From Aquabacterium humicola (GTDB taxonomy: Bacteria; Pseudomonadota; Gammaproteobacteria; Burkholderiales; Burkholderiaceae_C): a DNA stretch of 64,000 bases. Location: NCBI RefSeq assembly GCF_030167915.1, contig NZ_JARGNB010000002.1:1-64000 (forward strand). Reading direction: 5' to 3'. The notes under the pieces are model-generated. The model saw only the letters and a list, made by a program, of their open reading frames with translations, was not told the DNA's origin and made no database searches. Shown here in pieces: positions 1 through 64,000 of this stretch; within the stretch, counting starts at the first letter, position 1, and every line of letters starts with the position of its first letter. A program made the position numbers and the translations under genes.

Positions 1-2655
1 GCCTCGAGCCCGTTCGCCGCCCGGCCCCCGGGCGCCGCGGCCGCGGCCTCGGCCCCGGCGGCCGCGCCGACGCCCGGCCAGCCGCCGGCGTTTGCGACCG
101 TCGTGCGGGACGCGCAGCGCATCGACGATGGGCTGTTCACCGTCTGGCGCAAGGACGAGCGGGTGTGGTTCGAGCTGAAGCCCACGGACTTCGACAAGCC
201 CTTCTTCCTGTCGCCCAAGCTCGCCAGCGGCATCGGCGAAGCGCAGGTCTTCGGCGGCATGATGGCGCGGCCGCAGGTGGTCGAGTTCCATCGCCTGTAC
301 AACCTGGTGCAGCTGCGCGCGCTGAACACCGCCTACATCGCGAAGCCGTCGACGCCCGAGGCGCGCGCGATCGCCGCCGCCTATTCACCCAGCCTGCTGG
401 CCGCTGCCCCGGTGGCCAGCCTGCCGCATCCCTCGCGCGGCACGGTGCTGGTCGATGCCAGCAGCCTGTTCGTCGGCGACCTGCTGCAGGTGGCGCCGCA
501 GCTGCAGCGCAGCTTCCGCCAGGCCTATGGCTTCGATGCCCGCAACTCGGCGGTCACCGCGGTGCGCGCCAAGCCCGACATGCTGGTGCTCGAGGTCACC
601 GGCCACTTCGCGACGGCAGCGATCGCGGTGCCGACGCCCGGCGCACCGCCGACGGCGCCCTTGCCGACGATCCCGCGCACGCTGCCCGATGCGCGCAGCC
701 TGTTCGTCAAGCTGCACTACTCGATCGCGAAGCTGCCGGAGCAGGTGATGGCGGCGCGGCCGGCCGACCCGCGCATCGGCCACTTCGTGCACCTGCAGCA
801 CGACTTCGGCGACGACCTCGCGCGCACGCCGAAGCTGCGCCACGTCGCGCGCTGGCGGCTCGAGAAGAAGGACTCGGCGGCGCCGCTGTCCGAGCCGGTC
901 AAGCCGATCACCTACTGGATCGACCGCAGCGTGCCGCTGAAGTACCGGGGCGCGATCACCGAGGGCATCCTCGAGTGGAACAAGGCCTTCGAGCGCATCG
1001 GCTTCAAGGACGCGGTGGTCGTCAAGGTGCAGCCCGACGACGCCGACTTCGACACGCTCGATTACGGCATTGCGTCGGTGCGCTGGATGGTCAACGCCAG
1101 CCCGGCGTTCGGTGCGATCGGCCCGCGCCATGTCGACCCGCGCTCGGGCGAGATCCTCGATGCCGACATCGCGTTCGAGAGCCTGTCCTCGCGCAACGTG
1201 CGCAGCTACCGCTCGCGCATCTTCGGCGGCGATCCGGCCGCCGCGCAGGCCGCATGGGCCGAGCTGCTGCAGGTGGCGCAGCCGGCCGCGGCGATGCAGG
1301 CGGCGCAGGGCCATGCCCATGACGCCACCTGCCAGCATGCGGCGCTCGGGGCCGAGCAGCTGGCCTACGGCCTCGACGTGCTGGCCGCGCAGGGCGAGAT
1401 CGAGCCCGACAGTCCCGAGGCCGAGGCCTTCGTGCTCGCCTACCTGAAGGACACGACGATGCACGAGGTCGGCCACACGCTCGGGCTGCGCCACAACTTC
1501 CGCGCGTCGCGCATCTACACCGAGCAGCAGCTGGCCGATCCGGAGTTCACCCGCAGCCATGCGCTGACCGGGTCGGTGATGGAGTACCCGGCGATCAACC
1601 TGCCGCGGCCCGGCGAACGCCGCCCGGCGCCGTTCCAGGCCACGCTGGGGCCCTACGACTACTGGGCGGTCGAGTACGCCTACAAGCCCCTGGCGCCGGC
1701 CGACGAGGCCGCGGAGCTCAAGCGCATCGCGGCGCGCAGCGCCGAGCCCGAGCTCGCCTTCGGCACCGACGAGGACAACTTCTTCGGCATCGATCCCGAC
1801 TCGCTGCAGATGGACCTCGGCCGCGACCCGCTGGCCTTCGCGCGCAAGCGCTTCGAGATCGCGCAGGACCTGTTCGCGCGGCAGGAGCGGCGCCGGCTGT
1901 CGCCGGACCAGGACTACGGCGTGCTGCGCCGCGGGCTGCGTTTCGCGGTGCTGGATGCCGGCCGCGCCGCCGGCACGGTGCTGCGCCAGGTCGGCGGCAT
2001 GCGCACCCTGCGCGACTTTCCGAACAGCGGCCGCGACCCGCTGCAGCCGGTGCCGCCGGCCGAGCAGCGCGCGGCGATGGCGCTGCTGTCCAAGCATGTG
2101 CTGGCGGCCGACAGCCTGGTCGTCTCGCCGGCGCTGCAGCGGCGGCTGGCGCCCGACTACCTCGAGCGCGGCGACGCGGTGCTGTTCGGCGAGGAAGACG
2201 TGCCGACCGATTACCCGATCGCCCAGGCGCTGCACGAGATGCGGCGCGCGGTGCTGACGCAGCTGATGAGCGACCAGCTCGCCACGCGCCTGCTCGACAG
2301 CGAGGCCAAGGCGGCGCAGCCTGAGCAGGCCTTCCGCCTCGCCGAGCTGTACCGCCAGCTCGAGGCCGACGTCTGGAGCGAGCTCGGTGCGAAGGCCGGT
2401 GACATCCCGCCGGCGCGGCGCGAGCTGCAGCGCGAGCACCTGAACCGGGTGGCCACCGCGCTGCTGCGGCCCGGTGCCGGCCAGCGCGCCGATGCCCGCG
2501 CGCTGTGGCGCACGCAGGCGGCCGGGCTGCTGCCGCGGCTGGAAGCGGCCGCGAAGCGGCCCGGGCTGAGCGATGCCGCCCGGCTGCACCTGAAGGACAG
2601 CGCGGACACGCTGCGCGCCGCGCTGGCGGCGCCGCTGCAGCGCGCGGGGGTCTGA
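1..2655 (+). CDS. zinc-dependent metalloprotease (DUF5117/DUF4953 type), 5'-partial
   Basis: The reading frame is open from the first base of the window, so the N-terminus, including any signal peptide, is missing; the in-frame GTG at 103 is internal. An alanine/proline-rich stretch at the left edge looks like a linker. The metzincin-type zinc site HEVGHTLGLRHNF is encoded from 1462, with three histidine ligands and the catalytic glutamate, and a Met-turn-like SVMEYP follows about 35 residues later. The layout of a long N-terminal domain, a central HExxHxxGxxH and a helical C-terminal domain matches the large secreted or periplasmic zinc proteases annotated DUF5117/DUF4953. The substrate is unknown. 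The gene faces the convergent PQQ-repeat gene, with a hairpin between them. The family call is firm; the physiological role is not known. Confidence 0.85.
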   Translation, partial: ASSPFAARPPGAAAAASAPAAAPTPGQPPAFATVVRDAQRIDDGLFTVWRKDERVWFELKPTDFDKPFFLSPKLASGIGEAQVFGGMMARPQVVEFHRLYNLVQLRALNTAYIAKPSTPEARAIAAAYSPSLLAAAPVASLPHPSRGTVLVDASSLFVGDLLQVAPQLQRSFRQAYGFDARNSAVTAVRAKPDMLVLEVTGHFATAAIAVPTPGAPPTAPLPTIPRTLPDARSLFVKLHYSIAKLPEQVMAARPADPRIGHFVHLQHDFGDDLARTPKLRHVARWRLEKKDSAAPLSEPVKPITYWIDRSVPLKYRGAITEGILEWNKAFERIGFKDAVVVKVQPDDADFDTLDYGIASVRWMVNASPAFGAIGPRHVDPRSGEILDADIAFESLSSRNVRSYRSRIFGGDPAAAQAAWAELLQVAQPAAAMQAAQGHAHDATCQHAALGAEQLAYGLDVLAAQGEIEPDSPEAEAFVLAYLKDTTMHEVGHTLGLRHNFRASRIYTEQQLADPEFTRSHALTGSVMEYPAINLPRPGERRPAPFQATLGPYDYWAVEYAYKPLAPADEAAELKRIAARSAEPELAFGTDEDNFFGIDPDSLQMDLGRDPLAFARKRFEIAQDLFARQERRRLSPDQDYGVLRRGLRFAVLDAGRAAGTVLRQVGGMRTLRDFPNSGRDPLQPVPPAEQRAAMALLSKHVLAADSLVVSPALQRRLAPDYLERGDAVLFGEEDVPTDYPIAQALHEMRRAVLTQLMSDQLATRLLDSEAKAAQPEQAFRLAELYRQLEADVWSELGAKAGDIPPARRELQREHLNRVATALLRPGAGQRADARALWRTQAAGLLPRLEAAAKRPGLSDAARLHLKDSADTLRAALAAPLQRAGV

Positions 2656-2657
2656 GC

Positions 2658-2729
2658 GGCCGAGAGGCCGAGAGGCCGAGAGGCCGAGAGGCCGAGAGGC
2701 CGAGAGGCCGAGAGGCCGGGAGGCCGGGA
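2658..2729. repeat. tandem 8-bp repeat, about nine copies
   Basis: Directly after the protease stop codon the 8-base unit GGCCGAGA is repeated head to tail. Seven copies are perfect and the last two read GGCCGGGA. The array sits in the gap between two convergent genes and runs into the hairpin at 2731-2768. Such a perfect short array is likely to vary in copy number by slippage. No coding role is visible. Confidence 0.9.
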
Positions 2730-2730
2730 G

Positions 2731-2768
2731 GCTTCGGCCCGGTCGGGATCGCCGGGCCGGGCCGAAGC
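2731..2768. terminator. bidirectional terminator-like hairpin between convergent genes
   Basis: A perfect 12-bp inverted repeat pairs GCTTCGGCCCGG (2731-2742) with CCGGGCCGAAGC (2757-2768) around a 14-base loop. It lies between the stop codons of the protease (plus strand) and the PQQ-repeat gene (minus strand), so it could serve both. There is no T-run on either side, so factor-independent activity is uncertain. Confidence 0.55.
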
Positions 2769-2782
2769 CCGGCCGACCGCGG

Positions 2783-4399
2783 TCAGTTCGGCAGGCCGAA
2801 CGCGTAGAGCTTCTTGTTCGGCATGCCGAAGCCCAGGTTCGAGTAACCCGAGCCCCAGAACACCATGCCGCCGGAAATCGCCGCACCGGACAGGCAGGAG
2901 CCGCCGCTCGGGAAGCTCCACAGGATGGCGCCGGTGGCCGCATTCAGCGCGTACATGTGGCCGGCGGCGTCGAGCGAACAGCCGTAGACCACGCCATTGG
3001 CGCTGGACACCGGGCCCGACGGCCCGCCGCCGAAGCCGGCACCGAGCCGCGGGTCGGCGGTCTGCCACAGGATCTGGCCGGTGGCCGCATCGAGCGCGCT
3101 CCAGCCGCCGTGCGTCGTCGACGCGCCGCCCAGGGGCGTCCAGGGAATCGCGTTGCTGTTCGGGTTCTGGGTGTAGACCCGCTTGCCGTCGACCGCCGAG
3201 CCCCATTGCAGACCGCCGGCGGTGCCGCCGGGGCCGGTCTGCGTGACCCAGACGACGGCGCCGGTGTCCGGATTCAGCGCCCAGTACTGCCCGCTCTTCT
3301 GACCGGCGCCGACGAGCTCCAGCGGCTTGCCCTGGCCGTCGCGTGCCTTGAACAGCGCCGGGGCCTGGCCGAAATCGAAGTCCGGGCCGGCGGGGCTGGG
3401 GCAGAGGTCGCCATCGCCGAAGAACGGGATGCAGTCGACCGTCCAGGCGTCGTAGGGAATCGCGCGCGTCGCCCAGCGCACGGCGCCGGTCTTCAGGTCC
3501 AGCGCGAGCACGCTGTCGAAATGGTCGTTCGCCGGCAGGCAGGCGGCCTTGGCCACCGGATCGCTGCCCGCCGCGGCGACGCAGTCGAGCACCGACTGCG
3601 GCACCGAGTAGTTGTTGCCCGTGGCGACGTAGACCTGTCCGCGCTTGACGTCGATGGCCGGCGAGCTGCCCCAGATCGCGTTGCCCGTGTAGCCGGCCGG
3701 CGACGCCGGCACCGTGTAGGTCTTCCACAGGACCTGCCCGGTGGCCAGGTTCAGCGCCAGCATGCTGCCGCGGAAGGACAGCTGGTAGCCCGGCACGAAG
3801 GCGGCCAGCGCTTCCTCCTGCGACGCCACGCCGACGTAGACCCGCCCGTCGTGCACCGTCGCCGCCTGCGTGATGATCGCCGCCGGATGGGCCTCGGCCT
3901 GCGTATTCCACAGCAGCGCACCGGTCAGCTTGTCCAGGGCCAGCACGCGGCCGCCGGGACCGCCGCCGAAGAGGATCGCGCCCTGGGTGCCGACGATCAC
4001 CTTGCCGTCGGCGATGGCCGGCGTCGCGCGCGCCTTGTCGCCGGCCACGCCGGTCAGCGCCGGCAGGTGCACGCTCCAGCGCAGCTGCCCGGTGCGGCGA
4101 TCCACCGCGTAGAGGTAACCGGCCCAGTCGGGCACGTAGACGGTGTCGCCATCGACCGCCGGTGTGGCCGACACGTCGCCGGCGGTGGTGAACGACCACT
4201 TGACCGCGAGGCTGCCCACGTTGGCCGGGCCGATCCGGTTCTCCGAGGCCTGGTGGCGCGTATTCTCGCGGTCGCCGCCGGAGAAATTCCATTGCTGGCC
4301 TTCGCTGGCCCCGGCCGGGGGCACGCACGCTGCAAACCAGCAGGCGGCCAAACCGACGACTCGCGTGAGCTCGACGGACCTCGAACGCAACTTCATCAT
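2783..4399 (-). CDS. PQQ-binding-like beta-propeller protein (polyvinyl-alcohol-dehydrogenase-like)
   Basis: The protein has about 538 residues and starts with MMKLRSRS, after GAGAGG four bases upstream; the next ATG at 4396 is equally possible. The N-terminus is an export signal ending near PAGAS. It also contains LAAC, which fits a lipobox, so it may be a lipoprotein rather than a soluble periplasmic protein. The body is built of repeated W-motifs such as LDLKTGAVRWAT and LDAATGQILWQT, typical of the eight-bladed PQQ propeller of quinoprotein alcohol dehydrogenases. The ATGNNYSVP stretch and overall order resemble polyvinyl-alcohol dehydrogenase. No CxxCH haem c motif is present, so electrons would have to pass to a separate cytochrome. 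No PQQ synthesis gene is nearby. Family confident, substrate inferred. Confidence 0.75.
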   Translation of the reverse strand: MMKLRSRSVELTRVVGLAACWFAACVPPAGASEGQQWNFSGGDRENTRHQASENRIGPANVGSLAVKWSFTTAGDVSATPAVDGDTVYVPDWAGYLYAVDRRTGQLRWSVHLPALTGVAGDKARATPAIADGKVIVGTQGAILFGGGPGGRVLALDKLTGALLWNTQAEAHPAAIITQAATVHDGRVYVGVASQEEALAAFVPGYQLSFRGSMLALNLATGQVLWKTYTVPASPAGYTGNAIWGSSPAIDVKRGQVYVATGNNYSVPQSVLDCVAAAGSDPVAKAACLPANDHFDSVLALDLKTGAVRWATRAIPYDAWTVDCIPFFGDGDLCPSPAGPDFDFGQAPALFKARDGQGKPLELVGAGQKSGQYWALNPDTGAVVWVTQTGPGGTAGGLQWGSAVDGKRVYTQNPNSNAIPWTPLGGASTTHGGWSALDAATGQILWQTADPRLGAGFGGGPSGPVSSANGVVYGCSLDAAGHMYALNAATGAILWSFPSGGSCLSGAAISGGMVFWGSGYSNLGFGMPNKKLYAFGLPN

Positions 4400-4656
4400 G
4401 GTTCCTCTCGCAAGCACTGATGGCCTGCCGTCGGACCATGTGACGCCTCAAGTAACAATTTGCGAACCGGGGCTACTACCGATGCCGCCGCGCCGGGCCG
4501 GTTCGAACTAGGGGGTGGGCCGGCGCGGCGCCCCCGATGCAGTCCGCACCGGTGCGCACGCGGCCCTCCGCTCACGCCCCGCCGTTCGTCGTTCGTCGCA
4601 CCGACCCGCCCGGCGCATTGGACCGGACGCGCCGGCCGGTTATCGTGCCGGCCACG

Positions 4657-5769
4657 ATGGATTCGACCTCTGCTTCTTCGATCACGCCTGCACCCGGCGG
4701 CTGGGCCGCGGCGCTGCGCAGCTTGAGCGCCGGCAAGGTCGGCTGGGCGCTGGGCCTGGCCTTCCTGGTCGCCGCGGCGCTGAACCCGATCTTCGCGCCG
4801 CCGTTCCCGGTGCTGCTGGGCCGCACGATCTTCGTCGCGCTGGTGCTGCTGCTGACCTTCACGCTGGCCGGCAACCTGCAGCACAAGTACCTGCCGCGCT
4901 GGCTGGCGCAGACGCTGGCCGTGGTGCTCGCGGCGCCGCTGGCGACGCTGCTGGTCTACCTCGTCGCCACCGGCGGCGACTTCTCGGCGATCGTCAGTCA
5001 TCCCGGCCGCGTCGCCGGCTTCATGTGGATCGCCGGCTGTGCGCTGTTCATCGGCCTGGTGCTGGCCACCGCCGCGATGGTGCGCGAGCGCGAGGCGCTG
5101 GCACGCTCGATGCAGCTGCAGTTCGAGCTCGAGCGCGCGAAGCTGGAGAAGCAGGCGCTCGACGCGCGCCTGGCGCTGCTGACGGCGCAGATCGAGCCGC
5201 ACTTCCTGTTCAACACGCTGGCCAACGTGCAGGCGCTGGTCGAGACCGGTTCGCCGCGCGCGGCCCAGGTGCTGAAGAGCCTGATCGCCTACCTGCGCGC
5301 GGCGCTGCCGAAGCTGCACGAGCCCGGCGGCCTGCCGGCGCTGGCCAACGAGCTGCAGCTGGTGCGCGCCTACCTCGAGCTGATGCACCTGCGCATGCCG
5401 GACCGCCTGCAGTTCGCGGTCGACGTGCCGGCCGAGCTGCATGCCGAGCGCTTTCCGACGATGGCCCTGCTGACGCTGGTGGAGAACGCCGTGCGCCACG
5501 GCGTGGACCCGAGCGAGGAGGGCGGCCGCATCGACGTCGGCGGCCGTCGCGAGCCGGAGGGCGGCTGGCGGCTGTGGGTCGCCGACAGCGGCGTCGGGCT
5601 GGCCGAGAACGCCGCGCCCGGCACCGGCCTCGCGAACCTGCGCGCGCGCCTGCAGGGCGTGTTCGGCGCCGGCGCGACACTCGAGCTGAGCGAACAACCC
5701 CCCCACGGCGTGCGCGCCGAGATCATCATTCCGGCTGCGGCCGATGCCGCGCCGAAAGCCCGCTCATGA
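4657..5769 (+). CDS. sensor histidine kinase, LytS/AlgZ type
   Basis: This is the membrane sensor of a two-component system. I place the start at MDSTSASS; an upstream in-frame ATG at 4537 would add 40 arginine/proline-rich residues without hydrophobic character. About four membrane segments occupy the first half, followed by a coiled linker. The His_kinase (PF06580) signature QIEPHFLFNTLANVQ holds the phospho-accepting histidine. The ATP-binding part has the N-box LVENAVRHG and a glycine-rich DSGVGL loop ending in GTGLANLRARL. The stop codon overlaps the next start as ATGA, so it is co-translated with its LytTR-type response regulator. The signal it senses and the genes it controls are not evident. 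Confidence 0.85.
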   Translation: MDSTSASSITPAPGGWAAALRSLSAGKVGWALGLAFLVAAALNPIFAPPFPVLLGRTIFVALVLLLTFTLAGNLQHKYLPRWLAQTLAVVLAAPLATLLVYLVATGGDFSAIVSHPGRVAGFMWIAGCALFIGLVLATAAMVREREALARSMQLQFELERAKLEKQALDARLALLTAQIEPHFLFNTLANVQALVETGSPRAAQVLKSLIAYLRAALPKLHEPGGLPALANELQLVRAYLELMHLRMPDRLQFAVDVPAELHAERFPTMALLTLVENAVRHGVDPSEEGGRIDVGGRREPEGGWRLWVADSGVGLAENAAPGTGLANLRARLQGVFGAGATLELSEQPPHGVRAEIIIPAAADAAPKARS

Positions 5770-6569
5770 CCGTGATCACCGCCCTCATCGCCGACGACGA
5801 ACCGCTGCTGCGCGACCACCTGCAGGCCCACCTCGGCCGCTTGTGGCCCGAGCTGCAGATCGTCGGCCAGGCGCGCAACGGCCGCGAGGCGGTCGAGCTG
5901 TTCGAGCGCGAGCAGCCGCAGATCGTCTTCCTCGACGTGCACATGCCCGGCATGAACGGCATCGAGGCCGCGCGCGCGATCGCCCGCCGCGCGATGACCG
6001 TCTTCGTCACCGCCTACGAGCAGTACGCGGTGCAGGCCTTCGAGCAGGGCGCGATCGACTACCTGATCAAGCCCTTCGACGAAACACGGCTGACCGACAC
6101 CATCGGCCGCCTGAAGGAGCGCCTGCGCGCCGGTGCCGTGCCCGCGGCGGCGGTCGGTGCCGACGGCGACGAGGCCGGCGACCGCCTCGAGTCGGTGCTC
6201 GACCGCCTCGCGGCCCAGCTGCGCCACCAGGCCAGCGGCAAGCCGTGGCTGCAGTGGATCAAGGCGTCTGTCGGCAACGCCGTGCGGCTGATCCCGGTCG
6301 AGCAGATCGCCTACCTGCGCTCGGACGAGAAGTACACGCTGGTGGTCTGGGAAGGCGGCGAGGCGCTGATCCGCAAGCCCATCCGCGAGCTCGTCGACGA
6401 GATGGACCCCGAGCAGTTCGTGCAGGTGCACCGCTCGGTGATCGTCAACCTGCGCCACGTCGCGCAGGTCACCCGCGGCGCCAACGAGACCGCCGACGTG
6501 CACCTGAAGGGCCGCACCGAGACGCTGCCGGTCAGCCGCAGCTACCTGCACCTGTTCCGGCAGATGTGA
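5766..6569 (+). CDS. LytTR-family response regulator
   Basis: The 267-residue protein is the partner of the preceding kinase, whose stop codon it overlaps by four bases. The receiver domain has the acidic pair at ADDEP, the phospho-acceptor Asp57 in FLDVHMPG and the conserved lysine in YLIKPFD. A linker of about 30 residues leads to a LytTR DNA-binding domain from about residue 160 to the end, recognisable by IPVEQIAYLRSDEKYT and FVQVHRSVIVN. LytTR proteins such as AlgR and LytR bind direct repeats upstream of their targets. A neighbouring target is not obvious: the next gene is a convergent sugar kinase. Confidence 0.88.
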   Translation: MTVITALIADDEPLLRDHLQAHLGRLWPELQIVGQARNGREAVELFEREQPQIVFLDVHMPGMNGIEAARAIARRAMTVFVTAYEQYAVQAFEQGAIDYLIKPFDETRLTDTIGRLKERLRAGAVPAAAVGADGDEAGDRLESVLDRLAAQLRHQASGKPWLQWIKASVGNAVRLIPVEQIAYLRSDEKYTLVVWEGGEALIRKPIRELVDEMDPEQFVQVHRSVIVNLRHVAQVTRGANETADVHLKGRTETLPVSRSYLHLFRQM

Positions 6570-6620
6570 GGGTGGTCGCTGGCGCAGCCGCGGTCCGTTC
6601 GCCGATCGGCAAGCCCCGGC

Positions 6621-7595
6621 TCACGGCGCGCGCCACAGCCAGGCCGCCCCGCGCACGCCCGATGAGTCGCCGTGCAGCGCCGGCCGCACACGGGTGCGCA
6701 GCGGCGCACCGCTGCCGGCGCTGAACACCCACGGCCGGCAGCGTGCCGGCAGCTCGTCGTAGACCCGCGCGATGCGCGACAGCCCGCCGCCGAGCACGAT
6801 CACGTCGGGGTCGAGCAGGTTGATCACCTGTGCCAGCGCACGCCCGAGGCGGTCCAGCCAGCGGTCGATGCTCGCGATGCAGGCCGGATCGCCGGCCGCC
6901 GCGGCCACGGCGATCTGCGCCGCAGTGAGCGCCTGCCCACCATGCCGCCGATGGTCGGCGGCGATGGCCGGGCCGCTGACCAGCGTCTCGATGCAGCCGG
7001 CCTGGCCGCAATAACAGGCGGGCCGCGGCTCGTCGGCCGGCGCCCAGGGCAGCGGGTTGTGGCCCCACTCGCCCGCCAGGCCGTTCGGCCCCTGCAGCAC
7101 GCGGCCGTGCACCGCGATGCCGGCGCCGGTGCCGGTGCCGAGGATCGCGGCGAAGACGACGTCGGCGCCCGCGCCCGCGCCGTCGGTGGCTTCGGACAGC
7201 GCCAGGCAGTTCGCGTCGTTCGCCAGGCGCACCGGCAGGCCGAGTCTCACCGACAGGTCCGCCGCCAGCGGTCGGCCGTTCAGGCAGGTGGTGTTGGCGT
7301 TCTTGATCAGGCCGTCGGCGCCGGTGCTGCCCGGCGTGCCCAGGCCGACCGTGGCCCCGGCACCGGCCGGCAACTGTGCCCGCGCCTGGTCGACCAGCCC
7401 GGCGATGGCGTCCAGCAGCGCGCCGTAGTCCGACGATGGCGACGGAATGCGGTGCCGCCAGCATTCCGTACCGGTCGGATCCAGCAGCACCGCCTCGATC
7501 TTGGTGCCGCCCAGGTCGACGCCGATCGCGGCGCCGGTGATACCGGCGCCGGGGGTCGGTGAAGCATCGGCATGTGGGGAGGAGTTGGCGGGCAT
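6621..7595 (-). CDS. ROK-family sugar kinase (fructokinase-like)
   Basis: The 324-residue protein phosphorylates a hexose with ATP in the cytoplasm. The N-terminal phosphate loop GVDLGGTKIE, the catalytic region LANDANC and the zinc-binding ROK signature CYCGQAGCIET (CxCGxxGCxE) are all intact. ROK members include fructokinase (Mak), glucokinase and N-acetylglucosamine kinase. The compact GEWGHNP and the Cys/Gly pattern fit the fructokinase/Mak branch best, but the sugar is not certain. The first 20 residues before the domain are low-complexity. It is transcribed alone on the minus strand, divergent from the chemoreceptor operon, and no sugar transporter is adjacent. Confidence 0.85.
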   Translation of the reverse strand: MPANSSPHADASPTPGAGITGAAIGVDLGGTKIEAVLLDPTGTECWRHRIPSPSSDYGALLDAIAGLVDQARAQLPAGAGATVGLGTPGSTGADGLIKNANTTCLNGRPLAADLSVRLGLPVRLANDANCLALSEATDGAGAGADVVFAAILGTGTGAGIAVHGRVLQGPNGLAGEWGHNPLPWAPADEPRPACYCGQAGCIETLVSGPAIAADHRRHGGQALTAAQIAVAAAAGDPACIASIDRWLDRLGRALAQVINLLDPDVIVLGGGLSRIARVYDELPARCRPWVFSAGSGAPLRTRVRPALHGDSSGVRGAAWLWRAP

Positions 7596-7631
7596 CAGGG
7601 TTCAGGAGCCCCTCAGCGGGGTCCGGAAAGC

Positions 7632-7658
7632 TTAACTGGCTGTAAAGCCGGCCGATAT
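7632..7658 (+). promoter_or_regulatory. sigma-28 (FliA)-type promoter of the chemoreceptor cluster
   Basis: TTAA at 7632-7635 is followed after exactly 15 bases by GCCGATAT at 7651-7658. This matches the flagellar sigma-28 consensus TAAA-N15-GCCGATAA at all but two positions. It lies about 75 bases before the first chemoreceptor start, the expected place, and chemoreceptor genes are classical FliA targets. It predicts co-regulation with late flagellar genes elsewhere in the genome. Confidence 0.7.
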
Positions 7659-7732
7659 TCCAGCGATCAGGCTGGACGCCGGATTTCCAGAATCCGATCC
7701 GTCCTGCTGTCTGTTCATTCAGGAGACATCCC

Positions 7733-9532
7733 ATGCTGTCAAGAATCTCCGCTTCCATCGGTCGCCGCCTGGCCTTCGGCTTCGGCGCGCTGATCGTGCT
7801 GCTGGTCCTCGTCGCCGGCTTCGCCGCCATGACGACGCAGCGGCTGGGCGAACAAGTGCGCCAGATCGTCGAGGTCAACAACGAACGCTCGGCGACGGCC
7901 TACCGCATGCTCGACGGCATGAACGCGATGGCCATCCAGGCGCGTTCGATCACGCTGCTGACCGACGCGAAGGAAATCGAGGCCGAGCTCAAGCTCTTCG
8001 AGAAGTCGAGGGGCGAGTACCTGAAGCAGGAGAAAGCGCTGGTCGCGCTGATGGCCGATGCCGACGCCGCGCCGAAGAAGCTGACGGAAGAGATCACGCA
8101 GGCGGCCGCAAAGACGATTCCGCTGATCGCGCATGCCGCCAAGCAGGGCCAGGAAGGCGCGAACATCGACGCGACGATGACGCTGACGCTGCAGGTGCGG
8201 CCGGCCGAGATCGTGTGGCGCAAGAAGGTCGACGAGCTGATCACGCTGCAGGCCAAGCAGAATGCAGAGAGCGCGACCGCCGCCACCGTCGGCACGCGTC
8301 GCGCGGTGATCATCGAAGCGGTGCTGGTCGCCGCGGCGATCGCCATCGGCGTGATCGTCGCCTGGCGCATCACGCGCGGCATCAAGCTGCCGATCGAACG
8401 CGCGGTGCGCGTGGCCGAGCGCATTGCCGAAGGCGACCTCGGCAGCAACGTCGAGCACAACGACAGCAAGGACGAGATCGGCCGCCTGCTGCACGCGATC
8501 GCCGCGATGCAGGCCCGCCTGCGCAGCCTGGTCGGCGAGATCCGGCAGACCGCGGATTCGATCCAGGTCGCCAGTGCCGAAGTGGCCACCGGCAACCAGG
8601 ACCTCAGCGCCCGCACCGAGCAGGCCGCCAGCAACCTGCAGCAGACCGCCAGTTCGATGGAACAGCTGACCGGCACTGTGCGCCAGAGCGCCGACGCCGC
8701 GTCGCAGGCCAACCAGCTCGCCGCGTCGGCCGCCTCGGTGGCGCAGCGGGGCGGCCAGGTCGTCAGCCAGGTGGTGACGACGATGGACGCGATCAACGCC
8801 AGCTCGAAGAAGATCGCCGACATCATCGGCACGATCGACGGCATCGCGTTCCAGACCAACATCCTGGCGCTGAACGCCGCGGTCGAGGCCGCGCGCGCCG
8901 GCGAACAGGGCCGCGGCTTCGCGGTGGTGGCCGGCGAAGTGCGCTCCCTGGCGCAGCGCAGCGCGGAGGCCGCGCGCGAGATCAAGGCGCTGATCGGCAA
9001 CTCGGTCGACAAGGTCGAGACCGGCAGCCGGCTCGTCACCGACGCGGGCACGACGATGAACGAGATCGTCGCCAGCGTGCAGCGCGTGACCGACATCATC
9101 GGCGAGATCACCGCCGCATCGGCCGAGCAGAGCTCGGGCCTGGGCCAGATCAACGGCGCGGTGACGCAGCTCGACCAGATGACGCAGCAGAACGCGGCGC
9201 TGGTGGAAGAGTCCGCTGCGGCGGCCGAGAGCCTGCGCGAGCAGGCCGGCCGCCTGGCCTCGCTGGTGGCGACCTTCAACCTGGGCGACAGCGCACACGC
9301 TTCCGCGAAACCGGCCAGCGTGGCGGTGACGGTGGCCGCGACCGCCGCGCCGACCGCCGTACAGACCCCCAAGCCGGCCGCCGCCCCCGCGGTCAAGAAG
9401 CCGGCCCCGAGCGTCGCCCCCAAGGCGGCGGCCCCTGGCAAGCCCGAGACGACGGTGGCGCCCGCTGCGCCGGCCAAGGTTCCCGCACCGGCCGCGACAG
9501 CGCCGGCCGGTGACGACTGGGAATCCTTCTGA
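7733..9532 (+). CDS. methyl-accepting chemotaxis protein with C-terminal receptor-tether pentapeptide
   Basis: The 599-residue chemoreceptor starts at an ATG preceded by AGGAGA. A first membrane helix (about 11-33) and a second (about 193-213) enclose a periplasmic part of about 160 residues of the four-helix-bundle (TarH-like) type. A HAMP domain and a long signalling hairpin follow, with the conserved tip [19 protein letters not shown]. After an Ala/Pro/Lys-rich linker the protein ends in DDWESF, fitting the xWxxF pentapeptide that docks CheR and CheB. It is the only one of the three tandem receptors with this tether, so it may help adaptation of the other two. The ligand is unknown. It is the first gene behind the sigma-28-like promoter. 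Confidence 0.93.
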
Positions 9533-9545
9533 TCGGAGTCTCGCC

Positions 9546-11123
9546 GTGAAACTGCTCAACCGCTTTTCGATCCGCGCCCGCTTCAACGTCATGATCGGCA
9601 TCGTCACCGCCTCGCTGGTGGTGACGGCGGCGGTCAACGCGCTCAGCGACCGCGCCAACCGCCAGGACGCGCAGCAGGTGTTCGAACAATCGAACGCCGC
9701 GCTGCTGGACGCCGGCGAGATGCGTGAATCGATGGCCCAGATGCGCCGCCTCGAGGCGAGCATCATGGCCGTCGGCGCGACCAACGCGATCGAGGTCGAG
9801 CGGCTGGGCAAGGAATGGGAAGCGGCGGTGAAGGCTTCGAAGGCCGTCGCCGAGCGCATCGCGAAGGGCGAATCGGCCACCGACGAGGTGCGCACGATGA
9901 TCGCCAACCACGGCAAGCTGCTGGGCGAATACGCCGCGGTGATCCAGCCGCTGGCCGCGCAGCTCAAGGGTGCGCAGATCGACGGCGCCGTCGCGCTGGC
10001 CTATGCGGCCAAGGCCGAGGGCACCGTGAAGGCGATGGTCGCCAACGTCGATGCGCTGACCAAGGCGCAGATGGTGCGCGTGGAATCCGTGCGCAAGCAT
10101 GCCGAGCAGCGCGCGACGATCGCCGATGCGGTCAAGCTGGCGCTGATGGGCATGACGCTGGCGCTGTTCCTGCCGCTGGCCTGGCTGACCTCGCGCGCGG
10201 TGTGCAAGCCGCTGGACCGCGTGGTGCGCGTCGCCGAGCGCATCGCCGAAGGCGACCTCGGCAGCAGCGTCGAGCAGGGTGGCCACGACGAGATCGGCCG
10301 CCTGCTGCAGGCCATCGCCGGCATGCAGGACCGCCTGCGCGTGCTGGTCGGCGAGATCCGCCAGACCGCCGATTCGATCCAGGTGGCCAGCACCGAGGTG
10401 GCCACCGGCAACCACGACCTGAGCCAGCGCACCGAGCAGGCGGCATCGAACCTGCAGCAGACCGCCAGCTCGATGGAGCAGCTGACCGGCACCGTGCGCC
10501 AGAGCGCCGACGCCGCGTCGCAGGCCAACCAGCTCGCGGCCTCCGCCGCCGAAGTGGCACAGCGCGGCGGCCAGGTCGTCTCGCAGGTCGTGACGACGAT
10601 GGACGCGATCAATGCCAGCTCGAAGAAGATCGCCGACATCATCGGCACCATCGATGGCATTGCCTTCCAGACCAACATCCTGGCGCTGAATGCCGCGGTG
10701 GAAGCCGCGCGGGCCGGCGAGCAGGGCCGCGGCTTCGCGGTGGTGGCCGGCGAAGTGCGCTCGCTGGCGCAGCGTTCGGCCGAAGCCGCGCGCGAGATCA
10801 AGGCGCTGATCGGCAACTCGGTCGACAAGGTCGAGACCGGCAGCCGCCTGGTGAGCGATGCCGGCACGACGATGAACGAGATCGTCGCCAGCGTGCAGCG
10901 CGTGACCGACATCATCGGCGAGATCACCGCCGCGTCGGCCGAGCAGAGCTCGGGCCTCGGCCAGATCAACGGCGCGGTGACGCAGCTCGACCAGATGACG
11001 CAGCAGAACGCGGCGCTGGTGGAAGAGTCCGCCGCCGCGGCGGAGAGCCTGCGCGAGCAAGCCGGCCGCCTGGCCGGGCTGGTGGCCACCTTCCGCCTGA
11101 AGGGCGAGGCGCAGGCCGCCTGA
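9546..11123 (+). CDS. methyl-accepting chemotaxis protein
   Basis: The 525-residue receptor begins at a GTG with GGAG seven bases upstream, only 13 bases after the preceding receptor. It has two membrane helices around a periplasmic four-helix-bundle-like sensor, then HAMP and the signalling hairpin with [19 protein letters not shown]. From HAMP onward it is nearly identical to the preceding receptor in protein and DNA, while the sensor halves differ. That indicates duplication with divergence of the sensor, or gene conversion of the signalling half. It lacks the xWxxF tail and ends in KGEAQAA, so adaptation enzymes would have to be recruited by the neighbouring receptor. Ligand unknown. Confidence 0.92.
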
Positions 11124-11153
11124 AGTCTTCCACCCGAGGCGCAGGCCGCCTGA
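11105..11153 (+). repeat. 19-bp direct repeat across a stop codon
   Basis: CGAGGCGCAGGCCGCCTGA occurs at 11105-11123, forming the last codons and stop of the second chemoreceptor, and again identically at 11135-11153 in the spacer. The 30-base period indicates a local tandem duplication of the gene end. The second copy is not translated. Confidence 0.85.
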
Positions 11154-11190
11154 CGTCCGAAATCGACGTCCACTGCAAGAGGAGTACAGC

Positions 11191-12732
11191 GTGGCACTCA
11201 ACCTTTCGATCGTCGGCCGCCTTCGGGTGATGGCCGGCCTCATCACCGTGGCCGTGCTTTCGGTCGCGGCCTATACCGGATATGCCTACTACGACGCCTC
11301 GGTCGACCAGCGGCTGAGCACCACGCGGGCCGTCGTCGGCCAGTCGCAGGCCATCGCGCAGAAGTACCACGACGAGGAGAAGGCCGGCAAGCTGTCGGCC
11401 GACGACGCCCGCAAGAAGGCGATCGCCGAGATCATGGCGATCCGCTACGAGGGCAAGGAATACGTCTGGATCAACGACATGGCGCCGAAGATGGTGGCGC
11501 ACCCGATCAAGCCGGAGATGAACGGCCAGGACCTCGGCGAGTACAAGGACCCGAACGGCAAGCGGCTGTTCGTCGAGTTCGTCGAGACGGTCAAGAAGGA
11601 CGGCTCGGGCCATGTCGACTACCTGTGGCCGAAGCCGGGCAGCAAGGACCCGGAGCCCAAGCGTTCGTACGTCGCCACCTTCCAGCCCTGGGGCTGGGTG
11701 GTCGGCTCGGGCGTCTACATCGACGAGGTGCGTGCAGCCGCCGTGCGTTTCGCGGCCGTCAACCTGGCCGTCGGCCTGGTGCTGTCGGTGGGCGTGTTCG
11801 CCTTCGTGCAGGTGCTCGCCGGCTCGCTGAAGCGCCGGCTCGCGCTGGTCGAGCAGGGGCTGCAGGCGATCGCCGCCGGCAACCTGGCGGTGCACATCGA
11901 TGCCGGCCGCGACGACGAGATCGGCCGCCTGATCGGCACCGTGCAGCGCACCCGCGACGGCCTGAGCCGCATGGTGACGCAGGTGCGCCAGTCGGCCGAG
12001 AGCATCCAGGTGGCGAGCAGCGAAGTGGCCACCGGCAATGCCGACCTCAGCCAGCGCACCGAGCAGACCGCGGGCAACCTGCAGAAAGCCGCGAGCTCGA
12101 TGGAACAGCTCACGGCCACCGTCGGCCAGACCGCCGAATCGGCGCGCACCGCGAACCAGCTGGCGAGCTCCGCCGCCGAGGTCGCCCAGCGCGGCGGCCA
12201 GGTCGTCAGCCAGGTCGTCGCGACGATGGAAGAGATCAATACCAGCTCCAAGCGCATCGCCGACATCATCGGCACCATCGACGGCATCGCGTTCCAGACC
12301 AACATCCTGGCGCTGAACGCCGCGGTGGAAGCCGCGCGGGCCGGCGAGCAGGGCCGCGGCTTCGCGGTGGTGGCGGGTGAAGTGCGCTCGCTGGCGCAGC
12401 GTTCGGCCGAAGCCGCGCGCGAGATCAAGAGCCTGATCGGCTCCAGCGTCGAGAAGGTCGGCGAAGGCAGCCGCCTGGTCGGCGATGCCGGCAGCACGAT
12501 GGGCGAGATCGTCGCCAGCGTGCAGCGGGTGTCCGACATCATCGGCGAGATCACCAACGCCACCCGCGAGCAGAGCCAGGGCCTGGGCCAGGTCAACGGC
12601 GCGGTGGTGCAGCTGGATCAGATGACGCAGCAGAACGCCGCGCTGGTCGAAGAGAGTGCCGCGGCCGCGGAAAGCCTGAAGGGCCAGGCCGAGAACCTGG
12701 CCGGCGTGGTGTCGACGTTCAGGCTCGCGTAA
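11191..12732 (+). CDS. methyl-accepting chemotaxis protein with single-Cache (sCache_2) sensor
   Basis: The 513-residue receptor starts at GTG with AGGAG about eight bases upstream. An N-terminal membrane helix is followed by a periplasmic single-Cache domain at about residues 35-180, recognisable by the aromatic-rich [10 protein letters not shown], the central [12 protein letters not shown] and the closing [16 protein letters not shown] second membrane helix, HAMP and the standard hairpin tip [19 protein letters not shown] follow. Cache domains usually bind small organic acids or amino acids, but the ligand cannot be read here. No C-terminal tether is present. It closes the three-receptor cluster, with a hairpin terminator just after it. 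Confidence 0.92.
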
Positions 12733-12751
12733 GCAGCAGGCGTCTTCCAAC

Positions 12752-12790
12752 AACAACGCCCGGGCACCTTGCGGAGCTCCGGGCGTCGTT
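12752..12790. terminator. intrinsic-type terminator after the chemoreceptor cluster
   Basis: AACAACGCCCGG (12752-12763) pairs with CCGGGCGTCGTT (12779-12790) with a single mismatch, leaving a 15-base loop. It lies between the chemoreceptor stop and the convergent aminopeptidase stop, so it can act for both. The T-rich end is short. Confidence 0.65.
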
Positions 12791-12809
12791 CATTCCGGGG
12801 AACGAGGCG

Positions 12810-14621
12810 TCAGATCGGCTGCGTGCGCTGTTCCAGCCAGGCCAGCGCGTCGCCGCTCACTTTCGGTGCCAGGCGCGCGCGCACCGTCGCGTGGTAGTGA
12901 TTCAGCCAGGCGATCTCGTCGGCGCGCATCAGGCGCTTGTCGATGCAGCGCGTATCGATCGGGCACAGCGTCAGCGTCTCGAACTCGAGCATCTCGCCGA
13001 AGGCGCCGTTCTCGGGCGTCTCGGCCGGCACGTTCATCACCAGGTTCTCGATGCGCACGCCCCACTGGCCGGTGCGGTACAGGCCCGGCTCGTTCGACGT
13101 GATCATGCCCGGCTCCATCGCCATCGTCGCCTCGGGCACCGCCTTGCTGATGCTCTGCGGGCCTTCGTGCACGTTCAGGAAGTAGCCGACGCCGTGGCCG
13201 GTGCCGTGGCCGTAGTCGCAGCCTTCGGCCCACAGCGGCGCGCGGGCGATCGCATCGAGCATCGGGCTCAGCGTGCCGCGCGGGAAGCGCACGCGCGACA
13301 GCGCGATCATCGCCTTCAGCACCAGCGTGTAGTCGCGCTGCTGCGCGGCGCTGACGGTGCCGATCGGCCAGACGCGGGTGATGTCGGTGGTGCCGCCGAG
13401 GTACTGGCCGCCGGAGTCGATCAGCAGCAGGCCGCTGCCTTCGATCCACGCGTAGGCCTCGGGCAGCGCGCGGTAGTGCGGCAGCGCGCCGTTGGCGTTG
13501 AAGCCGGCGATGGTCGAGAAGCTCAGGCCCTTGAAGCCGGGCCGCTTCGCGCGCTCGGCGCTGAGCTTGTCGTCGATGGTCAGCTCGCTGATGCGCTCGC
13601 CGCGCGCCAGCGCGGCTTCGAACCAGGCGTAGAAGTGGCACATCGCGGCGCCATCCTCTTCCATCGCGGCGCGGATGAAGCCGGCTTCGGCCGCGCCCTT
13701 GCGGCTCTTGAACAGCGTGCTCGGGTTGATCGCCTCGACCACCCGCACGCCGGCCGCGACCTGTTCGCGGAAGCCCAGCGTGATGCGGCGCGGGTCGACC
13801 AGCAGCGTGCTGCCGGCCGGCAGCGCGGCCAGCGCGGCGGCGGCGCCGGCATAGTCGGCCAGCGCCAGGCCGTCGGCCTGCAGCTGCGCGGCCAGTTCGG
13901 CGGACACCTTGCCGGCGCCGACGTACAGCGTCGCGCGCGTCGCGTCGATCAGCAGGTGCGCGAGGAACACCGGGTTGTACTCGACGTCGGCGCCGCGCAG
14001 GTTGGTGATCCACGCGATGTCGTCGACCGTGGAGACGAAATGGTGGCTGGCGCCGTGGCGGGCCATCGCCTCGCGCACGCGGGCCAGGCGCGCCGCGCGC
14101 GGCTCGGTGGCTTCGGGTGCGGCGTGCGCGAAGATCGGCGCCACCGGCAGGCCGGCGCGGTCGGGCCAGACGTCAGCCAGCAGGTCGGCATCGGTGCGCA
14201 GCGTCACGCCGGCGGCGTCGAGCGCATTGCGCAGCAGCTGCGCCGTCGCCAGGCCCAGCACCTGTCCGTCGACCAGCACCTGGCCGCCGCGCGGCGTCTC
14301 GCGCGCCAGCCAGTCGATGTGGTGCAGCGCGGCGCCGGTGGGGATCTTGACCAGCACGATGCCGCTGCCCTGCAGTTCGCGCTCGGCCTGTTCCCAGTAG
14401 CGGCTGTCGGCGAAGAGGGCGGCCTTGTCCACGGTGACCACCAGCGTGCCCATCGAGCCGGTGAAGCCCGACAGCCACTCGCGGCCCTGCCAGCGGCCGG
14501 GCAGGTATTCGGACAGGTGCGGATCGGCCGAGGGCACGAGCAGGGCGTGGGCGCCGTGGCGGGCGAGGGCTTCGCGCACGCGTTCGACGCGTTCACGCAC
14601 GGGGGAGAGGCGGGTGTCCAT
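12810..14621 (-). CDS. Xaa-Pro aminopeptidase, M24B family
   Basis: The 603-residue cytoplasmic metallopeptidase removes N-terminal residues next to proline. I chose the ATG at 14621 because GGAG stands seven bases before it; a TTG five codons upstream is less likely. The order is two creatinase-like N-terminal domains (about 1-310), the pita-bread M24 catalytic domain (about 315-540) and a C-terminal M24 extension. The metal ligands are visible in LLIDSGGQY and TTDITRVW (two Asp), GHGTGHGVG (His), ITSNEPGLY (Glu) and WGVRIEN (Glu). The three-domain length matches eukaryotic-type APP1 and its bacterial homologues rather than the shorter E. coli PepP. It stands alone. Confidence 0.93.
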   Translation of the reverse strand: MDTRLSPVRERVERVREALARHGAHALLVPSADPHLSEYLPGRWQGREWLSGFTGSMGTLVVTVDKAALFADSRYWEQAERELQGSGIVLVKIPTGAALHHIDWLARETPRGGQVLVDGQVLGLATAQLLRNALDAAGVTLRTDADLLADVWPDRAGLPVAPIFAHAAPEATEPRAARLARVREAMARHGASHHFVSTVDDIAWITNLRGADVEYNPVFLAHLLIDATRATLYVGAGKVSAELAAQLQADGLALADYAGAAAALAALPAGSTLLVDPRRITLGFREQVAAGVRVVEAINPSTLFKSRKGAAEAGFIRAAMEEDGAAMCHFYAWFEAALARGERISELTIDDKLSAERAKRPGFKGLSFSTIAGFNANGALPHYRALPEAYAWIEGSGLLLIDSGGQYLGGTTDITRVWPIGTVSAAQQRDYTLVLKAMIALSRVRFPRGTLSPMLDAIARAPLWAEGCDYGHGTGHGVGYFLNVHEGPQSISKAVPEATMAMEPGMITSNEPGLYRTGQWGVRIENLVMNVPAETPENGAFGEMLEFETLTLCPIDTRCIDKRLMRADEIAWLNHYHATVRARLAPKVSGDALAWLEQRTQPI

Positions 14622-14704
14622 GGTCAGGCTCCACAAGGGCCGCGGGTGTCCGGGTGGGACGCCGGGCGAAGGTGCGCGTCAAGCGGCGGGCGAAGGGCGG
14701 AATT

Positions 14705-16108
14705 CTAGGCGGCGTGCTCGGGCGGCCGATCTGCGGGGATGCCCGCGGGCGTGAGCGGCGGCACGGTCCGCCGGGGCGCGGCGGCGGCGGCGTCGGCCGC
14801 CGCGCCGGCCGGCTGCGCGACGATGCGGGCATGGCGCGCGAACGTCCAGTAGCTCCAGGCCCAGTCGATCAGCACGACCAGCCGGTTGCGGAAGCCGATC
14901 AGGAAGTAGATGTGCGCGAACAGCCAGAACAGCCATGCCGGGTAGCCCGAGAAGCGCACGCGGCCGAGCAGCGGCGCCTCCAGCTGCACCACCGCGGCAT
15001 TGCGGCCGAGCGTCGACAGCGAGCCGTAGTCGGCGTAGCGGAAGGGCTGCGGCGTCTCGCTGCGCAGGCGCCGACCGATGTTGGCGGCCGCCAGTCGGCC
15101 CATCTGCTTGGCCGCCGGGCTGACGCCGGGCACCGGCTTCGGTCCGGCCTTGGTCGGCGTGGTGACCGCCGCCAGGTCGCCGATCACCTGGATCTCCGGA
15201 TGGCCGGCGAGCGAGAGGTCGGGCTGCACCAGCACGCGGCCGGCCCGGTCGAGCTGCGCGCCGGCGCTCGCCGCCAGCGCCTTGCCCAGCGGCGACGCAG
15301 CGACGCCCGCGGCCCACAGCACCGTGCGCGCGGGCAGGCGCTTGGCTTCGCCGCCTTCGCGGTAGTCGACCCCCTCGGCATCGATGCCGGTGACCTGGCA
15401 GCCGGTGTGCAGCTCGACGCCGAGCCGGCGCAACTGGTCGGCAGCGCTCGCGCTCAGGACCTCGTCGAAGGCCGACAGCACGCGCGGCCCGCCTTCCATC
15501 AGCACGATGCGTGCATGCCGCGAATCGATGCGGCGGAACTCGCCCGGTAGCGTGTGGCGCGCGATCTCGGCCAGCGCGCCGGCCAGCTCCACGCCGGTGG
15601 GGCCGGCGCCGATGATCACGAAGTTCAGGCAGGCAGCACGTTCGGCGTCGTCGGCAGTGCGCTCGGCCTGCTCGAAGGCGCCGATGATGCGGGCGCGGAT
15701 CGCGAAGGCGTCGGCCAGGGTCTTCAGCCCCGGCGCGAACGCCGACCACTGGTCGTTGCCGAAGTAGCTGTGCGTGGCGCCGGCGGCGACGATCAGGTGG
15801 TCGTAGGCGACCGCGCTGCCGTCGTCGAGCTGCAGCGTCCTTTGCGCGGCATCGATGCCGGTGACTTCGGCCCGCAGGATGGTCAGCCGGCCGCGGCGCA
15901 TCTGGCGCCGCAGGATGTGGCGGATCGGTCCGGCCACCGCGGGGGCCGCGACGTCGGCGGTGGCGACCTGGTAGAGCAGCGGCTGGAAGAGGTGGTGGTT
16001 GGTGCGGTCGATCAGGATCACTTCGGCCGCCTCGTTGCGCGCCAGCGCGCGCACCGCCTCCAGGCCACCGAATCCGCACCCGATCACGCAGACGCGGGTG
16101 GTTGTCAT
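14705..16108 (-). CDS. ndh: type II NADH dehydrogenase (NDH-2), membrane-associated flavoprotein
   Basis: The 467-residue enzyme passes electrons from NADH to quinone without pumping protons. The N-terminal FAD site is VCVIGCGFGGLEA and the second dinucleotide fold for NADH is FVIIGAGPTGVELAGAL. The quinone-side motif appears as AAKQMGRLAAANI. A hydrophobic C-terminal stretch (PAWLFWLFAHIYFLIGF) is the membrane anchor typical of this family. The last 45 residues form an Ala/Pro-rich tail. It is divergent from the two-component pair with about 105 bases between starts and has no operon partner. Confidence 0.9.
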   Translation of the reverse strand: MTTTRVCVIGCGFGGLEAVRALARNEAAEVILIDRTNHHLFQPLLYQVATADVAAPAVAGPIRHILRRQMRRGRLTILRAEVTGIDAAQRTLQLDDGSAVAYDHLIVAAGATHSYFGNDQWSAFAPGLKTLADAFAIRARIIGAFEQAERTADDAERAACLNFVIIGAGPTGVELAGALAEIARHTLPGEFRRIDSRHARIVLMEGGPRVLSAFDEVLSASAADQLRRLGVELHTGCQVTGIDAEGVDYREGGEAKRLPARTVLWAAGVAASPLGKALAASAGAQLDRAGRVLVQPDLSLAGHPEIQVIGDLAAVTTPTKAGPKPVPGVSPAAKQMGRLAAANIGRRLRSETPQPFRYADYGSLSTLGRNAAVVQLEAPLLGRVRFSGYPAWLFWLFAHIYFLIGFRNRLVVLIDWAWSYWTFARHARIVAQPAGAAADAAAAAPRRTVPPLTPAGIPADRPPEHAA

Positions 16109-16213
16109 GGTGCGTCAGCATACGCTGGGCGCGCGGCGGCCGGCGGCACGGCCGGCCTTGCCCGCGTCCGATGCTCGCCTTTCGCCGGTTGTCCTTGCCC
16201 GTATGCTTCGAGC

Positions 16214-16897
16214 ATGCGACTACTGCTCGTCGAAGACGACCGCATGATCGGCGACAGCCTGCGCCAGGCGCTGAAGCTGGAGGGCCATGCGGTGGACTGG
16301 GTCTACGACCTGGCGGCGGCGCGCACGTCGCTGGGCAGCGAACGTTTCGACCTCGTGCTGCTGGACCTCGGCCTGCCGCTCGCCGCCGGCGGCGCGCCGC
16401 AGCCGGCGAGCGGGCTGTCGCTGCTGAACGAGCTGCGTTCGCGCGGCGATGGCACGCCGGTGATCGTGCTGACCGCGCGCGACGCCACCAGCGACCGCGT
16501 CGCCGGCCTCGATGCCGGCGCCGACGACTACCTGGTCAAGCCGTTCGAGCTCGACGAGCTCGCCGCGCGCATGCGCGCCGTCGCGCGACGCCACGCCGGC
16601 CGCGCCGAGCCGGCGCTGGAGCACCGCGGCGTGAAGCTCGATCCGTCGACCCGCCGCGTGACGAAGGACGGCCACCCGGTGCTGCTGTCGGCGCGGGAAT
16701 ACGCGGTGCTCGAGGCGCTGATGCAGCGGCCCGGCGCGGTGCTGTCGCGTGCCCAGCTGGAGGACCGGCTCTACGGCTGGGGCGACGCGGTCGAGAGCAA
16801 CGCGGTGTCGGTCTACGTGCACCAGCTGCGCAAAAAGTTGGGAGCCGAGTTCATCGGAAGCATGCGCGGCGTCGGCTACTTCCTCGACGTGTCGTGA
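16214..16897 (+). CDS. OmpR/PhoB-family response regulator (QseB/TctD-like)
   Basis: The 227-residue regulator has an acidic pair in LLVEDDR, phospho-acceptor Asp51 in LVLLDLGLP and the conserved lysine in DYLVKPF. A winged-helix DNA-binding domain fills the C-terminal 100 residues, with SAREYAVLEAL and the recognition part AVSVYVHQLRKKL. About ten extra residues (AAGGAPQPAS) follow LGLP, where relatives have a short loop. The gene is translationally coupled to the following kinase by a GTGA overlap. Relatives control membrane, motility or tricarboxylate functions; the target here is unknown. Confidence 0.92.
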   Translation: MRLLLVEDDRMIGDSLRQALKLEGHAVDWVYDLAAARTSLGSERFDLVLLDLGLPLAAGGAPQPASGLSLLNELRSRGDGTPVIVLTARDATSDRVAGLDAGADDYLVKPFELDELAARMRAVARRHAGRAEPALEHRGVKLDPSTRRVTKDGHPVLLSAREYAVLEALMQRPGAVLSRAQLEDRLYGWGDAVESNAVSVYVHQLRKKLGAEFIGSMRGVGYFLDVS

Positions 16898-18273
16898 GGC
16901 AGTCCAGCGCCGGGCCGTCCCAAGCTGGACGCGCCCCCTCGGGGGGCCGGCGCCGAGGGCGCCTGGGGGGCCACTTCACGCGGTCCCTTCGCGCGCGCCT
17001 GCTGCTGTCGCTGCTGGCGGCGCTGACCTTGTCGGCTGCGCTGACCGGCGTCATCGCCTACCGCAACGTGCTGGCCGAGACCGAGTCGCTGTTCGACTAC
17101 CAGCTAAGGCAGATGGCGCTGTCGCTGCGCGACCAGGGCGAAGTCTCCGGCGGCGACGCGGCCGCGCTGCAGGACGAGGCGCTCGACTTCGTCGTGCAGA
17201 TCTGGCACGTCGACGGGCGCACGGTCTACGCGACGCGACAGCACCGCGCGTTGCCGTCGCACACCAAGCTCGGCTTCGCCGACATCGAGGTCGACGGCCA
17301 GCCCTGGCGCAGCTTCGGCGTCACCGCCGGCGAACGGGTGATCCAGGTCGCGCAGCCGGTGCGCATCCGCCAGCGGCTGGCTGCCAACGCCGCGCTGCGC
17401 AGCGTGCTGCCGCTGGTCGCGGTGACGCCGCTGCTGGCGGCGGCGCTGTGGTGGCTGATCGCTCACTCGCTGCGGCCAGTGTCGCGGCTGGCCGGCGAGC
17501 TGCGCGGGCGCGCGGCCGACAGCCTGTCGCCGGTCGAGGCGACGGGACTGCCGGACGAGGTGGCGCCGCTGGTCGCGGCGCTCAACGGCCTTCTCGGCCG
17601 CCTGGCGCAGGCCTTCGACGGGCAGCGGGCCTTCGTCGCCGATGCGGCGCACGAGCTGCGTTCGCCGCTGACGGCGCTGAAGCTGCAGGCGCAGCTGGTG
17701 CGGCGCGCGCCCGACGAAGCCGCTCGCGCTGCGGCGCTGGATGCGCTGGTGGCCGGCGTCGACCGGGCGACGCGGCTGGTCGAGCAGTTGCTGACCCTGG
17801 CGCGGCAGGAGCAGCCGGGGCCCGCGCAGACGGTGGCGCTGGCGCCGGTCGCGCGCCAGGTGCTGGCGGACCTGGCGCCGCTGGTGCAGGCCCGCGGCAG
17901 CCGCCTGGCGCTCGAGGCCGACGAGCAGGCCGCGGTGCAGGGCGATGCGGCGGCGCTGGCGGTGCTGCTGCGCAACCTGGTCGACAACGCGTTGCGCTAC
18001 ACGCCCGCGGGCGGCGAGGTGCGCGTGGCCCTGCAGCGCGAGGGCGACCGCGTGCGCCTGCGCATCGACGACTCCGGCCCCGGCATTCCCGAAAGCGATC
18101 GCGAGCGCGTCTTCGAGCGCTTCGTGCGCGGCAGCGGCGCGGCCTCGGAGAGCGGCAGCGGCCTCGGCCTGGCGATCGTGCGCTCGATCGCCGAACGGCA
18201 TCGCGCGGCGGTGCGGCTCGATGTCTCGCCGCTGGGCGGCCTGCGCATCGACGTCGACTTTCCGGCGGACTGA
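16894..18273 (+). CDS. HAMP-type sensor histidine kinase (QseC/TctE-like)
   Basis: The 459-residue kinase partners the preceding regulator. The only start before the first membrane helix is the GTG overlapping the regulator's stop codon (GTGA). This makes the first 40 residues basic and glycine-rich, encoded largely by a dispersed repeat (16931-16973). The order is membrane helix, periplasmic part, second helix (LLAAALWWLIA), H-box ADAAHELRSPLTALK with His253, N-box LVDNALRY, G1 box DSGPGIP and GSGLGLAIV. It belongs to the QseC/TctE group. Its stop is one base from the convergent MocR stop codon. Confidence 0.9.
   Translation: MRQSSAGPSQAGRAPSGGRRRGRLGGHFTRSLRARLLLSLLAALTLSAALTGVIAYRNVLAETESLFDYQLRQMALSLRDQGEVSGGDAAALQDEALDFVVQIWHVDGRTVYATRQHRALPSHTKLGFADIEVDGQPWRSFGVTAGERVIQVAQPVRIRQRLAANAALRSVLPLVAVTPLLAAALWWLIAHSLRPVSRLAGELRGRAADSLSPVEATGLPDEVAPLVAALNGLLGRLAQAFDGQRAFVADAAHELRSPLTALKLQAQLVRRAPDEAARAAALDALVAGVDRATRLVEQLLTLARQEQPGPAQTVALAPVARQVLADLAPLVQARGSRLALEADEQAAVQGDAAALAVLLRNLVDNALRYTPAGGEVRVALQREGDRVRLRIDDSGPGIPESDRERVFERFVRGSGAASESGSGLGLAIVRSIAERHRAAVRLDVSPLGGLRIDVDFPAD
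16931..16973 (+). repeat. dispersed GC-rich hairpin repeat, copy 1 (translated)
   Basis: The 43-bp element contains CCCCCTCGGGGGG and GGCGCCGAGGGCGCC, two potential hairpins. It matches 32 of 43 positions of a second element at 55519-55561, with substitutions that mostly keep the stems. Here it lies inside the 5' end of the histidine kinase, so it is translated in frame into a glycine/arginine-rich segment. Confidence 0.8.
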
Positions 18274-18274
18274 G

Positions 18275-19705
18275 TCACGCGGACAACAGGGGTCCCACCC
18301 GCCGCGCCGCATCGCGCAGCGCGGCCGCGTCGTAGCCCGCGTAGCCGAACAGCCAGCCGCGCCGCGGCGACTCGATCGCGTACGCCGACAGCGGCGCCAG
18401 CAGCACGCCGGCTTCGCGCGCACGGCCCGACAGCGCCGCGTCGCTGCGGCGGCCGCTCACTTCATGCGTCAGGTGCATGCCTTGCTCGCTGGGCGAGAGC
18501 TTGACGGCGCCGCGCGTCGATTTCGCCAGCGCGTCGATCAGCAGCGCCTGGCGCTGCGGGTACAGCTCGCGCATGCGGCGCAGGTGGCGCAGCAGGTGGC
18601 CGTCGAGGATGAAGCGCGCCAGCTGCAGCTGCAGCTCGCCGGGGCTGTGGCGGTCGCTCAGCGCCTTGGCGCTGGCGAAGGCCGGTGCCAGGCCCGGCGG
18701 CAGCACGATGAAACCCAGCCGCAGCCCCGGGTGCAGCGACTTCGAGAAGGTGCCGACGTAGAGCACGCGTTCGGCGCGCGCCAATCCCGCGAGCGGCGGG
18801 ATGCGGTGCGCGCCGTACTGGAACTCGCCGTCGTAGTCATCCTCGACGATCCAGGCGTCGCGCGCGCGCGCCCACGCCAGCAGCGCGAGCCGGCGTTCCA
18901 GGCTCATGCGCACGCCGAGCGGGAACTGGTGCGTCGGCGTCACCACCGCCATGCGCGCGGCCGGCCAGTCGCGCGCGCCGGCGGCGATGTCCAGGCCGTC
19001 GGCATCCACCGCCACCGGCCGCGCCTTCGCGCCCTGGCCGATCAGGCAGGCGCGGATGCCGGGGTAACCGGGGTCCTCGACCAGCACCTCGTCGCCATCG
19101 TCGAGCAGCAGCCGGCCGATCAGGTCGATCGCCTGCTGCGACCCGGAGCACACCAGCACCTGCGCGGCCTCGCAGCGCAGGCCGCGCGAGAACAGCAGCC
19201 ATTGCGCGATCGCCTCGCGCAGCACCGGCAGGCCCGCGGGGTCGAGGTACTGCGCGGTGGCGAAACGTTCGGCCGGCGTCAGCTGCCGCGCGAGGCGGTC
19301 CCACACCGCGTGCGGAAAGGCCGCGACCTCCGGCGCGCCGATGCGGAAGGGCGCCGCGGCCACCGCCGGGGGCCGCCAGCGCAACGCGGTGTCGGCGATC
19401 GCGCGGCCGCGCAGCGACAGCGCGTGGTCGTCGAGCACGCGCGCCGCGGCCGGCGTGCGCAGCGCCGCGAGGCTGGGGGCGACATAGCTGCCGTCGCCGA
19501 CCCGCGCCTGCACGTAGCCTTCGGCGCGCAGCCGCTCCAGGGCCCACAACACCGTGTTGCGCGCGACGCCGAGCGCACGGGCGTGCTCGCGCGACGGCGG
19601 CAGCCGCGTGCCCGGCCCCAGCGTGCCCTGCTCGATCGCCTGGCGCAGCTGCTGGTAGACGCGCAGCCGCAGCGGCGCGGCCGGCGCATTGGTTCCATCG
19701 GCCAT
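18275..19705 (-). CDS. MocR/PdxR-family regulator (GntR helix-turn-helix plus aminotransferase-like domain)
   Basis: The 476-residue regulator has an N-terminal GntR-type winged helix (about 10-75; RLPPSREHARALGVARNTV) and a fold-type I aminotransferase domain. The PLP-binding parts are present: the lysine in GTFSKSLHPGLRLGF, the aspartate in IVEDDYDGEF and the CSGSQQAIDLI helix. MocR proteins bind PLP or its amino-acid aldimine and regulate vitamin B6, GABA, taurine or unknown genes, usually a divergent neighbour. Here the neighbour is an osmC-paiB-GNAT operon, and matching ATTGGyTCC boxes lie between and inside the starts. A minus-strand promoter (TTGGTT, 17 bases, TATGCT) overlaps one box, suggesting autoregulation. 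Confidence 0.92.
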   Translation of the reverse strand: MADGTNAPAAPLRLRVYQQLRQAIEQGTLGPGTRLPPSREHARALGVARNTVLWALERLRAEGYVQARVGDGSYVAPSLAALRTPAAARVLDDHALSLRGRAIADTALRWRPPAVAAAPFRIGAPEVAAFPHAVWDRLARQLTPAERFATAQYLDPAGLPVLREAIAQWLLFSRGLRCEAAQVLVCSGSQQAIDLIGRLLLDDGDEVLVEDPGYPGIRACLIGQGAKARPVAVDADGLDIAAGARDWPAARMAVVTPTHQFPLGVRMSLERRLALLAWARARDAWIVEDDYDGEFQYGAHRIPPLAGLARAERVLYVGTFSKSLHPGLRLGFIVLPPGLAPAFASAKALSDRHSPGELQLQLARFILDGHLLRHLRRMRELYPQRQALLIDALAKSTRGAVKLSPSEQGMHLTHEVSGRRSDAALSGRAREAGVLLAPLSAYAIESPRRGWLFGYAGYDAAALRDAARRVGPLLSA

Positions 19706-19758
19706 CGGGTATTGGCTCCTTCACCGCGAGCATATCGGTCTACGCTACAGGAACCAAT
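19688..19758. promoter_or_regulatory. MocR operator region with three ATTGGyTCC boxes
   Basis: ATTGGTTCC occurs at 19688-19696 (inside the mocR 5' codons), ATTGGCTCC at 19711-19719, and the reverse complement GGAACCAAT at 19750-19758. The last box overlaps a minus-strand promoter-like pair TTGGTT-N17-TATGCT. Paired and inverted copies around the start of a MocR gene and before its divergent partner are the usual layout for this family's operators. Confidence 0.65.
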
Positions 19759-19784
19759 TCAGCGATGGCCAACAACCCGCCACC

Positions 19785-20255
19785 ATGAGCGACTACACCG
19801 CCCGCATCACCTGGCAGCGCCAGGACCAGCCCTTCGTCGACCGGCGTTACAGCCGCCGCCACCAGTGGGCCTTCGACGGCGGCGCCGTGGTGCCCGGCTC
19901 GTCGTCGCCGCATTCGGTGAAGGTGCCGTACTCCGACCCGGCGGCGGTCGACCCGGAGGAGGCCTTCGTCGCGTCGATCTCGAGCTGCCACATGCTGTGG
20001 TTCCTGGACTTCGCCGCGCAGGCCGGCTGGGTGGTCGACCACTACGACGACGATGCCGTCGGCGTGATGAGCCGCAATGCGCAGGGCCGGATGGCCATGA
20101 CGCAGGTGACGCTGCGGCCGCAGGTGCGCTTCGCCGGCGAGCGCCGGCCGGATGACGCCGAACATGAGCGGCTGCACCACGCGGCGCACGATGCCTGCTA
20201 TATCGCGCATTCGGTGAGCGCCCAGGTGCGCTGTGAACCGCGCCTCGTGGCCTGA
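19785..20255 (+). CDS. OsmC-family peroxiredoxin-like protein
   Basis: The 156-residue protein begins at MSDYTARITWQRQ; an ORF extension upstream would overlap the operator. Both redox cysteines of the OsmC/Ohr fold are visible, one in SISSCHMLWFLDF and one in HDACYIAHSVS, together with the conserved glutamate in DPEEAFVAS. OsmC/Ohr proteins reduce organic hydroperoxides using thiols in the cytoplasm. It is the first gene of an operon with paiB and a GNAT gene, divergent from a MocR regulator. The substrate is not determined by sequence. Confidence 0.9.
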   Translation: MSDYTARITWQRQDQPFVDRRYSRRHQWAFDGGAVVPGSSSPHSVKVPYSDPAAVDPEEAFVASISSCHMLWFLDFAAQAGWVVDHYDDDAVGVMSRNAQGRMAMTQVTLRPQVRFAGERRPDDAEHERLHHAAHDACYIAHSVSAQVRCEPRLVA

Positions 20256-20266
20256 AAGGACCCGCG

Positions 20267-20908
20267 ATGTACCTGCAGAAGCATTTCGAAGAGGTGCGCA
20301 CCGAGGTGCTGCACGAGCTGATCGCCGCGCATCCGCTGGGCCTGCTGGTGCGCCATGGACCCGGCGGACTGGTGGCCGACACCGTGCCGTGGCTGCTGGA
20401 GGCCGGGGACACGCCCGCCGGCACGCTGGTCGGCCACGTCGCGCGGGCGAACCCGTTGTGGAAGGAGCTGGCCACCGGCGACGAGGTGCTCGTCGTCTTT
20501 CAGGGCCCGCAGGCCTACGTCAGCCCGGGCTGGTACCCGTCGAAGGCCGAGCACGGCAAGGTGGTGCCGACCTGGAACTACGCGATGGTGCAGGCGCGTG
20601 GTCGCGTGACCATCCAGGACGACCGCGCGGCCGTGCTCGACATCGTGCAGCGCCTGAGCGCGAGGCATGAAGGGGGACGGGTGCGCCCGTGGTCGGTCGA
20701 CGAGGCGCCGCCGGAGTTCATCGACACGCTGCTGCGCGCGATCGTCGGCGTGCGCATCACGATCGATGCGCTGGTCGGCAAGTTCAAGCTCAGCCAGAAC
20801 CGCCCCGCGGCCGACCGCGCCGGCGTGCGCGACGGCCTGATCGCCGATGGCGGCGGCGAGCGCCGCGCGATGGTCGACTGGATGCAGCGGCTGGAGCCGC
20901 AGGCATGA
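20267..20908 (+). CDS. PaiB-family FMN-binding protein
   Basis: The 213-residue protein shows the PaiB signature YVSPGWYPSKAEHGKVVPTW, within a split-barrel flavin-binding fold, and a conserved helical end around FKLSQNRP. Family members are annotated as FMN-binding negative transcriptional regulators after PaiB of Bacillus, but many may be flavin-dependent enzymes. The start follows the osmC stop by 11 bases behind AAAGGA. Its stop overlaps the next gene as ATGA. MocR regulators frequently sit next to PaiB and acetyltransferase genes, which supports a shared, still undefined function. Confidence 0.9.
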   Translation: MYLQKHFEEVRTEVLHELIAAHPLGLLVRHGPGGLVADTVPWLLEAGDTPAGTLVGHVARANPLWKELATGDEVLVVFQGPQAYVSPGWYPSKAEHGKVVPTWNYAMVQARGRVTIQDDRAAVLDIVQRLSARHEGGRVRPWSVDEAPPEFIDTLLRAIVGVRITIDALVGKFKLSQNRPAADRAGVRDGLIADGGGERRAMVDWMQRLEPQA

Positions 20909-21360
20909 GCGCCGGAAAGCTCGAGATCTCGCCGCTGGTCGCCGCCGACCGTGCCGGCTGGGAGCCGCTGGCCCGCGGCTACAAGGCCTTCTACAAGACG
21001 GCGCAGACGGACGCCGAGTACGACGCGACCTTCGCCCGGCTCGTCGAGGGCACGACCATCTGGGGCCTGGCGGCGCGCCGCGACGGCCGCATCCTCGGCA
21101 TCGCGCACGCCTACTTCCATCCGACGGCCTGGAGCACCGACGCGTTGTACCTCCAGGACCTGTACGTCGACGAAGCCGCGCGCGGCCAGGGCATCGCCGC
21201 TGCATTGATCGAGGTGCTGGCGGCGAAGGCGCGCGCCGCGAAGGCCTCGCGCTTCCACTGGACGACGCACCACGAGAACGCGCGTGCACGCGCGCTGTAC
21301 GACCGCGTCGCGCAGTGGCGGGGTTTCCTGCGCTACGACGTCGCGCTGGATCAGGCCTGA
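20905..21360 (+). CDS. GNAT-family N-acetyltransferase
   Basis: The 151-residue acetyltransferase overlaps the PaiB gene by four bases (ATGA). The acetyl-CoA binding motif A is clear: LYLQDLYVDEAARGQGIAAA has the LxVDxxxRGxGxG/A pattern. The typical HHENARARALYDR segment follows near the C-terminus. It resembles the small diamine/amino-acid acetyltransferase-like group, and PaiA-PaiB pairs in Bacillus are also an acetyltransferase plus FMN protein. The acetyl acceptor is unknown. It ends the operon just before a hairpin terminator. Confidence 0.9.
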   Translation: MSAGKLEISPLVAADRAGWEPLARGYKAFYKTAQTDAEYDATFARLVEGTTIWGLAARRDGRILGIAHAYFHPTAWSTDALYLQDLYVDEAARGQGIAAALIEVLAAKARAAKASRFHWTTHHENARARALYDRVAQWRGFLRYDVALDQA

Positions 21361-21375
21361 ACCCCGGAAACGACA

Positions 21376-21396
21376 AGGCCCCGCGCTGCGGGGCCT
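21376..21396. terminator. terminator hairpin between GNAT gene and small-protein gene A
   Basis: AGGCCCCGC (21376-21384) and GCGGGGCCT (21388-21396) form a perfect 9-bp stem with a three-base loop. On the minus strand it is followed by TTGTCGTTT, so it is a good terminator for the convergent small gene. It can also end the osmC-paiB-GNAT operon. Confidence 0.8.
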
Positions 21397-21435
21397 GGGT
21401 CCGATGGGCGCTTGCCAGGCGCTGGCGTACGACGC

Positions 21436-21654
21436 TCAGGCGCGGCGCGACTTCTGGCCGACCACCACCACCTGCTGCACCGGCAGCTTCTGACCGACGA
21501 TGACCACCTGCTGCACCGGCGCGCTGTCGGCCTGGGCCAGGTCGTGACTCGCGACGCTCGTATTGGCCAGTGCACCCATGCTGCCCAGCGAGGCCAGCGT
21601 GACCATCGCGGCGAGGCCGAAGGCGGTGGCTTGGGTGCTGATCTGCTTGAACAT
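21436..21654 (-). CDS. small exported protein A with two PVQQVV(I/V)VGQK tail motifs
   Basis: The gene encodes 72 residues from MFKQISTQ, with GGAG six bases upstream. Residues 1-30 form a signal peptide ending at ALA, giving a predicted mature peptide of about 42 residues. Its end carries the same motif twice, PVQQVVIVGQK and PVQQVVVVGQK. Two more genes in the next 1.4 kb encode close paralogues with one motif each. The motif resembles the N-terminal TonB-box-like segment of TonB-dependent receptors (such as VVVTG), but no receptor barrel follows. I recognise no family; export and a role in the envelope are inferences. A hairpin terminator follows. Confidence 0.7.
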   Translation of the reverse strand: MFKQISTQATAFGLAAMVTLASLGSMGALANTSVASHDLAQADSAPVQQVVIVGQKLPVQQVVVVGQKSRRA

Positions 21655-22004
21655 GGTGGGCTCCGGTGGGTTCGTTGGCTGCGTTGGAGTGAACTGTAGG
21701 CAGCGGCGCCGCGGCGCGACAGCGCCTTGCGACGAGGCGAGGGCTGCCGCGGATGAACTGCCGTGGAAGCCGATGGCCGGCTGCGACGCGCTCCGCGCCA
21801 CGCGGCGTGGGCCCGGGGATGCCAGCGGCAGGTCTCGAAGCCTGCACCCTGTCGAAGAGGGACGGCTGTGGCCGTGCGTCTACCGTTCCGCCACGCTGGC
21901 GCGGCGATCGTAGACGGTGCCGGCGGCGCAACGAGCGAAACGTGAACCCTGGAACGGCGAAAGCCCCGCGAGGCGGGGCTTTCTGTTCGGAGCGGATGGG
22001 ACGA
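21655..22004. other. 350-bp stretch with no supported gene
   Basis: The part next to gene A carries the upstream block shared with its paralogues (GTGAACT-TAGG on the plus strand, then GCGCGACAGCG). The part next to gene B is the terminator at 21960-21982. The bases between show no start with a ribosome site, no family similarity and no strong repeat. Confidence 0.6.
21960..21982 (-). terminator. terminator of small-protein gene B
   Basis: AAAGCCCCGC (21960-21969) pairs perfectly with GCGGGGCTTT (21973-21982) around a three-base loop, and A/T-runs flank both sides. It lies just after the stop of the minus-strand gene at 22005. Confidence 0.85.
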
Positions 22005-22187
22005 TCAGCCGCGCGCGTCGCGCTTGCCGATCACCACCACCTGCTGCACCGGCGCGTTGTCGGTCTGGGCCATCTCGTGGTTCGCCACGCTGCTGTTCGC
22101 CAGCGCGCCCATGCTGCCCAGCGATGCCAGCGTCACCATCGCGGCGAGGCCGAAGGCGGTGGCTTGGGTGGCGATCTGCTTGAACAT
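22005..22187 (-). CDS. small exported protein B with PVQQVVVIGKR tail
   Basis: The 60-residue product starts at MFKQIATQ behind the same GGAGCCCACC leader as its paralogues; an in-frame ATG nine codons earlier is less likely. Residues 1-30 are a signal peptide ending ALA. The mature part of about 30 residues ends in PVQQVVVIGKRDARG. It differs from copy C at four positions, and the DNA match continues through about 60 bases upstream of the start. The upstream block CCTAGAGTTCAC with TCGCAAG-CGCTGTCGC is conserved in the copies and may hold the promoter. Unknown function. Confidence 0.72.
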   Translation of the reverse strand: MFKQIATQATAFGLAAMVTLASLGSMGALANSSVANHEMAQTDNAPVQQVVVIGKRDARG

Positions 22188-22386
22188 GGTGGGCTCCGGT
22201 CTGTCGAGTGGCATCGCGGTGTTGCGATGGGGTGAACTCTAGGGATCGGGGCTGCGGCGCGACAGCGGCTTGCGATGAAGCGCCGGCGGCGGTGGATGAA
22301 CCGTCGGTGGCCGCGACGGTCGGTTCCCGAGGACGGACGGCCACAGTGGACCGGCGTCGTCTCGCACGGTCCTTCAGGGAGGCTCC

Positions 22387-22781
22387 ATGACATCACGCAC
22401 CGCGTCCTGCCAATGCGGCCAGCTGCGCATCGAACTGCGTGGCGAGCCGCGTGCCGTCGGCGTCTGCCATTGCCTGGCGTGCCAGCGCCGCACCGGCAGC
22501 GTGTTCGCAGCGCTCGCGGGGTTCGCGCCGCCCTACACCGTGACCGGCACGGCCACCGAGTACGTTCGAACCGGCGACCAAGGCGCGCAGTTCCGCTTCC
22601 GCTTCTGCCCGGTCTGCGGCTCGACCGTCTTCCACACCGAAGAGGGCTTCGAGCAGGACGGCGTCTCGGTGGCCGTCGGCGCGTTCGGCGACCGCCGACC
22701 GACTCGGTGTACGACTGCCGGCGCCATGCGTGGGTGCGCTTGCCGGAGGGCGTGACGGTGCACGAGAAGGATCCCTGCTGA
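22387..22781 (+). pseudogene. GFA (glutathione-dependent formaldehyde-activating-like) protein, frameshifted near the 3' end
   Basis: The first 100 residues are an intact GFA domain (PF04828) with all zinc-binding cysteines: ASCQCGQL, VCHCLACQ and FCPVCGST. After VAVGAFGD the frame runs into arginine-rich sequence and stops at 22755. The expected family ending, TDSVYDCRRHAWVRLPEG, is present in another frame and stops at 22781. A small deletion near 22695-22705 explains both. It is either a real recent frameshift or a sequencing error. A good GGGAGG ribosome site precedes the ATG. The gene lies between two copies of the small exported protein. Confidence 0.75.
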
Positions 22782-22807
22782 GGGCGCCTCGCCCGCCAGC
22801 AATGCGA

Positions 22808-22829
22808 AAGCCCCGCCGAGGCGGGGCTT
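22808..22829. terminator. terminator between GFA gene and small-protein gene C
   Basis: AAGCCCCGC (22808-22816) pairs with GCGGGGCTT (22821-22829) around a four-base loop. It serves the minus-strand gene C and probably the plus-strand GFA gene. It is nearly the same hairpin as the one after gene B, as expected from duplication. Confidence 0.8.
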
Positions 22830-22854
22830 CGTGATTCGGAGCGGGGGGGAGCGA

Positions 22855-23037
22855 TCAGCCGCGCGCGTCGCGCTTGCCGATCACCACCACCTGCTGCACC
22901 GGCGCGTTGTCGGCCTGGGCCATCTCGTGGTTCGCGACGCTGTTGTTCGCCAGCGCGCCCATGCTGCCCAGCGAGGCCAGCGTGACCATCGCGGCGAGGC
23001 CGAAGGCGGTGGCTTGGGTGCTGATCTGCTTGAACAT
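22855..23037 (-). CDS. small exported protein C with PVQQVVVIGKR tail
   Basis: The 60-residue product starts MFKQISTQ and has the same signal peptide (cleavage after ALA near residue 30) and the same end, PVQQVVVIGKRDARG, as copy B. The duplicated segment covers the coding region, leader, upstream block and the downstream hairpin. The conservation of the C-terminal motif in all three copies, against changes elsewhere, suggests it is the working part. No known family recognised. Confidence 0.72.
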   Translation of the reverse strand: MFKQISTQATAFGLAAMVTLASLGSMGALANNSVANHEMAQADNAPVQQVVVIGKRDARG

Positions 23038-23190
23038 GGTGGGCTCCGGTCTGTCGAGTGGCATCGCGGTGTTGCGATGGAGTGAACTCTAGGGAACGGC
23101 GCCCGGGCGCGACAGCGGCTTGCGATGAACTGCGGGCGGTGGCGGATGAACTGTCGCCGGCCGCGACGGAAGCGGGACCGGCGGGCGGCT

Positions 23191-23661
23191 TCAGGCCCCG
23201 CGCCCGGTGATCCCGTGCGCCATCAGCGTCGCCGCCAGCGGGATCAGTGCCAGCAGGTGCAGCTCGATCAACAACCAGCGGCGCACGCGCTGCACGGCAT
23301 CGGCAGGCGGGGTGAAGGCGGCGTCGGCCTTCGCTGCCTTCGACCATTGCAGGAAGCGCAGCGTCGGCAGGATCGAGACCAGGCCGACCAGCACGAAGAG
23401 CGTGAACTTGGCGTGGAAGACCGGGTTGGACAGGTAGTAGGCGCTGCCCTTGAGGCCCATGAAGAGGCGCAGCCCGCCGGTGACCAGGGTCAGCACCGCG
23501 AAGCCGCCGTAGAGGCCGTCGAGCGTCCTCAGGCGGTGCAGCGCGTCGGCGCGCAGGATCGGGCGCACCAGCAGCAGTTCGGCGACCAGCAGGCAGGCGG
23601 TGCCGATCAGCGCGACGAAGTGGGCATAGGCGAGCAGGCTGTCGAAGAGCAGGGCGTTCAT
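23191..23661 (-). CDS. DUF2214-family membrane protein
   Basis: The 156-residue protein starts at MNALLFDSLLAYAHF and has four predicted membrane helices: about 8-28, 50-72, 80-104 and 132-152. Conserved histidines sit within the first and third helices. The sequence fits the small inner-membrane family DUF2214 (PF09980), whose function is unknown; the histidines suggest haem or metal binding but that is speculation. It is followed on the same strand, upstream, by the cysteine-rich CWC gene. Confidence 0.75.
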   Translation of the reverse strand: MNALLFDSLLAYAHFVALIGTACLLVAELLLVRPILRADALHRLRTLDGLYGGFAVLTLVTGGLRLFMGLKGSAYYLSNPVFHAKFTLFVLVGLVSILPTLRFLQWSKAAKADAAFTPPADAVQRVRRWLLIELHLLALIPLAATLMAHGITGRGA

Positions 23662-23759
23662 GGCGGTGAAAGTCCTCGTGGGTTCTCGTTGGGAGCGGCG
23701 ACGGAGTCTGCCATCGGCGCGGCGGCGCGCCGAAGGTCTGCCGGCGCCCGGGCCGACGG

Positions 23760-23978
23760 TCAGCCGTCGCCGCGTCCGGCGTCCACGCACCGCCGGCAGA
23801 TGCAGGCGAGGCCGCGCTGCTCCGCCGGCACGCGGTCGAGCAGCGCGGCGGGGATGCGTGCCTGCGAACACCAGCAGTCGACGTCGAAGCGTCCGCAGCC
23901 GGCCGGTGCGCAGTCGTTGGGACCGCCGCACAGCGGGCAGCGAAGGTTCGGCAGCGGGGCGGCAGCGGGCAGGTCCAT
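23760..23978 (-). CDS. cysteine-rich CWC-family protein
   Basis: The 72-residue product starts at MDLPAAAPL and contains eight cysteines arranged CPLCGGPNDCAPAGCG, DCWCSQ, and CICRRC. This matches the small cysteine-rich CWC family (PF14375), named after its Cys-Trp-Cys motif. A zinc-binding role is likely from the spacing; function unknown. It lies divergent from a MerR regulator, about 80 bases apart. Confidence 0.75.
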   Translation of the reverse strand: MDLPAAAPLPNLRCPLCGGPNDCAPAGCGRFDVDCWCSQARIPAALLDRVPAEQRGLACICRRCVDAGRGDG

Positions 23979-24010
23979 TGCGCCAGTATCGGCCCCATTG
24001 CACAAAGGGC

Positions 24011-24041
24011 TTGACTTCGAGTGCACTCTAGGTCGTCCAAT
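24011..24041 (+). promoter_or_regulatory. MerR-type promoter/operator with 19-bp spacer
   Basis: TTGACT (24011-24016) and TCCAAT (24036-24041) are separated by 19 bases, the overlong spacer characteristic of promoters that MerR proteins remodel. The spacer contains the perfect palindrome GAGTGCACTC (24019-24028). It lies 17 bases before the MerR start codon, so the regulator probably controls its own operon with the NTF2-like gene. Confidence 0.75.
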
Positions 24042-24058
24042 CGCCGCCGGAGCTGTGC

Positions 24059-24496
24059 ATGACCACCCCCGACGATGCCTCCACGCTCGCCATCGGCGAG
24101 CTCGCCGCCCGCACCGGCCGAACGGTGCACGCCATCCGCTGGTACGAAGCGCAGGGCCTGGTGCCCGGCGTGCAGCGCGACGGCGGCGGCCGGCGCCGGT
24201 ACCACGAGCGCCACGTCGGCTGGCTGCAGCTGATGGAACGGCTGCGCCGCACCGGCATGTCGATCGCCGAGATGCGCCGCTACACCGCGCTGGTGCAGCA
24301 GGGCCGCGCGACGCTGGCGCAGCGCGAGACGATGCTGCGCGAGCACCGCGCGCGCGTGGAGGCGACGATCGCCGACTGGACGCAGGCGCTGGAACTGCTC
24401 GACGAGAAGATCCATTTCTACGGGCAGTGGATGGCGACCGGGAAGCGTCCACCGCTGCTGCCCCCCGTCTCTTCCCGACGAAAGCGCAACCGATGA
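24059..24496 (+). CDS. MerR-family transcriptional regulator
   Basis: The 145-residue regulator carries the MerR winged helix (IGELAARTGRTVHAIRWYEAQG, GRRRYHERHV) followed by the long dimerisation helix. No metal-binding cysteines are present, which argues against a mercury, copper or zinc sensor. The sequence resembles the group that responds to organic or redox signals. Its promoter has a 19-bp spacer with a palindrome. The stop overlaps the next start (ATGA), so the NTF2-like gene is its immediate target. Confidence 0.92.
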   Translation: MTTPDDASTLAIGELAARTGRTVHAIRWYEAQGLVPGVQRDGGGRRRYHERHVGWLQLMERLRRTGMSIAEMRRYTALVQQGRATLAQRETMLREHRARVEATIADWTQALELLDEKIHFYGQWMATGKRPPLLPPVSSRRKRNR

Positions 24497-24906
24497 ACAC
24501 GACGCACGACAACAAGCAGCTGATGCAGCGCATCTTCGATGCCCTGGCCGACGGCGACGGCCGGCCCTTCGTCGACGCGATGGACGAGGACTTCGTCTGG
24601 GAGATCGCCGGCCACTCGGCCTGGTCGCGCCGCTGGGAAGGCAAGGCGGCGGTGCGGCGCGAGCTGTTCAAGCCGCTGTTCGCCCGCTTCGCGACGACCT
24701 ATACCAACCGCGCGCTGCGCTTCGTCGCCGAGGACGAGCACGTGGTGGTCGAGTGCCGCGGCGACGTGCTGACGCACGGCGGGGCGGCCTACCGCAACAC
24801 CTACTGCTACGTTTGCCGGCTGGCCGGCGGCAAGCTCAAGCACCTGGTCGAGTACATGGACACCGAGCACGCGATGCAGGTGCTCGGTGCCCCGGAGACA
24901 GCCTGA
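24493..24906 (+). CDS. NTF2-like/SnoaL-type protein
   Basis: The 137-residue protein has the cone-shaped NTF2 fold pattern: an N-terminal helix (LMQRIFDALADGD), the F/W-rich DEDFVWEIAGHSAWSRRW and strands ending GKLKHLVEYMDTEHAMQVL. The family contains small hydrolases and isomerases (SnoaL, ketosteroid isomerase) as well as binding proteins. It is translationally coupled to the MerR regulator. The reaction is unknown. Confidence 0.85.
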   Translation: MNTTHDNKQLMQRIFDALADGDGRPFVDAMDEDFVWEIAGHSAWSRRWEGKAAVRRELFKPLFARFATTYTNRALRFVAEDEHVVVECRGDVLTHGGAAYRNTYCYVCRLAGGKLKHLVEYMDTEHAMQVLGAPETA

Positions 24907-25021
24907 GCGGCGAACGTGCCCGGGGCGGCCGCTGCTGCTGCCGCCGCTTCGATGATCGAGATCAGGGCCGGGTGGCGCGACGACGCCATCGGCGCGCGCG
25001 GCGAGACCCGGCGGTCGCACA

Positions 25022-26254
25022 ATGGCTGCACTTCGCGACTTCCTGTTTCGCCTTGCCATGTTTCCCTCCCTGATCGCGGCGCGGCGCATGGCGCTCGCTG
25101 CGCTGGTCGTGCTGCTCGTCGCCTGTGGCGGCGGCGGAGGTGGCTCCCCGACGCCACCGCCCGAGCCCGAAGAGCCGATCGTCGAGACCGTCGGCCCCGG
25201 CCAGTTCAAGTCGGCGACGCAGCTGCGCGTGGTGTCCACCGGCGAGATGACGCAGGCCATCGCGGCGGCCGGCACGCGCGCGCCGGTGATCACGCCGCGC
25301 TACGCGGTCACCGCCCACCGCCTGACCTACCTGACGCGCGACGGCCAGGGCCGCGAGATCCTGGCGTCGGCACTGATCGGCGTGCCGGTGAAGCCGGCCG
25401 GCCAGCGCAGCCCGGTGCTCGCGTACCAGCACGGCACGCTGTTCCGCGACAACGAGGCGCCCAGCAACCATGCGGTGGCGTCCGAGCCGGCGCTGATCAT
25501 GGCCTCGCTCGGCTACATCGTCGTGGCCGCCGACTACGTGGGTTATGGCGTCTCGAAGGGCGCGCCGCATCCCTACCTGCTGTCGGCGCCGTCGGCGTCC
25601 GCGGTGCTGGACCTGATCACCGCGGCCAAGTACTGGCGCCAGACCCACCGTGTGCTCGACAACAAGCAGCTGTTCCTCGCCGGCTATTCCGAAGGCGGCT
25701 ACGTGACGATGGCCGCGCACCGCGCGCTGCAGTCCCAGGCCAGCCCCCACCTGGCGAACCTGGCCGGCGTGGTGCCAGGCGCGGGGCCGTACAGCGTCAA
25801 GGTGACGCTGGATGCCCTGCTCGACCTGGTGTCGGACGAGAACCCGCTGCTGGGCGCGCTGATCCGCCCCGGCCTGCTGAAGAACCTGGGCGCCAGCGCG
25901 CGCCGCCAGGTGCGGGACGAGCTGCTGAAGCACCTGCTGCCCGACGATGCCGACGTCAACTTCGACGTCACCTTCCTCGACAACTTCCTCGCCGACGACA
26001 CCGCCGAGATCGAGCGCGTGAGCAACGTTCACGACTGGAAGCCGGCGCTGGCGCCGAAGCTGTACCACGGCCGCGACGACCGCACCGTGCCGTACCCGGC
26101 CAGCACGCGCACCGTCGCGGCGATGCAGGCGCAGGGCGCCGTCGGCGTCACGCTGACCGACTGCCCCGCGATTCCCGCCGGGCACCTGGAATGCGTGGTG
26201 CCCTACTGGAGCTTCATGCTGAACCAGCTCGCCCTGAGCGCGCGGGATCTTTGA
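25022..26254 (+). CDS. alpha/beta-hydrolase lipoprotein (secretory lipase-like)
   Basis: The product of up to 410 residues carries a lipoprotein signal, LVVLLVACGGGG, with the lipid-accepting cysteine near residue 39. In-frame ATGs at 25058 and 25088 give shorter, equally plausible signals, and no start has a good ribosome site. The catalytic triad of an alpha/beta hydrolase is visible: Ser in AGYSEGGY, Asp in GRDDRTVP and His in AGHLECV. The oxyanion region YQHGTLF and the overall order fit the LIP-type secretory lipases (PF03583). It is probably an envelope esterase of unknown substrate. Its stop is three bases from the convergent ligase stop. Confidence 0.82.
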   Translation: MAALRDFLFRLAMFPSLIAARRMALAALVVLLVACGGGGGGSPTPPPEPEEPIVETVGPGQFKSATQLRVVSTGEMTQAIAAAGTRAPVITPRYAVTAHRLTYLTRDGQGREILASALIGVPVKPAGQRSPVLAYQHGTLFRDNEAPSNHAVASEPALIMASLGYIVVAADYVGYGVSKGAPHPYLLSAPSASAVLDLITAAKYWRQTHRVLDNKQLFLAGYSEGGYVTMAAHRALQSQASPHLANLAGVVPGAGPYSVKVTLDALLDLVSDENPLLGALIRPGLLKNLGASARRQVRDELLKHLLPDDADVNFDVTFLDNFLADDTAEIERVSNVHDWKPALAPKLYHGRDDRTVPYPASTRTVAAMQAQGAVGVTLTDCPAIPAGHLECVVPYWSFMLNQLALSARDL

Positions 26255-26257
26255 GCG

Positions 26258-27808
26258 TCAGCGCGCGTAGCGCTCGCGCAGCAGCCGGTGCTGGATCTTG
26301 CCGGTGGCCGTGCGCGGCATCTCGGCCGCGTCGATGAAGCGCACCGCGCGCGGGCGCTTGTAGCCGGCGATGCGCTCGCGGCACCAGTCCAGCAGCGCGG
26401 CTTCCGTCACCGCTTCGCCGGGCTTGCTCACCACCACTGCCAGCACGGCCTCGCCCCACTTGGCGTCGGGGATTCCGACCACCGCGACGTCCTGCACCGC
26501 CGGGTGCGCACCGAGCATCGCCTCGACCTCCGACGGGTAGATGTTCTCGCCGCCGCTGATGATCATGTGGCTCTTGCGATCGACGAGGTGGATGAAGCCC
26601 TGCTCGTCGCGGCGCGCGAGGTCCCCCACCGAGCACCAGTCGCCGCGGAAGCACTCGGCCGTCTTCTCCGGGTTCTTCCAGTAGCCGTCGAAGACATAGG
26701 CGGTGCGCGAATGCAGCTCGCCGACCTCGCCGTCGGCCACCTCGCGGCCGTCGGCATCGAGCAGCTTGATCGCGCCGGTGCCGGCCCACTCGCGGCCGAC
26801 CGAGCCCAGGTGGGCGATCTGCTCGTCGGGCCGCAGGATCGTCACCCAGCCGGCTTCGGTCGAGCCGTACAGCTCGAACAGCTTCGCCTGCGGGAAGAGC
26901 GCCAGGATGCCCAGCTTGGTCTCGCGCCGCGCCGGTGCCGACGACACCAGCAGCTTGCCGACCGCGCTCAGGTCGTGCTTCGACTTCGTCTGCGCCGACA
27001 GCTCCAGCATCATGATGTAGTGCGTCGGCACCAGCGAGGTGAAGCTGATGCGCTGGTTCGCCAGCGTCGTCAGCAGCGCCTCGGGATCGAAATGGCGGCG
27101 GTCGTCGATGACGATGGTCGCGCCCAGCATCGTGAAGGTGACCGCGAAATAGAGCGAGTTCGCATGGCACAGCGGCATCACCAGCAGGCCGGTGTCCGCG
27201 GCGCTCAGGCCGAACTCCAGCGCGGTGGCGAAGGCCAGCAGCGCGTTGCCTTCGTGGCTGCGCATGGCCCCCTTCGGCCGGCCGGTGGTGCCGGAGGTGT
27301 ACATCAGCGCGAACAGGTCCTCGGGCTTGACCGTGATGCGCGGCGCCGTGGCCGGCGCGCCCCCGATCAGGGCCTCGTAGTCCTGCCAGCCGCCCCGCAG
27401 CGGGCCGTCGAACAGCACGTAGCGCTGCGGGTCGACATCGAGCTCGCCGCGGATGCGTTCGACCGTCTCGCGCAGCGCGTCCTGCACGACCATCGCGCGG
27501 GCTTCGCTGTGCTGCACGATGTAGGCGATCTCCGCGCCGGTGAGGCGGAAGTTCACCGGCACCGCGACGAGGCCCGCACGCGCCAGCGCGGCATAGAGCT
27601 CCAGCCATTCGATGGCGTTGTAGGCCAGCAGCGCGACCCGGTCGCCCTTGACCAGGCCCAGCGCGAGCAGGCCATTGGCGAGCCGGCTCGCGCGCTGGTC
27701 CCATTCGGCGTAGCTCAGCGAACGGCGCGAGTCGCGCGCGGCGGGCTTGGCGCCTTGCGTGCGCGCGTGTGCGGCGAGCGAATCGGACAGGGTCAGCAGG
27801 TGGCTCAT
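26258..27808 (-). CDS. AMP-forming acyl-CoA ligase
   Basis: The 516-residue enzyme activates a carboxylic acid with ATP and CoA. The phosphate-binding signature YTSGTTGRPKGAM, the adenine-binding ELYGSTEAG, the hinge YFKNP-like YWKNPEK region with the GDWCSVGDLA aspartate, and the C-terminal catalytic lysine context PRTATGKIQHR are all intact. I took the ATG at 27808 (MSHLLTLSD). The stop of the ThDP enzyme lies 14 bases upstream, so both form one operon. A GntR/FadR-type regulator is divergent. The acyl substrate is unknown. Confidence 0.92.
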   Translation of the reverse strand: MSHLLTLSDSLAAHARTQGAKPAARDSRRSLSYAEWDQRASRLANGLLALGLVKGDRVALLAYNAIEWLELYAALARAGLVAVPVNFRLTGAEIAYIVQHSEARAMVVQDALRETVERIRGELDVDPQRYVLFDGPLRGGWQDYEALIGGAPATAPRITVKPEDLFALMYTSGTTGRPKGAMRSHEGNALLAFATALEFGLSAADTGLLVMPLCHANSLYFAVTFTMLGATIVIDDRRHFDPEALLTTLANQRISFTSLVPTHYIMMLELSAQTKSKHDLSAVGKLLVSSAPARRETKLGILALFPQAKLFELYGSTEAGWVTILRPDEQIAHLGSVGREWAGTGAIKLLDADGREVADGEVGELHSRTAYVFDGYWKNPEKTAECFRGDWCSVGDLARRDEQGFIHLVDRKSHMIISGGENIYPSEVEAMLGAHPAVQDVAVVGIPDAKWGEAVLAVVVSKPGEAVTEAALLDWCRERIAGYKRPRAVRFIDAAEMPRTATGKIQHRLLRERYAR

Positions 27809-27822
27809 CGCGGCGCTCCTCG

Positions 27823-29553
27823 TCAGCCCTGGTTCGAGCGGGCCTGCTCGGCCTCGTCCCACGCGGTGAGCGCCTGGCGGTCCGGCACCCAGCCCAGGCC
27901 CTTGCCGGCGTCGGAGCTCAGCGCGTCCTGCGTGACGACGACGTCGATCAGTGCCGGTGCGTTGGCGAAGGCTTCTTCGATCGCCGCCTTCAAGCGCGCC
28001 GGGTCGGTCACGCGCTCGGCATGCAGGCCGAAGGCGCGCGCCATCGCCGCGTAGTCGCTGTATGCGAGCGTGGTGCCGACCACGCGGCCGCCGTAGTTCA
28101 TCTCCTGGTCCAGCCGCTCGATGTTCCAGGCGGCGTTGTTCGAGACGATGAACACCGCCTTCGCGCCGTGGCGCTTGGCGCTGTCGATTTCCATCGCGTT
28201 GATGCCGAAGGCGCCGTCGCCGGTGATCGCCACCACCTGGCGCTGGGGATGCAGCAGCGCCGCTGCCACCGCGTAGGGCGTGCCCACGCCCAGGCAACCG
28301 AAGGCGCCGGCATCGAGGTAGTGGCGCGACTCCAGGCCCATGCGCGCGAAGCTCAGCAGGTCGCCGCCGTCGGCGATGGTGATCGCGTCCGGCCCGAGCA
28401 CCTCGCGCAGCGCGCCGAAGATGCGGTTCGGATGCATGTGGCCGTCGCGGCCGGCTTCGGCGCGCGAGAGCGCCTGCGCGTGTGTCGTCGAACGCTTGAC
28501 GTGCTCGGCATGCAGGCTTTCGGTCCAGCCGTGGTCGAGCGACGTCGACGGCGACTTCACGGCTTCGGCCAGCGCCGTCAGCGCGAGCGCCGGGTCGGCG
28601 AGCAGCTCAACCTCGCCGCGGCGGTTGTCGCGCAGCTCGTCGGCATGGTCGGCGATGCGGATGAAGCGTGCGGCCTTGAAGACCGCCGGCGAGCCGTAGG
28701 CCAGCTGGTAGTCGAGCTTCCGGCCGACCACCAGCACGCAGTCGGCTTCGGCCATCGCGCGGGCGCGCACCGCACCGGCGATGGCCGGATGCGACGGCTC
28801 GACCAGGCCGCGGCTTTCCTGCGTATCGAGGTAGAGCGCGCCGCAGGCGTTGAGCAGGCTGGTCAGCGCGGCGCCGCAGCCGCGGGCGCCGCGGCCGGTG
28901 ATGACCAGCGGACGACGCGCCTCGCGCAGCAGGTCGGCGGCGCGGGCCACGTCGGCGGCAACGGGTGACAGCACGCGGCGCGGCTTGGCGCGCAGGTGCT
29001 CGTCGAGCACCCAGGCCTCCGGAACGACCTGGCGCAGCACGTCGGTCGGGATCTCGATGTAGACCGGCCCCGGCGAATTGCCATCGCCGTCGGCCATCGC
29101 CCAGGCCTTGTCGAGGTCGCGCGCGATCTGCTCGGCCACGCGCAGGGTGCGGGACGAGCGCGTCACCGGTGTCAGGATCGCTGCATGGTCGATGCCCTGC
29201 AGCGGCCCCAGGTCGTCCTGCGGGCGCGGCGGACAGCCGCCGATCAGCAGCACCGGCACGCGCTCGAGGTGCGCGTTGGTCATCGCGGTGACGCAGTTGG
29301 TGACGCCGGGGCCGGCGGTGGCCATCGCGATGCCCACCGTGTCCGACAGCGCCGCATGCGCATGCGCCATGTGCACCGCGGCGCCTTCGTCGCGCACGTC
29401 GACGATGCGCACGCCCAGTTGCGCCAGGTGGTCCCAGATCGGCTGGATGTGGCCGCCCTGCAGGCCGAAGATGCGGTCGACGCCGCGGGCAACGAGGAAG
29501 CGGGCGACGATCTCGGCGACGGTGCGGCCGGTGCGGTCGTTGGCAAGGGACAT
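27823..29553 (-). CDS. thiamine-diphosphate-dependent enzyme of the acetolactate synthase family
   Basis: The 576-residue protein starts at MSLANDR behind AAGGAT. It has the three-domain ThDP decarboxylase order: the Pyr domain with the catalytic glutamate in [16 protein letters not shown], a central domain, and the PP domain with the cofactor motif [11 protein letters not shown]...NN ending at SNNAAWN. Family members include acetolactate synthase, benzoylformate decarboxylase, benzaldehyde lyase and oxalyl-/2-hydroxyacyl-CoA lyases. Because it is co-transcribed with an acyl-CoA ligase, a lyase acting on an acyl-CoA is plausible, but that is an inference. Controlled probably by the divergent GntR protein through two palindromes. 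Confidence 0.85.
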
Positions 29554-29596
29554 GGCGATCCTTTCGGCAGGGCGGGCAGGCGATTCGGCCACTTTA

Positions 29597-29651
29597 GAAC
29601 TCTGAATTCAGAGTTCCATGAGGGTAAACGCGGAGTTCTGAATTCAGAGTT
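29597..29651. promoter_or_regulatory. twin TCTGAATTCAGA palindromes, probable GntR operator
   Basis: GAACTCTGAATTCAGAGTTC at 29597-29616 is a perfect 20-bp palindrome. A second site at 29637-29648 repeats its 12-bp core TCTGAATTCAGA and keeps the right flank GTTC. The two centres are 36 bases apart. They lie between the ThDP-enzyme start and the divergent GntR/FCD regulator start, the usual place for an autoregulated two-way operator. Confidence 0.85.
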
Positions 29652-29682
29652 CGAATGCCGGTCGCTGGACTACACTGCGCGC

Positions 29683-30348
29683 ATGAAGACGCTGTCGGTG
29701 CAACCCAACCTCGCGGAGCAGGTGCGCGACGCGATCCTCGCGGAGATCGAATCCGGCGCGCTGAAGGCCGGCGAACGCGTGATCCAGGAGCAGGTGGCCG
29801 CCGCGCTGGGCGTGTCGCGCCAGCCGGTGCAGCAGGCGCTGCTGCTGCTGCGCAACCAGGGTGTGCTGCGCGAGGCGCCGGGGCGCGGGCTGATCGTCGC
29901 CGCGCTCGATCCCGACGAGGTCGAGCACATGTACGCGATGCGTGCGGTGATCGAGGGCCTGGCCGCGCGACGCGCCGCCGAGACGAACGCCGAGCGCGCC
30001 GCGCGGCAGGGCCCGGCGCTGATCGAGGCCGGCCGCAAGGCGGTGGCCTCGGGTTCGGTGCCCAAGCTCGTCGCTGCGGACATGCGCTTCCACGAGCTGA
30101 TCTACGCGCTGTCCGGCAACCCGCTGGTGGCGCCGGCGATGGCCGCGCATTGGAGCGCGACGCAGCGCGTGATGGGCGAGGTGCTGCTGCGCGACGAGGC
30201 GCCGCGCGACATCTGGGACCAGCACGAGGCGATGCTCGACGCCATCATGCGCGGCGATGGTGATGAAGCCGAGGCGCTGGCGCGCCGGCACATCACACAG
30301 GCCGGCGACTACATGGTGGCGCGGCTGCGGCGGGAAGCAGCGGCCTGA
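29683..30348 (+). CDS. GntR-family regulator with FCD domain (FadR-like)
   Basis: The 221-residue regulator has an N-terminal winged helix (LAEQVRDAILAEIESGALKAG, LGVSRQPVQQALLLL) and a C-terminal all-helical FCD ligand domain. The metal-binding pattern of that domain is suggested by DMRFHELIYALSGN and the histidines near DQHEAM and RRHITQAG. FCD regulators usually sense an organic acid and control its catabolic genes. Divergent from the ThDP enzyme-ligase operon and separated by twin palindromes. Confidence 0.92.
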   Translation: MKTLSVQPNLAEQVRDAILAEIESGALKAGERVIQEQVAAALGVSRQPVQQALLLLRNQGVLREAPGRGLIVAALDPDEVEHMYAMRAVIEGLAARRAAETNAERAARQGPALIEAGRKAVASGSVPKLVAADMRFHELIYALSGNPLVAPAMAAHWSATQRVMGEVLLRDEAPRDIWDQHEAMLDAIMRGDGDEAEALARRHITQAGDYMVARLRREAAA

Positions 30349-30376
30349 GCGCCGCCGTGCGGCGTGTTTCGCCGCG

Positions 30377-31534
30377 CTACGCCTGCGCCGCCTCGCGAAT
30401 CATGTTGCGCGCGATCACCAGCTGCTGGATCTGGCTGGTGCCCTCGTAGATGCGGAACAGGCGCACGTCGCGGTAGAAGCGCTCGATGCCGTGGTCGGCC
30501 ACGTAGCCCGAGCCGCCGAAGATCTGCACCGCGCGGTCGGCTACGCGGCCGCACATCTCGGACGCGAAGAGCTTGCAGCACGAGGCCTCGGTGGCCACGT
30601 TCTCGCCGGCATCGCGGCGGCGCGCGGCATCGATCACCATGCAGCGCGCGGCGTAACACTCCATCTTGCTGTCGGCCAGCATCGCCTGCACCAGCTGGAA
30701 TTCGGCGATCGGCTGGCCGAACTGCTTGCGCTCGATCGCGTAATGCAGCGCGTCCTCCAGCATGCGCTCGGCCACGCCGACGCAGATCGCGGCGATGTGG
30801 ATGCGGCCCTTCTCCAGCACCTTCATCGCGGTCTTGAAGCCCATGCCCTCCTGGCCGCCGATCAGGTTGGCGGCGGGCACGCGCGCGTCCTCGAAGATCA
30901 CGTCGGCGGTGTGCGCGCCGCGCTGGCCCATCTTCTTGTCGGGCTTGCCGATCGTGATGCCCGGCGTGTGGCGGTCGACGATGAAGGCCGACACGCCGCC
31001 CGCGCCCTTGTTGCTGGCATCGGTGCGCGCCATCAGCGTGAACAGCCCCGCCTGCGGCGCGTTGGTGATGAAGCGCTTGGTGCCGTTGACGATGTAGTGG
31101 TCACCGTCCTTGCGCGCCGTGGTGCGCAGCGAGGCGGCGTCCGAGCCGGCTTCCGGCTCGGTCAGCGCGAAGGACGCGATCAATTCGCCGCTGGCCAGCA
31201 GCGGCAGGTACTTGTCCTTCTGCGCCGGCGTGCCGTCGATCAGGATGCCCTGCGAGCCGATGCCCACCGTGGTGCCGAACAGCGAGCGGAACGCGGGCGA
31301 GGTGCGGCCCATCTCGAACATCACCAGCGCCTCTTCCTCCATCGTCAGCCCGAGGCCGCCGTAGGACTCGGGGATGGTCAGGCCGAAGAGGCCCATCGCC
31401 TTCATGTCGGCGACGATGTCCTCGGGGATTTCGTCGGTCTCGGCGACGGTGTGCTCGGCCGGAAGGAGCCGCTCCTTGACGAAGCGGCGCAGGCTGTCGA
31501 GGAAGGCGTTCAGCGTGTCGGGGTCGCGGATCAT
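30377..31534 (-). CDS. acyl-CoA dehydrogenase
   Basis: The 385-residue flavoenzyme introduces an alpha-beta double bond into an acyl-CoA. The signatures ALTEPEAGSDAASLRT (flavin and substrate binding), QFGQPIAEFQ and QIFGGSGYVADHGIERFYRD are intact, and the catalytic glutamate lies in RIYEGTSQIQ. It is the last gene of a four-gene minus-strand operon: DUF35 protein, thiolase-like protein, PrpD-like protein, then this one. Electrons pass to ETF, not encoded here. Confidence 0.93.
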   Translation of the reverse strand: MIRDPDTLNAFLDSLRRFVKERLLPAEHTVAETDEIPEDIVADMKAMGLFGLTIPESYGGLGLTMEEEALVMFEMGRTSPAFRSLFGTTVGIGSQGILIDGTPAQKDKYLPLLASGELIASFALTEPEAGSDAASLRTTARKDGDHYIVNGTKRFITNAPQAGLFTLMARTDASNKGAGGVSAFIVDRHTPGITIGKPDKKMGQRGAHTADVIFEDARVPAANLIGGQEGMGFKTAMKVLEKGRIHIAAICVGVAERMLEDALHYAIERKQFGQPIAEFQLVQAMLADSKMECYAARCMVIDAARRRDAGENVATEASCCKLFASEMCGRVADRAVQIFGGSGYVADHGIERFYRDVRLFRIYEGTSQIQQLVIARNMIREAAQA

Positions 31535-31557
31535 GGGGACGTTCCTCGCATTCGGTT

Positions 31558-32922
31558 TCAGGGCAGCAGGCGCTCGATGCGCGGCCACTCGGCCAGGTGC
31601 CAGGCGCGGGCCATCAGTTGGTCCATCTCCGCGCTGCTCGCGCCCTGGCCGTAGGCGGCCAGGGCACGCGCCTTGGCTTCGATCTCGGCGCGGCTCAAGG
31701 TATTGCCCGGGTCGCCCTTGGGTTCGTCGACACGGCCGTGCAGCGTGCGGCCGTCGGTGGTGAGCACGCTCACCTTGCCGATCCAGCGCTGCGGGTACGC
31801 GCGATCGACCTCGTCGTCGTGCTGCATCTGCACCTTTCGACGCACGCCGGCCACGCGCGGGTCCTGGTAGTGCGCATCGAAGTCGGCGAGGCCGGCGCGG
31901 TCGAATACCGCGATCAGCCCCAGCACCGTGCCCATCGAGAACTTGCTCTGGTGCACCGTCTGCGGATTCACCACCGGCCCCAGCACGTCGATCGCGCCCT
32001 GGTGCACGTGCGCGGTGACCTGCTCGATCTGCTCGGCGCGCAGGCCGTGCGTGCGCATCACCTGCTGCAGCGCGTCGGCGGCCGGATGGGTGTGGCGGCA
32101 GGAGGCGTGGTACTTGAACGAGGTCTCGGCCAGCGCCCAGCGGCTGCCCAGGCCCTCGGTCAGCTTCGCCGGATCGGCATCGCCGCGCGACATGCCGGCG
32201 GCCAGCCCCTGCGGGCCTTCGAGGATGCGCTGCGCGCCGGTGAAACCGTCCTGCGCCAGGTAGGCGGCCAGCAACCCGTCCGACGCCGCCTTCGCGGTGT
32301 GCAGCTGCTTGGAATCCGCCGCATCGCGCAGGAATTCCCACAGCCCCGCGGCCTGCGTGCCGGCCGAGCCGAAGGCATGCAGCATCTGCGCCGCGTCCAG
32401 CTTCAGCAGCCGGCCGACCGCCGCCGCCGCGGCCAGCGTGCCGGCGGTCCCGGTGGTGTGGAAGATGCGGTAGTGCGAACGACCCAGGAACTCGCCGACG
32501 CGGATGCCGACTTCATAACCCGCGACCGACGCGGCCATCAGTTCCGACCCCGACGCACCGATGGCCTGCGCCACCGCCAGCGCGGGCGGGAACACCACCG
32601 CCGCCGGATGGAAGACCGAGCCGTTGTGCACGTCGTCCTGCTCGGCCACGTGCGACGCGGCGGCATTGACCATCGCGGCGAACAGCGGGCTCGAGCGCGT
32701 GCGCGAGATCAGCACCTCGCTCGGTCCGTCGGCCGGGCCCATGACTTTCGCGATCCGCGCGATGCTTTCCACCGGCCGCGAACCCTTGCCGGCCAGCACC
32801 GAGCCGAGCCAGTCGAGGAACAGGTCCTCGGTGCGGCGCTGCACCGGCGCGGGGATGTCGTCGAGCCGCAGCCCGGCGGCGAAGGCGGCGAGGGTGCTGC
32901 TGGGATGGTCGTGCCCGCTCAT
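31558..32922 (-). CDS. MmgE/PrpD-family protein
   Basis: The 454-residue protein starts at MSGHDHPSST behind AAGGACC. It has the all-helical MmgE/PrpD fold pattern: LDWLGSVLAGKG, AAASHVAEQDDVHNGSVFHPAA, and FKYHASCRHTHPAADAL, ending in the LADTERS-like C-terminal lobe. Characterised members are 2-methylcitrate dehydratase (PrpD), cis-aconitate decarboxylase and iminodisuccinate epimerase. No methylcitrate synthase is nearby, so the dehydratase substrate is probably pathway-specific and unknown. Confidence 0.88.
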   Translation of the reverse strand: MSGHDHPSSTLAAFAAGLRLDDIPAPVQRRTEDLFLDWLGSVLAGKGSRPVESIARIAKVMGPADGPSEVLISRTRSSPLFAAMVNAAASHVAEQDDVHNGSVFHPAAVVFPPALAVAQAIGASGSELMAASVAGYEVGIRVGEFLGRSHYRIFHTTGTAGTLAAAAAVGRLLKLDAAQMLHAFGSAGTQAAGLWEFLRDAADSKQLHTAKAASDGLLAAYLAQDGFTGAQRILEGPQGLAAGMSRGDADPAKLTEGLGSRWALAETSFKYHASCRHTHPAADALQQVMRTHGLRAEQIEQVTAHVHQGAIDVLGPVVNPQTVHQSKFSMGTVLGLIAVFDRAGLADFDAHYQDPRVAGVRRKVQMQHDDEVDRAYPQRWIGKVSVLTTDGRTLHGRVDEPKGDPGNTLSRAEIEAKARALAAYGQGASSAEMDQLMARAWHLAEWPRIERLLP

Positions 32923-32938
32923 GAGAAGGTCCTTTCGC

Positions 32939-34117
32939 TCACAGGGTCTCGGCGAGGCCGAGCACGGCCGTCGATTGGCTGGACAGCGTGCCGCCGTTGC
33001 CATGCGCGATCGCGGTCTTCACGTTCGCCACCTGGCGTGCGCCGCCTTCGCCGCGCAGCTGCCGCACCGCCTCGATCAGCGCGAAGATGCCGTACATGCC
33101 CGGGTGCACGCAGGACAGCCCGCCGCCATTGGTGTTCACCGGCAGACGTCCGCCCGGCGCGATGCCGCCGTTCTCGACGAACGCGCCGCCTTCGCCCTTC
33201 GCGCAGAAGCCCAGGTCCTCGAGGAACAGCAGCACGTTGATCGTGAACGCGTCGTAGAGCTGCACGACATCGATGTCCTTGGGCGCGAGACCCGCCATCG
33301 CGAACGCGGCTTTCCCCGAATCGCGCGCGGCGGTCACCGTCAGGTCGTGCATCGACGAGATCTGCCGGTTCCACACCGCGGTGCCGTTGCCGAGCACGTA
33401 GACCGGGGTCTTCGGCAGGTCGCGCGCGCGATCGGCGCGCACCAGCACGACCGCGCCGGCGCCGTCGGTGACGAGGCAGCTGTCGCGCACCGTCAGCGGG
33501 TCGCTGACCATGCGGGCGTTCAGCACCTCGTCGATGCTCAACGGATCGCGCATGAAGGCTTCGGGGTTGCGCTGCGCCCATTGGCGCGCGGCCACCGCCA
33601 CTTCGGCGAGCTGGCGCCGCGTGGTGCCGAACTGGTGCATGTGGCTCGAGGCGGCGAGCGCGTAGGCCGACAGCGGCAGCATCGGCTCGTAGGGCATCTC
33701 GTAGGGCTGCGGGTCGAGGAAGCGGCGGCTCGCCACCACCTCCTTGCGGCCGAACGTGGCGGTGCGCTGCGCGCTGCCGTAGCAGACCAGCGCGGCATTG
33801 CACTGGCCCGATTGCAGCGCGCGCATCGCCGGCAGCAGGTGCGCGATGAAGCTGGAGCCGCCGATCATCGTGCCGTCGATGTAGGTGGGCCGGATGCCGA
33901 GGTACTCGACCACCGGCAGGGTCCACATCGTCGCGCTGGCGCTGGCGGTGCACAGGCCGTCGATGTCGGGCATCGTCAGGCCGGCATCGGCCACCGCGGC
34001 GCGCGCGGCGTGGGCCAGCAGTTCCATGTCGGTGTAGCCGGGCGCTTCGCCGCAGCCGAAGGTGGCGGCGCCGACGATCGCCGCGCTGCCCCGCAAGGAC
34101 GTCAGGTCGCCGCTCAT
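32939..34117 (-). CDS. thiolase-fold protein without the nucleophilic cysteine (Ltp2-like aldolase or thiolase)
   Basis: The 392-residue protein belongs to the SCP-x/lipid-transfer thiolase branch. Where active thiolases have their N-terminal nucleophilic cysteine, this sequence reads TMIGGSSFIAHLLPAMRAL, with no cysteine. The C-terminal CVHPGMYG retains the histidine. Its gene overlaps that of a DUF35 zinc-ribbon/OB-fold protein (ATGA). The same pairing occurs in the Ltp2-ChsH2-type retro-aldolases of steroid side-chain breakdown and in some two-subunit thiolases. A carbon-carbon lyase acting on a beta-hydroxyacyl-CoA is therefore as likely as thiolysis. Confidence 0.8.
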   Translation of the reverse strand: MSGDLTSLRGSAAIVGAATFGCGEAPGYTDMELLAHAARAAVADAGLTMPDIDGLCTASASATMWTLPVVEYLGIRPTYIDGTMIGGSSFIAHLLPAMRALQSGQCNAALVCYGSAQRTATFGRKEVVASRRFLDPQPYEMPYEPMLPLSAYALAASSHMHQFGTTRRQLAEVAVAARQWAQRNPEAFMRDPLSIDEVLNARMVSDPLTVRDSCLVTDGAGAVVLVRADRARDLPKTPVYVLGNGTAVWNRQISSMHDLTVTAARDSGKAAFAMAGLAPKDIDVVQLYDAFTINVLLFLEDLGFCAKGEGGAFVENGGIAPGGRLPVNTNGGGLSCVHPGMYGIFALIEAVRQLRGEGGARQVANVKTAIAHGNGGTLSSQSTAVLGLAETL

Positions 34118-34529
34118 GCCTTGGCTCCTTCGCCGACCAGCAGGTCGAACACGACCACGCCTTGCCCGTTCTGCTGCACGACGCGCGCCTTCACGCGCTG
34201 GCCGATGCGCACGTCGCTGCAGGGCACCCCTTCGACGCGGCTCATCAGCCGCACGCCTTCGTCCAGGTCGACCAGCGAGACATTGACGTCGCCGCCGGCC
34301 TCGGCCTTGCGGCGCACCGTCGTCGCCGCGTAGACCGTGCCGGTGCCCTGCGGTGCCTCGAAGGCCAGCTCGCCGTGGCCGCAGTGCGGGCACAGCGCCC
34401 GCGGGAAGTAGACCGCCTTGCGGCAGCCGCCGCAGCGCTGGATCAGGAAGGTGCCGTCGTTCAGCGCCGCCTGGTGGCGGGCCAGCACGCCGCCGGCGGG
34501 ATCGAGGGGGGGAGTCATGGCGTCTTGCA
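34114..34529 (-). CDS. DUF35 (zinc ribbon plus OB-fold) protein, thiolase partner
   Basis: The product of about 138 residues starts at one of three ATGs (34541, 34529 or 34517), none with a good ribosome site; the middle one is used. It has a rubredoxin-like zinc ribbon, RCGGCRKAVYFPRALCPHCG, with four cysteines, then an OB-fold (GTGTVYAATTV, LVDLDEGVRLMSRVEG). DUF35 proteins bind thiolase-fold partners and help present acyl-CoA. It heads a four-gene operon and overlaps the thiolase-like gene by four bases. The box at 34566-34593 lies just upstream. Confidence 0.88.
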
Positions 34530-34565
34530 TGGGTTGGAGCATCGGCGCGGCGCGCTGGAAGCGCA

Positions 34566-34593
34566 ATCTGCGAATGCAAAAGGGGGTGTTCAG
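34566..34593 (-). promoter_or_regulatory. candidate LysR-regulon box A
   Basis: On the plus strand the box begins ATCTG and ends GGGGGTGTTCAG. It matches 22 of 28 positions, without gaps, of box B (37196-37223) in front of the Bug gene. A looser third copy lies at 58368-58394. It precedes the minus-strand DUF35-thiolase operon and overlaps the stop of the upstream ligase gene. Confidence 0.55.
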
Positions 34594-36110
34594 CGCGACG
34601 CGGCGGCGGGCGCGTCCAGCGTCGCCAGCAGCTCGCGCTTGAGCACCTTGCCGCTGAGCGTCATCGGGAAGCTGTCGACCACCTTGATGCGCGCCGGCCG
34701 CTTGTACGGCGCGAGGCGCTCGCGCAGGTGGGCGTCCAGTGCCGCGTGGTTGAGCTCGAAGCCCGGCTTCAAGGTCACGAAGGCCAGCACCTCCTCGTTG
34801 CCGTCGCCTTCGGGCCGGCCGACCACTGCCGCGGCGCGGATCGCGGGGAACGCATGCAGCGCGCCTTCGACCTCGGCCGGGTAGACGTTGAAGCCCGAGC
34901 GGATGATCATCTCCTTCAGCCGCCCGACGACGAAGAGCGCGCCGGCGGCATCGAGGTAACCCAGGTCGCCGCTGGCGTACCAGCCGTCGCGCATCACCGC
35001 GGCGGTGGCCGCTGCGTCGCGGAAGTAGCCGGCCATCAGGCCGCGGCCGCGCATCAGGATCTCGCCGCGCTCGCCCACGGCCAGGTCGCGCCCGTCGGGG
35101 CCGACGATGCGCAGCTCGGCGCCGTCGACGCGTGTGCCGGCCGAGGTGTCGTCGCGGTGCTCGCCGAGCGCGGTGACGTAGACGGAGCCCGCGTACTCCG
35201 ACAACCCGTAGCCGTGGTGCAGCGGCTGGCCGAAGCGCGCCTCGACCTGGCGCTTCAACGCCATGTCGAGCGGGCCGGCGCCGGTGTACACATAACGCAG
35301 CGCGGGCGCGGCCGGTCGCTCGATGCGCCGCTCGTCCATGAACGCCAGCAGCCGCGAGAACAAGGTCGGCGGCCCCTGCAGCTGCGACACCCGGTGCCGC
35401 GCCAGCGCGTCCAGCACGTCGGCCGGATCGAACTGGCTGCGCATCACCAGGCTCGCGCCGGCGGCCAGCGAGGCCATCAGCACCGTGCCCAGGCCGAAGA
35501 TGTGGGTCATCGGCAGGTAGGCGTAGGCGCGGTCGTCCGGCGTGAGATGGCGGGACTGTGCCGACACGCGGCCGAAGTGCAGCAGCCCGTCGTGCGTGAC
35601 CATCACGCCCTTCGGCGTGCCGGTGGTGCCCGAGGTGAAGATGATCGCGGCGATGCGCTCGGCGAGCGCGCCGGTCTCGGCGCGGGCCTCGGCGCGCACC
35701 GCGCTGCGCGCGAGGCCCGGCACGGCCGAGCCGGTGGCGCCGAAACGTTCGGCATGGCGTGCCGCCGCGCTCGATACCGCGGCGGTGAAGTAGACGCAGC
35801 GGGCATCGGCCTTGTCGGCAAAAGCCTGCACCTCGCCCGGCGCCATGCGCGCATTGACGCCGCACGACCAGGCGCCGATGCGGCTGCAGGCCACCAGCAG
35901 CGCGACATGCTCGGGGCAGTTCTCGGCGACGATCAGCACGCGGTCGCCGGCGCGCACGCCGTCGCCGCGCAGCTCGTGTTCCAGCGTATCGGCCAGCCGG
36001 CCGAGCGTTCCGAAGTCGACGTCGCGGTCCGGCAGATGCAGGAAGGGCCGCGCCGGCTCGCGCCGGAGCCAGTCGTCGAAGGCCTCGTGGAAACGCTGCA
36101 TCGCCATCGT
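34590..36110 (-). CDS. AMP-forming acyl-CoA ligase
   Basis: The enzyme has about 506 residues; an ATG at 36110 is used, with an upstream in-frame GTG (36119) too close to the GAGGGG ribosome site. Motifs of the adenylate-forming family are intact: IFTSGTTGTPKGVM, HGYGLSEYAG, GWYASGDLGYLD and the catalytic lysine in MTLSGKVLKREL. It follows a Bug gene 26 bases upstream, so transport-type binding and activation of the same acid may be linked. Substrate unknown. Confidence 0.92.
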   Translation of the reverse strand, partial: TMAMQRFHEAFDDWLRREPARPFLHLPDRDVDFGTLGRLADTLEHELRGDGVRAGDRVLIVAENCPEHVALLVACSRIGAWSCGVNARMAPGEVQAFADKADARCVYFTAAVSSAAARHAERFGATGSAVPGLARSAVRAEARAETGALAERIAAIIFTSGTTGTPKGVMVTHDGLLHFGRVSAQSRHLTPDDRAYAYLPMTHIFGLGTVLMASLAAGASLVMRSQFDPADVLDALARHRVSQLQGPPTLFSRLLAFMDERRIERPAAPALRYVYTGAGPLDMALKRQVEARFGQPLHHGYGLSEYAGSVYVTALGEHRDDTSAGTRVDGAELRIVGPDGRDLAVGERGEILMRGRGLMAGYFRDAAATAAVMRDGWYASGDLGYLDAAGALFVVGRLKEMIIRSGFNVYPAEVEGALHAFPAIRAAAVVGRPEGDGNEEVLAFVTLKPGFELNHAALDAHLRERLAPYKRPARIKVVDSFPMTLSGKVLKRELLATLDAPAAASR

Positions 36111-36136
36111 CTTCACCACCCCCTCAGCGAATCAGC

Positions 36137-37135
36137 TCATTCGAACTTGATGCCGGCGGTGACGCCGCGCCACAGCTCGAAGTCCGCGCGCTGCTGCGCG
36201 GCCAGCTTCGCCGGCTCGCCGGTCCACATCTCGTAGCCGGCGTCGGCCCAGGTCTTGCGCAGGCCCTCGTCGGCCAGCGCCTTGTTCACCGCGGCATTGA
36301 GCTGCTTCACCTGCTCGGCCGGCAGCTTGGCCGGGCCGTAGACGCCGTACCAGCCGATCACCTCGTAGCCGGGCAGGCCGGCTTCGTGCATCGTCGGCAC
36401 GTCGGGCAGCGACGGATTGCGGGTCTTCGACGTCACCGCCAGCGCACGCACGCGGTTCGACTGGATGTAGGTGCGCGCGGTGCTGACGATGTCGAACATC
36501 ATCGCCAGCTGGCCGCCGATGACGTCGGTCATCGCCGGCGCGTTGCCCTTGTACGGCACGTGCATCAATTGCGTACCGGTCTGCTTCGCGAAGAGCTCGC
36601 CGCTCAGGTGGTTGGACGCGCCCATGCCCGCCGAGCCGTAGGCCAGCGTGCCGGGATGCGCCTTGGCGTGCGCGATCAGCTCCTGCAGCGACTTCACCGG
36701 CAGGTCCTTGTTGACCACCAGCGCGTTCGCGTAGCTCAGCACCGGCGACACCGGCGCGAGGTCCTTCGTCGTGTCGATGTTGGTGGGCTTGAGCACGTGC
36801 GGGCTGATCGTCAGCGTCGGGCTGGCGCCGAAGTACAGCAGCGTGCCGTCGGGCGGCGACTTGGCGACGAGCTCGGCGCCGAGCAGGCCGGCGGCGCCCG
36901 GGCGGTTGTCGACCAGCACCTGGCGGCCGAGCTCGCGCGCGAGCAGCGGGGCGAACTGCCGCGCGGCCGAATCCACCGGGCCGCCCGCCGCGTAACCGAC
37001 GACCAGCCGCAACGGCGTGCCGGAGGCATTCGCGGGGGCCTGCGCGCGTGCCGGCGCCAGCGCGGCCGCGCTCACCGCGGCGGCGAAGGCCGCGACGAGC
37101 GCACGGCGCCCCAAGCGAGTAAAGGGCAGGGTCAT
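36137..37135 (-). CDS. Bug/TctC-family periplasmic solute-binding protein
   Basis: The 332-residue protein has a signal peptide with an arginine-rich start and cleavage near ARAQA. The family marks are the early LRLVVGYAAGGPVDSAAR loop and the later GASNHLSGELFAKQTG and VPYKGNAPAMTDVIGGQ segments, which shape the carboxylate-binding cleft. Bug proteins are greatly expanded in Burkholderiales and bind organic acids for TctAB-type transporters or for sensing. No TctA/TctB genes are present. It is the first gene of a unit with an acyl-CoA ligase, divergent from a LysR regulator. Confidence 0.93.
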   Translation of the reverse strand: MTLPFTRLGRRALVAAFAAAVSAAALAPARAQAPANASGTPLRLVVGYAAGGPVDSAARQFAPLLARELGRQVLVDNRPGAAGLLGAELVAKSPPDGTLLYFGASPTLTISPHVLKPTNIDTTKDLAPVSPVLSYANALVVNKDLPVKSLQELIAHAKAHPGTLAYGSAGMGASNHLSGELFAKQTGTQLMHVPYKGNAPAMTDVIGGQLAMMFDIVSTARTYIQSNRVRALAVTSKTRNPSLPDVPTMHEAGLPGYEVIGWYGVYGPAKLPAEQVKQLNAAVNKALADEGLRKTWADAGYEMWTGEPAKLAAQQRADFELWRGVTAGIKFE

Positions 37136-37195
37136 CGTTGTCTCCTTCAGCGGCTGCGTCCTGGCGAAGGATGGCCGCGGCGGCCCGCGGGCGCC

Positions 37196-37223
37196 ATCTG
37201 TATTTCCGAAAGGGGGTGTTCAG
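37196..37223. promoter_or_regulatory. candidate LysR-regulon box B
   Basis: The 28-bp box starts ATCTG, has an imperfect dyad TTTCCGAAA in the middle and ends GGGGGTGTTCAG. It lies between the divergent Bug and LysR genes, where LysR-type proteins normally bind. Closely related boxes stand before two other minus-strand operons in the window. Confidence 0.65.
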
Positions 37224-37255
37224 GCCCGGCCGGCCGGGCAGGGGGCTGCCGCACA

Positions 37256-38191
37256 ATGGCCGCAACCCCCGACGCCGCCATGCATTTCGACCTGACGGAC
37301 CTGCGGCTCTTCGTCTACGTGGCCGAGGAGTCCAACCTGCGCAAGGGCGCCGAGCGCGCCTGCATCTCGCTGGCCGCGGCCAGCACGCGCATCAAGCAGC
37401 TCGAGGACAACATCGGCGCCAAGCTCTTCTACCGCAAGCCGCAGGGCGTGGAGCTGAATCCGGCCGGCGAGGCGCTGCTGCACCATGCGCGTTTGGTGCT
37501 GCAGCAGGTGGAGCACCTGAAGGTCGACCTGCGCGAGTACGCCAGCGGCATCAAGGGCCACGTGCGCATCCTGGCCAATACCACGTCGATCAGCAGCGCG
37601 CTGCCCGCCGCGCTGGCCAGCTTCCTGGCGCGGCATCCGGACGTCAGCATCGACCTGCACGAGCGCCTGAGCCACGAGATCGTCATCGCCATCAACGAGG
37701 CGCATGCCGACATCGGGCTGATCGCCGGCAACGTCGACACCGAGGGCCTCGAAGTGCGCGACTTCGTCGGCGACGAACTGGTCGTCGTCGTGCCGCTGGG
37801 CCACCGGCTGGCGCAGGGCAAGGGCGCGCGCGCGAACTTCGTCGACACGCTCGACGAGCACCACATCTCGCTGGCCGAAGGCAGCGCGCTGGCCAGCTTC
37901 CTGCCGCCGCTGGCGCGCGCGCTCGGCCGTCAGCTGAGCTTTCGCATCCAGGTCAGCAGCTTCGAGTCGATCTGCCTGCTGGTGGAGGCGGGCGTGGGCA
38001 TCGGCATCATCCCGAAATCCTCGGCGCTGCGGCATGCGCGCACGATGAAGCTGCAGATGGTGTCGCTGGCCGACGAGTGGGCCAAGCGCGAGACGAAGAT
38101 CGTCAGCCGCGCGCATGCAGCGCTGCCGAAGCTGGCCGGGGAGCTGATCCGGCACCTGGCGAACTTCCAGTTCGAGGAGCGGTTGTTGTAG
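37256..38191 (+). CDS. LysR-family transcriptional regulator
   Basis: The 311-residue regulator has an N-terminal winged helix (LRLFVYVAEESNLRKGAE, ACISLAAASTRIKQLED) and a periplasmic-binding-protein-like effector domain. I used the ATG at 37256, which has AGGGGG ten bases upstream; the ATG at 37280 (MHFDLTD) lacks a site but fits homologue starts. LysR proteins divergent from a Bug gene usually respond to the same acid. Related boxes before three operons suggest a wider local regulon. Right after it the base composition drops sharply. Confidence 0.92.
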   Translation: MAATPDAAMHFDLTDLRLFVYVAEESNLRKGAERACISLAAASTRIKQLEDNIGAKLFYRKPQGVELNPAGEALLHHARLVLQQVEHLKVDLREYASGIKGHVRILANTTSISSALPAALASFLARHPDVSIDLHERLSHEIVIAINEAHADIGLIAGNVDTEGLEVRDFVGDELVVVVPLGHRLAQGKGARANFVDTLDEHHISLAEGSALASFLPPLARALGRQLSFRIQVSSFESICLLVEAGVGIGIIPKSSALRHARTMKLQMVSLADEWAKRETKIVSRAHAALPKLAGELIRHLANFQFEERLL

Positions 38192-38277
38192 CCTAGATCC
38201 AGCTGCGACCAGCGTCCGAGGCGGCGCGCCCCTCGCGGCCCCTAGCAATCAAGTGAACGCGAGTTGGAGGTTCGGTC

Positions 38278-41200
38278 ATGACAACGCCCCAGGTGATCAA
38301 TGTCAGTGCCGAGGAACTGGACGCTATCCTACGCAGCAAGGCCGAAGAAGTTTCTGAAATCACACTAATCGGAGCGAGTTGTAGTGGGCGTGCACTCCTA
38401 GACCTCTCGTACGACTTGCCAGGCCACCCAATCTATCGTCTTACAAGGTGGAGCAGTTTTCTGCTTGAGACACTGGCGGGGCTCAACCACCTGAACCAAC
38501 TCGTACTAGGGAGCCTCGATCTATCGACCGACGATGTTCGCGCGATAGGGCGGGATTTTGGTCGTTTAAGCAGGCTGGGCGTTTGGGGGGCCGGCCTTGG
38601 AAGAGAAGACGTGCGCGTCATTGCCGAAGGGCTTCCACAATTGACGTCACTGGACCTAAGCGGCAGCGAAATCGGAGATGAAGCGTTGCTCTTCATTGCG
38701 GACGGCCTTGAGCGCCTCGAATCCCTCGACGTTAGTGGAAGCAATATTGGAGAGGCTAGTGCGTGCACCATAGTTCACCGCTTTCCACGACTGAAATCCC
38801 TTCGAATCGGGTCGAACAAGATCGGAGAGAGGGGTGCAGTTGCAATCGCTGAAGGCTTGGGAGCCTTGGAGAGGCTCGATGTTGGACGCAACAAGATTGG
38901 GCAGATTGGTGTGCGCACTATCGCGCAACGTCTTCCGCAGTTGACGTTCTTGGACATCAGCGGCAACGACCTCGGAGAGTGGGGCGCAAAGGAGATCGCC
39001 TCAAGTCTTGTGAATCTGCAGAGGTTGGATATTAGCGACAACAGAATTGGAGCGGCCGGCGCGTCTGCGATTGCTCAGCAGCTCGATCAATTGACTTCGC
39101 TAGAGATCAGTCGGAACGAAATTGGTGTCGCCGGAACGAGCGAAATCACGCGGCGTCTGCGGCGACTCAAATCCTTGAGCATAAGCAAGAACGGCTTAGG
39201 CGAAGACGGCGCCAAAGCCATTAGCCAGAGTCTTCTGCAACTAACCGATCTCAACATTCGCAGCAACGACATAGGCGACGTAGGTGCTACTTTGATCGGT
39301 GGTCATCTTGCCAACCTTGTGTTCCTCGATATCGGCTGGAACAAGATTGGCGAGACTGGTGGTGCAGCCTTGGCTTCAGGGCTGCAGCGGCTAAGGCATC
39401 TCGACATTGCCTGGAACGAAATCGGAAGTGTTGGTTGCGCCTCGATCGCTCAGAAATTGCCGCTCCTCACGGATCTCGACGTCGGCCACAACAGTATCGG
39501 TGACGCTGGCGCAATCGCTGTTGGCTCGTGTTTGCGCGATCTCACACACCTAGAGATCGAAAGCAATGACATCACACATGCAGGTGCAGAAGCGATTGCT
39601 CGACTAAATGGGCTGGTCGAGCTCGCCATCGGTTTCAACGAGATTGGTGATCCCGGGGTGCGTTCAATTGCCACCCAGCTGAATACTCTGACTTCCCTAA
39701 AGATTCACAGCAACAAGATTTCGCGAGATGGCTGCGATGCCATAGGTGCAAGTCTCTCAACGCTCGAGTCTCTTGGGATATCTTATAACAGCATTGGTAG
39801 CGACGGCGCGCGACACATCGGACGACTATCTCGGCTTCGAGATCTCAGTGCCGTAAGGTGCGACATTGATGCCGCAGGCGCGCGAGCGCTGTCTGGAAGC
39901 CTCCGCAAGCTTAGGTTCCTGTCGCTTGATCAAAACAAGATCGGTGATGAGGGAGTTCGGCTGCTTGTCGAGAGGCTTCCAAACTTGCAGTACCTCTCCA
40001 TTGAGGATGGCGGCGTCGGCGACAGTGGGGTCGCCGCGATCGCGCTCAGTAGCTCTATTTCCTACCTCGACCTGTCGAAGAATGAGCGGGTTTCCGACCT
40101 GAGTCCCCTTGCGTCCAATCTGTCACTGAAAAGGCTTCGCGTCGAGGCCACCTCGGTTTCAGATCTCTCGCCTCTCGCCGCGCGAATCGAGAGTGGGTGG
40201 TCAGTTTGTTGGGATTGGTCCTATGAAGGTATTGGGGTAAGAGATTGTCCGCTCGAGATCCCGCCTGTCGAGATCGCCCGGCAAGGGCCAGCCGCTGTTC
40301 TCAACTACTTCACGGAACGTAGGCGCCAGACGGTCGCTCGACTGCACGAAGCCAAGGTGTTGGTCGTTGGCGATGGGGGTGTTGGTAAGACAAGCTTGGT
40401 ACGTCGTCTCTATCAAGTTGATCTTCCACTGCCGGGCGAAGATGAAACAACGCGTGGAATCGTTGTTCATAAGCAGGACTTTGCCGCGGATCATGGTGGC
40501 CAGTTTAGGCTTAACGTCTGGGACTTTGGTGGACAGCAAATCTATCACTCAACGCATCAGTTCTTCTTGACAAAGAGTTCGCTTTACGTGCTGGTCGACG
40601 ACACGCGAAAGAGCGACAAGTCGATCCACGATGAATCCTTCAAATTCTGGCTTGAGGTCGTTGAAACCCTGAGTGACAAGAGCCCACTGTTGATCTTTCA
40701 GAATGAGAAGGGGGGGCGGAGCAAGGCCATCGACATTGCCGGCATCAGAGGGCGCTTTCCGAATGTCGCTGACATCTACTCTGGCAACTTGGAGCACACT
40801 GACTCAGTGAGCCACCTGCGAAAGGCGATTCAGTATTACGTTCAACGGCTTCCTCACGTTGGTAGTGAGGTGCCGGCCATGTGGATCGCCGTGCGGCAAG
40901 CGATTGAAGCGGAAGCTTCGAAAAGGCCGTTCATGACGCTGGAGGAGTACTTTGCGCTTTATGCTTCCTACCTTGAATTTGATCGATCCAGGGCGCTCTA
41001 TCTGAGTCGCTACTTGCACGATCTGGGGGTGTTTTTGCATTTTCAAGACGACTTGCTACTGCGCAAGACGGTGATTTTGCAGAATCAATGGGCGACGGAC
41101 GCAGTGTTTCGCATATTGGATGACGAAGCGATAAAGAAGGCGTTCGGTCGCTTTGCCTTGCAGGACTGCGAGCGCGTTTGGTCGGATGCGCGGTACGACG

Positions 41201-42342
41201 ATATGCACGCCGAGCTTATCGGTCTGATGGGAAAGTTTGAACTTTGCTATCCGCTTCGGGACAGCGACCCAGAGTGTTGGCTAGCTCCGCAGTTGTTGAC
41301 GCCGTCGCTACCCTCCGAGCTTGCCGATTGGGCGGATCCAACCGATCTCGTGGTGCGATTCCGATACACATTCCTTCCTCGTGGACTGGTGAATCGTCTT
41401 ATGGTCCGCCAACATCGCTTCGCGAGGAGGCTGGAATGGTCTTGGGCCCATGGAGCATTCTTTGAGCATGGAAGCACTCAGGCACTAGTGCAGGAGACTC
41501 GGCGAGGCAGCGAAATCGAACTGCGCGCCCGGGGCCCGGAGTCGAAGGAATTGCTAAGTGTGCTTGTAGGCGACTTGGAAACAATCAATGAGACGTTCCA
41601 TGGCTTGCGAGATCGAGTTGAAAAGCTCGTTCCTTGCATTTGCAGCGTTTGCCGAGTGACGACTGATCCTCAGATGTATAGCTTTCCAGAACTCGTTGAA
41701 AGGAAGAGGAGAAGCAAAGGGACGATCGAGTGCCGGCGAGAGCCCTATGAAGACGTGAGCGTTCGGGAACTGCTCGACGGAATTGAGGTCGGGCTTCTGC
41801 CGGATTGGGCGAGCGCGCCTGAGGAGTTGCGACCAACGCCTGGCCCCGCAACGCGGGAGATCACGATCTTCTTGGCGTCGTCGAGTGACCTGAATGATGA
41901 CCGGGATGAGTTTGAGCGCTACTTCAGGCAGCAGAACGACAGGCTTCGTCGACAGGGGGTCTACTTGAGGATTGTGCGTTGGGAGAGTTATCTCGACGCA
42001 ATGTCCGAGACTCGGTTGCAAGACGACTACAACAAGGAAGTGCGGGCATGCGACGTCTTTGTGAGCCTTTTCGAGACAAAGGCCGGCGCTTTCAGCGCGG
42101 AGGAGTTCAGCGTTGCGTTCGATCAGTTCCGGCGAACCGGAAAGCCACGGATCTATACCTATTTCAAGGAAGCAAATGTGTCCTTGAGTCGCGCAAAGCG
42201 GCAGGATTTGGAGTCACTTTGGGCGTTCAAGGACAAGTTGACAGAGCTTGGTCACTTCTTCACCTCCTACGAGAGCTCAGAGCACCTCAAGCGCCATTTT
42301 CGCGACCAGATTGATCTGCTGCTGGACCTCTCACGTGAATAA
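38278..42342 (+). CDS. LRR-Roc-COR GTPase with TIR-like/DUF4062-like C-terminus (NLR-like protein)
   Basis: The 1354-residue protein starts behind TTGGAG. Residues about 69-590 contain about 21 leucine-rich repeats of 24-25 residues (pattern LxxLxxLDIxxNxIGxxGAxxIA), then two shorter repeats. A Roc GTPase follows, with P-loop GDGGVGKT at 698-705 and the G3 motif DFGGQQ at 749-754; the G4 position reads QNEKGG. A COR region covers about 870-1180. The last 160 residues begin EITIFLASSSDLNDDRDEF and contain YNKEVRACDVFVSLF, a TIR-like/DUF4062-like module found at the ends of bacterial STAND and Roco proteins. GC content and codon use are visibly lower than in the neighbours, indicating transfer. 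An immune receptor role is inferred from architecture. Confidence 0.85.
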   Translation: MTTPQVINVSAEELDAILRSKAEEVSEITLIGASCSGRALLDLSYDLPGHPIYRLTRWSSFLLETLAGLNHLNQLVLGSLDLSTDDVRAIGRDFGRLSRLGVWGAGLGREDVRVIAEGLPQLTSLDLSGSEIGDEALLFIADGLERLESLDVSGSNIGEASACTIVHRFPRLKSLRIGSNKIGERGAVAIAEGLGALERLDVGRNKIGQIGVRTIAQRLPQLTFLDISGNDLGEWGAKEIASSLVNLQRLDISDNRIGAAGASAIAQQLDQLTSLEISRNEIGVAGTSEITRRLRRLKSLSISKNGLGEDGAKAISQSLLQLTDLNIRSNDIGDVGATLIGGHLANLVFLDIGWNKIGETGGAALASGLQRLRHLDIAWNEIGSVGCASIAQKLPLLTDLDVGHNSIGDAGAIAVGSCLRDLTHLEIESNDITHAGAEAIARLNGLVELAIGFNEIGDPGVRSIATQLNTLTSLKIHSNKISRDGCDAIGASLSTLESLGISYNSIGSDGARHIGRLSRLRDLSAVRCDIDAAGARALSGSLRKLRFLSLDQNKIGDEGVRLLVERLPNLQYLSIEDGGVGDSGVAAIALSSSISYLDLSKNERVSDLSPLASNLSLKRLRVEATSVSDLSPLAARIESGWSVCWDWSYEGIGVRDCPLEIPPVEIARQGPAAVLNYFTERRRQTVARLHEAKVLVVGDGGVGKTSLVRRLYQVDLPLPGEDETTRGIVVHKQDFAADHGGQFRLNVWDFGGQQIYHSTHQFFLTKSSLYVLVDDTRKSDKSIHDESFKFWLEVVETLSDKSPLLIFQNEKGGRSKAIDIAGIRGRFPNVADIYSGNLEHTDSVSHLRKAIQYYVQRLPHVGSEVPAMWIAVRQAIEAEASKRPFMTLEEYFALYASYLEFDRSRALYLSRYLHDLGVFLHFQDDLLLRKTVILQNQWATDAVFRILDDEAIKKAFGRFALQDCERVWSDARYDDMHAELIGLMGKFELCYPLRDSDPECWLAPQLLTPSLPSELADWADPTDLVVRFRYTFLPRGLVNRLMVRQHRFARRLEWSWAHGAFFEHGSTQALVQETRRGSEIELRARGPESKELLSVLVGDLETINETFHGLRDRVEKLVPCICSVCRVTTDPQMYSFPELVERKRRSKGTIECRREPYEDVSVRELLDGIEVGLLPDWASAPEELRPTPGPATREITIFLASSSDLNDDRDEFERYFRQQNDRLRRQGVYLRIVRWESYLDAMSETRLQDDYNKEVRACDVFVSLFETKAGAFSAEEFSVAFDQFRRTGKPRIYTYFKEANVSLSRAKRQDLESLWAFKDKLTELGHFFTSYESSEHLKRHFRDQIDLLLDLSRE

Positions 42343-42755
42343 GGCGATGACTAGATCGGGGGGGCAGGTCATCAGCACGAGCGCAAGTGCCAGCCATGGT
42401 CGGTGCGATCTGGCCCATGCAGCCAAGCTCCGCGGAAGGGTTCGGCTCTACCGATACCGCGCCGCCGAGATGAACTGCCCGAAGGTCTCGCACCACACGA
42501 TCACCGTCGTGTAGCGCCCGGGGTCGATGCCCGCGGGCACCGGCACGATGAAGTGGTCGAAGGTCTTCACGTCGCCGACGCGCTGCATCGTGGCCTTCAG
42601 GCGCCGGAAGTCCGCCTCGGTCTCGACAAACTCGGGCGACAGGTAGAGCTTGTAGTCCGGCCCGGGCGCCAGCCTGCCGTCCAGGCTGATGCGTAAGCTC
42701 CCCCGCTGAGGGGACAGTTTGAAAATGGAGACTTCCGCATCTTTGAGGCAGAGCG

Positions 42756-43022
42756 ATGAGGAAGTCCAGGTTCACGGAAGCGCAGATCTTGGCGGTCTTG
42801 CGCGAAGGCGAGGCAGGCATGCCTGTAGCGGAGGTCTGCCGCAAGCACGGCCTCAGCACGGCGACGTACTACCAGTGGAAGAGCAAGTACGCGGGCATGT
42901 CGGCCAACGAGCTGAAGAAGGTCAAGGAGCTGGAGGCCGAGAACGCCCGGCTCAAGCGGATGTACGCCGAGCTGGCGTTGGAGAACGCAGCCATCAAGGA
43001 CGTGCTGTCCCGAAAGCTGTGA
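42756..43022 (+). CDS. IS3-family transposase OrfA
   Basis: The 88-residue protein has an N-terminal helix-turn-helix for binding the element's ends (MRKSRFTEAQILAVLREGE, VCRKHGLSTATYYQWK) followed by a leucine-zipper-like helix (KVKELEAENARLKRMYAEL). This is the usual OrfA of the IS51/IS407-like branch. Near its end, CGAAAG (43011-43016) could allow a -1 slip into orfB to make the fused OrfAB transposase. Confidence 0.93.
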   Translation: MRKSRFTEAQILAVLREGEAGMPVAEVCRKHGLSTATYYQWKSKYAGMSANELKKVKELEAENARLKRMYAELALENAAIKDVLSRKL

Positions 43023-43876
43023 CGCCGACCGCCAGGCGAGCTGCCGTGAAGATCATGGTTGAAGAACACGATCTGTCGCGCGCTCGAGCCTGCAGGGCCG
43101 TGGGCCTGCCGCGGTCGGCGCTGTACAAGCCCACAACGGACCAGTTAGCCAAGGATGCGCCGCTCATTGATGCGATCAACGCTGTCGTCGACAAGCGACC
43201 ACGCTGGGGCTTCTGGAAGTGCTTTGAGCGGCTGCGCTCGGACGGTCATGGCTGGAACCACAAGCGCGTATATCGCGTGTACTGCGGGATGCGTCTGAAC
43301 CTCAAGCGCAGGGCCAAGCGTCGGCTCATCACACGCGAGCGCCAGCCCCTTCTGACGAGCCACGAAGTCAACCGGGTCTGGGCGCTGGACTTCATGCGTG
43401 ACACGCTCTATGACGGACGGCCGTTCAGAACGCTCAACGTCATCGACGAAGGCAACCGCGAGGCGCTGCGGATCGAGTGCGGCACATCGATTCCATCGGC
43501 GCGAGTCGTGCGCGTCATGGACCAACTCATCGAGGTCTACGGCAAGCCGGAAGCCATCCGGCTCGACAACGGGCCGGAACTGACAGCGGACAAGTTCACC
43601 GACTGGGCCAAGGAGCATGGGATCAAGCTGCTGTTCATCCAACCCGGCAAGCCCAACCAGAACGCCTTCGTCGAGCGCTTCAACCGCAGCTTCCGCGAGG
43701 AGGTGCTGAACGCATGGCTGTTCAATGCGGTCAGCGAGGCACAGGCGGCGGCTGATGAATGGCTGGTCGACTACAACGAATGCCGGCCCCACGAGTCCCT
43801 GGGCAACGTGCCGCCGGCGGTGTTCCGGCCCAGGGTGTTCAACGCGGAAGTCTCTACTTCTGAACTGTCTACTTGA
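43013..43876 (+). CDS. IS3-family transposase OrfB (DDE integrase core)
   Basis: The frame is -1 relative to OrfA and overlaps its end; the start given is the putative slip site, while GTG at about 43047 could serve as an independent start. The catalytic triad of the integrase core is present: Asp in WALDFMRD, Asp in AIRLDNGPE and Glu in NAFVERFNRSFREEVLN, followed by the typical YNECRPHESLG ending. The frame is uninterrupted, so the enzyme is probably active. Confidence 0.92.
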   Translation, partial: KAVTPTARRAAVKIMVEEHDLSRARACRAVGLPRSALYKPTTDQLAKDAPLIDAINAVVDKRPRWGFWKCFERLRSDGHGWNHKRVYRVYCGMRLNLKRRAKRRLITRERQPLLTSHEVNRVWALDFMRDTLYDGRPFRTLNVIDEGNREALRIECGTSIPSARVVRVMDQLIEVYGKPEAIRLDNGPELTADKFTDWAKEHGIKLLFIQPGKPNQNAFVERFNRSFREEVLNAWLFNAVSEAQAAADEWLVDYNECRPHESLGNVPPAVFRPRVFNAEVSTSELST

Positions 43877-44117
43877 CGGGGGAGCTTACGGATGCTGCGC
43901 GGCCCGATCGACACCGTGCCTTCGCCCCAGTGCAGCGCATCGCTGTCCTTCAGGTCGCGGCGGAAGCGGCCGGTCCACAGCGTCGGTCCCATCAGCGCCT
44001 GCAACTCGGCCGCACTCGGCGCCTGCGGCGCGATCAGCAGCGGCAAGGCATAGATGCCGAGGGCGAAGCCGAGGCCGAGGGCCAGCAGGTGCGTGGCGAT
44101 CAGCAGCAGGCGTTTCA

Positions 44118-45554
44118 TCACGGGCAGGCGGCGGCGGCGGGCCCGGGCTTACACAACGTCGATGCGATCTGCCCCAGCAGCCGCACGCCCGCCTGCCGCG
44201 TTTCGTCCAGCGGATGCGCCGCGGTGAGCCGCAGGCAGTGGTCGTAGTGCGTGCCGGTGGCGAAGACGGCGCCCGGCACGAAGCTGTAGCCTTGCTCGCG
44301 CGTCTGCTCGAGCAAGGCCAGCGCGTCGATGCCGTCGGGCAGCTCGACCCACAGCGCGTAGCCGCAGTCGCCGATGCCGATACGCGTGCCGCGCGGGAAG
44401 TGCTGCAGCACCGCGCGCCGCCAGTCGTCGACCTGCGTCTTCAATTGCCGCCGCAGCCGGCGCAGGTGGCGCTCGTAGCCCTCGCCGGCGAGGAAGTCGG
44501 CCAGCACCCGGTCGGTCAGCGCCGGCAGGAGCTCGCCGTGCACCGCACGCGCCGCGCGCAGCTGCAGGCGGTGACGCCCGCTGGCCACGTAGCCCAGGCT
44601 GAAGCCGGGGCCGGTGATGCAGGCGAAGCTGCCGCAGTACAGCACGCGATCGTCGGCGTCGACCGCCTTCAGCGGGCGCGGCCGCCGCAGGCCGGGGTGC
44701 AGCTCGCCCATCATGTCCAGCTCGATCAGCGGCAACGCGTGCCGTGCGAGGCCGTCGGCCAGCGCGGACTGCGCTGCGTCGCCGGGCACGCGGCCGTCCA
44801 CGGCACTGCCACCCGTCGCGGTGATGCAGGCGGCGATCGGGCCGTGGCGGATCGCCTGCTCGAGGGCCGCCGCGCACAAGCCGCCATCGGCCGACGACGG
44901 CAGCGCCAGCGCGCGCAGGCCCAGGCTGGCGATCAGTTCCAGCGCCCGTAGCGGCGCGGGGCTGGTGACCGCGATGACGTCGCCGGGCCGGGCCAGCAGC
45001 TGCAGGCACAGCTGCAGCGACTCCCCTTCGCCGTGCGTGACCACGATGTGCTCGGGATCGAAGCGGCAGCCGAGGGCGGCCGAGCGCCGGGCCAGCTGCG
45101 CCCGCAAGGCGTCGGAGCCGAACACCAGGCCGGTGCCCAGCAGGGACGCATCGGCCTGCAGCTGGCGCGTCGCCAGGCGGCGCAGCGCGGCCAGCGGCAG
45201 CAGCGCGGGCGGCAGCGCCAGGTGGCCGAGCGACAGGCAGTCGTCGCGCGACGCGGCCAGCGCGATCACGCGCTGGCGGCGGCCGGCCAGCGCGATCGGC
45301 GATGCCGCGACCGCGGCCGCGACGGGTGCGGCGGCGGCGCGTGCGAAGAAGCCCTGGCGCGGCCGCGCCTCGATCAGCCCGGCGTCTTCCAGTTCGTGCA
45401 GCGCGTGGGTGACGGTCGCGAGGCTGGCCTCGTGTTCATCGCACAGCTGGCGCACCGACGGCAGCCGGCTGCCGGGCGGATAACGGCCCGAGCGCAGCGC
45501 CCCGGCGAGCGCGGAGGACAGCGTGCGGTAGCGGTGCGGGCGGCGGGACGTCAC
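44118..45554 (-). CDS. MocR-like regulator lacking the PLP-binding lysine
   Basis: The protein has about 478 residues from a GTG start; no ATG is available upstream in frame. The N-terminal GntR-type helix-turn-helix is normal (GSRLPSVRQLCDEHEASLATV). The C-terminal half keeps the aminotransferase fold, but where PLP enzymes read SFSK it reads CGSFACITGPGFSLGY, without lysine. The usual Asp-Asp-Tyr is LIELDMMGEL. PLP cannot form the normal Schiff base, so the effector or mechanism must differ. The stop is coupled to the DM13 gene and the start faces an MFS gene with three TGTATCGA-like boxes between. Confidence 0.85.
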   Translation of the reverse strand: MTSRRPHRYRTLSSALAGALRSGRYPPGSRLPSVRQLCDEHEASLATVTHALHELEDAGLIEARPRQGFFARAAAAPVAAAVAASPIALAGRRQRVIALAASRDDCLSLGHLALPPALLPLAALRRLATRQLQADASLLGTGLVFGSDALRAQLARRSAALGCRFDPEHIVVTHGEGESLQLCLQLLARPGDVIAVTSPAPLRALELIASLGLRALALPSSADGGLCAAALEQAIRHGPIAACITATGGSAVDGRVPGDAAQSALADGLARHALPLIELDMMGELHPGLRRPRPLKAVDADDRVLYCGSFACITGPGFSLGYVASGRHRLQLRAARAVHGELLPALTDRVLADFLAGEGYERHLRRLRRQLKTQVDDWRRAVLQHFPRGTRIGIGDCGYALWVELPDGIDALALLEQTREQGYSFVPGAVFATGTHYDHCLRLTAAHPLDETRQAGVRLLGQIASTLCKPGPAAAACP

Positions 45555-45602
45555 GGCGGCGGGTGCGGTCGAAGGGCTGCACGATAGCGGCTTCGGTCGC
45601 CC

Positions 45603-45658
45603 CTGTATCGACACAGCGGCCGCCGCGGCCGATCGATACACGGCCTCGCCTGTAGCGA
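45603..45658. promoter_or_regulatory. three TGTATCGA-like boxes between MocR-like and MFS genes
   Basis: TGTATCGA lies at 45604-45611, its reverse complement TCGATACA at 45633-45640, and the variant TGTAGCGA at 45651-45658. The first is part of a CTGT-N6-ACAG dyad. The three lie about 50-105 bases upstream of the MocR-like start and 85-140 before the MFS start. They are the natural candidate operator for the MocR-like protein. Confidence 0.6.
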
Positions 45659-45742
45659 TGCGCTGGCCACCGCGCTGTGCCTTACCGCGCGGCGAACCGC
45701 TTCCTAGACTGCCGCCGCATTCAACGACAGGGGAGCACGAGC

Positions 45743-47032
45743 ATGCTGCGGCCACGGGGGCGGAGGGGGATGTCGGGCACGGGCCCGGTGCGGGCGCTGC
45801 TGCTCGGCGAAGGGGTCGGCCTGCTGGCCAGTGCCGCGGCCCAGACCACCGTGGCCTGGTGGCTGGCCGCGCGCGGTGGCGGCGCCGACCTGGCGCGCTA
45901 CGGCGCGGCGATGGCGGCGATCTCGCTGCTCGCCTTGCCGCTGCTGTCGCCGCTGGGCGACCGCTGGTCCCGGCGCCGCTTGATCCGGCTGGCCCAGGCC
46001 GGGCTGCTGCTGGATGCCGTGCTGCTGGCGCTGCTGGCCTGGCAGGACCTCTACCGGCTGCCGCTGCTGTGCGCTTGTGGCGCGCTGTCGGTGCTGGCCC
46101 AGGCGGTGCTGCTGCCCGCGCAGGCCAGCCTGCTGCCCGACCTGGTGCCGGCCGACCGGCTGCCCGAGGCGATCCGCTGGCGCCGCGGCGCGCAGGCCAT
46201 CGGCGGCCTGCTGGGGCCGGCGCTGGGGGGCGCCGCGCTGGCCGCGGGCGGCGTGCCGCTGGCGGCGCTGCTCAACGTCGCGCTGTTCGTGCTGTGCGCT
46301 TGCGCGGCCTGGCAGCTGGGCGCGTCGACGGCGCCGGCGAGCCACGCGGCGGCGACCGGCTGGTTCGACGACCTCGCCGCCGGCCTGCGCGCGAAATGGC
46401 GGGTGCGGCTCGACCGCTGGTGGACGCTGGCGGGTGCGCTGATGATGGTCTTCCTGCTGCCGTGCACCGGGCTGCTGCTGCCGCTGCGGCTGCAGTCGCT
46501 GCAGCTGTCGGCGTCGTGGTTCGGGGCCTGCGGCGCGGCGCTGTCGCTCGGGGTGCTGGCGGGTGTCGCGGGCGGGGCCGATGCCTTGATCCGCCGTGTC
46601 GGCCGCCTGCGCGCGATCGGCATCGCGGTGGTCGCCTGCGGGCTCAGTATCGGGGCCGTCGGGCTGTGCGACCACGCGATGGCGCTGGTGCTGCTGTTCG
46701 GCATCGTCGGGCTGTGCCTGTCCGTCACCCAGCTCGTCGGCCAGACGCATCGTGCGCTGGCCGTGCCGCACGCCTTCCGCGCGCGCATGGCCGCCGGCCA
46801 CCTGACGATCGCGCAGCTCGCGGCGATGCTGGCACCGGCGCTGGCGGGTGCGCTGCTGCTGCGCTGGCCGGTGTCGGTGGTCTACCTGAGCTTGGCGGCG
46901 GCCTTCCTCGGCAGCGGCCTGCTGCTGCTGGCCGTGCCGGACCTGGGCCGGTTCCTTCGGCTCGGGCCGGAGGACGTGAAGGACTGGTACGGCAGGACCT
47001 ACCCGGAGGCCTTCACGGGGACGCAGCGCTGA
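45743..47032 (+). CDS. major facilitator superfamily transporter
   Basis: The 429-residue inner-membrane protein starts at MLRPRGRRG behind GGGGAG. About eleven to twelve hydrophobic helices are visible, with the cytoplasmic loop motif GDRWSRRRLIRL after helix 2, the MFS motif A equivalent. The middle loop around AGLRAKWRVRLDRW separates the two halves. It resembles drug/enterobactin-exporter-like MFS proteins, but the cargo is unknown. Its gene is divergent from the MocR-like regulator, so regulated efflux is likely. Confidence 0.88.
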   Translation: MLRPRGRRGMSGTGPVRALLLGEGVGLLASAAAQTTVAWWLAARGGGADLARYGAAMAAISLLALPLLSPLGDRWSRRRLIRLAQAGLLLDAVLLALLAWQDLYRLPLLCACGALSVLAQAVLLPAQASLLPDLVPADRLPEAIRWRRGAQAIGGLLGPALGGAALAAGGVPLAALLNVALFVLCACAAWQLGASTAPASHAAATGWFDDLAAGLRAKWRVRLDRWWTLAGALMMVFLLPCTGLLLPLRLQSLQLSASWFGACGAALSLGVLAGVAGGADALIRRVGRLRAIGIAVVACGLSIGAVGLCDHAMALVLLFGIVGLCLSVTQLVGQTHRALAVPHAFRARMAAGHLTIAQLAAMLAPALAGALLLRWPVSVVYLSLAAAFLGSGLLLLAVPDLGRFLRLGPEDVKDWYGRTYPEAFTGTQR

Positions 47033-47056
47033 CCGGCGCCGTCGCGACGGCCGGCT

Positions 47057-47566
47057 TCAAGCCGGGTCGGCGGCGTCGCGCGCGGTGCGTGCCGCCAGCT
47101 TCAGCAGCGTCGGCATGCGCCGCTTGCCGTGCATCGTGCGCACGCGGGCCTTCGCCGCGCCGAGGTCGAGGCCGGCGCAGGTGACCAGCACCGGCCGGCC
47201 TTCTTCCTCGCGGTGGACCTCGAACTGCGCCGGCAGGCCGCGCAGCGCTGCAGCCGAGATGCCGATGATCGGGATGCGCCCGCCCAGCGCATCGAACAGC
47301 GCGCGGCCCCATCCCGGCGTCTCCGCGGCGTCGATGTGCACCGGGCCGTCGATCACGATGGTGTCGGGCTGCAGCCCGTGCCGGCCCAGCAGCTGCGCCA
47401 GCGCTGCCGCTTCGCGCAGGTCGAGCTCACCCGGTGCCGGCTTCTCCAGACCGTCGATGCGCGACGTCACCGTGCGCAAGGCTTCGCGCGCGTCCCACTC
47501 GTCGAAGGTCACCGCGGCGGCCCAGGCGACATCGTCTTTAAGATGAACGGCGGCAGCGAGTTTCAT
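47057..47566 (-). CDS. endonuclease V-like protein with degenerate active site
   Basis: The 169-residue protein matches the endonuclease V fold in order: AAVTFDEWDAREALRTVTSRI, GELDLREAAALAQLL, PDTIVIDGPVHID, IPIIGISAAALRG and MHGKRRMPTLLKLAAR. Endonuclease V nicks DNA near deoxyinosine using a D-E-D-H set. The glutamate in LRE and the aspartate in VIDG are kept. The first aspartate position is occupied by alanine (LAAAVHLK) and the late histidine region reads VTCAGLD, so normal catalysis is doubtful. The gene is native-looking in composition and divergent from the SEFIR gene. Confidence 0.65.
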   Translation of the reverse strand: MKLAAAVHLKDDVAWAAAVTFDEWDAREALRTVTSRIDGLEKPAPGELDLREAAALAQLLGRHGLQPDTIVIDGPVHIDAAETPGWGRALFDALGGRIPIIGISAAALRGLPAQFEVHREEEGRPVLVTCAGLDLGAAKARVRTMHGKRRMPTLLKLAARTARDAADPA

Positions 47567-47824
47567 GGCGTGCCACTCACTCTACGCGACTTCTCGGTGG
47601 TGGCGACTTCACTGAGCGTGACTGGCGTTGCGATGGCGTCGAGAGCCTGGTGGCTGGAGCCAGCAAGTGGTTCGGCCGTCCGCACGGGCATGTACCTCGA
47701 ATCAGGCGCCAACTCTCGGTTGGAGCAAGAACCTGTCGACTTTCGGCGCTTGGCCGAATCGCCGGCCCCGTACAGAATGTCCATCGGGCCATCCTGCCTG
47801 ACAAACGGTGCGAGAAGCATGACG

Positions 47825-49558
47825 ATGCCCAAGCGCGTCTTCGTGAGCTACAGCCATGAATCAGACCTGCACAGTCAGTGGGTGCTCGATCTTGCGGGTT
47901 CGCTCAGGAAGCGGGGGCTGGAGTCCATCATCGACCGGTACGTCATCCCGGACGTACCACTTCCGCAGTGGATGCAGAACCAGATTGAAAGCGCGGAGTA
48001 CACGCTGTTTGTCTGTACTCCGCGCTATAAGCTGAGATTCGAGGGCAAGGACAAGTCCTCCCAGGGAGTGACATGGGAGGCAATGATCGCCAATCACGTG
48101 CTCTACAGCAATCGAACTAGGAATCATCGCTTCATTGCCGTGATCCCTGACTCCGGTAGCGAAGATGACATCCCGCTGCCGTTCAGGCAGTTCAAGTTCT
48201 ACACGATTCCCGCTCAATTCGACCTCCTTGTCGGGCACCTCAATGGCGAGCCCGAAGTCTTGCCACCTCCAGTGGAAATTCCGGTCGCTGTTTCTGACGC
48301 GAGCTCATTGGCGCGCGAGGCCGCCGAGACCGTTCCGGTCGTAATCGAGACGGATGGCGTACCCAACATTGACGCAATGGTTGTTGCCGAGGTCAATGCG
48401 CCGGTGTTGGGCTTCGTCTGCGACTATGCGGTAGTGTCGACGCGGGCCGGACCTGAAGTGCCGGTCTGGGACAATCAGGTGTTTTTTGATCGGCCACTCC
48501 TGAGAGGTCTGAAGCGCGTAGAGCCACAGCAATCGTTCATGGCTGTCATCGAGGCTAGCTCAAGAGAGCCCGTGTGCGTTACTGCGAGAACTAGGCTGTA
48601 CATCCACTCGACAGTTGGTCACGGCTCCCAAGTGAACGCAAACGACCCGATCGGCAAGATCTACATCCCGAAGGCGAATCTGATTCATCCGCCATTTTCT
48701 ACGACCAGGGGACAGACGTACTCATCATCGTTGAAGTACACGCCGATACTTGCCGCGAGCCTATGGAAACTCGGTGCTGATCAAGCCAATCGACCACCTT
48801 ACATCCTTGAATGCGAATCAATCGGTCAATCCGGCTTGTCGGCCGTCCTGGCGAAGACCGCGGGACTCTTCTCGCCTGCTGATACCCTCCAGATCGGAAT
48901 GAAAGTCAGAAGGGGAGCAAGACTTGGAACGATCAGAGATGGCGTGGACACCGACGACGTAGCGGCTCCAAAAGCGGGAACGATTGCGCACGTTCACGTC
49001 AAAGAGGGCTCTCCGGTTCACGTAGGAAGGACGTTGGTCACCGTTCGTACGTCCGCGACGGAACTGAGCCTCCTGCTGTCGCCGCTCGTGTCAGCTCAAC
49101 CGGCGTGGTTCGATCTGGCTTCACCGATCTCTGGAGTGATGCATCCGACCCTTCGTCCGGGCACTGCGGTGAGCCCCAGATCCGTTATTTGTCAGGTCAG
49201 GGGCAACAATGTCGTCGTCAGTCTTCGCATCGACATCGCGGAAGGCCAGCTGATGGCGTACCACAAGCAAGGAGGAGAAAGGGTGCAGTTTGGTGATCGT
49301 CTCGCCAGTGTGCTCGGAGTCGGCCTCATCATTCGGGCGCCTCTGCTGGGTACGTTCTATCGCGCGGCGTCTCCCGGTGCGCAGCCGTTCGCCACGGTCG
49401 GCGCACGCTTGCGCGCTGGTGAGCCGGCTTACATCGTCGAGGCGTTGAAGATCATGAACGAAATCGAGATGCCGTTTGACGCGGTGATTGCAGAAATCCT
49501 CGTTGAGGACGGTCAGGGGATCGGCTGGAACCAGCCGATCATGAAGCTCATCGTCTAG
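47825..49558 (+). CDS. SEFIR-domain protein fused to biotinyl-like modules and a C-terminal biotin-carrier domain
   Basis: The 577-residue protein starts at MPKRVFVSYSHESD; an ATG two codons earlier is possible. Residues 1-140 are a SEFIR (TIR-related) domain: LHSQWVLDLAGSLRKRGL, LPQWMQNQIESAEYTLFVCTP and QGVTWEAMIANHVL. Residues about 250-290, 350-410 and 430-500 look like partial barrel-sandwich (biotinyl/lipoyl) folds, such as VAAPKAGTIAHVHVKEGSPV. Residues 500-577 are a full biotin-carrier domain resembling AccB: RAPLLGTFYRAASPGA and VEALKIMNEIE. Lys542 is exactly 35 residues from the end, the standard biotinylation distance. Base composition is lower in GC than the neighbours. The stop overlaps the convergent NMO stop codon. 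Function unknown. Confidence 0.85.
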   Translation: MPKRVFVSYSHESDLHSQWVLDLAGSLRKRGLESIIDRYVIPDVPLPQWMQNQIESAEYTLFVCTPRYKLRFEGKDKSSQGVTWEAMIANHVLYSNRTRNHRFIAVIPDSGSEDDIPLPFRQFKFYTIPAQFDLLVGHLNGEPEVLPPPVEIPVAVSDASSLAREAAETVPVVIETDGVPNIDAMVVAEVNAPVLGFVCDYAVVSTRAGPEVPVWDNQVFFDRPLLRGLKRVEPQQSFMAVIEASSREPVCVTARTRLYIHSTVGHGSQVNANDPIGKIYIPKANLIHPPFSTTRGQTYSSSLKYTPILAASLWKLGADQANRPPYILECESIGQSGLSAVLAKTAGLFSPADTLQIGMKVRRGARLGTIRDGVDTDDVAAPKAGTIAHVHVKEGSPVHVGRTLVTVRTSATELSLLLSPLVSAQPAWFDLASPISGVMHPTLRPGTAVSPRSVICQVRGNNVVVSLRIDIAEGQLMAYHKQGGERVQFGDRLASVLGVGLIIRAPLLGTFYRAASPGAQPFATVGARLRAGEPAYIVEALKIMNEIEMPFDAVIAEILVEDGQGIGWNQPIMKLIV

Positions 49559-50514
49559 GGAACGACGTTTTCGGTGAGCCGCGTCCGCGCCGCGGCGTAC
49601 TCGCGCGCCAGCGCCTCGACCCGCATGGCGACCGGCTCCACCGCCCGCACCGCGCCGATGCCCTGGCCGCAGCCCCAGATGTCCTTCCAGGGCTTCCTCG
49701 TGCTGCCGAAGTTCATCGCATGGGGGCTGCTCGACGGCAGCGCGTCCGGATCGAGGCCGGCGTTGCGGATCGAGGGCTTCAGGTAGTTGCCGTGCACGCC
49801 GGTGAAGAGGTCGGAGTAGACGATGTCGTCGCTGCTGCTGTCGACGATCATGCGCTTGTAGGCCTCGTCGGCGCGCGCTTCGTCGGTGGCGATGAAGGCC
49901 GAGCCGATGTAGGCCAGGTCCGCGCCCATCGCCTGCGCGGCGAGGATCGCGCCGCCGGTGGCGATGGCGCCGCTCAAGGCCAGCGGACCGTCGAACCAGG
50001 CGCGGATCTCGGTGATCAGCGCCATCGGGTTCTTCGTGCCGGCATGGCCGCCGGCCCCGGCGGCCACCGCGACCAGCCCGTCGGCGCCCTTGTCGATCGC
50101 CTTGTGCGCGAAGGTGTTGTTGATCACGTCGTGCAGCACCAGGCCGCCCCAGCGGTGCACGGCCTGGTTCAGCTCGGGCCGCGCGCCGAGCGAGGTGATC
50201 ACCAGCGGCACCTTGTGCTTCTCGCACACCGCGAGGTCGCGGTCGAGCCGGTCGTTGCTCTTGTGCACGATCTGGTTGATCGCAAAGGGCGCGGCCGGCG
50301 CCTCGGGGTGGGCGCGGTCGTGCGCGGCCAGCGCCTCGGTGATCTCGGCCAGCCAGTCGTCCAGCAGCTCGGCGGGCCGGGCGTTCAGCGCCGGCATCGA
50401 GCCGACCACGCCGGCCTTGCATTGCGCGATCACCAGCTGCGGCACGCTGATGATGAACAGCGGCGAGGCGATGACCGGCAGGCGCAGGTTCTGAAGCCGC
50501 GGGGGCAGGGCCAT
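49555..50514 (-). CDS. nitronate monooxygenase (2-nitropropane dioxygenase family)
   Basis: The 319-residue flavoprotein has a TIM-barrel with FMN-binding parts: LRLPVIASPLFIISVP, the AVAAGAGGHAGTKNP phosphate loop with the catalytic-region histidine, and IATGGAILAAQAMGADLAYIGSAF. Many NMO-family genes inside fatty-acid-like operons act as FMN reductases or on CoA intermediates rather than nitronates. It is the last of nine minus-strand genes. Its stop codon (TAG) overlaps the stop of the convergent SEFIR gene, so the transferred DNA may define its present C-terminus. Confidence 0.88.
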   Translation of the reverse strand: MALPPRLQNLRLPVIASPLFIISVPQLVIAQCKAGVVGSMPALNARPAELLDDWLAEITEALAAHDRAHPEAPAAPFAINQIVHKSNDRLDRDLAVCEKHKVPLVITSLGARPELNQAVHRWGGLVLHDVINNTFAHKAIDKGADGLVAVAAGAGGHAGTKNPMALITEIRAWFDGPLALSGAIATGGAILAAQAMGADLAYIGSAFIATDEARADEAYKRMIVDSSSDDIVYSDLFTGVHGNYLKPSIRNAGLDPDALPSSSPHAMNFGSTRKPWKDIWGCGQGIGAVRAVEPVAMRVEALAREYAAARTRLTENVVP

Positions 50515-50531
50515 GGTGCGTTCCTCGTCGC

Positions 50532-51449
50532 TCAGATCGGGTCCCAGCTGAACACGTCGCTGGAGCGGTCCAGCCCGAAGTACTGCGCCTTCAGCGCCGG
50601 CAGCGCATGGTTCAGCACCGTCTCGGGGTCCCAGCCTTCGCCGCGGTGCACGCTGCGCACCGGCCGCGGCTGGCTGATCAGGAAGATCTCGTTGTTGCGC
50701 ACCGCGAAGATCTGGCCGTTGGTGTCGGCCGCCTGGTCGCTCAGCAGCGCCACCGCCAGCGGCGCGATCTTCGCCGGCGTCATCTGCTTCATGCGGTCGA
50801 CACGCTTCTGCTCGGCCTCGGTCGCGGTCGGGATCGAGCCGATCATGCGGCTCCAGGCGAAGGGCGCGATGCAGTTCGAGCGCACGTTGAACTTCAGCAT
50901 GTCCAGCGCGATGGACTTCGACAGCGCCGCGATGCCGAGCTTGGCCGCCGCGTAGTTGGCCTGGCCGAAATTGCCGATCAGGCCCGAGGTCGAGGTCATG
51001 TGCACGAAGGCACCGGACTGCTGTTCCTTGAAGTGCGTGGCGGCCGCGCGGCTGACGTGGTAGCTGCCGTACAGGTGCACCTTGATCACGCTGTCCCATT
51101 CGTCGTCGCTCATCTTGTGGAAGAAGCGGTCGCGCAGGATGCCGGCGTTGTTCACCACGCCGTCGAGGCGGCCGAAGCTGTCGAGCGCGCTGCCGACGAT
51201 GCGGGCGGCCGCGCGGGCGTCGGACACGCTGTCGGTGTTGGCCACCGCCTCGCCGCCGGCAGCGCGGATCTCGTTGACCACCTGCTGCGCCGGGCCGGCG
51301 TCGGACCCTTCGCCGGCGACGGACGCGCCGATGTCGTTGACGACGACACGGGCGCCTTCGCGCGCCAGCGCCAGGGCGATGTCACGACCGATGCCGCCAC
51401 CGGCCCCGGTGACGACGATGACCTTGCCTTCGAGCAATGCTGCACTCAT
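50532..51449 (-). CDS. SDR-family 3-hydroxyacyl-CoA dehydrogenase-like protein
   Basis: The 305-residue NAD(P)-dependent enzyme shows the SDR cofactor motif VTGAGGGIGRDIA, the structural VVNNAGILRD and the catalytic Ser-Tyr-Lys in MTSTSG and ANYAAAKLGI. The sequence and the C-terminal extension resemble the dehydrogenase part of type-2 multifunctional beta-oxidation enzymes (HSD17B4, ChsB1-like). This suits oxidation of a 3-hydroxyacyl-CoA. Seventh or eighth gene of the nine-gene operon. Confidence 0.9.
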   Translation of the reverse strand: MSAALLEGKVIVVTGAGGGIGRDIALALAREGARVVVNDIGASVAGEGSDAGPAQQVVNEIRAAGGEAVANTDSVSDARAAARIVGSALDSFGRLDGVVNNAGILRDRFFHKMSDDEWDSVIKVHLYGSYHVSRAAATHFKEQQSGAFVHMTSTSGLIGNFGQANYAAAKLGIAALSKSIALDMLKFNVRSNCIAPFAWSRMIGSIPTATEAEQKRVDRMKQMTPAKIAPLAVALLSDQAADTNGQIFAVRNNEIFLISQPRPVRSVHRGEGWDPETVLNHALPALKAQYFGLDRSSDVFSWDPI

Positions 51450-51490
51450 GAGAATCTCCTGGCGTTCAAAAGAAGAAGGGGTTGATGAAT

Positions 51491-52270
51491 TCAGGCGGCC
51501 GGCCAGCTGAACCTGGGCGGTCGTTTCGACAGGAAGTCCTGCACCGCATCCTTGTGCACGGCCGTGCCCATCGCCAGCGCCTGCGCGTCGGCTTCGAACT
51601 CGAGTTGCGCCGCCAGGTCGCCGCCGGCGGCCACCGCGCGCTTGACCAGGCTCACTGCCAGCGGCGAGGCATGCACGAAGCTCGCCGCGATCTGCTGCGC
51701 GCGCGCCAGCAGCCGTTCCGGGGGCTGCAGTTCCATCGCGACGCCCAGCCGGACGGCTTCGTCCGCACCGACCTCGCGCGCCGACAGCATCAGCTCCTTC
51801 GCGCGTTGCGCACCGACGATGCGCGGCAAGGTGTAGAAGGTGCCGCAGTCCGGCACCAGGCCGACCTTCAGGAAGGACACGCAGAAGCGTGCGCGCGGCG
51901 TCGCGATCACGAAGTCCGCCGCCAGCGCCAGGCCGAAGCCGGCGCCGTAGGCCGCGCCGTCGACCGCGGCGATCACCGGGCGGTCGAGCGCGATCAGGTC
52001 GCGCAGCCAGTCGTGCAGGGCCTGCATGCGCTCGCGCCAGCCCTGGTTGTCCAGGCCGGCGGTGGCGATGTTGCGCAGGTCGCCGCCGGAGCAGAAGTGG
52101 CCGTTGGCGCCGGTGATCACCAGCGCGCGGATATCCCGGTCACGCTTGATCGTCTGCACGACCTCGGCGATCTCCTCGCGCATCGCCGGGCTCAGTGCGT
52201 TGCGGGTCGCGGCCTTGTCCAGCGTCAGCGTCGCGACCTGCTCGCGGATCTCGAAGTGAATGGTGTCCAT
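51491..52270 (-). CDS. enoyl-CoA hydratase/isomerase (crotonase family, PaaG-like)
   Basis: The 259-residue crotonase has the first oxyanion-hole segment GANGHFCSGGDLRN and the second, AAYGAGFGLALAADFVIA. The first catalytic glutamate of hydratases is absent from that segment (GFGLA). The second position is an aspartate in KVGLVPDCGTFY, as in the PaaG-type isomerases. An isomerase is therefore more likely than a hydratase. It lies between two SDR genes in the operon. Confidence 0.9.
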   Translation of the reverse strand: MDTIHFEIREQVATLTLDKAATRNALSPAMREEIAEVVQTIKRDRDIRALVITGANGHFCSGGDLRNIATAGLDNQGWRERMQALHDWLRDLIALDRPVIAAVDGAAYGAGFGLALAADFVIATPRARFCVSFLKVGLVPDCGTFYTLPRIVGAQRAKELMLSAREVGADEAVRLGVAMELQPPERLLARAQQIAASFVHASPLAVSLVKRAVAAGGDLAAQLEFEADAQALAMGTAVHKDAVQDFLSKRPPRFSWPAA

Positions 52271-52292
52271 GAATTGACGCGTCTTTCGAGAA

Positions 52293-53105
52293 CTAGGCAG
52301 AAGCCTTCACTGCCGCGGACAGGTCACGGCCGCCGGCCAGCGACGAGCCGCCGTCCACCGGGATCACCGCGCCGGTGACGAAGCTGGCCAGCGACGAGCT
52401 CAGCACCAGCGCCATGTCGGCGACTTCACCCGTGGTGCCGAAGCGGCCGAGCGGGATGCTGGCCGTCATCGCGGCCACCGCGTCGGGTGTCGGCGCGAGC
52501 CGGCGGATGCCCTCGGTGTCGCCAATCGGGCCCGGCACGATCGAGTTGATGCGCACGCCGTCCGGCCCCCATTCCATCGCCAGCACGCGGGTCAGCATGT
52601 CGATGCCGGCCTTCGCGGCGCAGACGTGCGCCTGGTAGGGCGTCGGGTTGCTGGCCTGGGGCGCCGAGATGTTGATGACCGACGCGCCCGGCTTGCGCAG
52701 GTGCGCATGGCCCGAGCGCAGCACGTTGAAGCTGCCGATCAGGTCGATGTCGACCACCGTGCGGAAGCCCTTGCTCGACATGCCGAGCGCCGGTGCGACG
52801 AAGTTGCCGGCGGCGCCCGATACCAGCACGTCGATCGGGCCGAAGGCCTCGCGCGCGGCCGCCAGCGCCGCGTCGATCGCGTCGTAGTCGCGCACGTCGG
52901 CGCTGTGGCCGAGCACCTCGCCCCCGTGGCGGCGCAGGTGCTCGACGGCGCTCGCCACACGGTCGGCCGAACGGCTGGCGATGCAGACCTTCGCGCCGCG
53001 CTGCGCGAACGCGTCGGCGATGCCCAGGTTGATGCCGCTGCTGCCGCCGGCGACGAAGACATGGCGGCCGCTGAAATCGAACAGGTCGGTGAGGGTGGGT
53101 GTCAT
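52293..53105 (-). CDS. SDR-family 2,4-dienoyl-CoA reductase-like protein
   Basis: The 270-residue protein has the NADPH-binding VAGGSSGINLGIA and LVSGAAGNFVAPA. The usual catalytic tyrosine four residues before the lysine is missing (HVCAAKAGID), exactly as in 2,4-dienoyl-CoA reductases, and the MEWGPDGVRINSIVPGPI stretch is also typical of that branch. It would reduce a conjugated dienoyl-CoA. The gene is coupled to the preceding thioesterase by ATGA. Confidence 0.87.
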   Translation of the reverse strand: MTPTLTDLFDFSGRHVFVAGGSSGINLGIADAFAQRGAKVCIASRSADRVASAVEHLRRHGGEVLGHSADVRDYDAIDAALAAAREAFGPIDVLVSGAAGNFVAPALGMSSKGFRTVVDIDLIGSFNVLRSGHAHLRKPGASVINISAPQASNPTPYQAHVCAAKAGIDMLTRVLAMEWGPDGVRINSIVPGPIGDTEGIRRLAPTPDAVAAMTASIPLGRFGTTGEVADMALVLSSSLASFVTGAVIPVDGGSSLAGGRDLSAAVKASA

Positions 53106-53506
53106 CTCGGGTCCAGGTAGCGGAACGAACCAGTGGCGCGGGCGACCTCGCGGCCGTCGGCGTCGGTGACGACGGCGCGGCACAGCGCGACGCCGTCATC
53201 GACGGCGATCACCTCGCCGTCGGCGGTCAGCCGGCCGCGGCCCGGCTGCAGGTAGCTGGTATTGAGGTTCAGCGTGACGGCGGTGCGCATGAAGTCCACC
53301 TTCGACACCGCGGCGCTGGCCATCACCACGTCGACCAGCGTCGCGACGACGCCGCCGTGCATCGCGCCGATCAGGTTGTGCAACTCGCGCCGCTCGTCGA
53401 CGACGAGGCGCGCGCGGCCGTCGACCGAATACTCGCGCCGCACCCCCAGCAAGTGCATGAAGGGCACGCGCGCGAAGGCCTGGTGGCGGTCGGCGATGTC
53501 GTTCAT
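53102..53506 (-). CDS. PaaI-type hotdog-fold thioesterase
   Basis: The 134-residue protein has the hotdog thioesterase signature LIGAMHGGVVATLVDVVMASA, with the HGG loop and the acidic residue in the long helix, and the strands TLNLNTSYLQPG and ATGSFRYL. It probably hydrolyses dead-end CoA esters. It overlaps both neighbours by four bases (ATGA on each side), showing tight coupling within the operon. Confidence 0.9.
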   Translation of the reverse strand: MNDIADRHQAFARVPFMHLLGVRREYSVDGRARLVVDERRELHNLIGAMHGGVVATLVDVVMASAAVSKVDFMRTAVTLNLNTSYLQPGRGRLTADGEVIAVDDGVALCRAVVTDADGREVARATGSFRYLDPR

Positions 53507-55035
53507 GCCATGTGCTCGCTGCGCAGCGTCGTCTTCAGCACCTTGCCCGCCGCCGACAGCGGCATCGCATCGCGCACGCTGACGCTGCGCGGGCACTTGT
53601 AGCCGGCCAGCTGCTGCCGGCACCAGGCCTGCAGCACCTCGGCGACGGCGGCGGGATCGATGTCGGCACCCGGCTGCAGCACCACCACCGCGTGCACCGT
53701 CTCGCCCCAGCGTGCATCCGGCAGTCCGATCACCGCGGCTTCGCTGACGGCCGGGTGGCTGCGCAGCGCGGCCTCGACCTCGGCCGGGTAGACGTTCTCG
53801 CCGCCGGTGATGACCATGTCCTTCAGGCGGTCGGCGATGAAGAGGTAGCCCTCGTCGTCCATCCGGCCGCCGTCGCCGGTGTGGAACCAGCCGTCGTTCG
53901 GTGCCTTCTGCAGCGCCTGCGCGCTGGCCTCCGGCAGCTTCCAGTAGCCGCGCGTGACCATCGGGCCGCGCACGATGATCTCGCCGACCTGGCCGCGCGG
54001 CACGTTGCGGCCCTGTTCGTCGATCACGCGGATCTCGGCGCCCAGCCCGGCGCGGCCGACCGAGCGCAGCAGCCCCCGCGCCCGGGCTTCGGCACGGTGG
54101 TTCGCCGGCAGGTTGATGCACACCGCGCCGGCAGTCTCGGTGAGGCCGTAGGCCTGGAAGAACTCGGCGTGGGCCCAGGCCGCGAGCGCGCGGTCCAGCA
54201 GGTCCGGCGGCATCGGCGCGGCGCCGAAGGCGATGCGGTTGAGGCTCTGCAGCTTCGCGGCATCGAAGCCGGGCGCGTCGAGCAGCGCCTGCAGCATCGT
54301 CGGCACGACGATGGTGTCGGTGATGCCGTGACGTTCGATGGCGGCCAGCACCGCGTCGGCGCGGAACTGCGGCATCGTCACGCAGGTGCCGCCGACGATC
54401 GATTGGCCGATGAGGCGGCCGAGTCCCGCGACATGGAACAGCGGCGCGACCAGCAGCGATACGCTGTCGGGTGCGTTGTTCAACTCGGCGCCGCGCGTCA
54501 TCGATGCGGTCCAGAAGTTCGCGTGCGACAGCATCACGCCCTTCGAGCGACCGGTGGTGCCGCCGGTGTAGAGGATCGCGGCCAGCGCGTCGCCGCCGGT
54601 GCGCGTGTCGTCGATCGGTGCGAGGCGAGCCCCCTCGGCCGCAATGGCGTCGGCGTGCGCGGCCGGCACGACGTCGGCCAGCGCCGCGGCATTGGCCTCG
54701 AACGATTCGTCGGCGACCAGCAAGCGCGCCTCGCAGTCGGCCACCGCGAAGCGCAGCTCGGGCAGGCTCCAGCGCGTGTTGAGCGGGCAGGCGACGGCGC
54801 CCAGCCACCAGCAGGCCACCAGCTGCGTGATGAGCTTGTCGTTGTTTGGCGCCAGCAGCGCGACGCGGTCCCCGGCGCCGACGCCACGGGCCTGCAGCGC
54901 GGCGGCCTGGCGGCCGACCTGCTCGGCGAACTCGGCGAAGGTCCAGTGGCGCTCGTGGCCGTCGGCCAGGTGCTGCAACGCCACCTTGTGCGGGTGGCGC
55001 TGCAGCGCGCGGTGCAGGCCCTGGGTCAGGTACAT
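53503..55035 (-). CDS. AMP-forming acyl-CoA ligase
   Basis: The 510-residue enzyme starts at MYLTQGLHRAL. Its signatures are YTGGTTGRSKGVMLS (with Gly replacing the usual Ser), FQAYGLTETAGAV, GWFHTGDGGRMDDEGY and the lysine in LSAAGKVLKTTL. It resembles medium/long-chain or aromatic acid ligases of catabolic operons. It is the second ligase of the same operon, so two acids or two stages of one pathway may be activated. Confidence 0.92.
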   Translation of the reverse strand: MYLTQGLHRALQRHPHKVALQHLADGHERHWTFAEFAEQVGRQAAALQARGVGAGDRVALLAPNNDKLITQLVACWWLGAVACPLNTRWSLPELRFAVADCEARLLVADESFEANAAALADVVPAAHADAIAAEGARLAPIDDTRTGGDALAAILYTGGTTGRSKGVMLSHANFWTASMTRGAELNNAPDSVSLLVAPLFHVAGLGRLIGQSIVGGTCVTMPQFRADAVLAAIERHGITDTIVVPTMLQALLDAPGFDAAKLQSLNRIAFGAAPMPPDLLDRALAAWAHAEFFQAYGLTETAGAVCINLPANHRAEARARGLLRSVGRAGLGAEIRVIDEQGRNVPRGQVGEIIVRGPMVTRGYWKLPEASAQALQKAPNDGWFHTGDGGRMDDEGYLFIADRLKDMVITGGENVYPAEVEAALRSHPAVSEAAVIGLPDARWGETVHAVVVLQPGADIDPAAVAEVLQAWCRQQLAGYKCPRSVSVRDAMPLSAAGKVLKTTLRSEHMA

Positions 55036-55046
55036 CGTGGGGCCTT

Positions 55047-55463
55047 TCAGCGCGCTGCGCCGTCGTCCGATGTGGCCGCGTGCTTCGTGCGGTAGCGGAA
55101 GGTGCCCATCGACTTGGCGACGACCTCGCCGGTCGAGTCGGTCACCTCGGCCTCGCAGAAGCACACCGACTTGCCGCCGCCGGTGGCGCGGCCGGTGGCC
55201 TCCAGCCGGCCGCTGGACGGGCGCATGAAGCCGATGTGCATGTCGATGGTCACCACCTCGCGGCTGAAGTCGACCTTGCTGAGGGCCGCGTTGGCCATGG
55301 CGCTGTCGAGCAGGGTCATCACCACGCCCCCATGCCCCGCGCCGTGGTTGTTCAGCAGGTCGGGCTGCAGCTCCAGCGTGACGACCGCCTCGCCGCCACC
55401 GACGCGCACGCGGCGCATGCCGATCTTGTCGAGGAAGGGGATGAAGCGTTCTGCAACCTGCAC
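55047..55463 (-). CDS. PaaI-type hotdog-fold thioesterase
   Basis: I place the start at GTG 55463 (MQVAERFIPFLDKIG), which has AAGGA six bases upstream. A longer frame from ATG 55565 would translate the dispersed hairpin repeat into proline/glycine-rich residues and is less likely. The 138-residue protein has the hotdog signature LLNNHGAGHGGVVMTLLDSAMANA and SMGTFRYR. It is similar to the other thioesterase of this operon and probably also releases CoA from side products. Confidence 0.85.
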   Translation of the reverse strand: MQVAERFIPFLDKIGMRRVRVGGGEAVVTLELQPDLLNNHGAGHGGVVMTLLDSAMANAALSKVDFSREVVTIDMHIGFMRPSSGRLEATGRATGGGKSVCFCEAEVTDSTGEVVAKSMGTFRYRTKHAATSDDGAAR

Positions 55464-55518
55464 GTCGGGTCCTTGGTCAAGCGGCCGCCGCGGAACCGGC
55501 TCTGCCGGGCCGCTGGGG

Positions 55519-55561
55519 GCGCCCCCTTGAGGGGGTGGCGCCGAAGGCGCTACGGGGGTGG
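55519..55561. repeat. dispersed GC-rich hairpin repeat, copy 2
   Basis: The 43-bp element contains CCCCCTTGAGGGGG and GGCGCCGAAGGCGC, and matches 32 of 43 positions of the copy at 16931-16973. It fills the gap between the Bug gene and the thioesterase start preferred here. Several changes are paired across the stems, suggesting the RNA or cruciform structure is what matters. Confidence 0.8.
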
Positions 55562-55575
55562 TCATGTCTGCGCGT

Positions 55576-56565
55576 TCATTCCGGTTTGAAGCCGATCTCG
55601 TCGAGCATGGCCTTCTCGCGCTGGAACTGCGCCGTCGCATAGGCCTTGTAGCCGGCCGGGTCGAGCAGCGCGGGCGCCAGGTCGAAGTCGTTGGCGACGC
55701 GCTTGTAGTCGGCGTCTTCGGTGGCCTTGCGGAAGGCCCCGTGCAGGCGCTCGAGGATCGGCTGCGGCAGGTTGCGCGGTGCGACGAGGCCGATGTTCGA
55801 CTGCACGACGAAATCGTGGCCCAGCTCTTTCAAGGTCGGCACGTTCGGCCAGCGCTGCAGGCGCGTCTCGGTCATCGTCGCCAGCAGCCGCACCTTGCCC
55901 GAGGTCGCCATCGCGCCGAAGCCGGGGTCGCCGTAGACGTCGAGGTGGCCGCCGATCAGCGCCGTGAAGGCTTCGCTGCCGCCCTTGAACGGGATCAGGT
56001 TGAACTTCACGCCGGCCGACTTCGCGAGGCGCTCGGCCATGATGCGGTTGACGCTGATCGCGCCGACGTTGCCCCAGCTGACCTCGCCCGGCCGCTTCTT
56101 CGCTTCGGCAAGCAGGTCGGCCATCGACTTCCACGGCGAATCGGCCGCCACCGCGATGCCGGTCGACAGGCTGGCGAGGCCGATGATGTAGGTGAAGTCC
56201 TTCAGCGGATCCCAGCTTGTCTTCGCGATCAGGGGCTGGCGGATCACCGAGTTGTGCATCACCGCGATCGTGTAGCCGTCGGCGTCGCCCATCGTCGCCA
56301 GCCCCGCGGTCCCGGTGACGCCGCCGGCGCCCGGCTTGTGCAGCAGCACGACGGGCTGGCCGAGGTCCTTGGCGACGGCGTTGCCGAGCGCGCGGAAGAT
56401 CGGGTCGAACGAGCCGCCCGGCGGGAAGGGCAGCACCAGCGTGATCGGCTTGTTCGGCCAGGCCTGCGCGCGGGCCGCGTTCGGCAGCAGCAGCATCGCG
56501 CAAAGCGCCAGGCCGGCCAGCAGCCAGAGCCGGGGGTCGTGGCGGGAACGGGGGAATGCGCGCAT
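55576..56565 (-). CDS. Bug/TctC-family periplasmic solute-binding protein
   Basis: The 329-residue protein starts at MRAFPRSR and has a long signal peptide with cleavage near ARAQA. The family segments ITLVLPFPPGGSFDP, WGNVGAISVNRIMAERLA and LIPFKGGSEAFTALIGGHLD are intact. It lies between an acyl-CoA ligase and a thioesterase in the nine-gene operon, so it probably binds the acid that the operon degrades. No membrane transporter subunits are present. Confidence 0.93.
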   Translation of the reverse strand: MRAFPRSRHDPRLWLLAGLALCAMLLLPNAARAQAWPNKPITLVLPFPPGGSFDPIFRALGNAVAKDLGQPVVLLHKPGAGGVTGTAGLATMGDADGYTIAVMHNSVIRQPLIAKTSWDPLKDFTYIIGLASLSTGIAVAADSPWKSMADLLAEAKKRPGEVSWGNVGAISVNRIMAERLAKSAGVKFNLIPFKGGSEAFTALIGGHLDVYGDPGFGAMATSGKVRLLATMTETRLQRWPNVPTLKELGHDFVVQSNIGLVAPRNLPQPILERLHGAFRKATEDADYKRVANDFDLAPALLDPAGYKAYATAQFQREKAMLDEIGFKPE

Positions 56566-56600
56566 CGTTGTCTCCGTGTCGGTGTTGGGTGGTGTGGGGT

Positions 56601-58328
56601 TCAGGAAGCGGCCGCGGCCTGCTCGGCCTGGAGCTCGCGCCAGGCCACCTTGCCCGTGCCGGACTTGGGCAGCGCGGCGCGGAATTCCACCGTGCGCGGC
56701 GCCTTGTAGACGGCCATCTGCTCGCGGCACCAGGCCATCAGCTCGGCCTCGCTCAAGGCGTGGCCCGGCTTCAGCACCACCACCGCTTTCACCGATTCGC
56801 CCTGGCGCGCATCCGGCACCGCGACGACGCAGGCCTCGTGCACGGCCGGGTGGCGGTACAGCAGGCTCTCGACCTCGGCCGGCCAGACCTTGTAGCCGCT
56901 GACGTTGATCATGCGCTTGAGGCGGTCGCGCATGAAGAAGTAGCCTTCGCCGTCCATGCTCGCGAGGTCGCCGGTGCGGAAGAAGCGCTGGCCGTCGCGT
57001 TCGAAGAAACTCGCGGCATTGGCTGCGTCGTCATGCCAGTAGCCCTGCATCACCTGCGGCGCGCTGGTCACCAGCTCGCCGACCTCGCCCGCCGGCAGCT
57101 CGGCCAGCGTCTCGGGATCGACGATGCGCGAATCGACGCCGAAGGCCGGGATGCCCAGGCACTGGCGCTTGCCGCGGCCCAGCGGGTTGCAGTGCAGGAA
57201 GGATGCGGTCTCGGTCAGGCCATAACCTTCGATGTACGTGAGTCCGAAACGCTCCTTCAGCATCGCCGACACCGCATCGGGCATCGCGGCGCCGCCGCCA
57301 TTGAGCACCGCCAGGCTCGTCAGGTCGCGGCGCTGCGCTTCGGGGTGGGCGAAGAAGTCGACCAGCATCGCCGGCGGCGCGGCCCAGGCGCTGACGCGGT
57401 AGCGCTCGATCAGCCGCGCGGTGTTGGCCGCGTCCCAGCGCGGCTGCAGCACGACCGTGGCGCCCAGCGCCATCGGCATCAGCATCGCGTTCTGCATGCC
57501 CAGCAGATGGAACAGCGGCGCGACCCCCATCACCACCGAGGCGCGGTGCAAGCCGCGCCAGGCGATGGCCGCCAGCGTGGACGCGAGCAGCGTGCGGTGC
57601 GTGTGCATGCAGCCCTTGGGCCGGCCGGTGGTGCCGGAGGTGTAGGGCAGCAGGCACAGGTCGTCGGGCGACGCGTTCACCGCGCCGGCAGCGAGGCCCG
57701 CGCCGATCGCCTGCTGCCAGTGCACCAGGCGCGGATCGTCCAGCGGCTCGCGCGGTGCCCGCACCCCGTCGGGCACGTTCAGGTCGGTGCTGCGGCCGAG
57801 TGCGTCGGCATAGGTGTGCACGACGGCATGCCGCAGCCGGCCGTCGGCCATCGCGGGCTGCACCGTGCGCAGCAGTTCCTGGGCGACCAGCGCGACCGCG
57901 GCGCCGCTGTCGGCGATGTAGTGGTCGAGCTCGGTGGCGGTGCTCATCGCGTTGACCGGCACCACCACCGCGCCGCAGCGCACGACGGCGTGGAAGGCGA
58001 TGGTGAACTGCGGGCAGTTCTGGCTCATCAGCAGCACGCGGTCGCCGGGCTGCACGCCGGCGCGCTGCTGCAGGTGGCCGGCGAGCGCCTCCACCTGGGC
58101 CTTCACGTCGGCGAAGCTGAAGTGGCGGTCGAAGAAGATCAGCGCCGGCTTGTCCGGATGCCGCGCGGCGGCGGCGTCGAGATGGTCGATCAGCGTGACC
58201 TCGGGCAGCTCGAGCGTGCGCGGCAGGTGCTTCGGCCACGCGCCGAACCACGGGGCGCTGCGGGCGGCGGCGGGCGGGGCGTGCGGCGTGGTCATCTCGG
58301 ACGGGAAGGTCGGCGTGCGGTCGGTCAC
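56601..58328 (-). CDS. AMP-forming acyl-CoA ligase, first gene of the nine-gene operon
   Basis: The enzyme has up to 575 residues from a GTG at 58328; the ATG at 58295 gives a slightly shorter product and neither start has a clear ribosome site. Signatures are YTSGTTGRPKGCMHT, IEGYGLTETASF, RFFRTGDLASMDGEGY and the lysine in PKSGTGKVAWREL. Its layout resembles long-chain or aryl acid ligases. A GGGGGT box related to those of the LysR region lies just upstream. Confidence 0.9.
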   Translation of the reverse strand: MTDRTPTFPSEMTTPHAPPAAARSAPWFGAWPKHLPRTLELPEVTLIDHLDAAAARHPDKPALIFFDRHFSFADVKAQVEALAGHLQQRAGVQPGDRVLLMSQNCPQFTIAFHAVVRCGAVVVPVNAMSTATELDHYIADSGAAVALVAQELLRTVQPAMADGRLRHAVVHTYADALGRSTDLNVPDGVRAPREPLDDPRLVHWQQAIGAGLAAGAVNASPDDLCLLPYTSGTTGRPKGCMHTHRTLLASTLAAIAWRGLHRASVVMGVAPLFHLLGMQNAMLMPMALGATVVLQPRWDAANTARLIERYRVSAWAAPPAMLVDFFAHPEAQRRDLTSLAVLNGGGAAMPDAVSAMLKERFGLTYIEGYGLTETASFLHCNPLGRGKRQCLGIPAFGVDSRIVDPETLAELPAGEVGELVTSAPQVMQGYWHDDAANAASFFERDGQRFFRTGDLASMDGEGYFFMRDRLKRMINVSGYKVWPAEVESLLYRHPAVHEACVVAVPDARQGESVKAVVVLKPGHALSEAELMAWCREQMAVYKAPRTVEFRAALPKSGTGKVAWRELQAEQAAAAS

Positions 58329-58367
58329 GGTGTCGATCGATGCTAGGCGGCGGGGTGGCCGGTGCCT

Positions 58368-58394
58368 ATCTGCATTTCGCGAAGCGGGGGTTTC
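58368..58394 (-). promoter_or_regulatory. candidate LysR-regulon box C
   Basis: On the plus strand it begins ATCTGCATTTCGCGAA and continues GCGGGGGTTTC. It shares ATCTG-ATTTC, GAA and the GGGGG run with box B, though with small spacing changes. It precedes the nine-gene catabolic operon. TTCGCGAA in its centre is a perfect dyad. Weaker than the A-B match. Confidence 0.45.
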
Positions 58395-58427
58395 GCGCAG
58401 CGGAAGGGCAGGGGCGCCGAGCCGGGT

Positions 58428-59588
58428 TCAGCGGTCCATCGCGCGCGCGATGACTTCCTTCATCACCTCGTTGGCGCCGCCGTAGATGCGGCCCACGCGC
58501 GCGTCGGCGTACATGCGGGCGATCGGGTACTCGTTCATGTAGCCATAACCGCCGTGCATCTGCAGGCAGTCGTCGACCACCTGGCACAGCTGCTGGGTGA
58601 TCCACCACTTGGCCATCGCCGCGGTCGGCACGTCGAGCTCGCCGCGTTGCAGCCGCGCGATGCAGTCGTCGACGAAGCTGCGCGCGATGGTCGAGGCGGT
58701 CTGGCATTCGGCGAGCTTGAAGCGCGTGTTCTGCATCGCCATCAAGGGCTCGCCGAAGACCTTGCGCTGCTGCACGTAGGCCAGCGTGTCGTCGACGGCG
58801 CGCTGCATCGTCGCGGCGGCGCCGACGGCGATCAGCAGCCGCTCGCGCGGCAGCTGCTGCATCAGCTGCGAGAAGCCGCGGCCTTCTTCGCCGCCGAGCA
58901 GGTTGTCCACCGGCACGCGCACGTCGTCGAAGAACAGCTCCACCGTGTCCTGCGCACGCTGGCCGATCTTGTCGAGCAGGCGGCCGCGGCGGAAGCCCGG
59001 CAGGTCGCGCGTCTCGACCACCAGCAGCGAGACGCCTTTCGCCTGCGCCTGCGCATCGGTCTTCACCGCGACGATCACCAGGTCGGCGTGGAAGCCGTTG
59101 GTGATGAAGGTCTTGGTGCCGTTGACCACGTAGTGATCGCCGTCGCGCACCGCGGTGGTCCGGATGCGCTGCAGGTCGGTGCCGGCGCCGGGCTCGGTCA
59201 TCGCGATGGCGGCGATCATCTCGCCGCTGGCCATCGCCGGCAGCCAGCGCTGCTTCTGCGCTTCGCTGGCATAGGCCAGCAGGTAGTGCGCGACGATGCC
59301 CGAGTGCACGTTGATGCTGAAGCTGTTGACCAGCGCGCGCTGCTGTTCTTCGCAGATGACCGCTTCATGCAGGAAGTGGCCGCCGCCCCCGCCGTACTGC
59401 TCGGGAATGCCGGCGCAGAGCAGGCCGAGATCACCGGCGCGCTTCCAGATGCGGCGGTCGACATGCTTCTGTGACGCCCAGGCCTCGTGGTTCGGCGCGC
59501 ACTCGGTCTCGAAGAAGCGCCGCGCGGTGTCGCGCAGCAGCTCCAGCTCGGGGTCCATCCAGGCGCGCGGCGGGGCGGTGATCGGCAT
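58428..59588 (-). CDS. acyl-CoA dehydrogenase
   Basis: The 386-residue flavoenzyme starts at MPITAPPRAWMD, with GGAG eight bases upstream; the GTG at 59597 is less likely. It has IAMTEPGAGTDLQRIRTT, VFGEPLMAMQNTRF and QMHGGYGYMNEYPIARMYAD. The position of the usual catalytic glutamate reads RIYGGANEVMKEV, as in isovaleryl- and long-chain acyl-CoA dehydrogenases, where the base lies on another helix. It ends the four-gene operon with thiolase and two MaoC-type genes. Confidence 0.92.
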   Translation of the reverse strand: MPITAPPRAWMDPELELLRDTARRFFETECAPNHEAWASQKHVDRRIWKRAGDLGLLCAGIPEQYGGGGGHFLHEAVICEEQQRALVNSFSINVHSGIVAHYLLAYASEAQKQRWLPAMASGEMIAAIAMTEPGAGTDLQRIRTTAVRDGDHYVVNGTKTFITNGFHADLVIVAVKTDAQAQAKGVSLLVVETRDLPGFRRGRLLDKIGQRAQDTVELFFDDVRVPVDNLLGGEEGRGFSQLMQQLPRERLLIAVGAAATMQRAVDDTLAYVQQRKVFGEPLMAMQNTRFKLAECQTASTIARSFVDDCIARLQRGELDVPTAAMAKWWITQQLCQVVDDCLQMHGGYGYMNEYPIARMYADARVGRIYGGANEVMKEVIARAMDR

Positions 59589-59607
59589 CTTGTTCACTCC
59601 TGGTGCA

Positions 59608-60027
59608 TCACGGCAGGGCGATCACCGCGTCGCCGCTCAACTTGACCTGGCCGTCCTGATCGACGGTGGACAACGCCAGCCGCATGCGGCGCTCGCCGTC
59701 GGCCTCGAACTTCTCGACCACCGTGCCGCGGCAGGTGATGCGCGCGCCCACCGGCGTGATCGATACGAAGCGCACGCCGTACTGGCGCAGCGCCTGCTGG
59801 GGCACCCAGTTCGTCAGCAGCCGGCCGAGATGGGCCATCGACAACATGCCGTGCGCGAACACGTCGGGCTGTCCGGCCGAGCGCGCGAAGTCGAGGTCGA
59901 CATGGATCGGGTTGTGGTCGCCCGAGGCGCCGCAGTACAGCGCCAGCGCCAGGCGCGAGATCGGCTCGGTGGTGAATGCAGGCAGGCTGTCGCCGACCTG
60001 CAGCGATTCGTAGCTCGGCAGGGTCAT
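59608..60027 (-). CDS. MaoC-family (R)-specific enoyl-CoA hydratase
   Basis: The protein has about 139 residues from MTLPSYESLQVG; an ATG at 60042 adds five residues. The hydratase-2 motif YCGASGDHNPIHVD contains the catalytic aspartate and histidine, and AHGMLSMAHLGRLL completes the hotdog core. It adds water to a trans-2-enoyl-CoA, giving the R-alcohol. It lies five bases after a second, MaoC-like N-terminal-type gene; such pairs can form a heteromeric hydratase, as in steroid and bile-acid degradation. Confidence 0.9.
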   Translation of the reverse strand: MTLPSYESLQVGDSLPAFTTEPISRLALALYCGASGDHNPIHVDLDFARSAGQPDVFAHGMLSMAHLGRLLTNWVPQQALRQYGVRFVSITPVGARITCRGTVVEKFEADGERRMRLALSTVDQDGQVKLSGDAVIALP

Positions 60028-60046
60028 CGTGGTTCCAGTCATGGGG

Positions 60047-60490
60047 TCAGCCGTTGCGTTGCACGGTGACGGATCGCAGCTCGGCGACCAGCGCACCGTG
60101 CTGGTTGCTCACGCGCGTGCTGCGCACGACGAACTCCAGCGCGCCGTTCTTCTTGTCGTAGATGTCCTCGATGCGCTGCTCGAAGCGCAGCACGTCGCCG
60201 GCGCAGGCCGGGGCGTGGTACGTGAACTGCTGCTCGCCGTGCAGCAGGCGGCGGTAGTCCAGGCCCAGCAGCTCGCGGATCGCGCCCGGGTTCGGGCCGT
60301 CCATCTCGAGGCAGAACAGGAACGTGGGCGGGACCGGCAGGTCGCGGTGGCCGGCGTCGCGCGCGGCGGCGGGGTCGCCGTAGACCGGGTCGGCCTGGCC
60401 GGTGGCCTTGGCGAAGAAGCGCAGCCGGCCGGCCTCGACCGGCACGGTGAAGGCGGGCATCGTGTGGCCGATGTGGCGGCGGTCAATCAT
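60047..60490 (-). CDS. MaoC-like N-terminal-type (FAS1-like) dehydratase subunit
   Basis: The 147-residue protein fits the FAS1-like dehydratase/MaoC N-terminal family: ATGQADPVYGDPAAARDAGH, VPPTFLFCLEMD and LHGEQQFTYHAPACAGDVL. It lacks the complete hydratase-2 motif, as expected for the non-catalytic half of a split hydratase. The neighbouring MaoC protein supplies that motif, so the two probably assemble. Third-from-last position in the thiolase operon. Confidence 0.87.
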   Translation of the reverse strand: MIDRRHIGHTMPAFTVPVEAGRLRFFAKATGQADPVYGDPAAARDAGHRDLPVPPTFLFCLEMDGPNPGAIRELLGLDYRRLLHGEQQFTYHAPACAGDVLRFEQRIEDIYDKKNGALEFVVRSTRVSNQHGALVAELRSVTVQRNG

Positions 60491-60509
60491 CGTTTGCTCC
60501 GGTCGACGC

Positions 60510-61694
60510 TCACATCGCCTGGTAGAGCGTCACCACGCAGGCGCCGCCCAGGCCCAGGTTGTGCTGCAGTGCCAGCCGCGCGCCTTCCACCTGGCGCTGC
60601 TCGGCCCGGCCCCGCAGCTGCCAGGTCAGCTCGGCGCATTGCGCGAGGCCGGTGGCGCCCAGCGGGTGGCCCTTGGACAGCAGGCCGCCGGACGGGTTGG
60701 TGACCACGCGCCCGCCGTAGGTGTTGTCGCCGTCGACGATGAACTTCTCCGCCGTGCCTTCCGGCGTCAGCCCCAGCGCTTCGTAGGTGATCAGCTCGTT
60801 GGCGGTGAAGCAGTCGTGCAGCTCGACGACGTCGATGTCGTCCGGGCCGATGCCGGCAGCGGCGTAGACCTGCGCGGCGGCGGCCTTGCTCATGTCGTAG
60901 CCGACCAGCTGGCGCATGTCGCGCTGCTCGAAGGTGCTCGGCGTGTCGGTGGTCATCGCCTGCGCGGCGATCATCACCTGGGTGCCGATGCCGTGGCGGC
61001 GCGCGAAGTCCTCCGAGCACAGGATGGCGGCGGCGGCGCCGCAGGTCGGCGGGCAGCACTGCAGGCGCGTCAGCGGCTCGAAGACGGTGGGCGCGGCCAT
61101 CACCTCGTCCAGCGTGACGGTCTCGCGGAACACCGCCAGCGGATTGCGCGCGGCATGCTGGCGCGCCTTCACCGAGATGCGCGCGAAGGTGTCGGCGCGG
61201 ATGCCGTGTTCCTTCATGTAGTCGCGGCCGGCGCCGCCGAAGAACTGCGCGGCGCGCGGCGCGGTGTCGCTGTAGCCCTGCAGCTCGCTCATCGTGTCGG
61301 CGAAGCGCGCCATCGGCGACGGGCGGTCGTCCCAGGCCCCCTTCAAGGCCCCCGGCACCATCTGCTCGAAGCCGAGCGCGATCGCGCATTCGACCGCACC
61401 GCTCTCGACGGCCTGGCGCGCGAGGAACAGCGCGCTGGAGCCGCTGGAGCAGTTGTTGTTCAGGTTGAAGACCGGGATGCCCGTCAGGCCGACGCGGTAG
61501 ATCGCGGCCTGGCCGGCGGTGGAGTCGCCGTAGACGTAGCTGACGTAGGCCTGCTGGACCCGGTCGTAGGGCACGCCGGCGTCTTCCAGCGCCAGCTTCG
61601 CGGCCCGCTCGCCCATCACGAGGTACGGGTCGCTCTTGCCGGGCTTGGTGAACGGGATCATGCCGACGCCGGCGACGACAACTTTGCGATTCAT
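60510..61694 (-). CDS. thiolase (lipid-transfer/SCP-x type)
   Basis: The 394-residue thiolase starts at MNRKVVVAGVG. The nucleophilic cysteine is present in NLNNNCSSGSSALFLA, and the C-terminal active-site parts are ELHDCFTANEL, GHPLGATG and GGACVVTLYQ. It should cleave a 3-ketoacyl-CoA with CoA, completing the beta-oxidation cycle encoded by this operon. Unlike the other thiolase-like gene in the window, it has no DUF35 partner. It heads the operon, 62 bases from a CCAATG-CATTGG box. Confidence 0.92.
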   Translation of the reverse strand: MNRKVVVAGVGMIPFTKPGKSDPYLVMGERAAKLALEDAGVPYDRVQQAYVSYVYGDSTAGQAAIYRVGLTGIPVFNLNNNCSSGSSALFLARQAVESGAVECAIALGFEQMVPGALKGAWDDRPSPMARFADTMSELQGYSDTAPRAAQFFGGAGRDYMKEHGIRADTFARISVKARQHAARNPLAVFRETVTLDEVMAAPTVFEPLTRLQCCPPTCGAAAAILCSEDFARRHGIGTQVMIAAQAMTTDTPSTFEQRDMRQLVGYDMSKAAAAQVYAAAGIGPDDIDVVELHDCFTANELITYEALGLTPEGTAEKFIVDGDNTYGGRVVTNPSGGLLSKGHPLGATGLAQCAELTWQLRGRAEQRQVEGARLALQHNLGLGGACVVTLYQAM

Positions 61695-61755
61695 GCGGAG
61701 GGTCCTTGCGGTTTTCAGTGCGATGACCGGAGCTTGCGCTTCGGCCGTTGGCCTA

Positions 61756-61784
61756 CCAATGGCCGCCGCGTTCAAGTGCATTGG
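61756..61784 (-). promoter_or_regulatory. candidate AraC operator 1 (CCAATG-N17-CATTGG)
   Basis: CCAATG and CATTGG enclose 17 bases. TTGGCC-like half-sites at 61748, 61759 and 61781 are spaced 11 and 22 bases, one and two helical turns, as AraC proteins prefer. The box ends 62 bases before the thiolase start codon; a sister box lies 61 bases before the Bug start. Confidence 0.6.
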
Positions 61785-61830
61785 CCGAAGCGACCATGCA
61801 CCGCCGCGGGCGGCGCGTGGCGACGGGACC

Positions 61831-62814
61831 TCACTCGAGCCGGATGTTGGTGTCGCGGATGATGCGGGCGTAGATCGCCGCGTCGTCGCGCACCACCTTC
61901 GCGAATTCGGCCGTCGTCAGGTGGCCCGGCGTCATGCCCAGCTGCTCGATGCGCTGGACCACGTCGGGCAGCCGCAGGATGCGCTGCGCCTCGTCGGCGA
62001 ACTTCTTCGCGATCGGTGCCGGCACGCCGCTGGGCATGAACAGCGCGAACCAGCCCAGCGGCTCGAACGAGTGGTAGCCGAGCTCGGCGAAGGTGGGCAC
62101 GTTGGGCAGCAGCGGGTTGCGCTTCGGGCCGGTGACGGCCAGCGGCTTCATCGTCTCGAGCTGCGGCCGCGCGGTGGCCATGTCGATGAAGGCCGACGAC
62201 AGCTGGCCGCCGCGCAGGTCCTGCAGCAGCGGCGCGGCGCCCTTGTACGGCACGTGCACGAGGTCGAGCTTCGCCTGCAGGTTCAGCAGCGAGCCCTGGA
62301 TGTGCGACGAGGTGCCGACGCCGTACGAGCCGTAGTTGTACTTGGCCGGATTGGCCTTCACCTGCTCGACGAATTCCTTCAGCGTACTGACGCTCGCATT
62401 GCGCGGCACGACGAGCAGCGAGTTGGTGCTGGCCACCATCGCCAGCGGCTGCAGGTCCCTCGCCACGTCGTAGGGCAGGTTGGGCATCAGCGCGGGCACC
62501 TGCACGATCGCGGTGATCGCCATCAGCACCGTGTGGCCGTCGGGCGGGGCCTTGGCCACCATGTCGTTGCCCAGCGTGCCGGAGGCGCCGGGTTTGTTCT
62601 CGACGATCACCGTCTGGCCCCAGGCCTCCTGCAGCTTGGTGCCCACCAGCCGCGCCAGCGTGTCGGTGGCGCCGCCGGGCGGGTAGGGCACGACCAGCTT
62701 GATCGGCTGGCGCGGGTAGGCCGGCGCGGCGGGTTGCGCGAAGACGGCGGTCAGGGCGAGGGCCGAGAGCGCACCGACGACGGTGCGGCGCGTGAGGGAA
62801 CGGTGCGGGCTCAT
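61831..62814 (-). CDS. Bug/TctC-family periplasmic solute-binding protein
   Basis: The 327-residue protein starts at MSPHRSLTRRTVVG. The RR pair and the following hydrophobic stretch (ALSALALTAVFAQPAAPAY) resemble a Tat or Sec signal peptide. Family segments IKLVVPYPPGGATDTLAR, YGSYGVGTSSHIQGSLL and VPYKGAAPLLQDLRGGQ are intact. It stands alone between the thiolase operon and the AraC gene and shares an operator-like box with the thiolase operon. Confidence 0.93.
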   Translation of the reverse strand: MSPHRSLTRRTVVGALSALALTAVFAQPAAPAYPRQPIKLVVPYPPGGATDTLARLVGTKLQEAWGQTVIVENKPGASGTLGNDMVAKAPPDGHTVLMAITAIVQVPALMPNLPYDVARDLQPLAMVASTNSLLVVPRNASVSTLKEFVEQVKANPAKYNYGSYGVGTSSHIQGSLLNLQAKLDLVHVPYKGAAPLLQDLRGGQLSSAFIDMATARPQLETMKPLAVTGPKRNPLLPNVPTFAELGYHSFEPLGWFALFMPSGVPAPIAKKFADEAQRILRLPDVVQRIEQLGMTPGHLTTAEFAKVVRDDAAIYARIIRDTNIRLE

Positions 62815-62874
62815 GGGGTTGTCTCCGTCGCTGGTCTGTGGGGTGGACCAGTGTGGGAGCCGACAGGCCTGCTT

Positions 62875-62902
62875 CCAATGGCCGCGACGCTCGCGTCATT
62901 GG
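62875..62902 (-). promoter_or_regulatory. candidate AraC operator 2 (CCAATG-N16-CATTGG)
   Basis: CCAATGGCCGC at the left and CATTGGC at the right match operator 1, with one base less between. It ends 61 bases before the Bug start codon, almost exactly the distance seen in front of the thiolase gene. It also lies between the AraC gene's end and the Bug gene. Confidence 0.6.
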
Positions 62903-62948
62903 CAGAAAGTGACAAGCTGGAGCACCCGGCCTCGCGAGTACACGAGGC

Positions 62949-62986
62949 CACCCGCCAAGCGGGTGCCCGGCCGCCTTGGGGCGGCC
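62949..62986 (-). terminator. double hairpin after the AraC gene
   Basis: CACCCGC/GCGGGTG (62949-62965) and GGCCGCC/GGCGGCC (62969-62986) form two consecutive strong hairpins about 40 bases beyond the AraC stop codon on the minus strand. They probably end its transcript before the Bug promoter. No T-run is present. Confidence 0.5.
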
Positions 62987-63029
62987 CGGCGGCGGCCGGG
63001 CTTCCCTTCGGTCTCGGCTTCTTCGCGCT

Positions 63030-64000
63030 TCAGCGCTCGCGCAGCCGCGTCTGCCGGTATTCCCCCGGCGCGACGCCGGTCCAGTGCTTGAACGCGCGGT
63101 GGAAGGTGCTGGCCTCGGAGAACCCGAGCTGCGCGGCGATCTCGGGCAGGGTCAGCTCGGGCCGCGCGAGGTACTCGATGGCCGCGTCGCGGCGCAGGTC
63201 GTCCTTGATCGCGCGGAAGCCCTGGCCTTCGTCATGCAGGCGGCGGCGCAGCGTCTGCGGCGTCATCGCCAGCTGGCGGCCGATCTGCTCCAGCGAGGGC
63301 AGTTCCTCGTCGGCCAGGTGGCGTCGCAGGATGCGGCGGATGCGCTCGGTGATGCTGCTGGAGTCGCGGTACTTCACCAGCAGGCTGGCGGGGGCCTGCT
63401 GCAGGAACTCGACCAGGCTCTGCGCGTTCTGCACCACGGGCAGCGCCAGCCAGCGGGTGTCGAAACGCCAGCCGGTGCAGGGCTGGTCGTAATGCACCGG
63501 GGCCTGGAACAGCATGCCCGCATCGTTGCTGTGCCCGAGCGCGGTGGCGGGGTAGTCGACGCCGGTCAGCGGCACGCGCCGCGCGACCAGCCAGCAGGCC
63601 AGGCCGTAGGCGAAGAACGAGAACGCGCGCTCGGCATAGGCCTGCGCCGGGCTCGGCACGCTGCGCGAGACGAGGCACAGGCGCGCGGTCCCGCCCTGCA
63701 GCTGCAGCCGGGGCACGAAGTCGGCGAGCAGCAGGCGGTAGTAGCGCAGGCCGGTCTGCAGCGCTTCGCCGAGTGTGCGTGCATCGACCAGCAGCCGGCA
63801 GCCGAGCGCGAAGCTGCCCAGCGGCAGCGGGCGCGGGCACAGGCCCCACAGCTCGTCGCGCATCGCGTGGCGCAGCGTGAAGATCAGCGCGGCGTACTGC
63901 TTCAAGGTCACGCGGGACAGCGGCGCGTCCAGCAGCGCCGGCGAGATGTCGGCGTGCCGCAGCAGCGCGCCGATGTCCGCGCCGCGCTCGCGCGCGCCGA
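63030..64000 (-). CDS. AraC-family transcriptional regulator (arabinose_bd-type N-terminus), 5'-partial
   Basis: The frame is open to the right edge, so the N-terminus is missing; the GTG at 63911 is internal. The visible N-terminal part (VTLKQYAALIFTLRHAMRDE, LGEALQTGLRYYRLL) is the PF12625 ligand domain. The C-terminal 100 residues carry two helix-turn-helix units, with SLEQIGRQLAMTPQTLRRRL and LPEIAAQLGFSEASTFHRAF. Such regulators respond to hydrophobic or organic-acid ligands. The CCAATG-CATTGG boxes before the two next minus-strand units are its likely targets. Confidence 0.92.
   Translation of the reverse strand, partial: GARERGADIGALLRHADISPALLDAPLSRVTLKQYAALIFTLRHAMRDELWGLCPRPLPLGSFALGCRLLVDARTLGEALQTGLRYYRLLLADFVPRLQLQGGTARLCLVSRSVPSPAQAYAERAFSFFAYGLACWLVARRVPLTGVDYPATALGHSNDAGMLFQAPVHYDQPCTGWRFDTRWLALPVVQNAQSLVEFLQQAPASLLVKYRDSSSITERIRRILRRHLADEELPSLEQIGRQLAMTPQTLRRRLHDEGQGFRAIKDDLRRDAAIEYLARPELTLPEIAAQLGFSEASTFHRAFKHWTGVAPGEYRQTRLRER

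Follow-up and report, generated by a model that had tools for sequence, protein, structure and literature searches.

Bacterial SEFIR domains are listed as NAD+-depleting phage defence in passages of three papers (PMC12774641, PMC12322248 and PMC11559045). The bSEFIR system (PADLOC PDLC03957; SEFIR defence is listed in PMC12774641 and PMC12322248) is a stand-alone gene whose product carries an N-terminal SEFIR domain with an invariant Glu. The protein analysed here, from Aquabacterium humicola, is like bSEFIR in these respects but differs from it beyond the SEFIR domain: the bSEFIR model is unmatched beyond position 197 of 412, and the partner of the SEFIR domain is of the biotinyl type. With AccB/BCCP (TIGR00531) the protein shares a biotinyl domain with a thumb and a lysine motif, at 45–46% identity to the AccB of the host. 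Unlike AccB, this domain is fused to SEFIR, matches the biotinyl end of the model only and stays below the equivalog cut-off, carries Leu541, Ala553 and Gly567, and occurs in a genome that has a separate AccB. The nearest SEFIR domain by tree path (42% identity) belongs to a protein of Nannocystis pusilla that differs from ours in having an EAD1 module at its C-terminal end; the tree path is long, at 1.93 changes per column.

The gene lies in a 64,000-nucleotide stretch of the host genome, which is referred to here as the window. Our preferred reading, to which we assign a probability of roughly 0.4, is that it encodes a SEFIR effector, horizontally acquired and probably stand-alone, whose biotinyl part is an arm for regulation or docking.

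Reading frame and genomic setting

The fusion gene (47825–49558, plus strand) is an open reading frame that runs from ATG to TAG and encodes 577 amino acids; an in-frame ATG two codons upstream of 47825 is an equally possible start. The frame is unbroken across all 577 codons, and the other five frames over the same interval hold 9 to 27 stops each. GC content by codon position is 0.61/0.45/0.68, and the coding-like order 1 > 2 < 3 is kept by five of five segments of the gene. With Pfam matches at both ends of this frame, the original prediction that a SEFIR domain and an AccB-like biotinyl domain are joined in one protein was borne out. A mis-read gene or a plain AccB was ruled out, since the frame is continuous and coding-like and AccB is encoded separately in the genome.

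The gene coincides with a dip in GC content that spans about 2 kb, at 0.578 for the gene against 0.70 for the window, which agrees with the lower GC content that had been claimed. A search of 20 other genomes from the genus, several of which are incomplete, found no full-length match. Together, the low GC content and this absence support a horizontal arrival of the gene, as had also been proposed. In the two genus genomes compared, the genes that flank the fusion gene are not adjacent, lying about 126 kb apart on the same contig in one (G143) and on different contigs in the other (G496), so that a clean empty site was not found in either.

The upstream neighbour is a 169-aa gene on the minus strand (47057–47566). 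Its matches to Endonuclease V and Endo_dU are sub-threshold only (0.034 and 0.045), and DNA related to this gene or its surroundings occurs in six of the 20 other genus genomes. Downstream, a nitronate monooxygenase gene (PF03060, 68.4 bits over a cut-off of 28) converges on the fusion gene, and the two overlap by 4 bases at their stop codons. Genes of acyl-CoA type, read by eye, lie downstream. No known defence gene adjoins the fusion gene, the immediate neighbours being the nitronate monooxygenase, 169-aa, MFS and GntR genes.

About 4 to 9.5 kb upstream, an LRR-Roc-COR gene of low GC content is followed by a transposase ORF. Between these ORFs (38278–43876) and the low-GC patch are about 3.7 kb of higher-GC DNA with the GntR and MFS genes. 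The original prediction had placed the gene at the edge of an accessory block; given the intervening higher-GC DNA, this placement holds only with a reservation. The ROCO protein itself (1354 aa, 38278–42342, plus strand, GC 0.55) has LRRs, a Roc GTPase and COR-A/COR-B, and its C-terminal stretch matches PADLOC PDC-S60 (1.6e-10) and, weakly and below cut-off, DUF4062 (0.031). The transposase-like ORF (42719–43876, plus strand), just 3' of the ROCO gene, combines HTH_21 with an rve_3 integrase core.

The N-terminal SEFIR domain

Pfam, PADLOC and a predicted structure place the SEFIR domain, a probable TIR-like NADase effector by analogy, at residues 4–139 (47834–48241, plus strand). The Pfam SEFIR match (PF08357, E 3.2e-12) scored 47.4 bits and exceeded the curated cut-off of 23, and TIR_2 also matched the protein (E 2.2e-11). 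Sequence searches further matched the N-terminal part to the bacterial SEFIR structures 5y8e and 5y8f (3.6e-10). The PADLOC bSEFIR model was matched at E 1.6e-33 over model positions 39–197 only, that is, over 159 of 412 positions and not over its full length; by family, this match makes a defence role of the fusion protein plausible.

When AlphaFold2 was run with 31 relatives aligned, 122 residues reached a pLDDT of at least 90, and ten-residue block means across residues 1–150 were 84–98; a single-sequence run on the fusion protein gave a mean pLDDT of 31.5. The four top PDB fold matches of the SEFIR model all come from the IL-17RA/RB/ACT1 assembly, as individual chains with a target TM of 0.71–0.79. 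Those that follow are mostly TIR domains, including those of SPARTA, SARM1, BtTir and AbTir, all of which are NAD-cleaving; the matches also include one flavoprotein and the adaptor-type TIR domains found in Toll-like receptors. Neither 5y8e nor 5y8f appears among the 50 PDB fold matches listed. The confident model and its matches to both SEFIR and TIR structures indicate a TIR-like fold, and the claim of a TIR-related SEFIR domain at residues 1–140 held.

Glu85 (codon 48077–48079, plus strand) is invariant among the aligned SEFIR relatives, in 4/4, 48/48, 48/48 and 32/32 rows of four alignments whose row sets overlap; the first rows of the two 48-row alignments number it E145 and E91. By analogy with TIR NADases, we infer that Glu85 is the catalytic Glu, and the domain is probably NAD-cleaving.

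The top structural matches are adaptor SEFIR domains of IL-17R/ACT1. Together with the acyl-CoA-type genes downstream, they would suit a protein in which SEFIR is a non-enzymatic adaptor and whose role is to regulate or localise a biotin-dependent carboxylase, not to defend against phage. We regard such a protein as very unlikely here: Glu85 is retained as in SEFIR relatives, the neighbouring genes lie apart in both genus genomes compared, and bacterial SEFIR is reported to be NAD+-depleting in passages of PMC12774641, PMC12322248 and PMC11559045.

The biotinyl-type C-terminal half

The last domain, segment D (residues 503–575; 49331–49549, plus strand), is AccB-like and carries an SPGA 'thumb' and the motif EALKIMNEIE. 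Biotin_lipoyl (PF00364) matched it with E 1.5e-19 and 70 bits, over the curated cut-off of 22.1. The best NCBIfam model was BCCP (TIGR00531), with E 9.9e-26 over residues 502–574, although its 91.1 bits did not reach the AccB equivalog cut-off of 115.2. Solved BCCP structures also matched the C-terminal end by sequence (best 4.6e-15). The AccB-like biotinyl domain of the original prediction was thus recovered, below the level of an AccB equivalog. A recent origin of segment D by capture of AccB from the host itself was ruled out, the two being only 45–46% identical.

Lys542 (codon 49448–49450, plus strand) is the predicted biotin attachment site by motif and by distance to the end. It occupies the hairpin-motif position and is followed by 35 residues; in the AccB of the host, 34 residues follow the lysine, as counted on the translation. 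The lysine motif reads VEALKIMNEIE in the fusion, IEAMKIMNEIE in host AccB and VEAMKMMNQIE in the BCCP of 1a6x/1bdo, with K542 in register, and the thumb reads FYRAASPGA in the fusion and FYRASSPGA in host AccB. Both the position of Lys542 and the AccB-like character of FYRAASPGA had been predicted correctly. The domain departs from AccB near the lysine, with Leu541 for Met at –1 and Ala553 for the turn Gly, and has Gly567 at a position that is Glu in both of the AccBs compared. We take a Glu at this place to help ligase recognition; a literature search on its role for the ligase found no paper. Biotin_lipoyl matches number 16 in the host genome, and two of these fall in the fusion gene. The genome also has one BPL_LplA_LipB match, which is a biotin-protein ligase (birA_ligase, TIGR00121, 140.9 bits, cut-off 83.1).

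The region between the two end domains was scanned with Pfam and with a home-made biotinyl HMM, for which 12 biotin/lipoyl stretches from the host genome were used. Segment B (residues 356–410; 48890–49054, plus strand) is biotinyl/lipoyl-like and significant with the HMM (c-E 3.2e-7), and when the middle region was searched with Pfam, only the second half of the Biotin_lipoyl model matched the segment, at 6.1e-7. Segment C (residues 445–495; 49157–49309, plus strand) is weakly biotinyl-like (c-E 0.0027) and matched no family in the Pfam scan of the middle region. Segment A (about residues 184–284; 48374–48676, plus strand), a possible barrel-sandwich remnant by eye, has a single short HMM match at residues 184–207 (c-E 0.034) and likewise matched no family in that scan. 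The several barrel-sandwich-like segments of the original prediction therefore stood for B, were weak for C and lacked support for A. By sequence, a fair count of barrel-sandwich domains is two sure and perhaps three. Residues 169–577 mostly have a pLDDT below 50 in both AlphaFold2 predictions, the single-sequence run and that with 31 relatives. In the lysine column of the HMM alignment, B has Val374 and C has Asn462, which leaves the last domain as the only possible carrier of biotin.

The missing lysine in B, and probably in C, also speaks for the strongest rival to our reading, which is that the C-terminal half acts purely as a barrel-sandwich scaffold, either for oligomerisation or to bind a partner, peptide or ligand. 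The lysine would then be inherited, and biotin either unneeded or not attached in the cell. HlyD-type adaptors use barrel-sandwich folds as plain scaffolds, and weak HlyD-type Pfam matches were obtained in the middle region; the substitutions around K542 (Leu541, Ala553 and Gly567) point the same way. Drift would, however, be expected to erode features such as the AccB thumb and the E-A-x-K-x-M-N motif, both of which the last domain alone has kept. We consider such a scaffold possible but somewhat doubtful.

Relatives of the fusion protein and a possible mechanism

A search for a second fusion covered 96 SEFIR ORFs from 90 other loci, obtained by a SEFIR alignment scan from genome contigs (79 loci, from the best 80 of 291 confirmed) and viral contigs (11 loci). 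None of the 96, ten of which are cut by the end of the stretch, matched the home-made biotinyl HMM at E 0.01. Of all 6239 ORFs of those loci a single one, a non-SEFIR ORF in locus L060, matched at 0.01. Pfam likewise gave no biotin/lipoyl match at 0.01 for the 11 non-window SEFIR proteins found in genome searches, some of which are cut by the fetched stretch and three of which recur among the 96 ORFs as identical tree rows.

Within the order, nine of the 300 genomes in the sample have SEFIR, counting the host. Searches with the protein gave the host as the only match in the family (299 genomes), two matches in the genus (21 genomes), of which the non-host one is SEFIR only, and two in the class (369 genomes), the other being SEFIR with a STAND-type NTPase. 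Searches with the middle region gave eight matches in the order (200 genomes), seven of them partial at E 1.3e-4 or weaker, seven in the phylum (398 genomes), six of them partial at 3.8e-6 or weaker, and a single partial match (9.5e-4) in 50 SEFIR-bearing genomes, host excluded. Across all sampled genomes, middle-region matches outside the host are partial at most. These genome samples overlap, and the family, order, class and phylum searches scored the best 3 to 10 candidates per genome at most. With tblastn, 195 plasmid and 15 phage records matched, none over 80% of the query. Scans of genome and viral contigs, which depend on exact short peptides, returned single-domain or partial matches only, apart from the gene itself; viral-contig scans with the biotinyl end alone confirmed nothing at all and are therefore without a positive control.

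In the collections searched we thus found no second independent member of a SEFIR-biotinyl family. We recognised no paper on SEFIR or TIR fused to biotin/lipoyl domains among the titles and abstract beginnings returned by literature searches. The check for co-occurrence of SEFIR and biotinyl_lipoyl that the original prediction proposed thus yielded no second fusion among the 96 ORFs and 11 proteins, and its claim that the fusion is undescribed stands within these collections and this literature. We conclude that the fusion is real, unusual in architecture and, in these searches, a singleton. A singleton of low GC content with no homologue found would also be expected from a chance fusion of acquired pieces, decaying or free of any selected function; this is unlikely, in that 577 codons are open, each segment is coding-like and both end domains exceed their Pfam cut-offs.

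In the SEFIR tree, the domain from the window groups in a clade of three rows with L045, the N. pusilla protein, and L060 (support 96/88, long branches). The SEFIR protein of L060 has no Pfam partner at 0.01. A SEFIR–protein kinase fusion from an Oligoflexia bacterium (L082, 2098–3738, plus strand) adjoins this clade (85/76). The highest identity to the SEFIR domain of the window in the tree set is 49% over 117 columns (L054), and a SEFIR protein from the host's genus (L011) ends in CarboxypepD_reg. Pfam partners among the 96 SEFIR ORFs include AAA_16, NB-ARC or NACHT, TPR and FGE-sulfatase, among others (the top 25 of 45 and the top 25 of 56 families). On these sequence assignments, SEFIR proteins vary in what fills their C-terminal slot, which may hold STAND NTPase/TPR, EAD1, kinase or CarboxypepD_reg modules. 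Our description of the biotinyl half as a sensor or docking arm rests mainly on this variation.

A SEFIR effector with such an arm might work as follows. SEFIR copies that are brought together would cleave NAD+, and the biotinyl-type half would serve as an arm for regulation or docking, taking the place that STAND/TPR, EAD1, kinase or CarboxypepD_reg modules have in relatives. The host ligase would biotinylate the last domain, which could then bind a carboxylase-type partner or report the state of that partner. If this contact were disturbed, for example by phage infection, the SEFIR domains would be released or clustered. Since no homologue with the same architecture was found, neither half of this mechanism has conservation behind it. 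A more specific version strikes us as rather unlikely: a SEFIR NADase is restrained by its own biotinylated domain, this domain senses or mimics acetyl-CoA carboxylase or the supply of biotin, and the cell dies or is arrested when a phage disturbs them. The roles suggested in the original prediction, namely sensing of biotin or of carboxylase state and imitation of the host carboxylase as bait, are hypothetical. Should the last domain be biotinylated and govern the SEFIR half, the protein would be a defence protein that reads a cofactor or the machinery of fatty-acid synthesis; neither is known to us as an immune trigger. Even without biotin, barrel-sandwich domains would join the modules that SEFIR effectors plug into.

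Two further arrangements were seen among the SEFIR proteins collected. A domain like the formylglycine-generating enzyme (FGE-sulfatase) is present in 10 of the 96 SEFIR ORFs (5/48 in each of two alignments). In L040, SEFIR is at the C-terminal end and the N-terminal part is a weak Macro domain match (0.0046, below cut-off).
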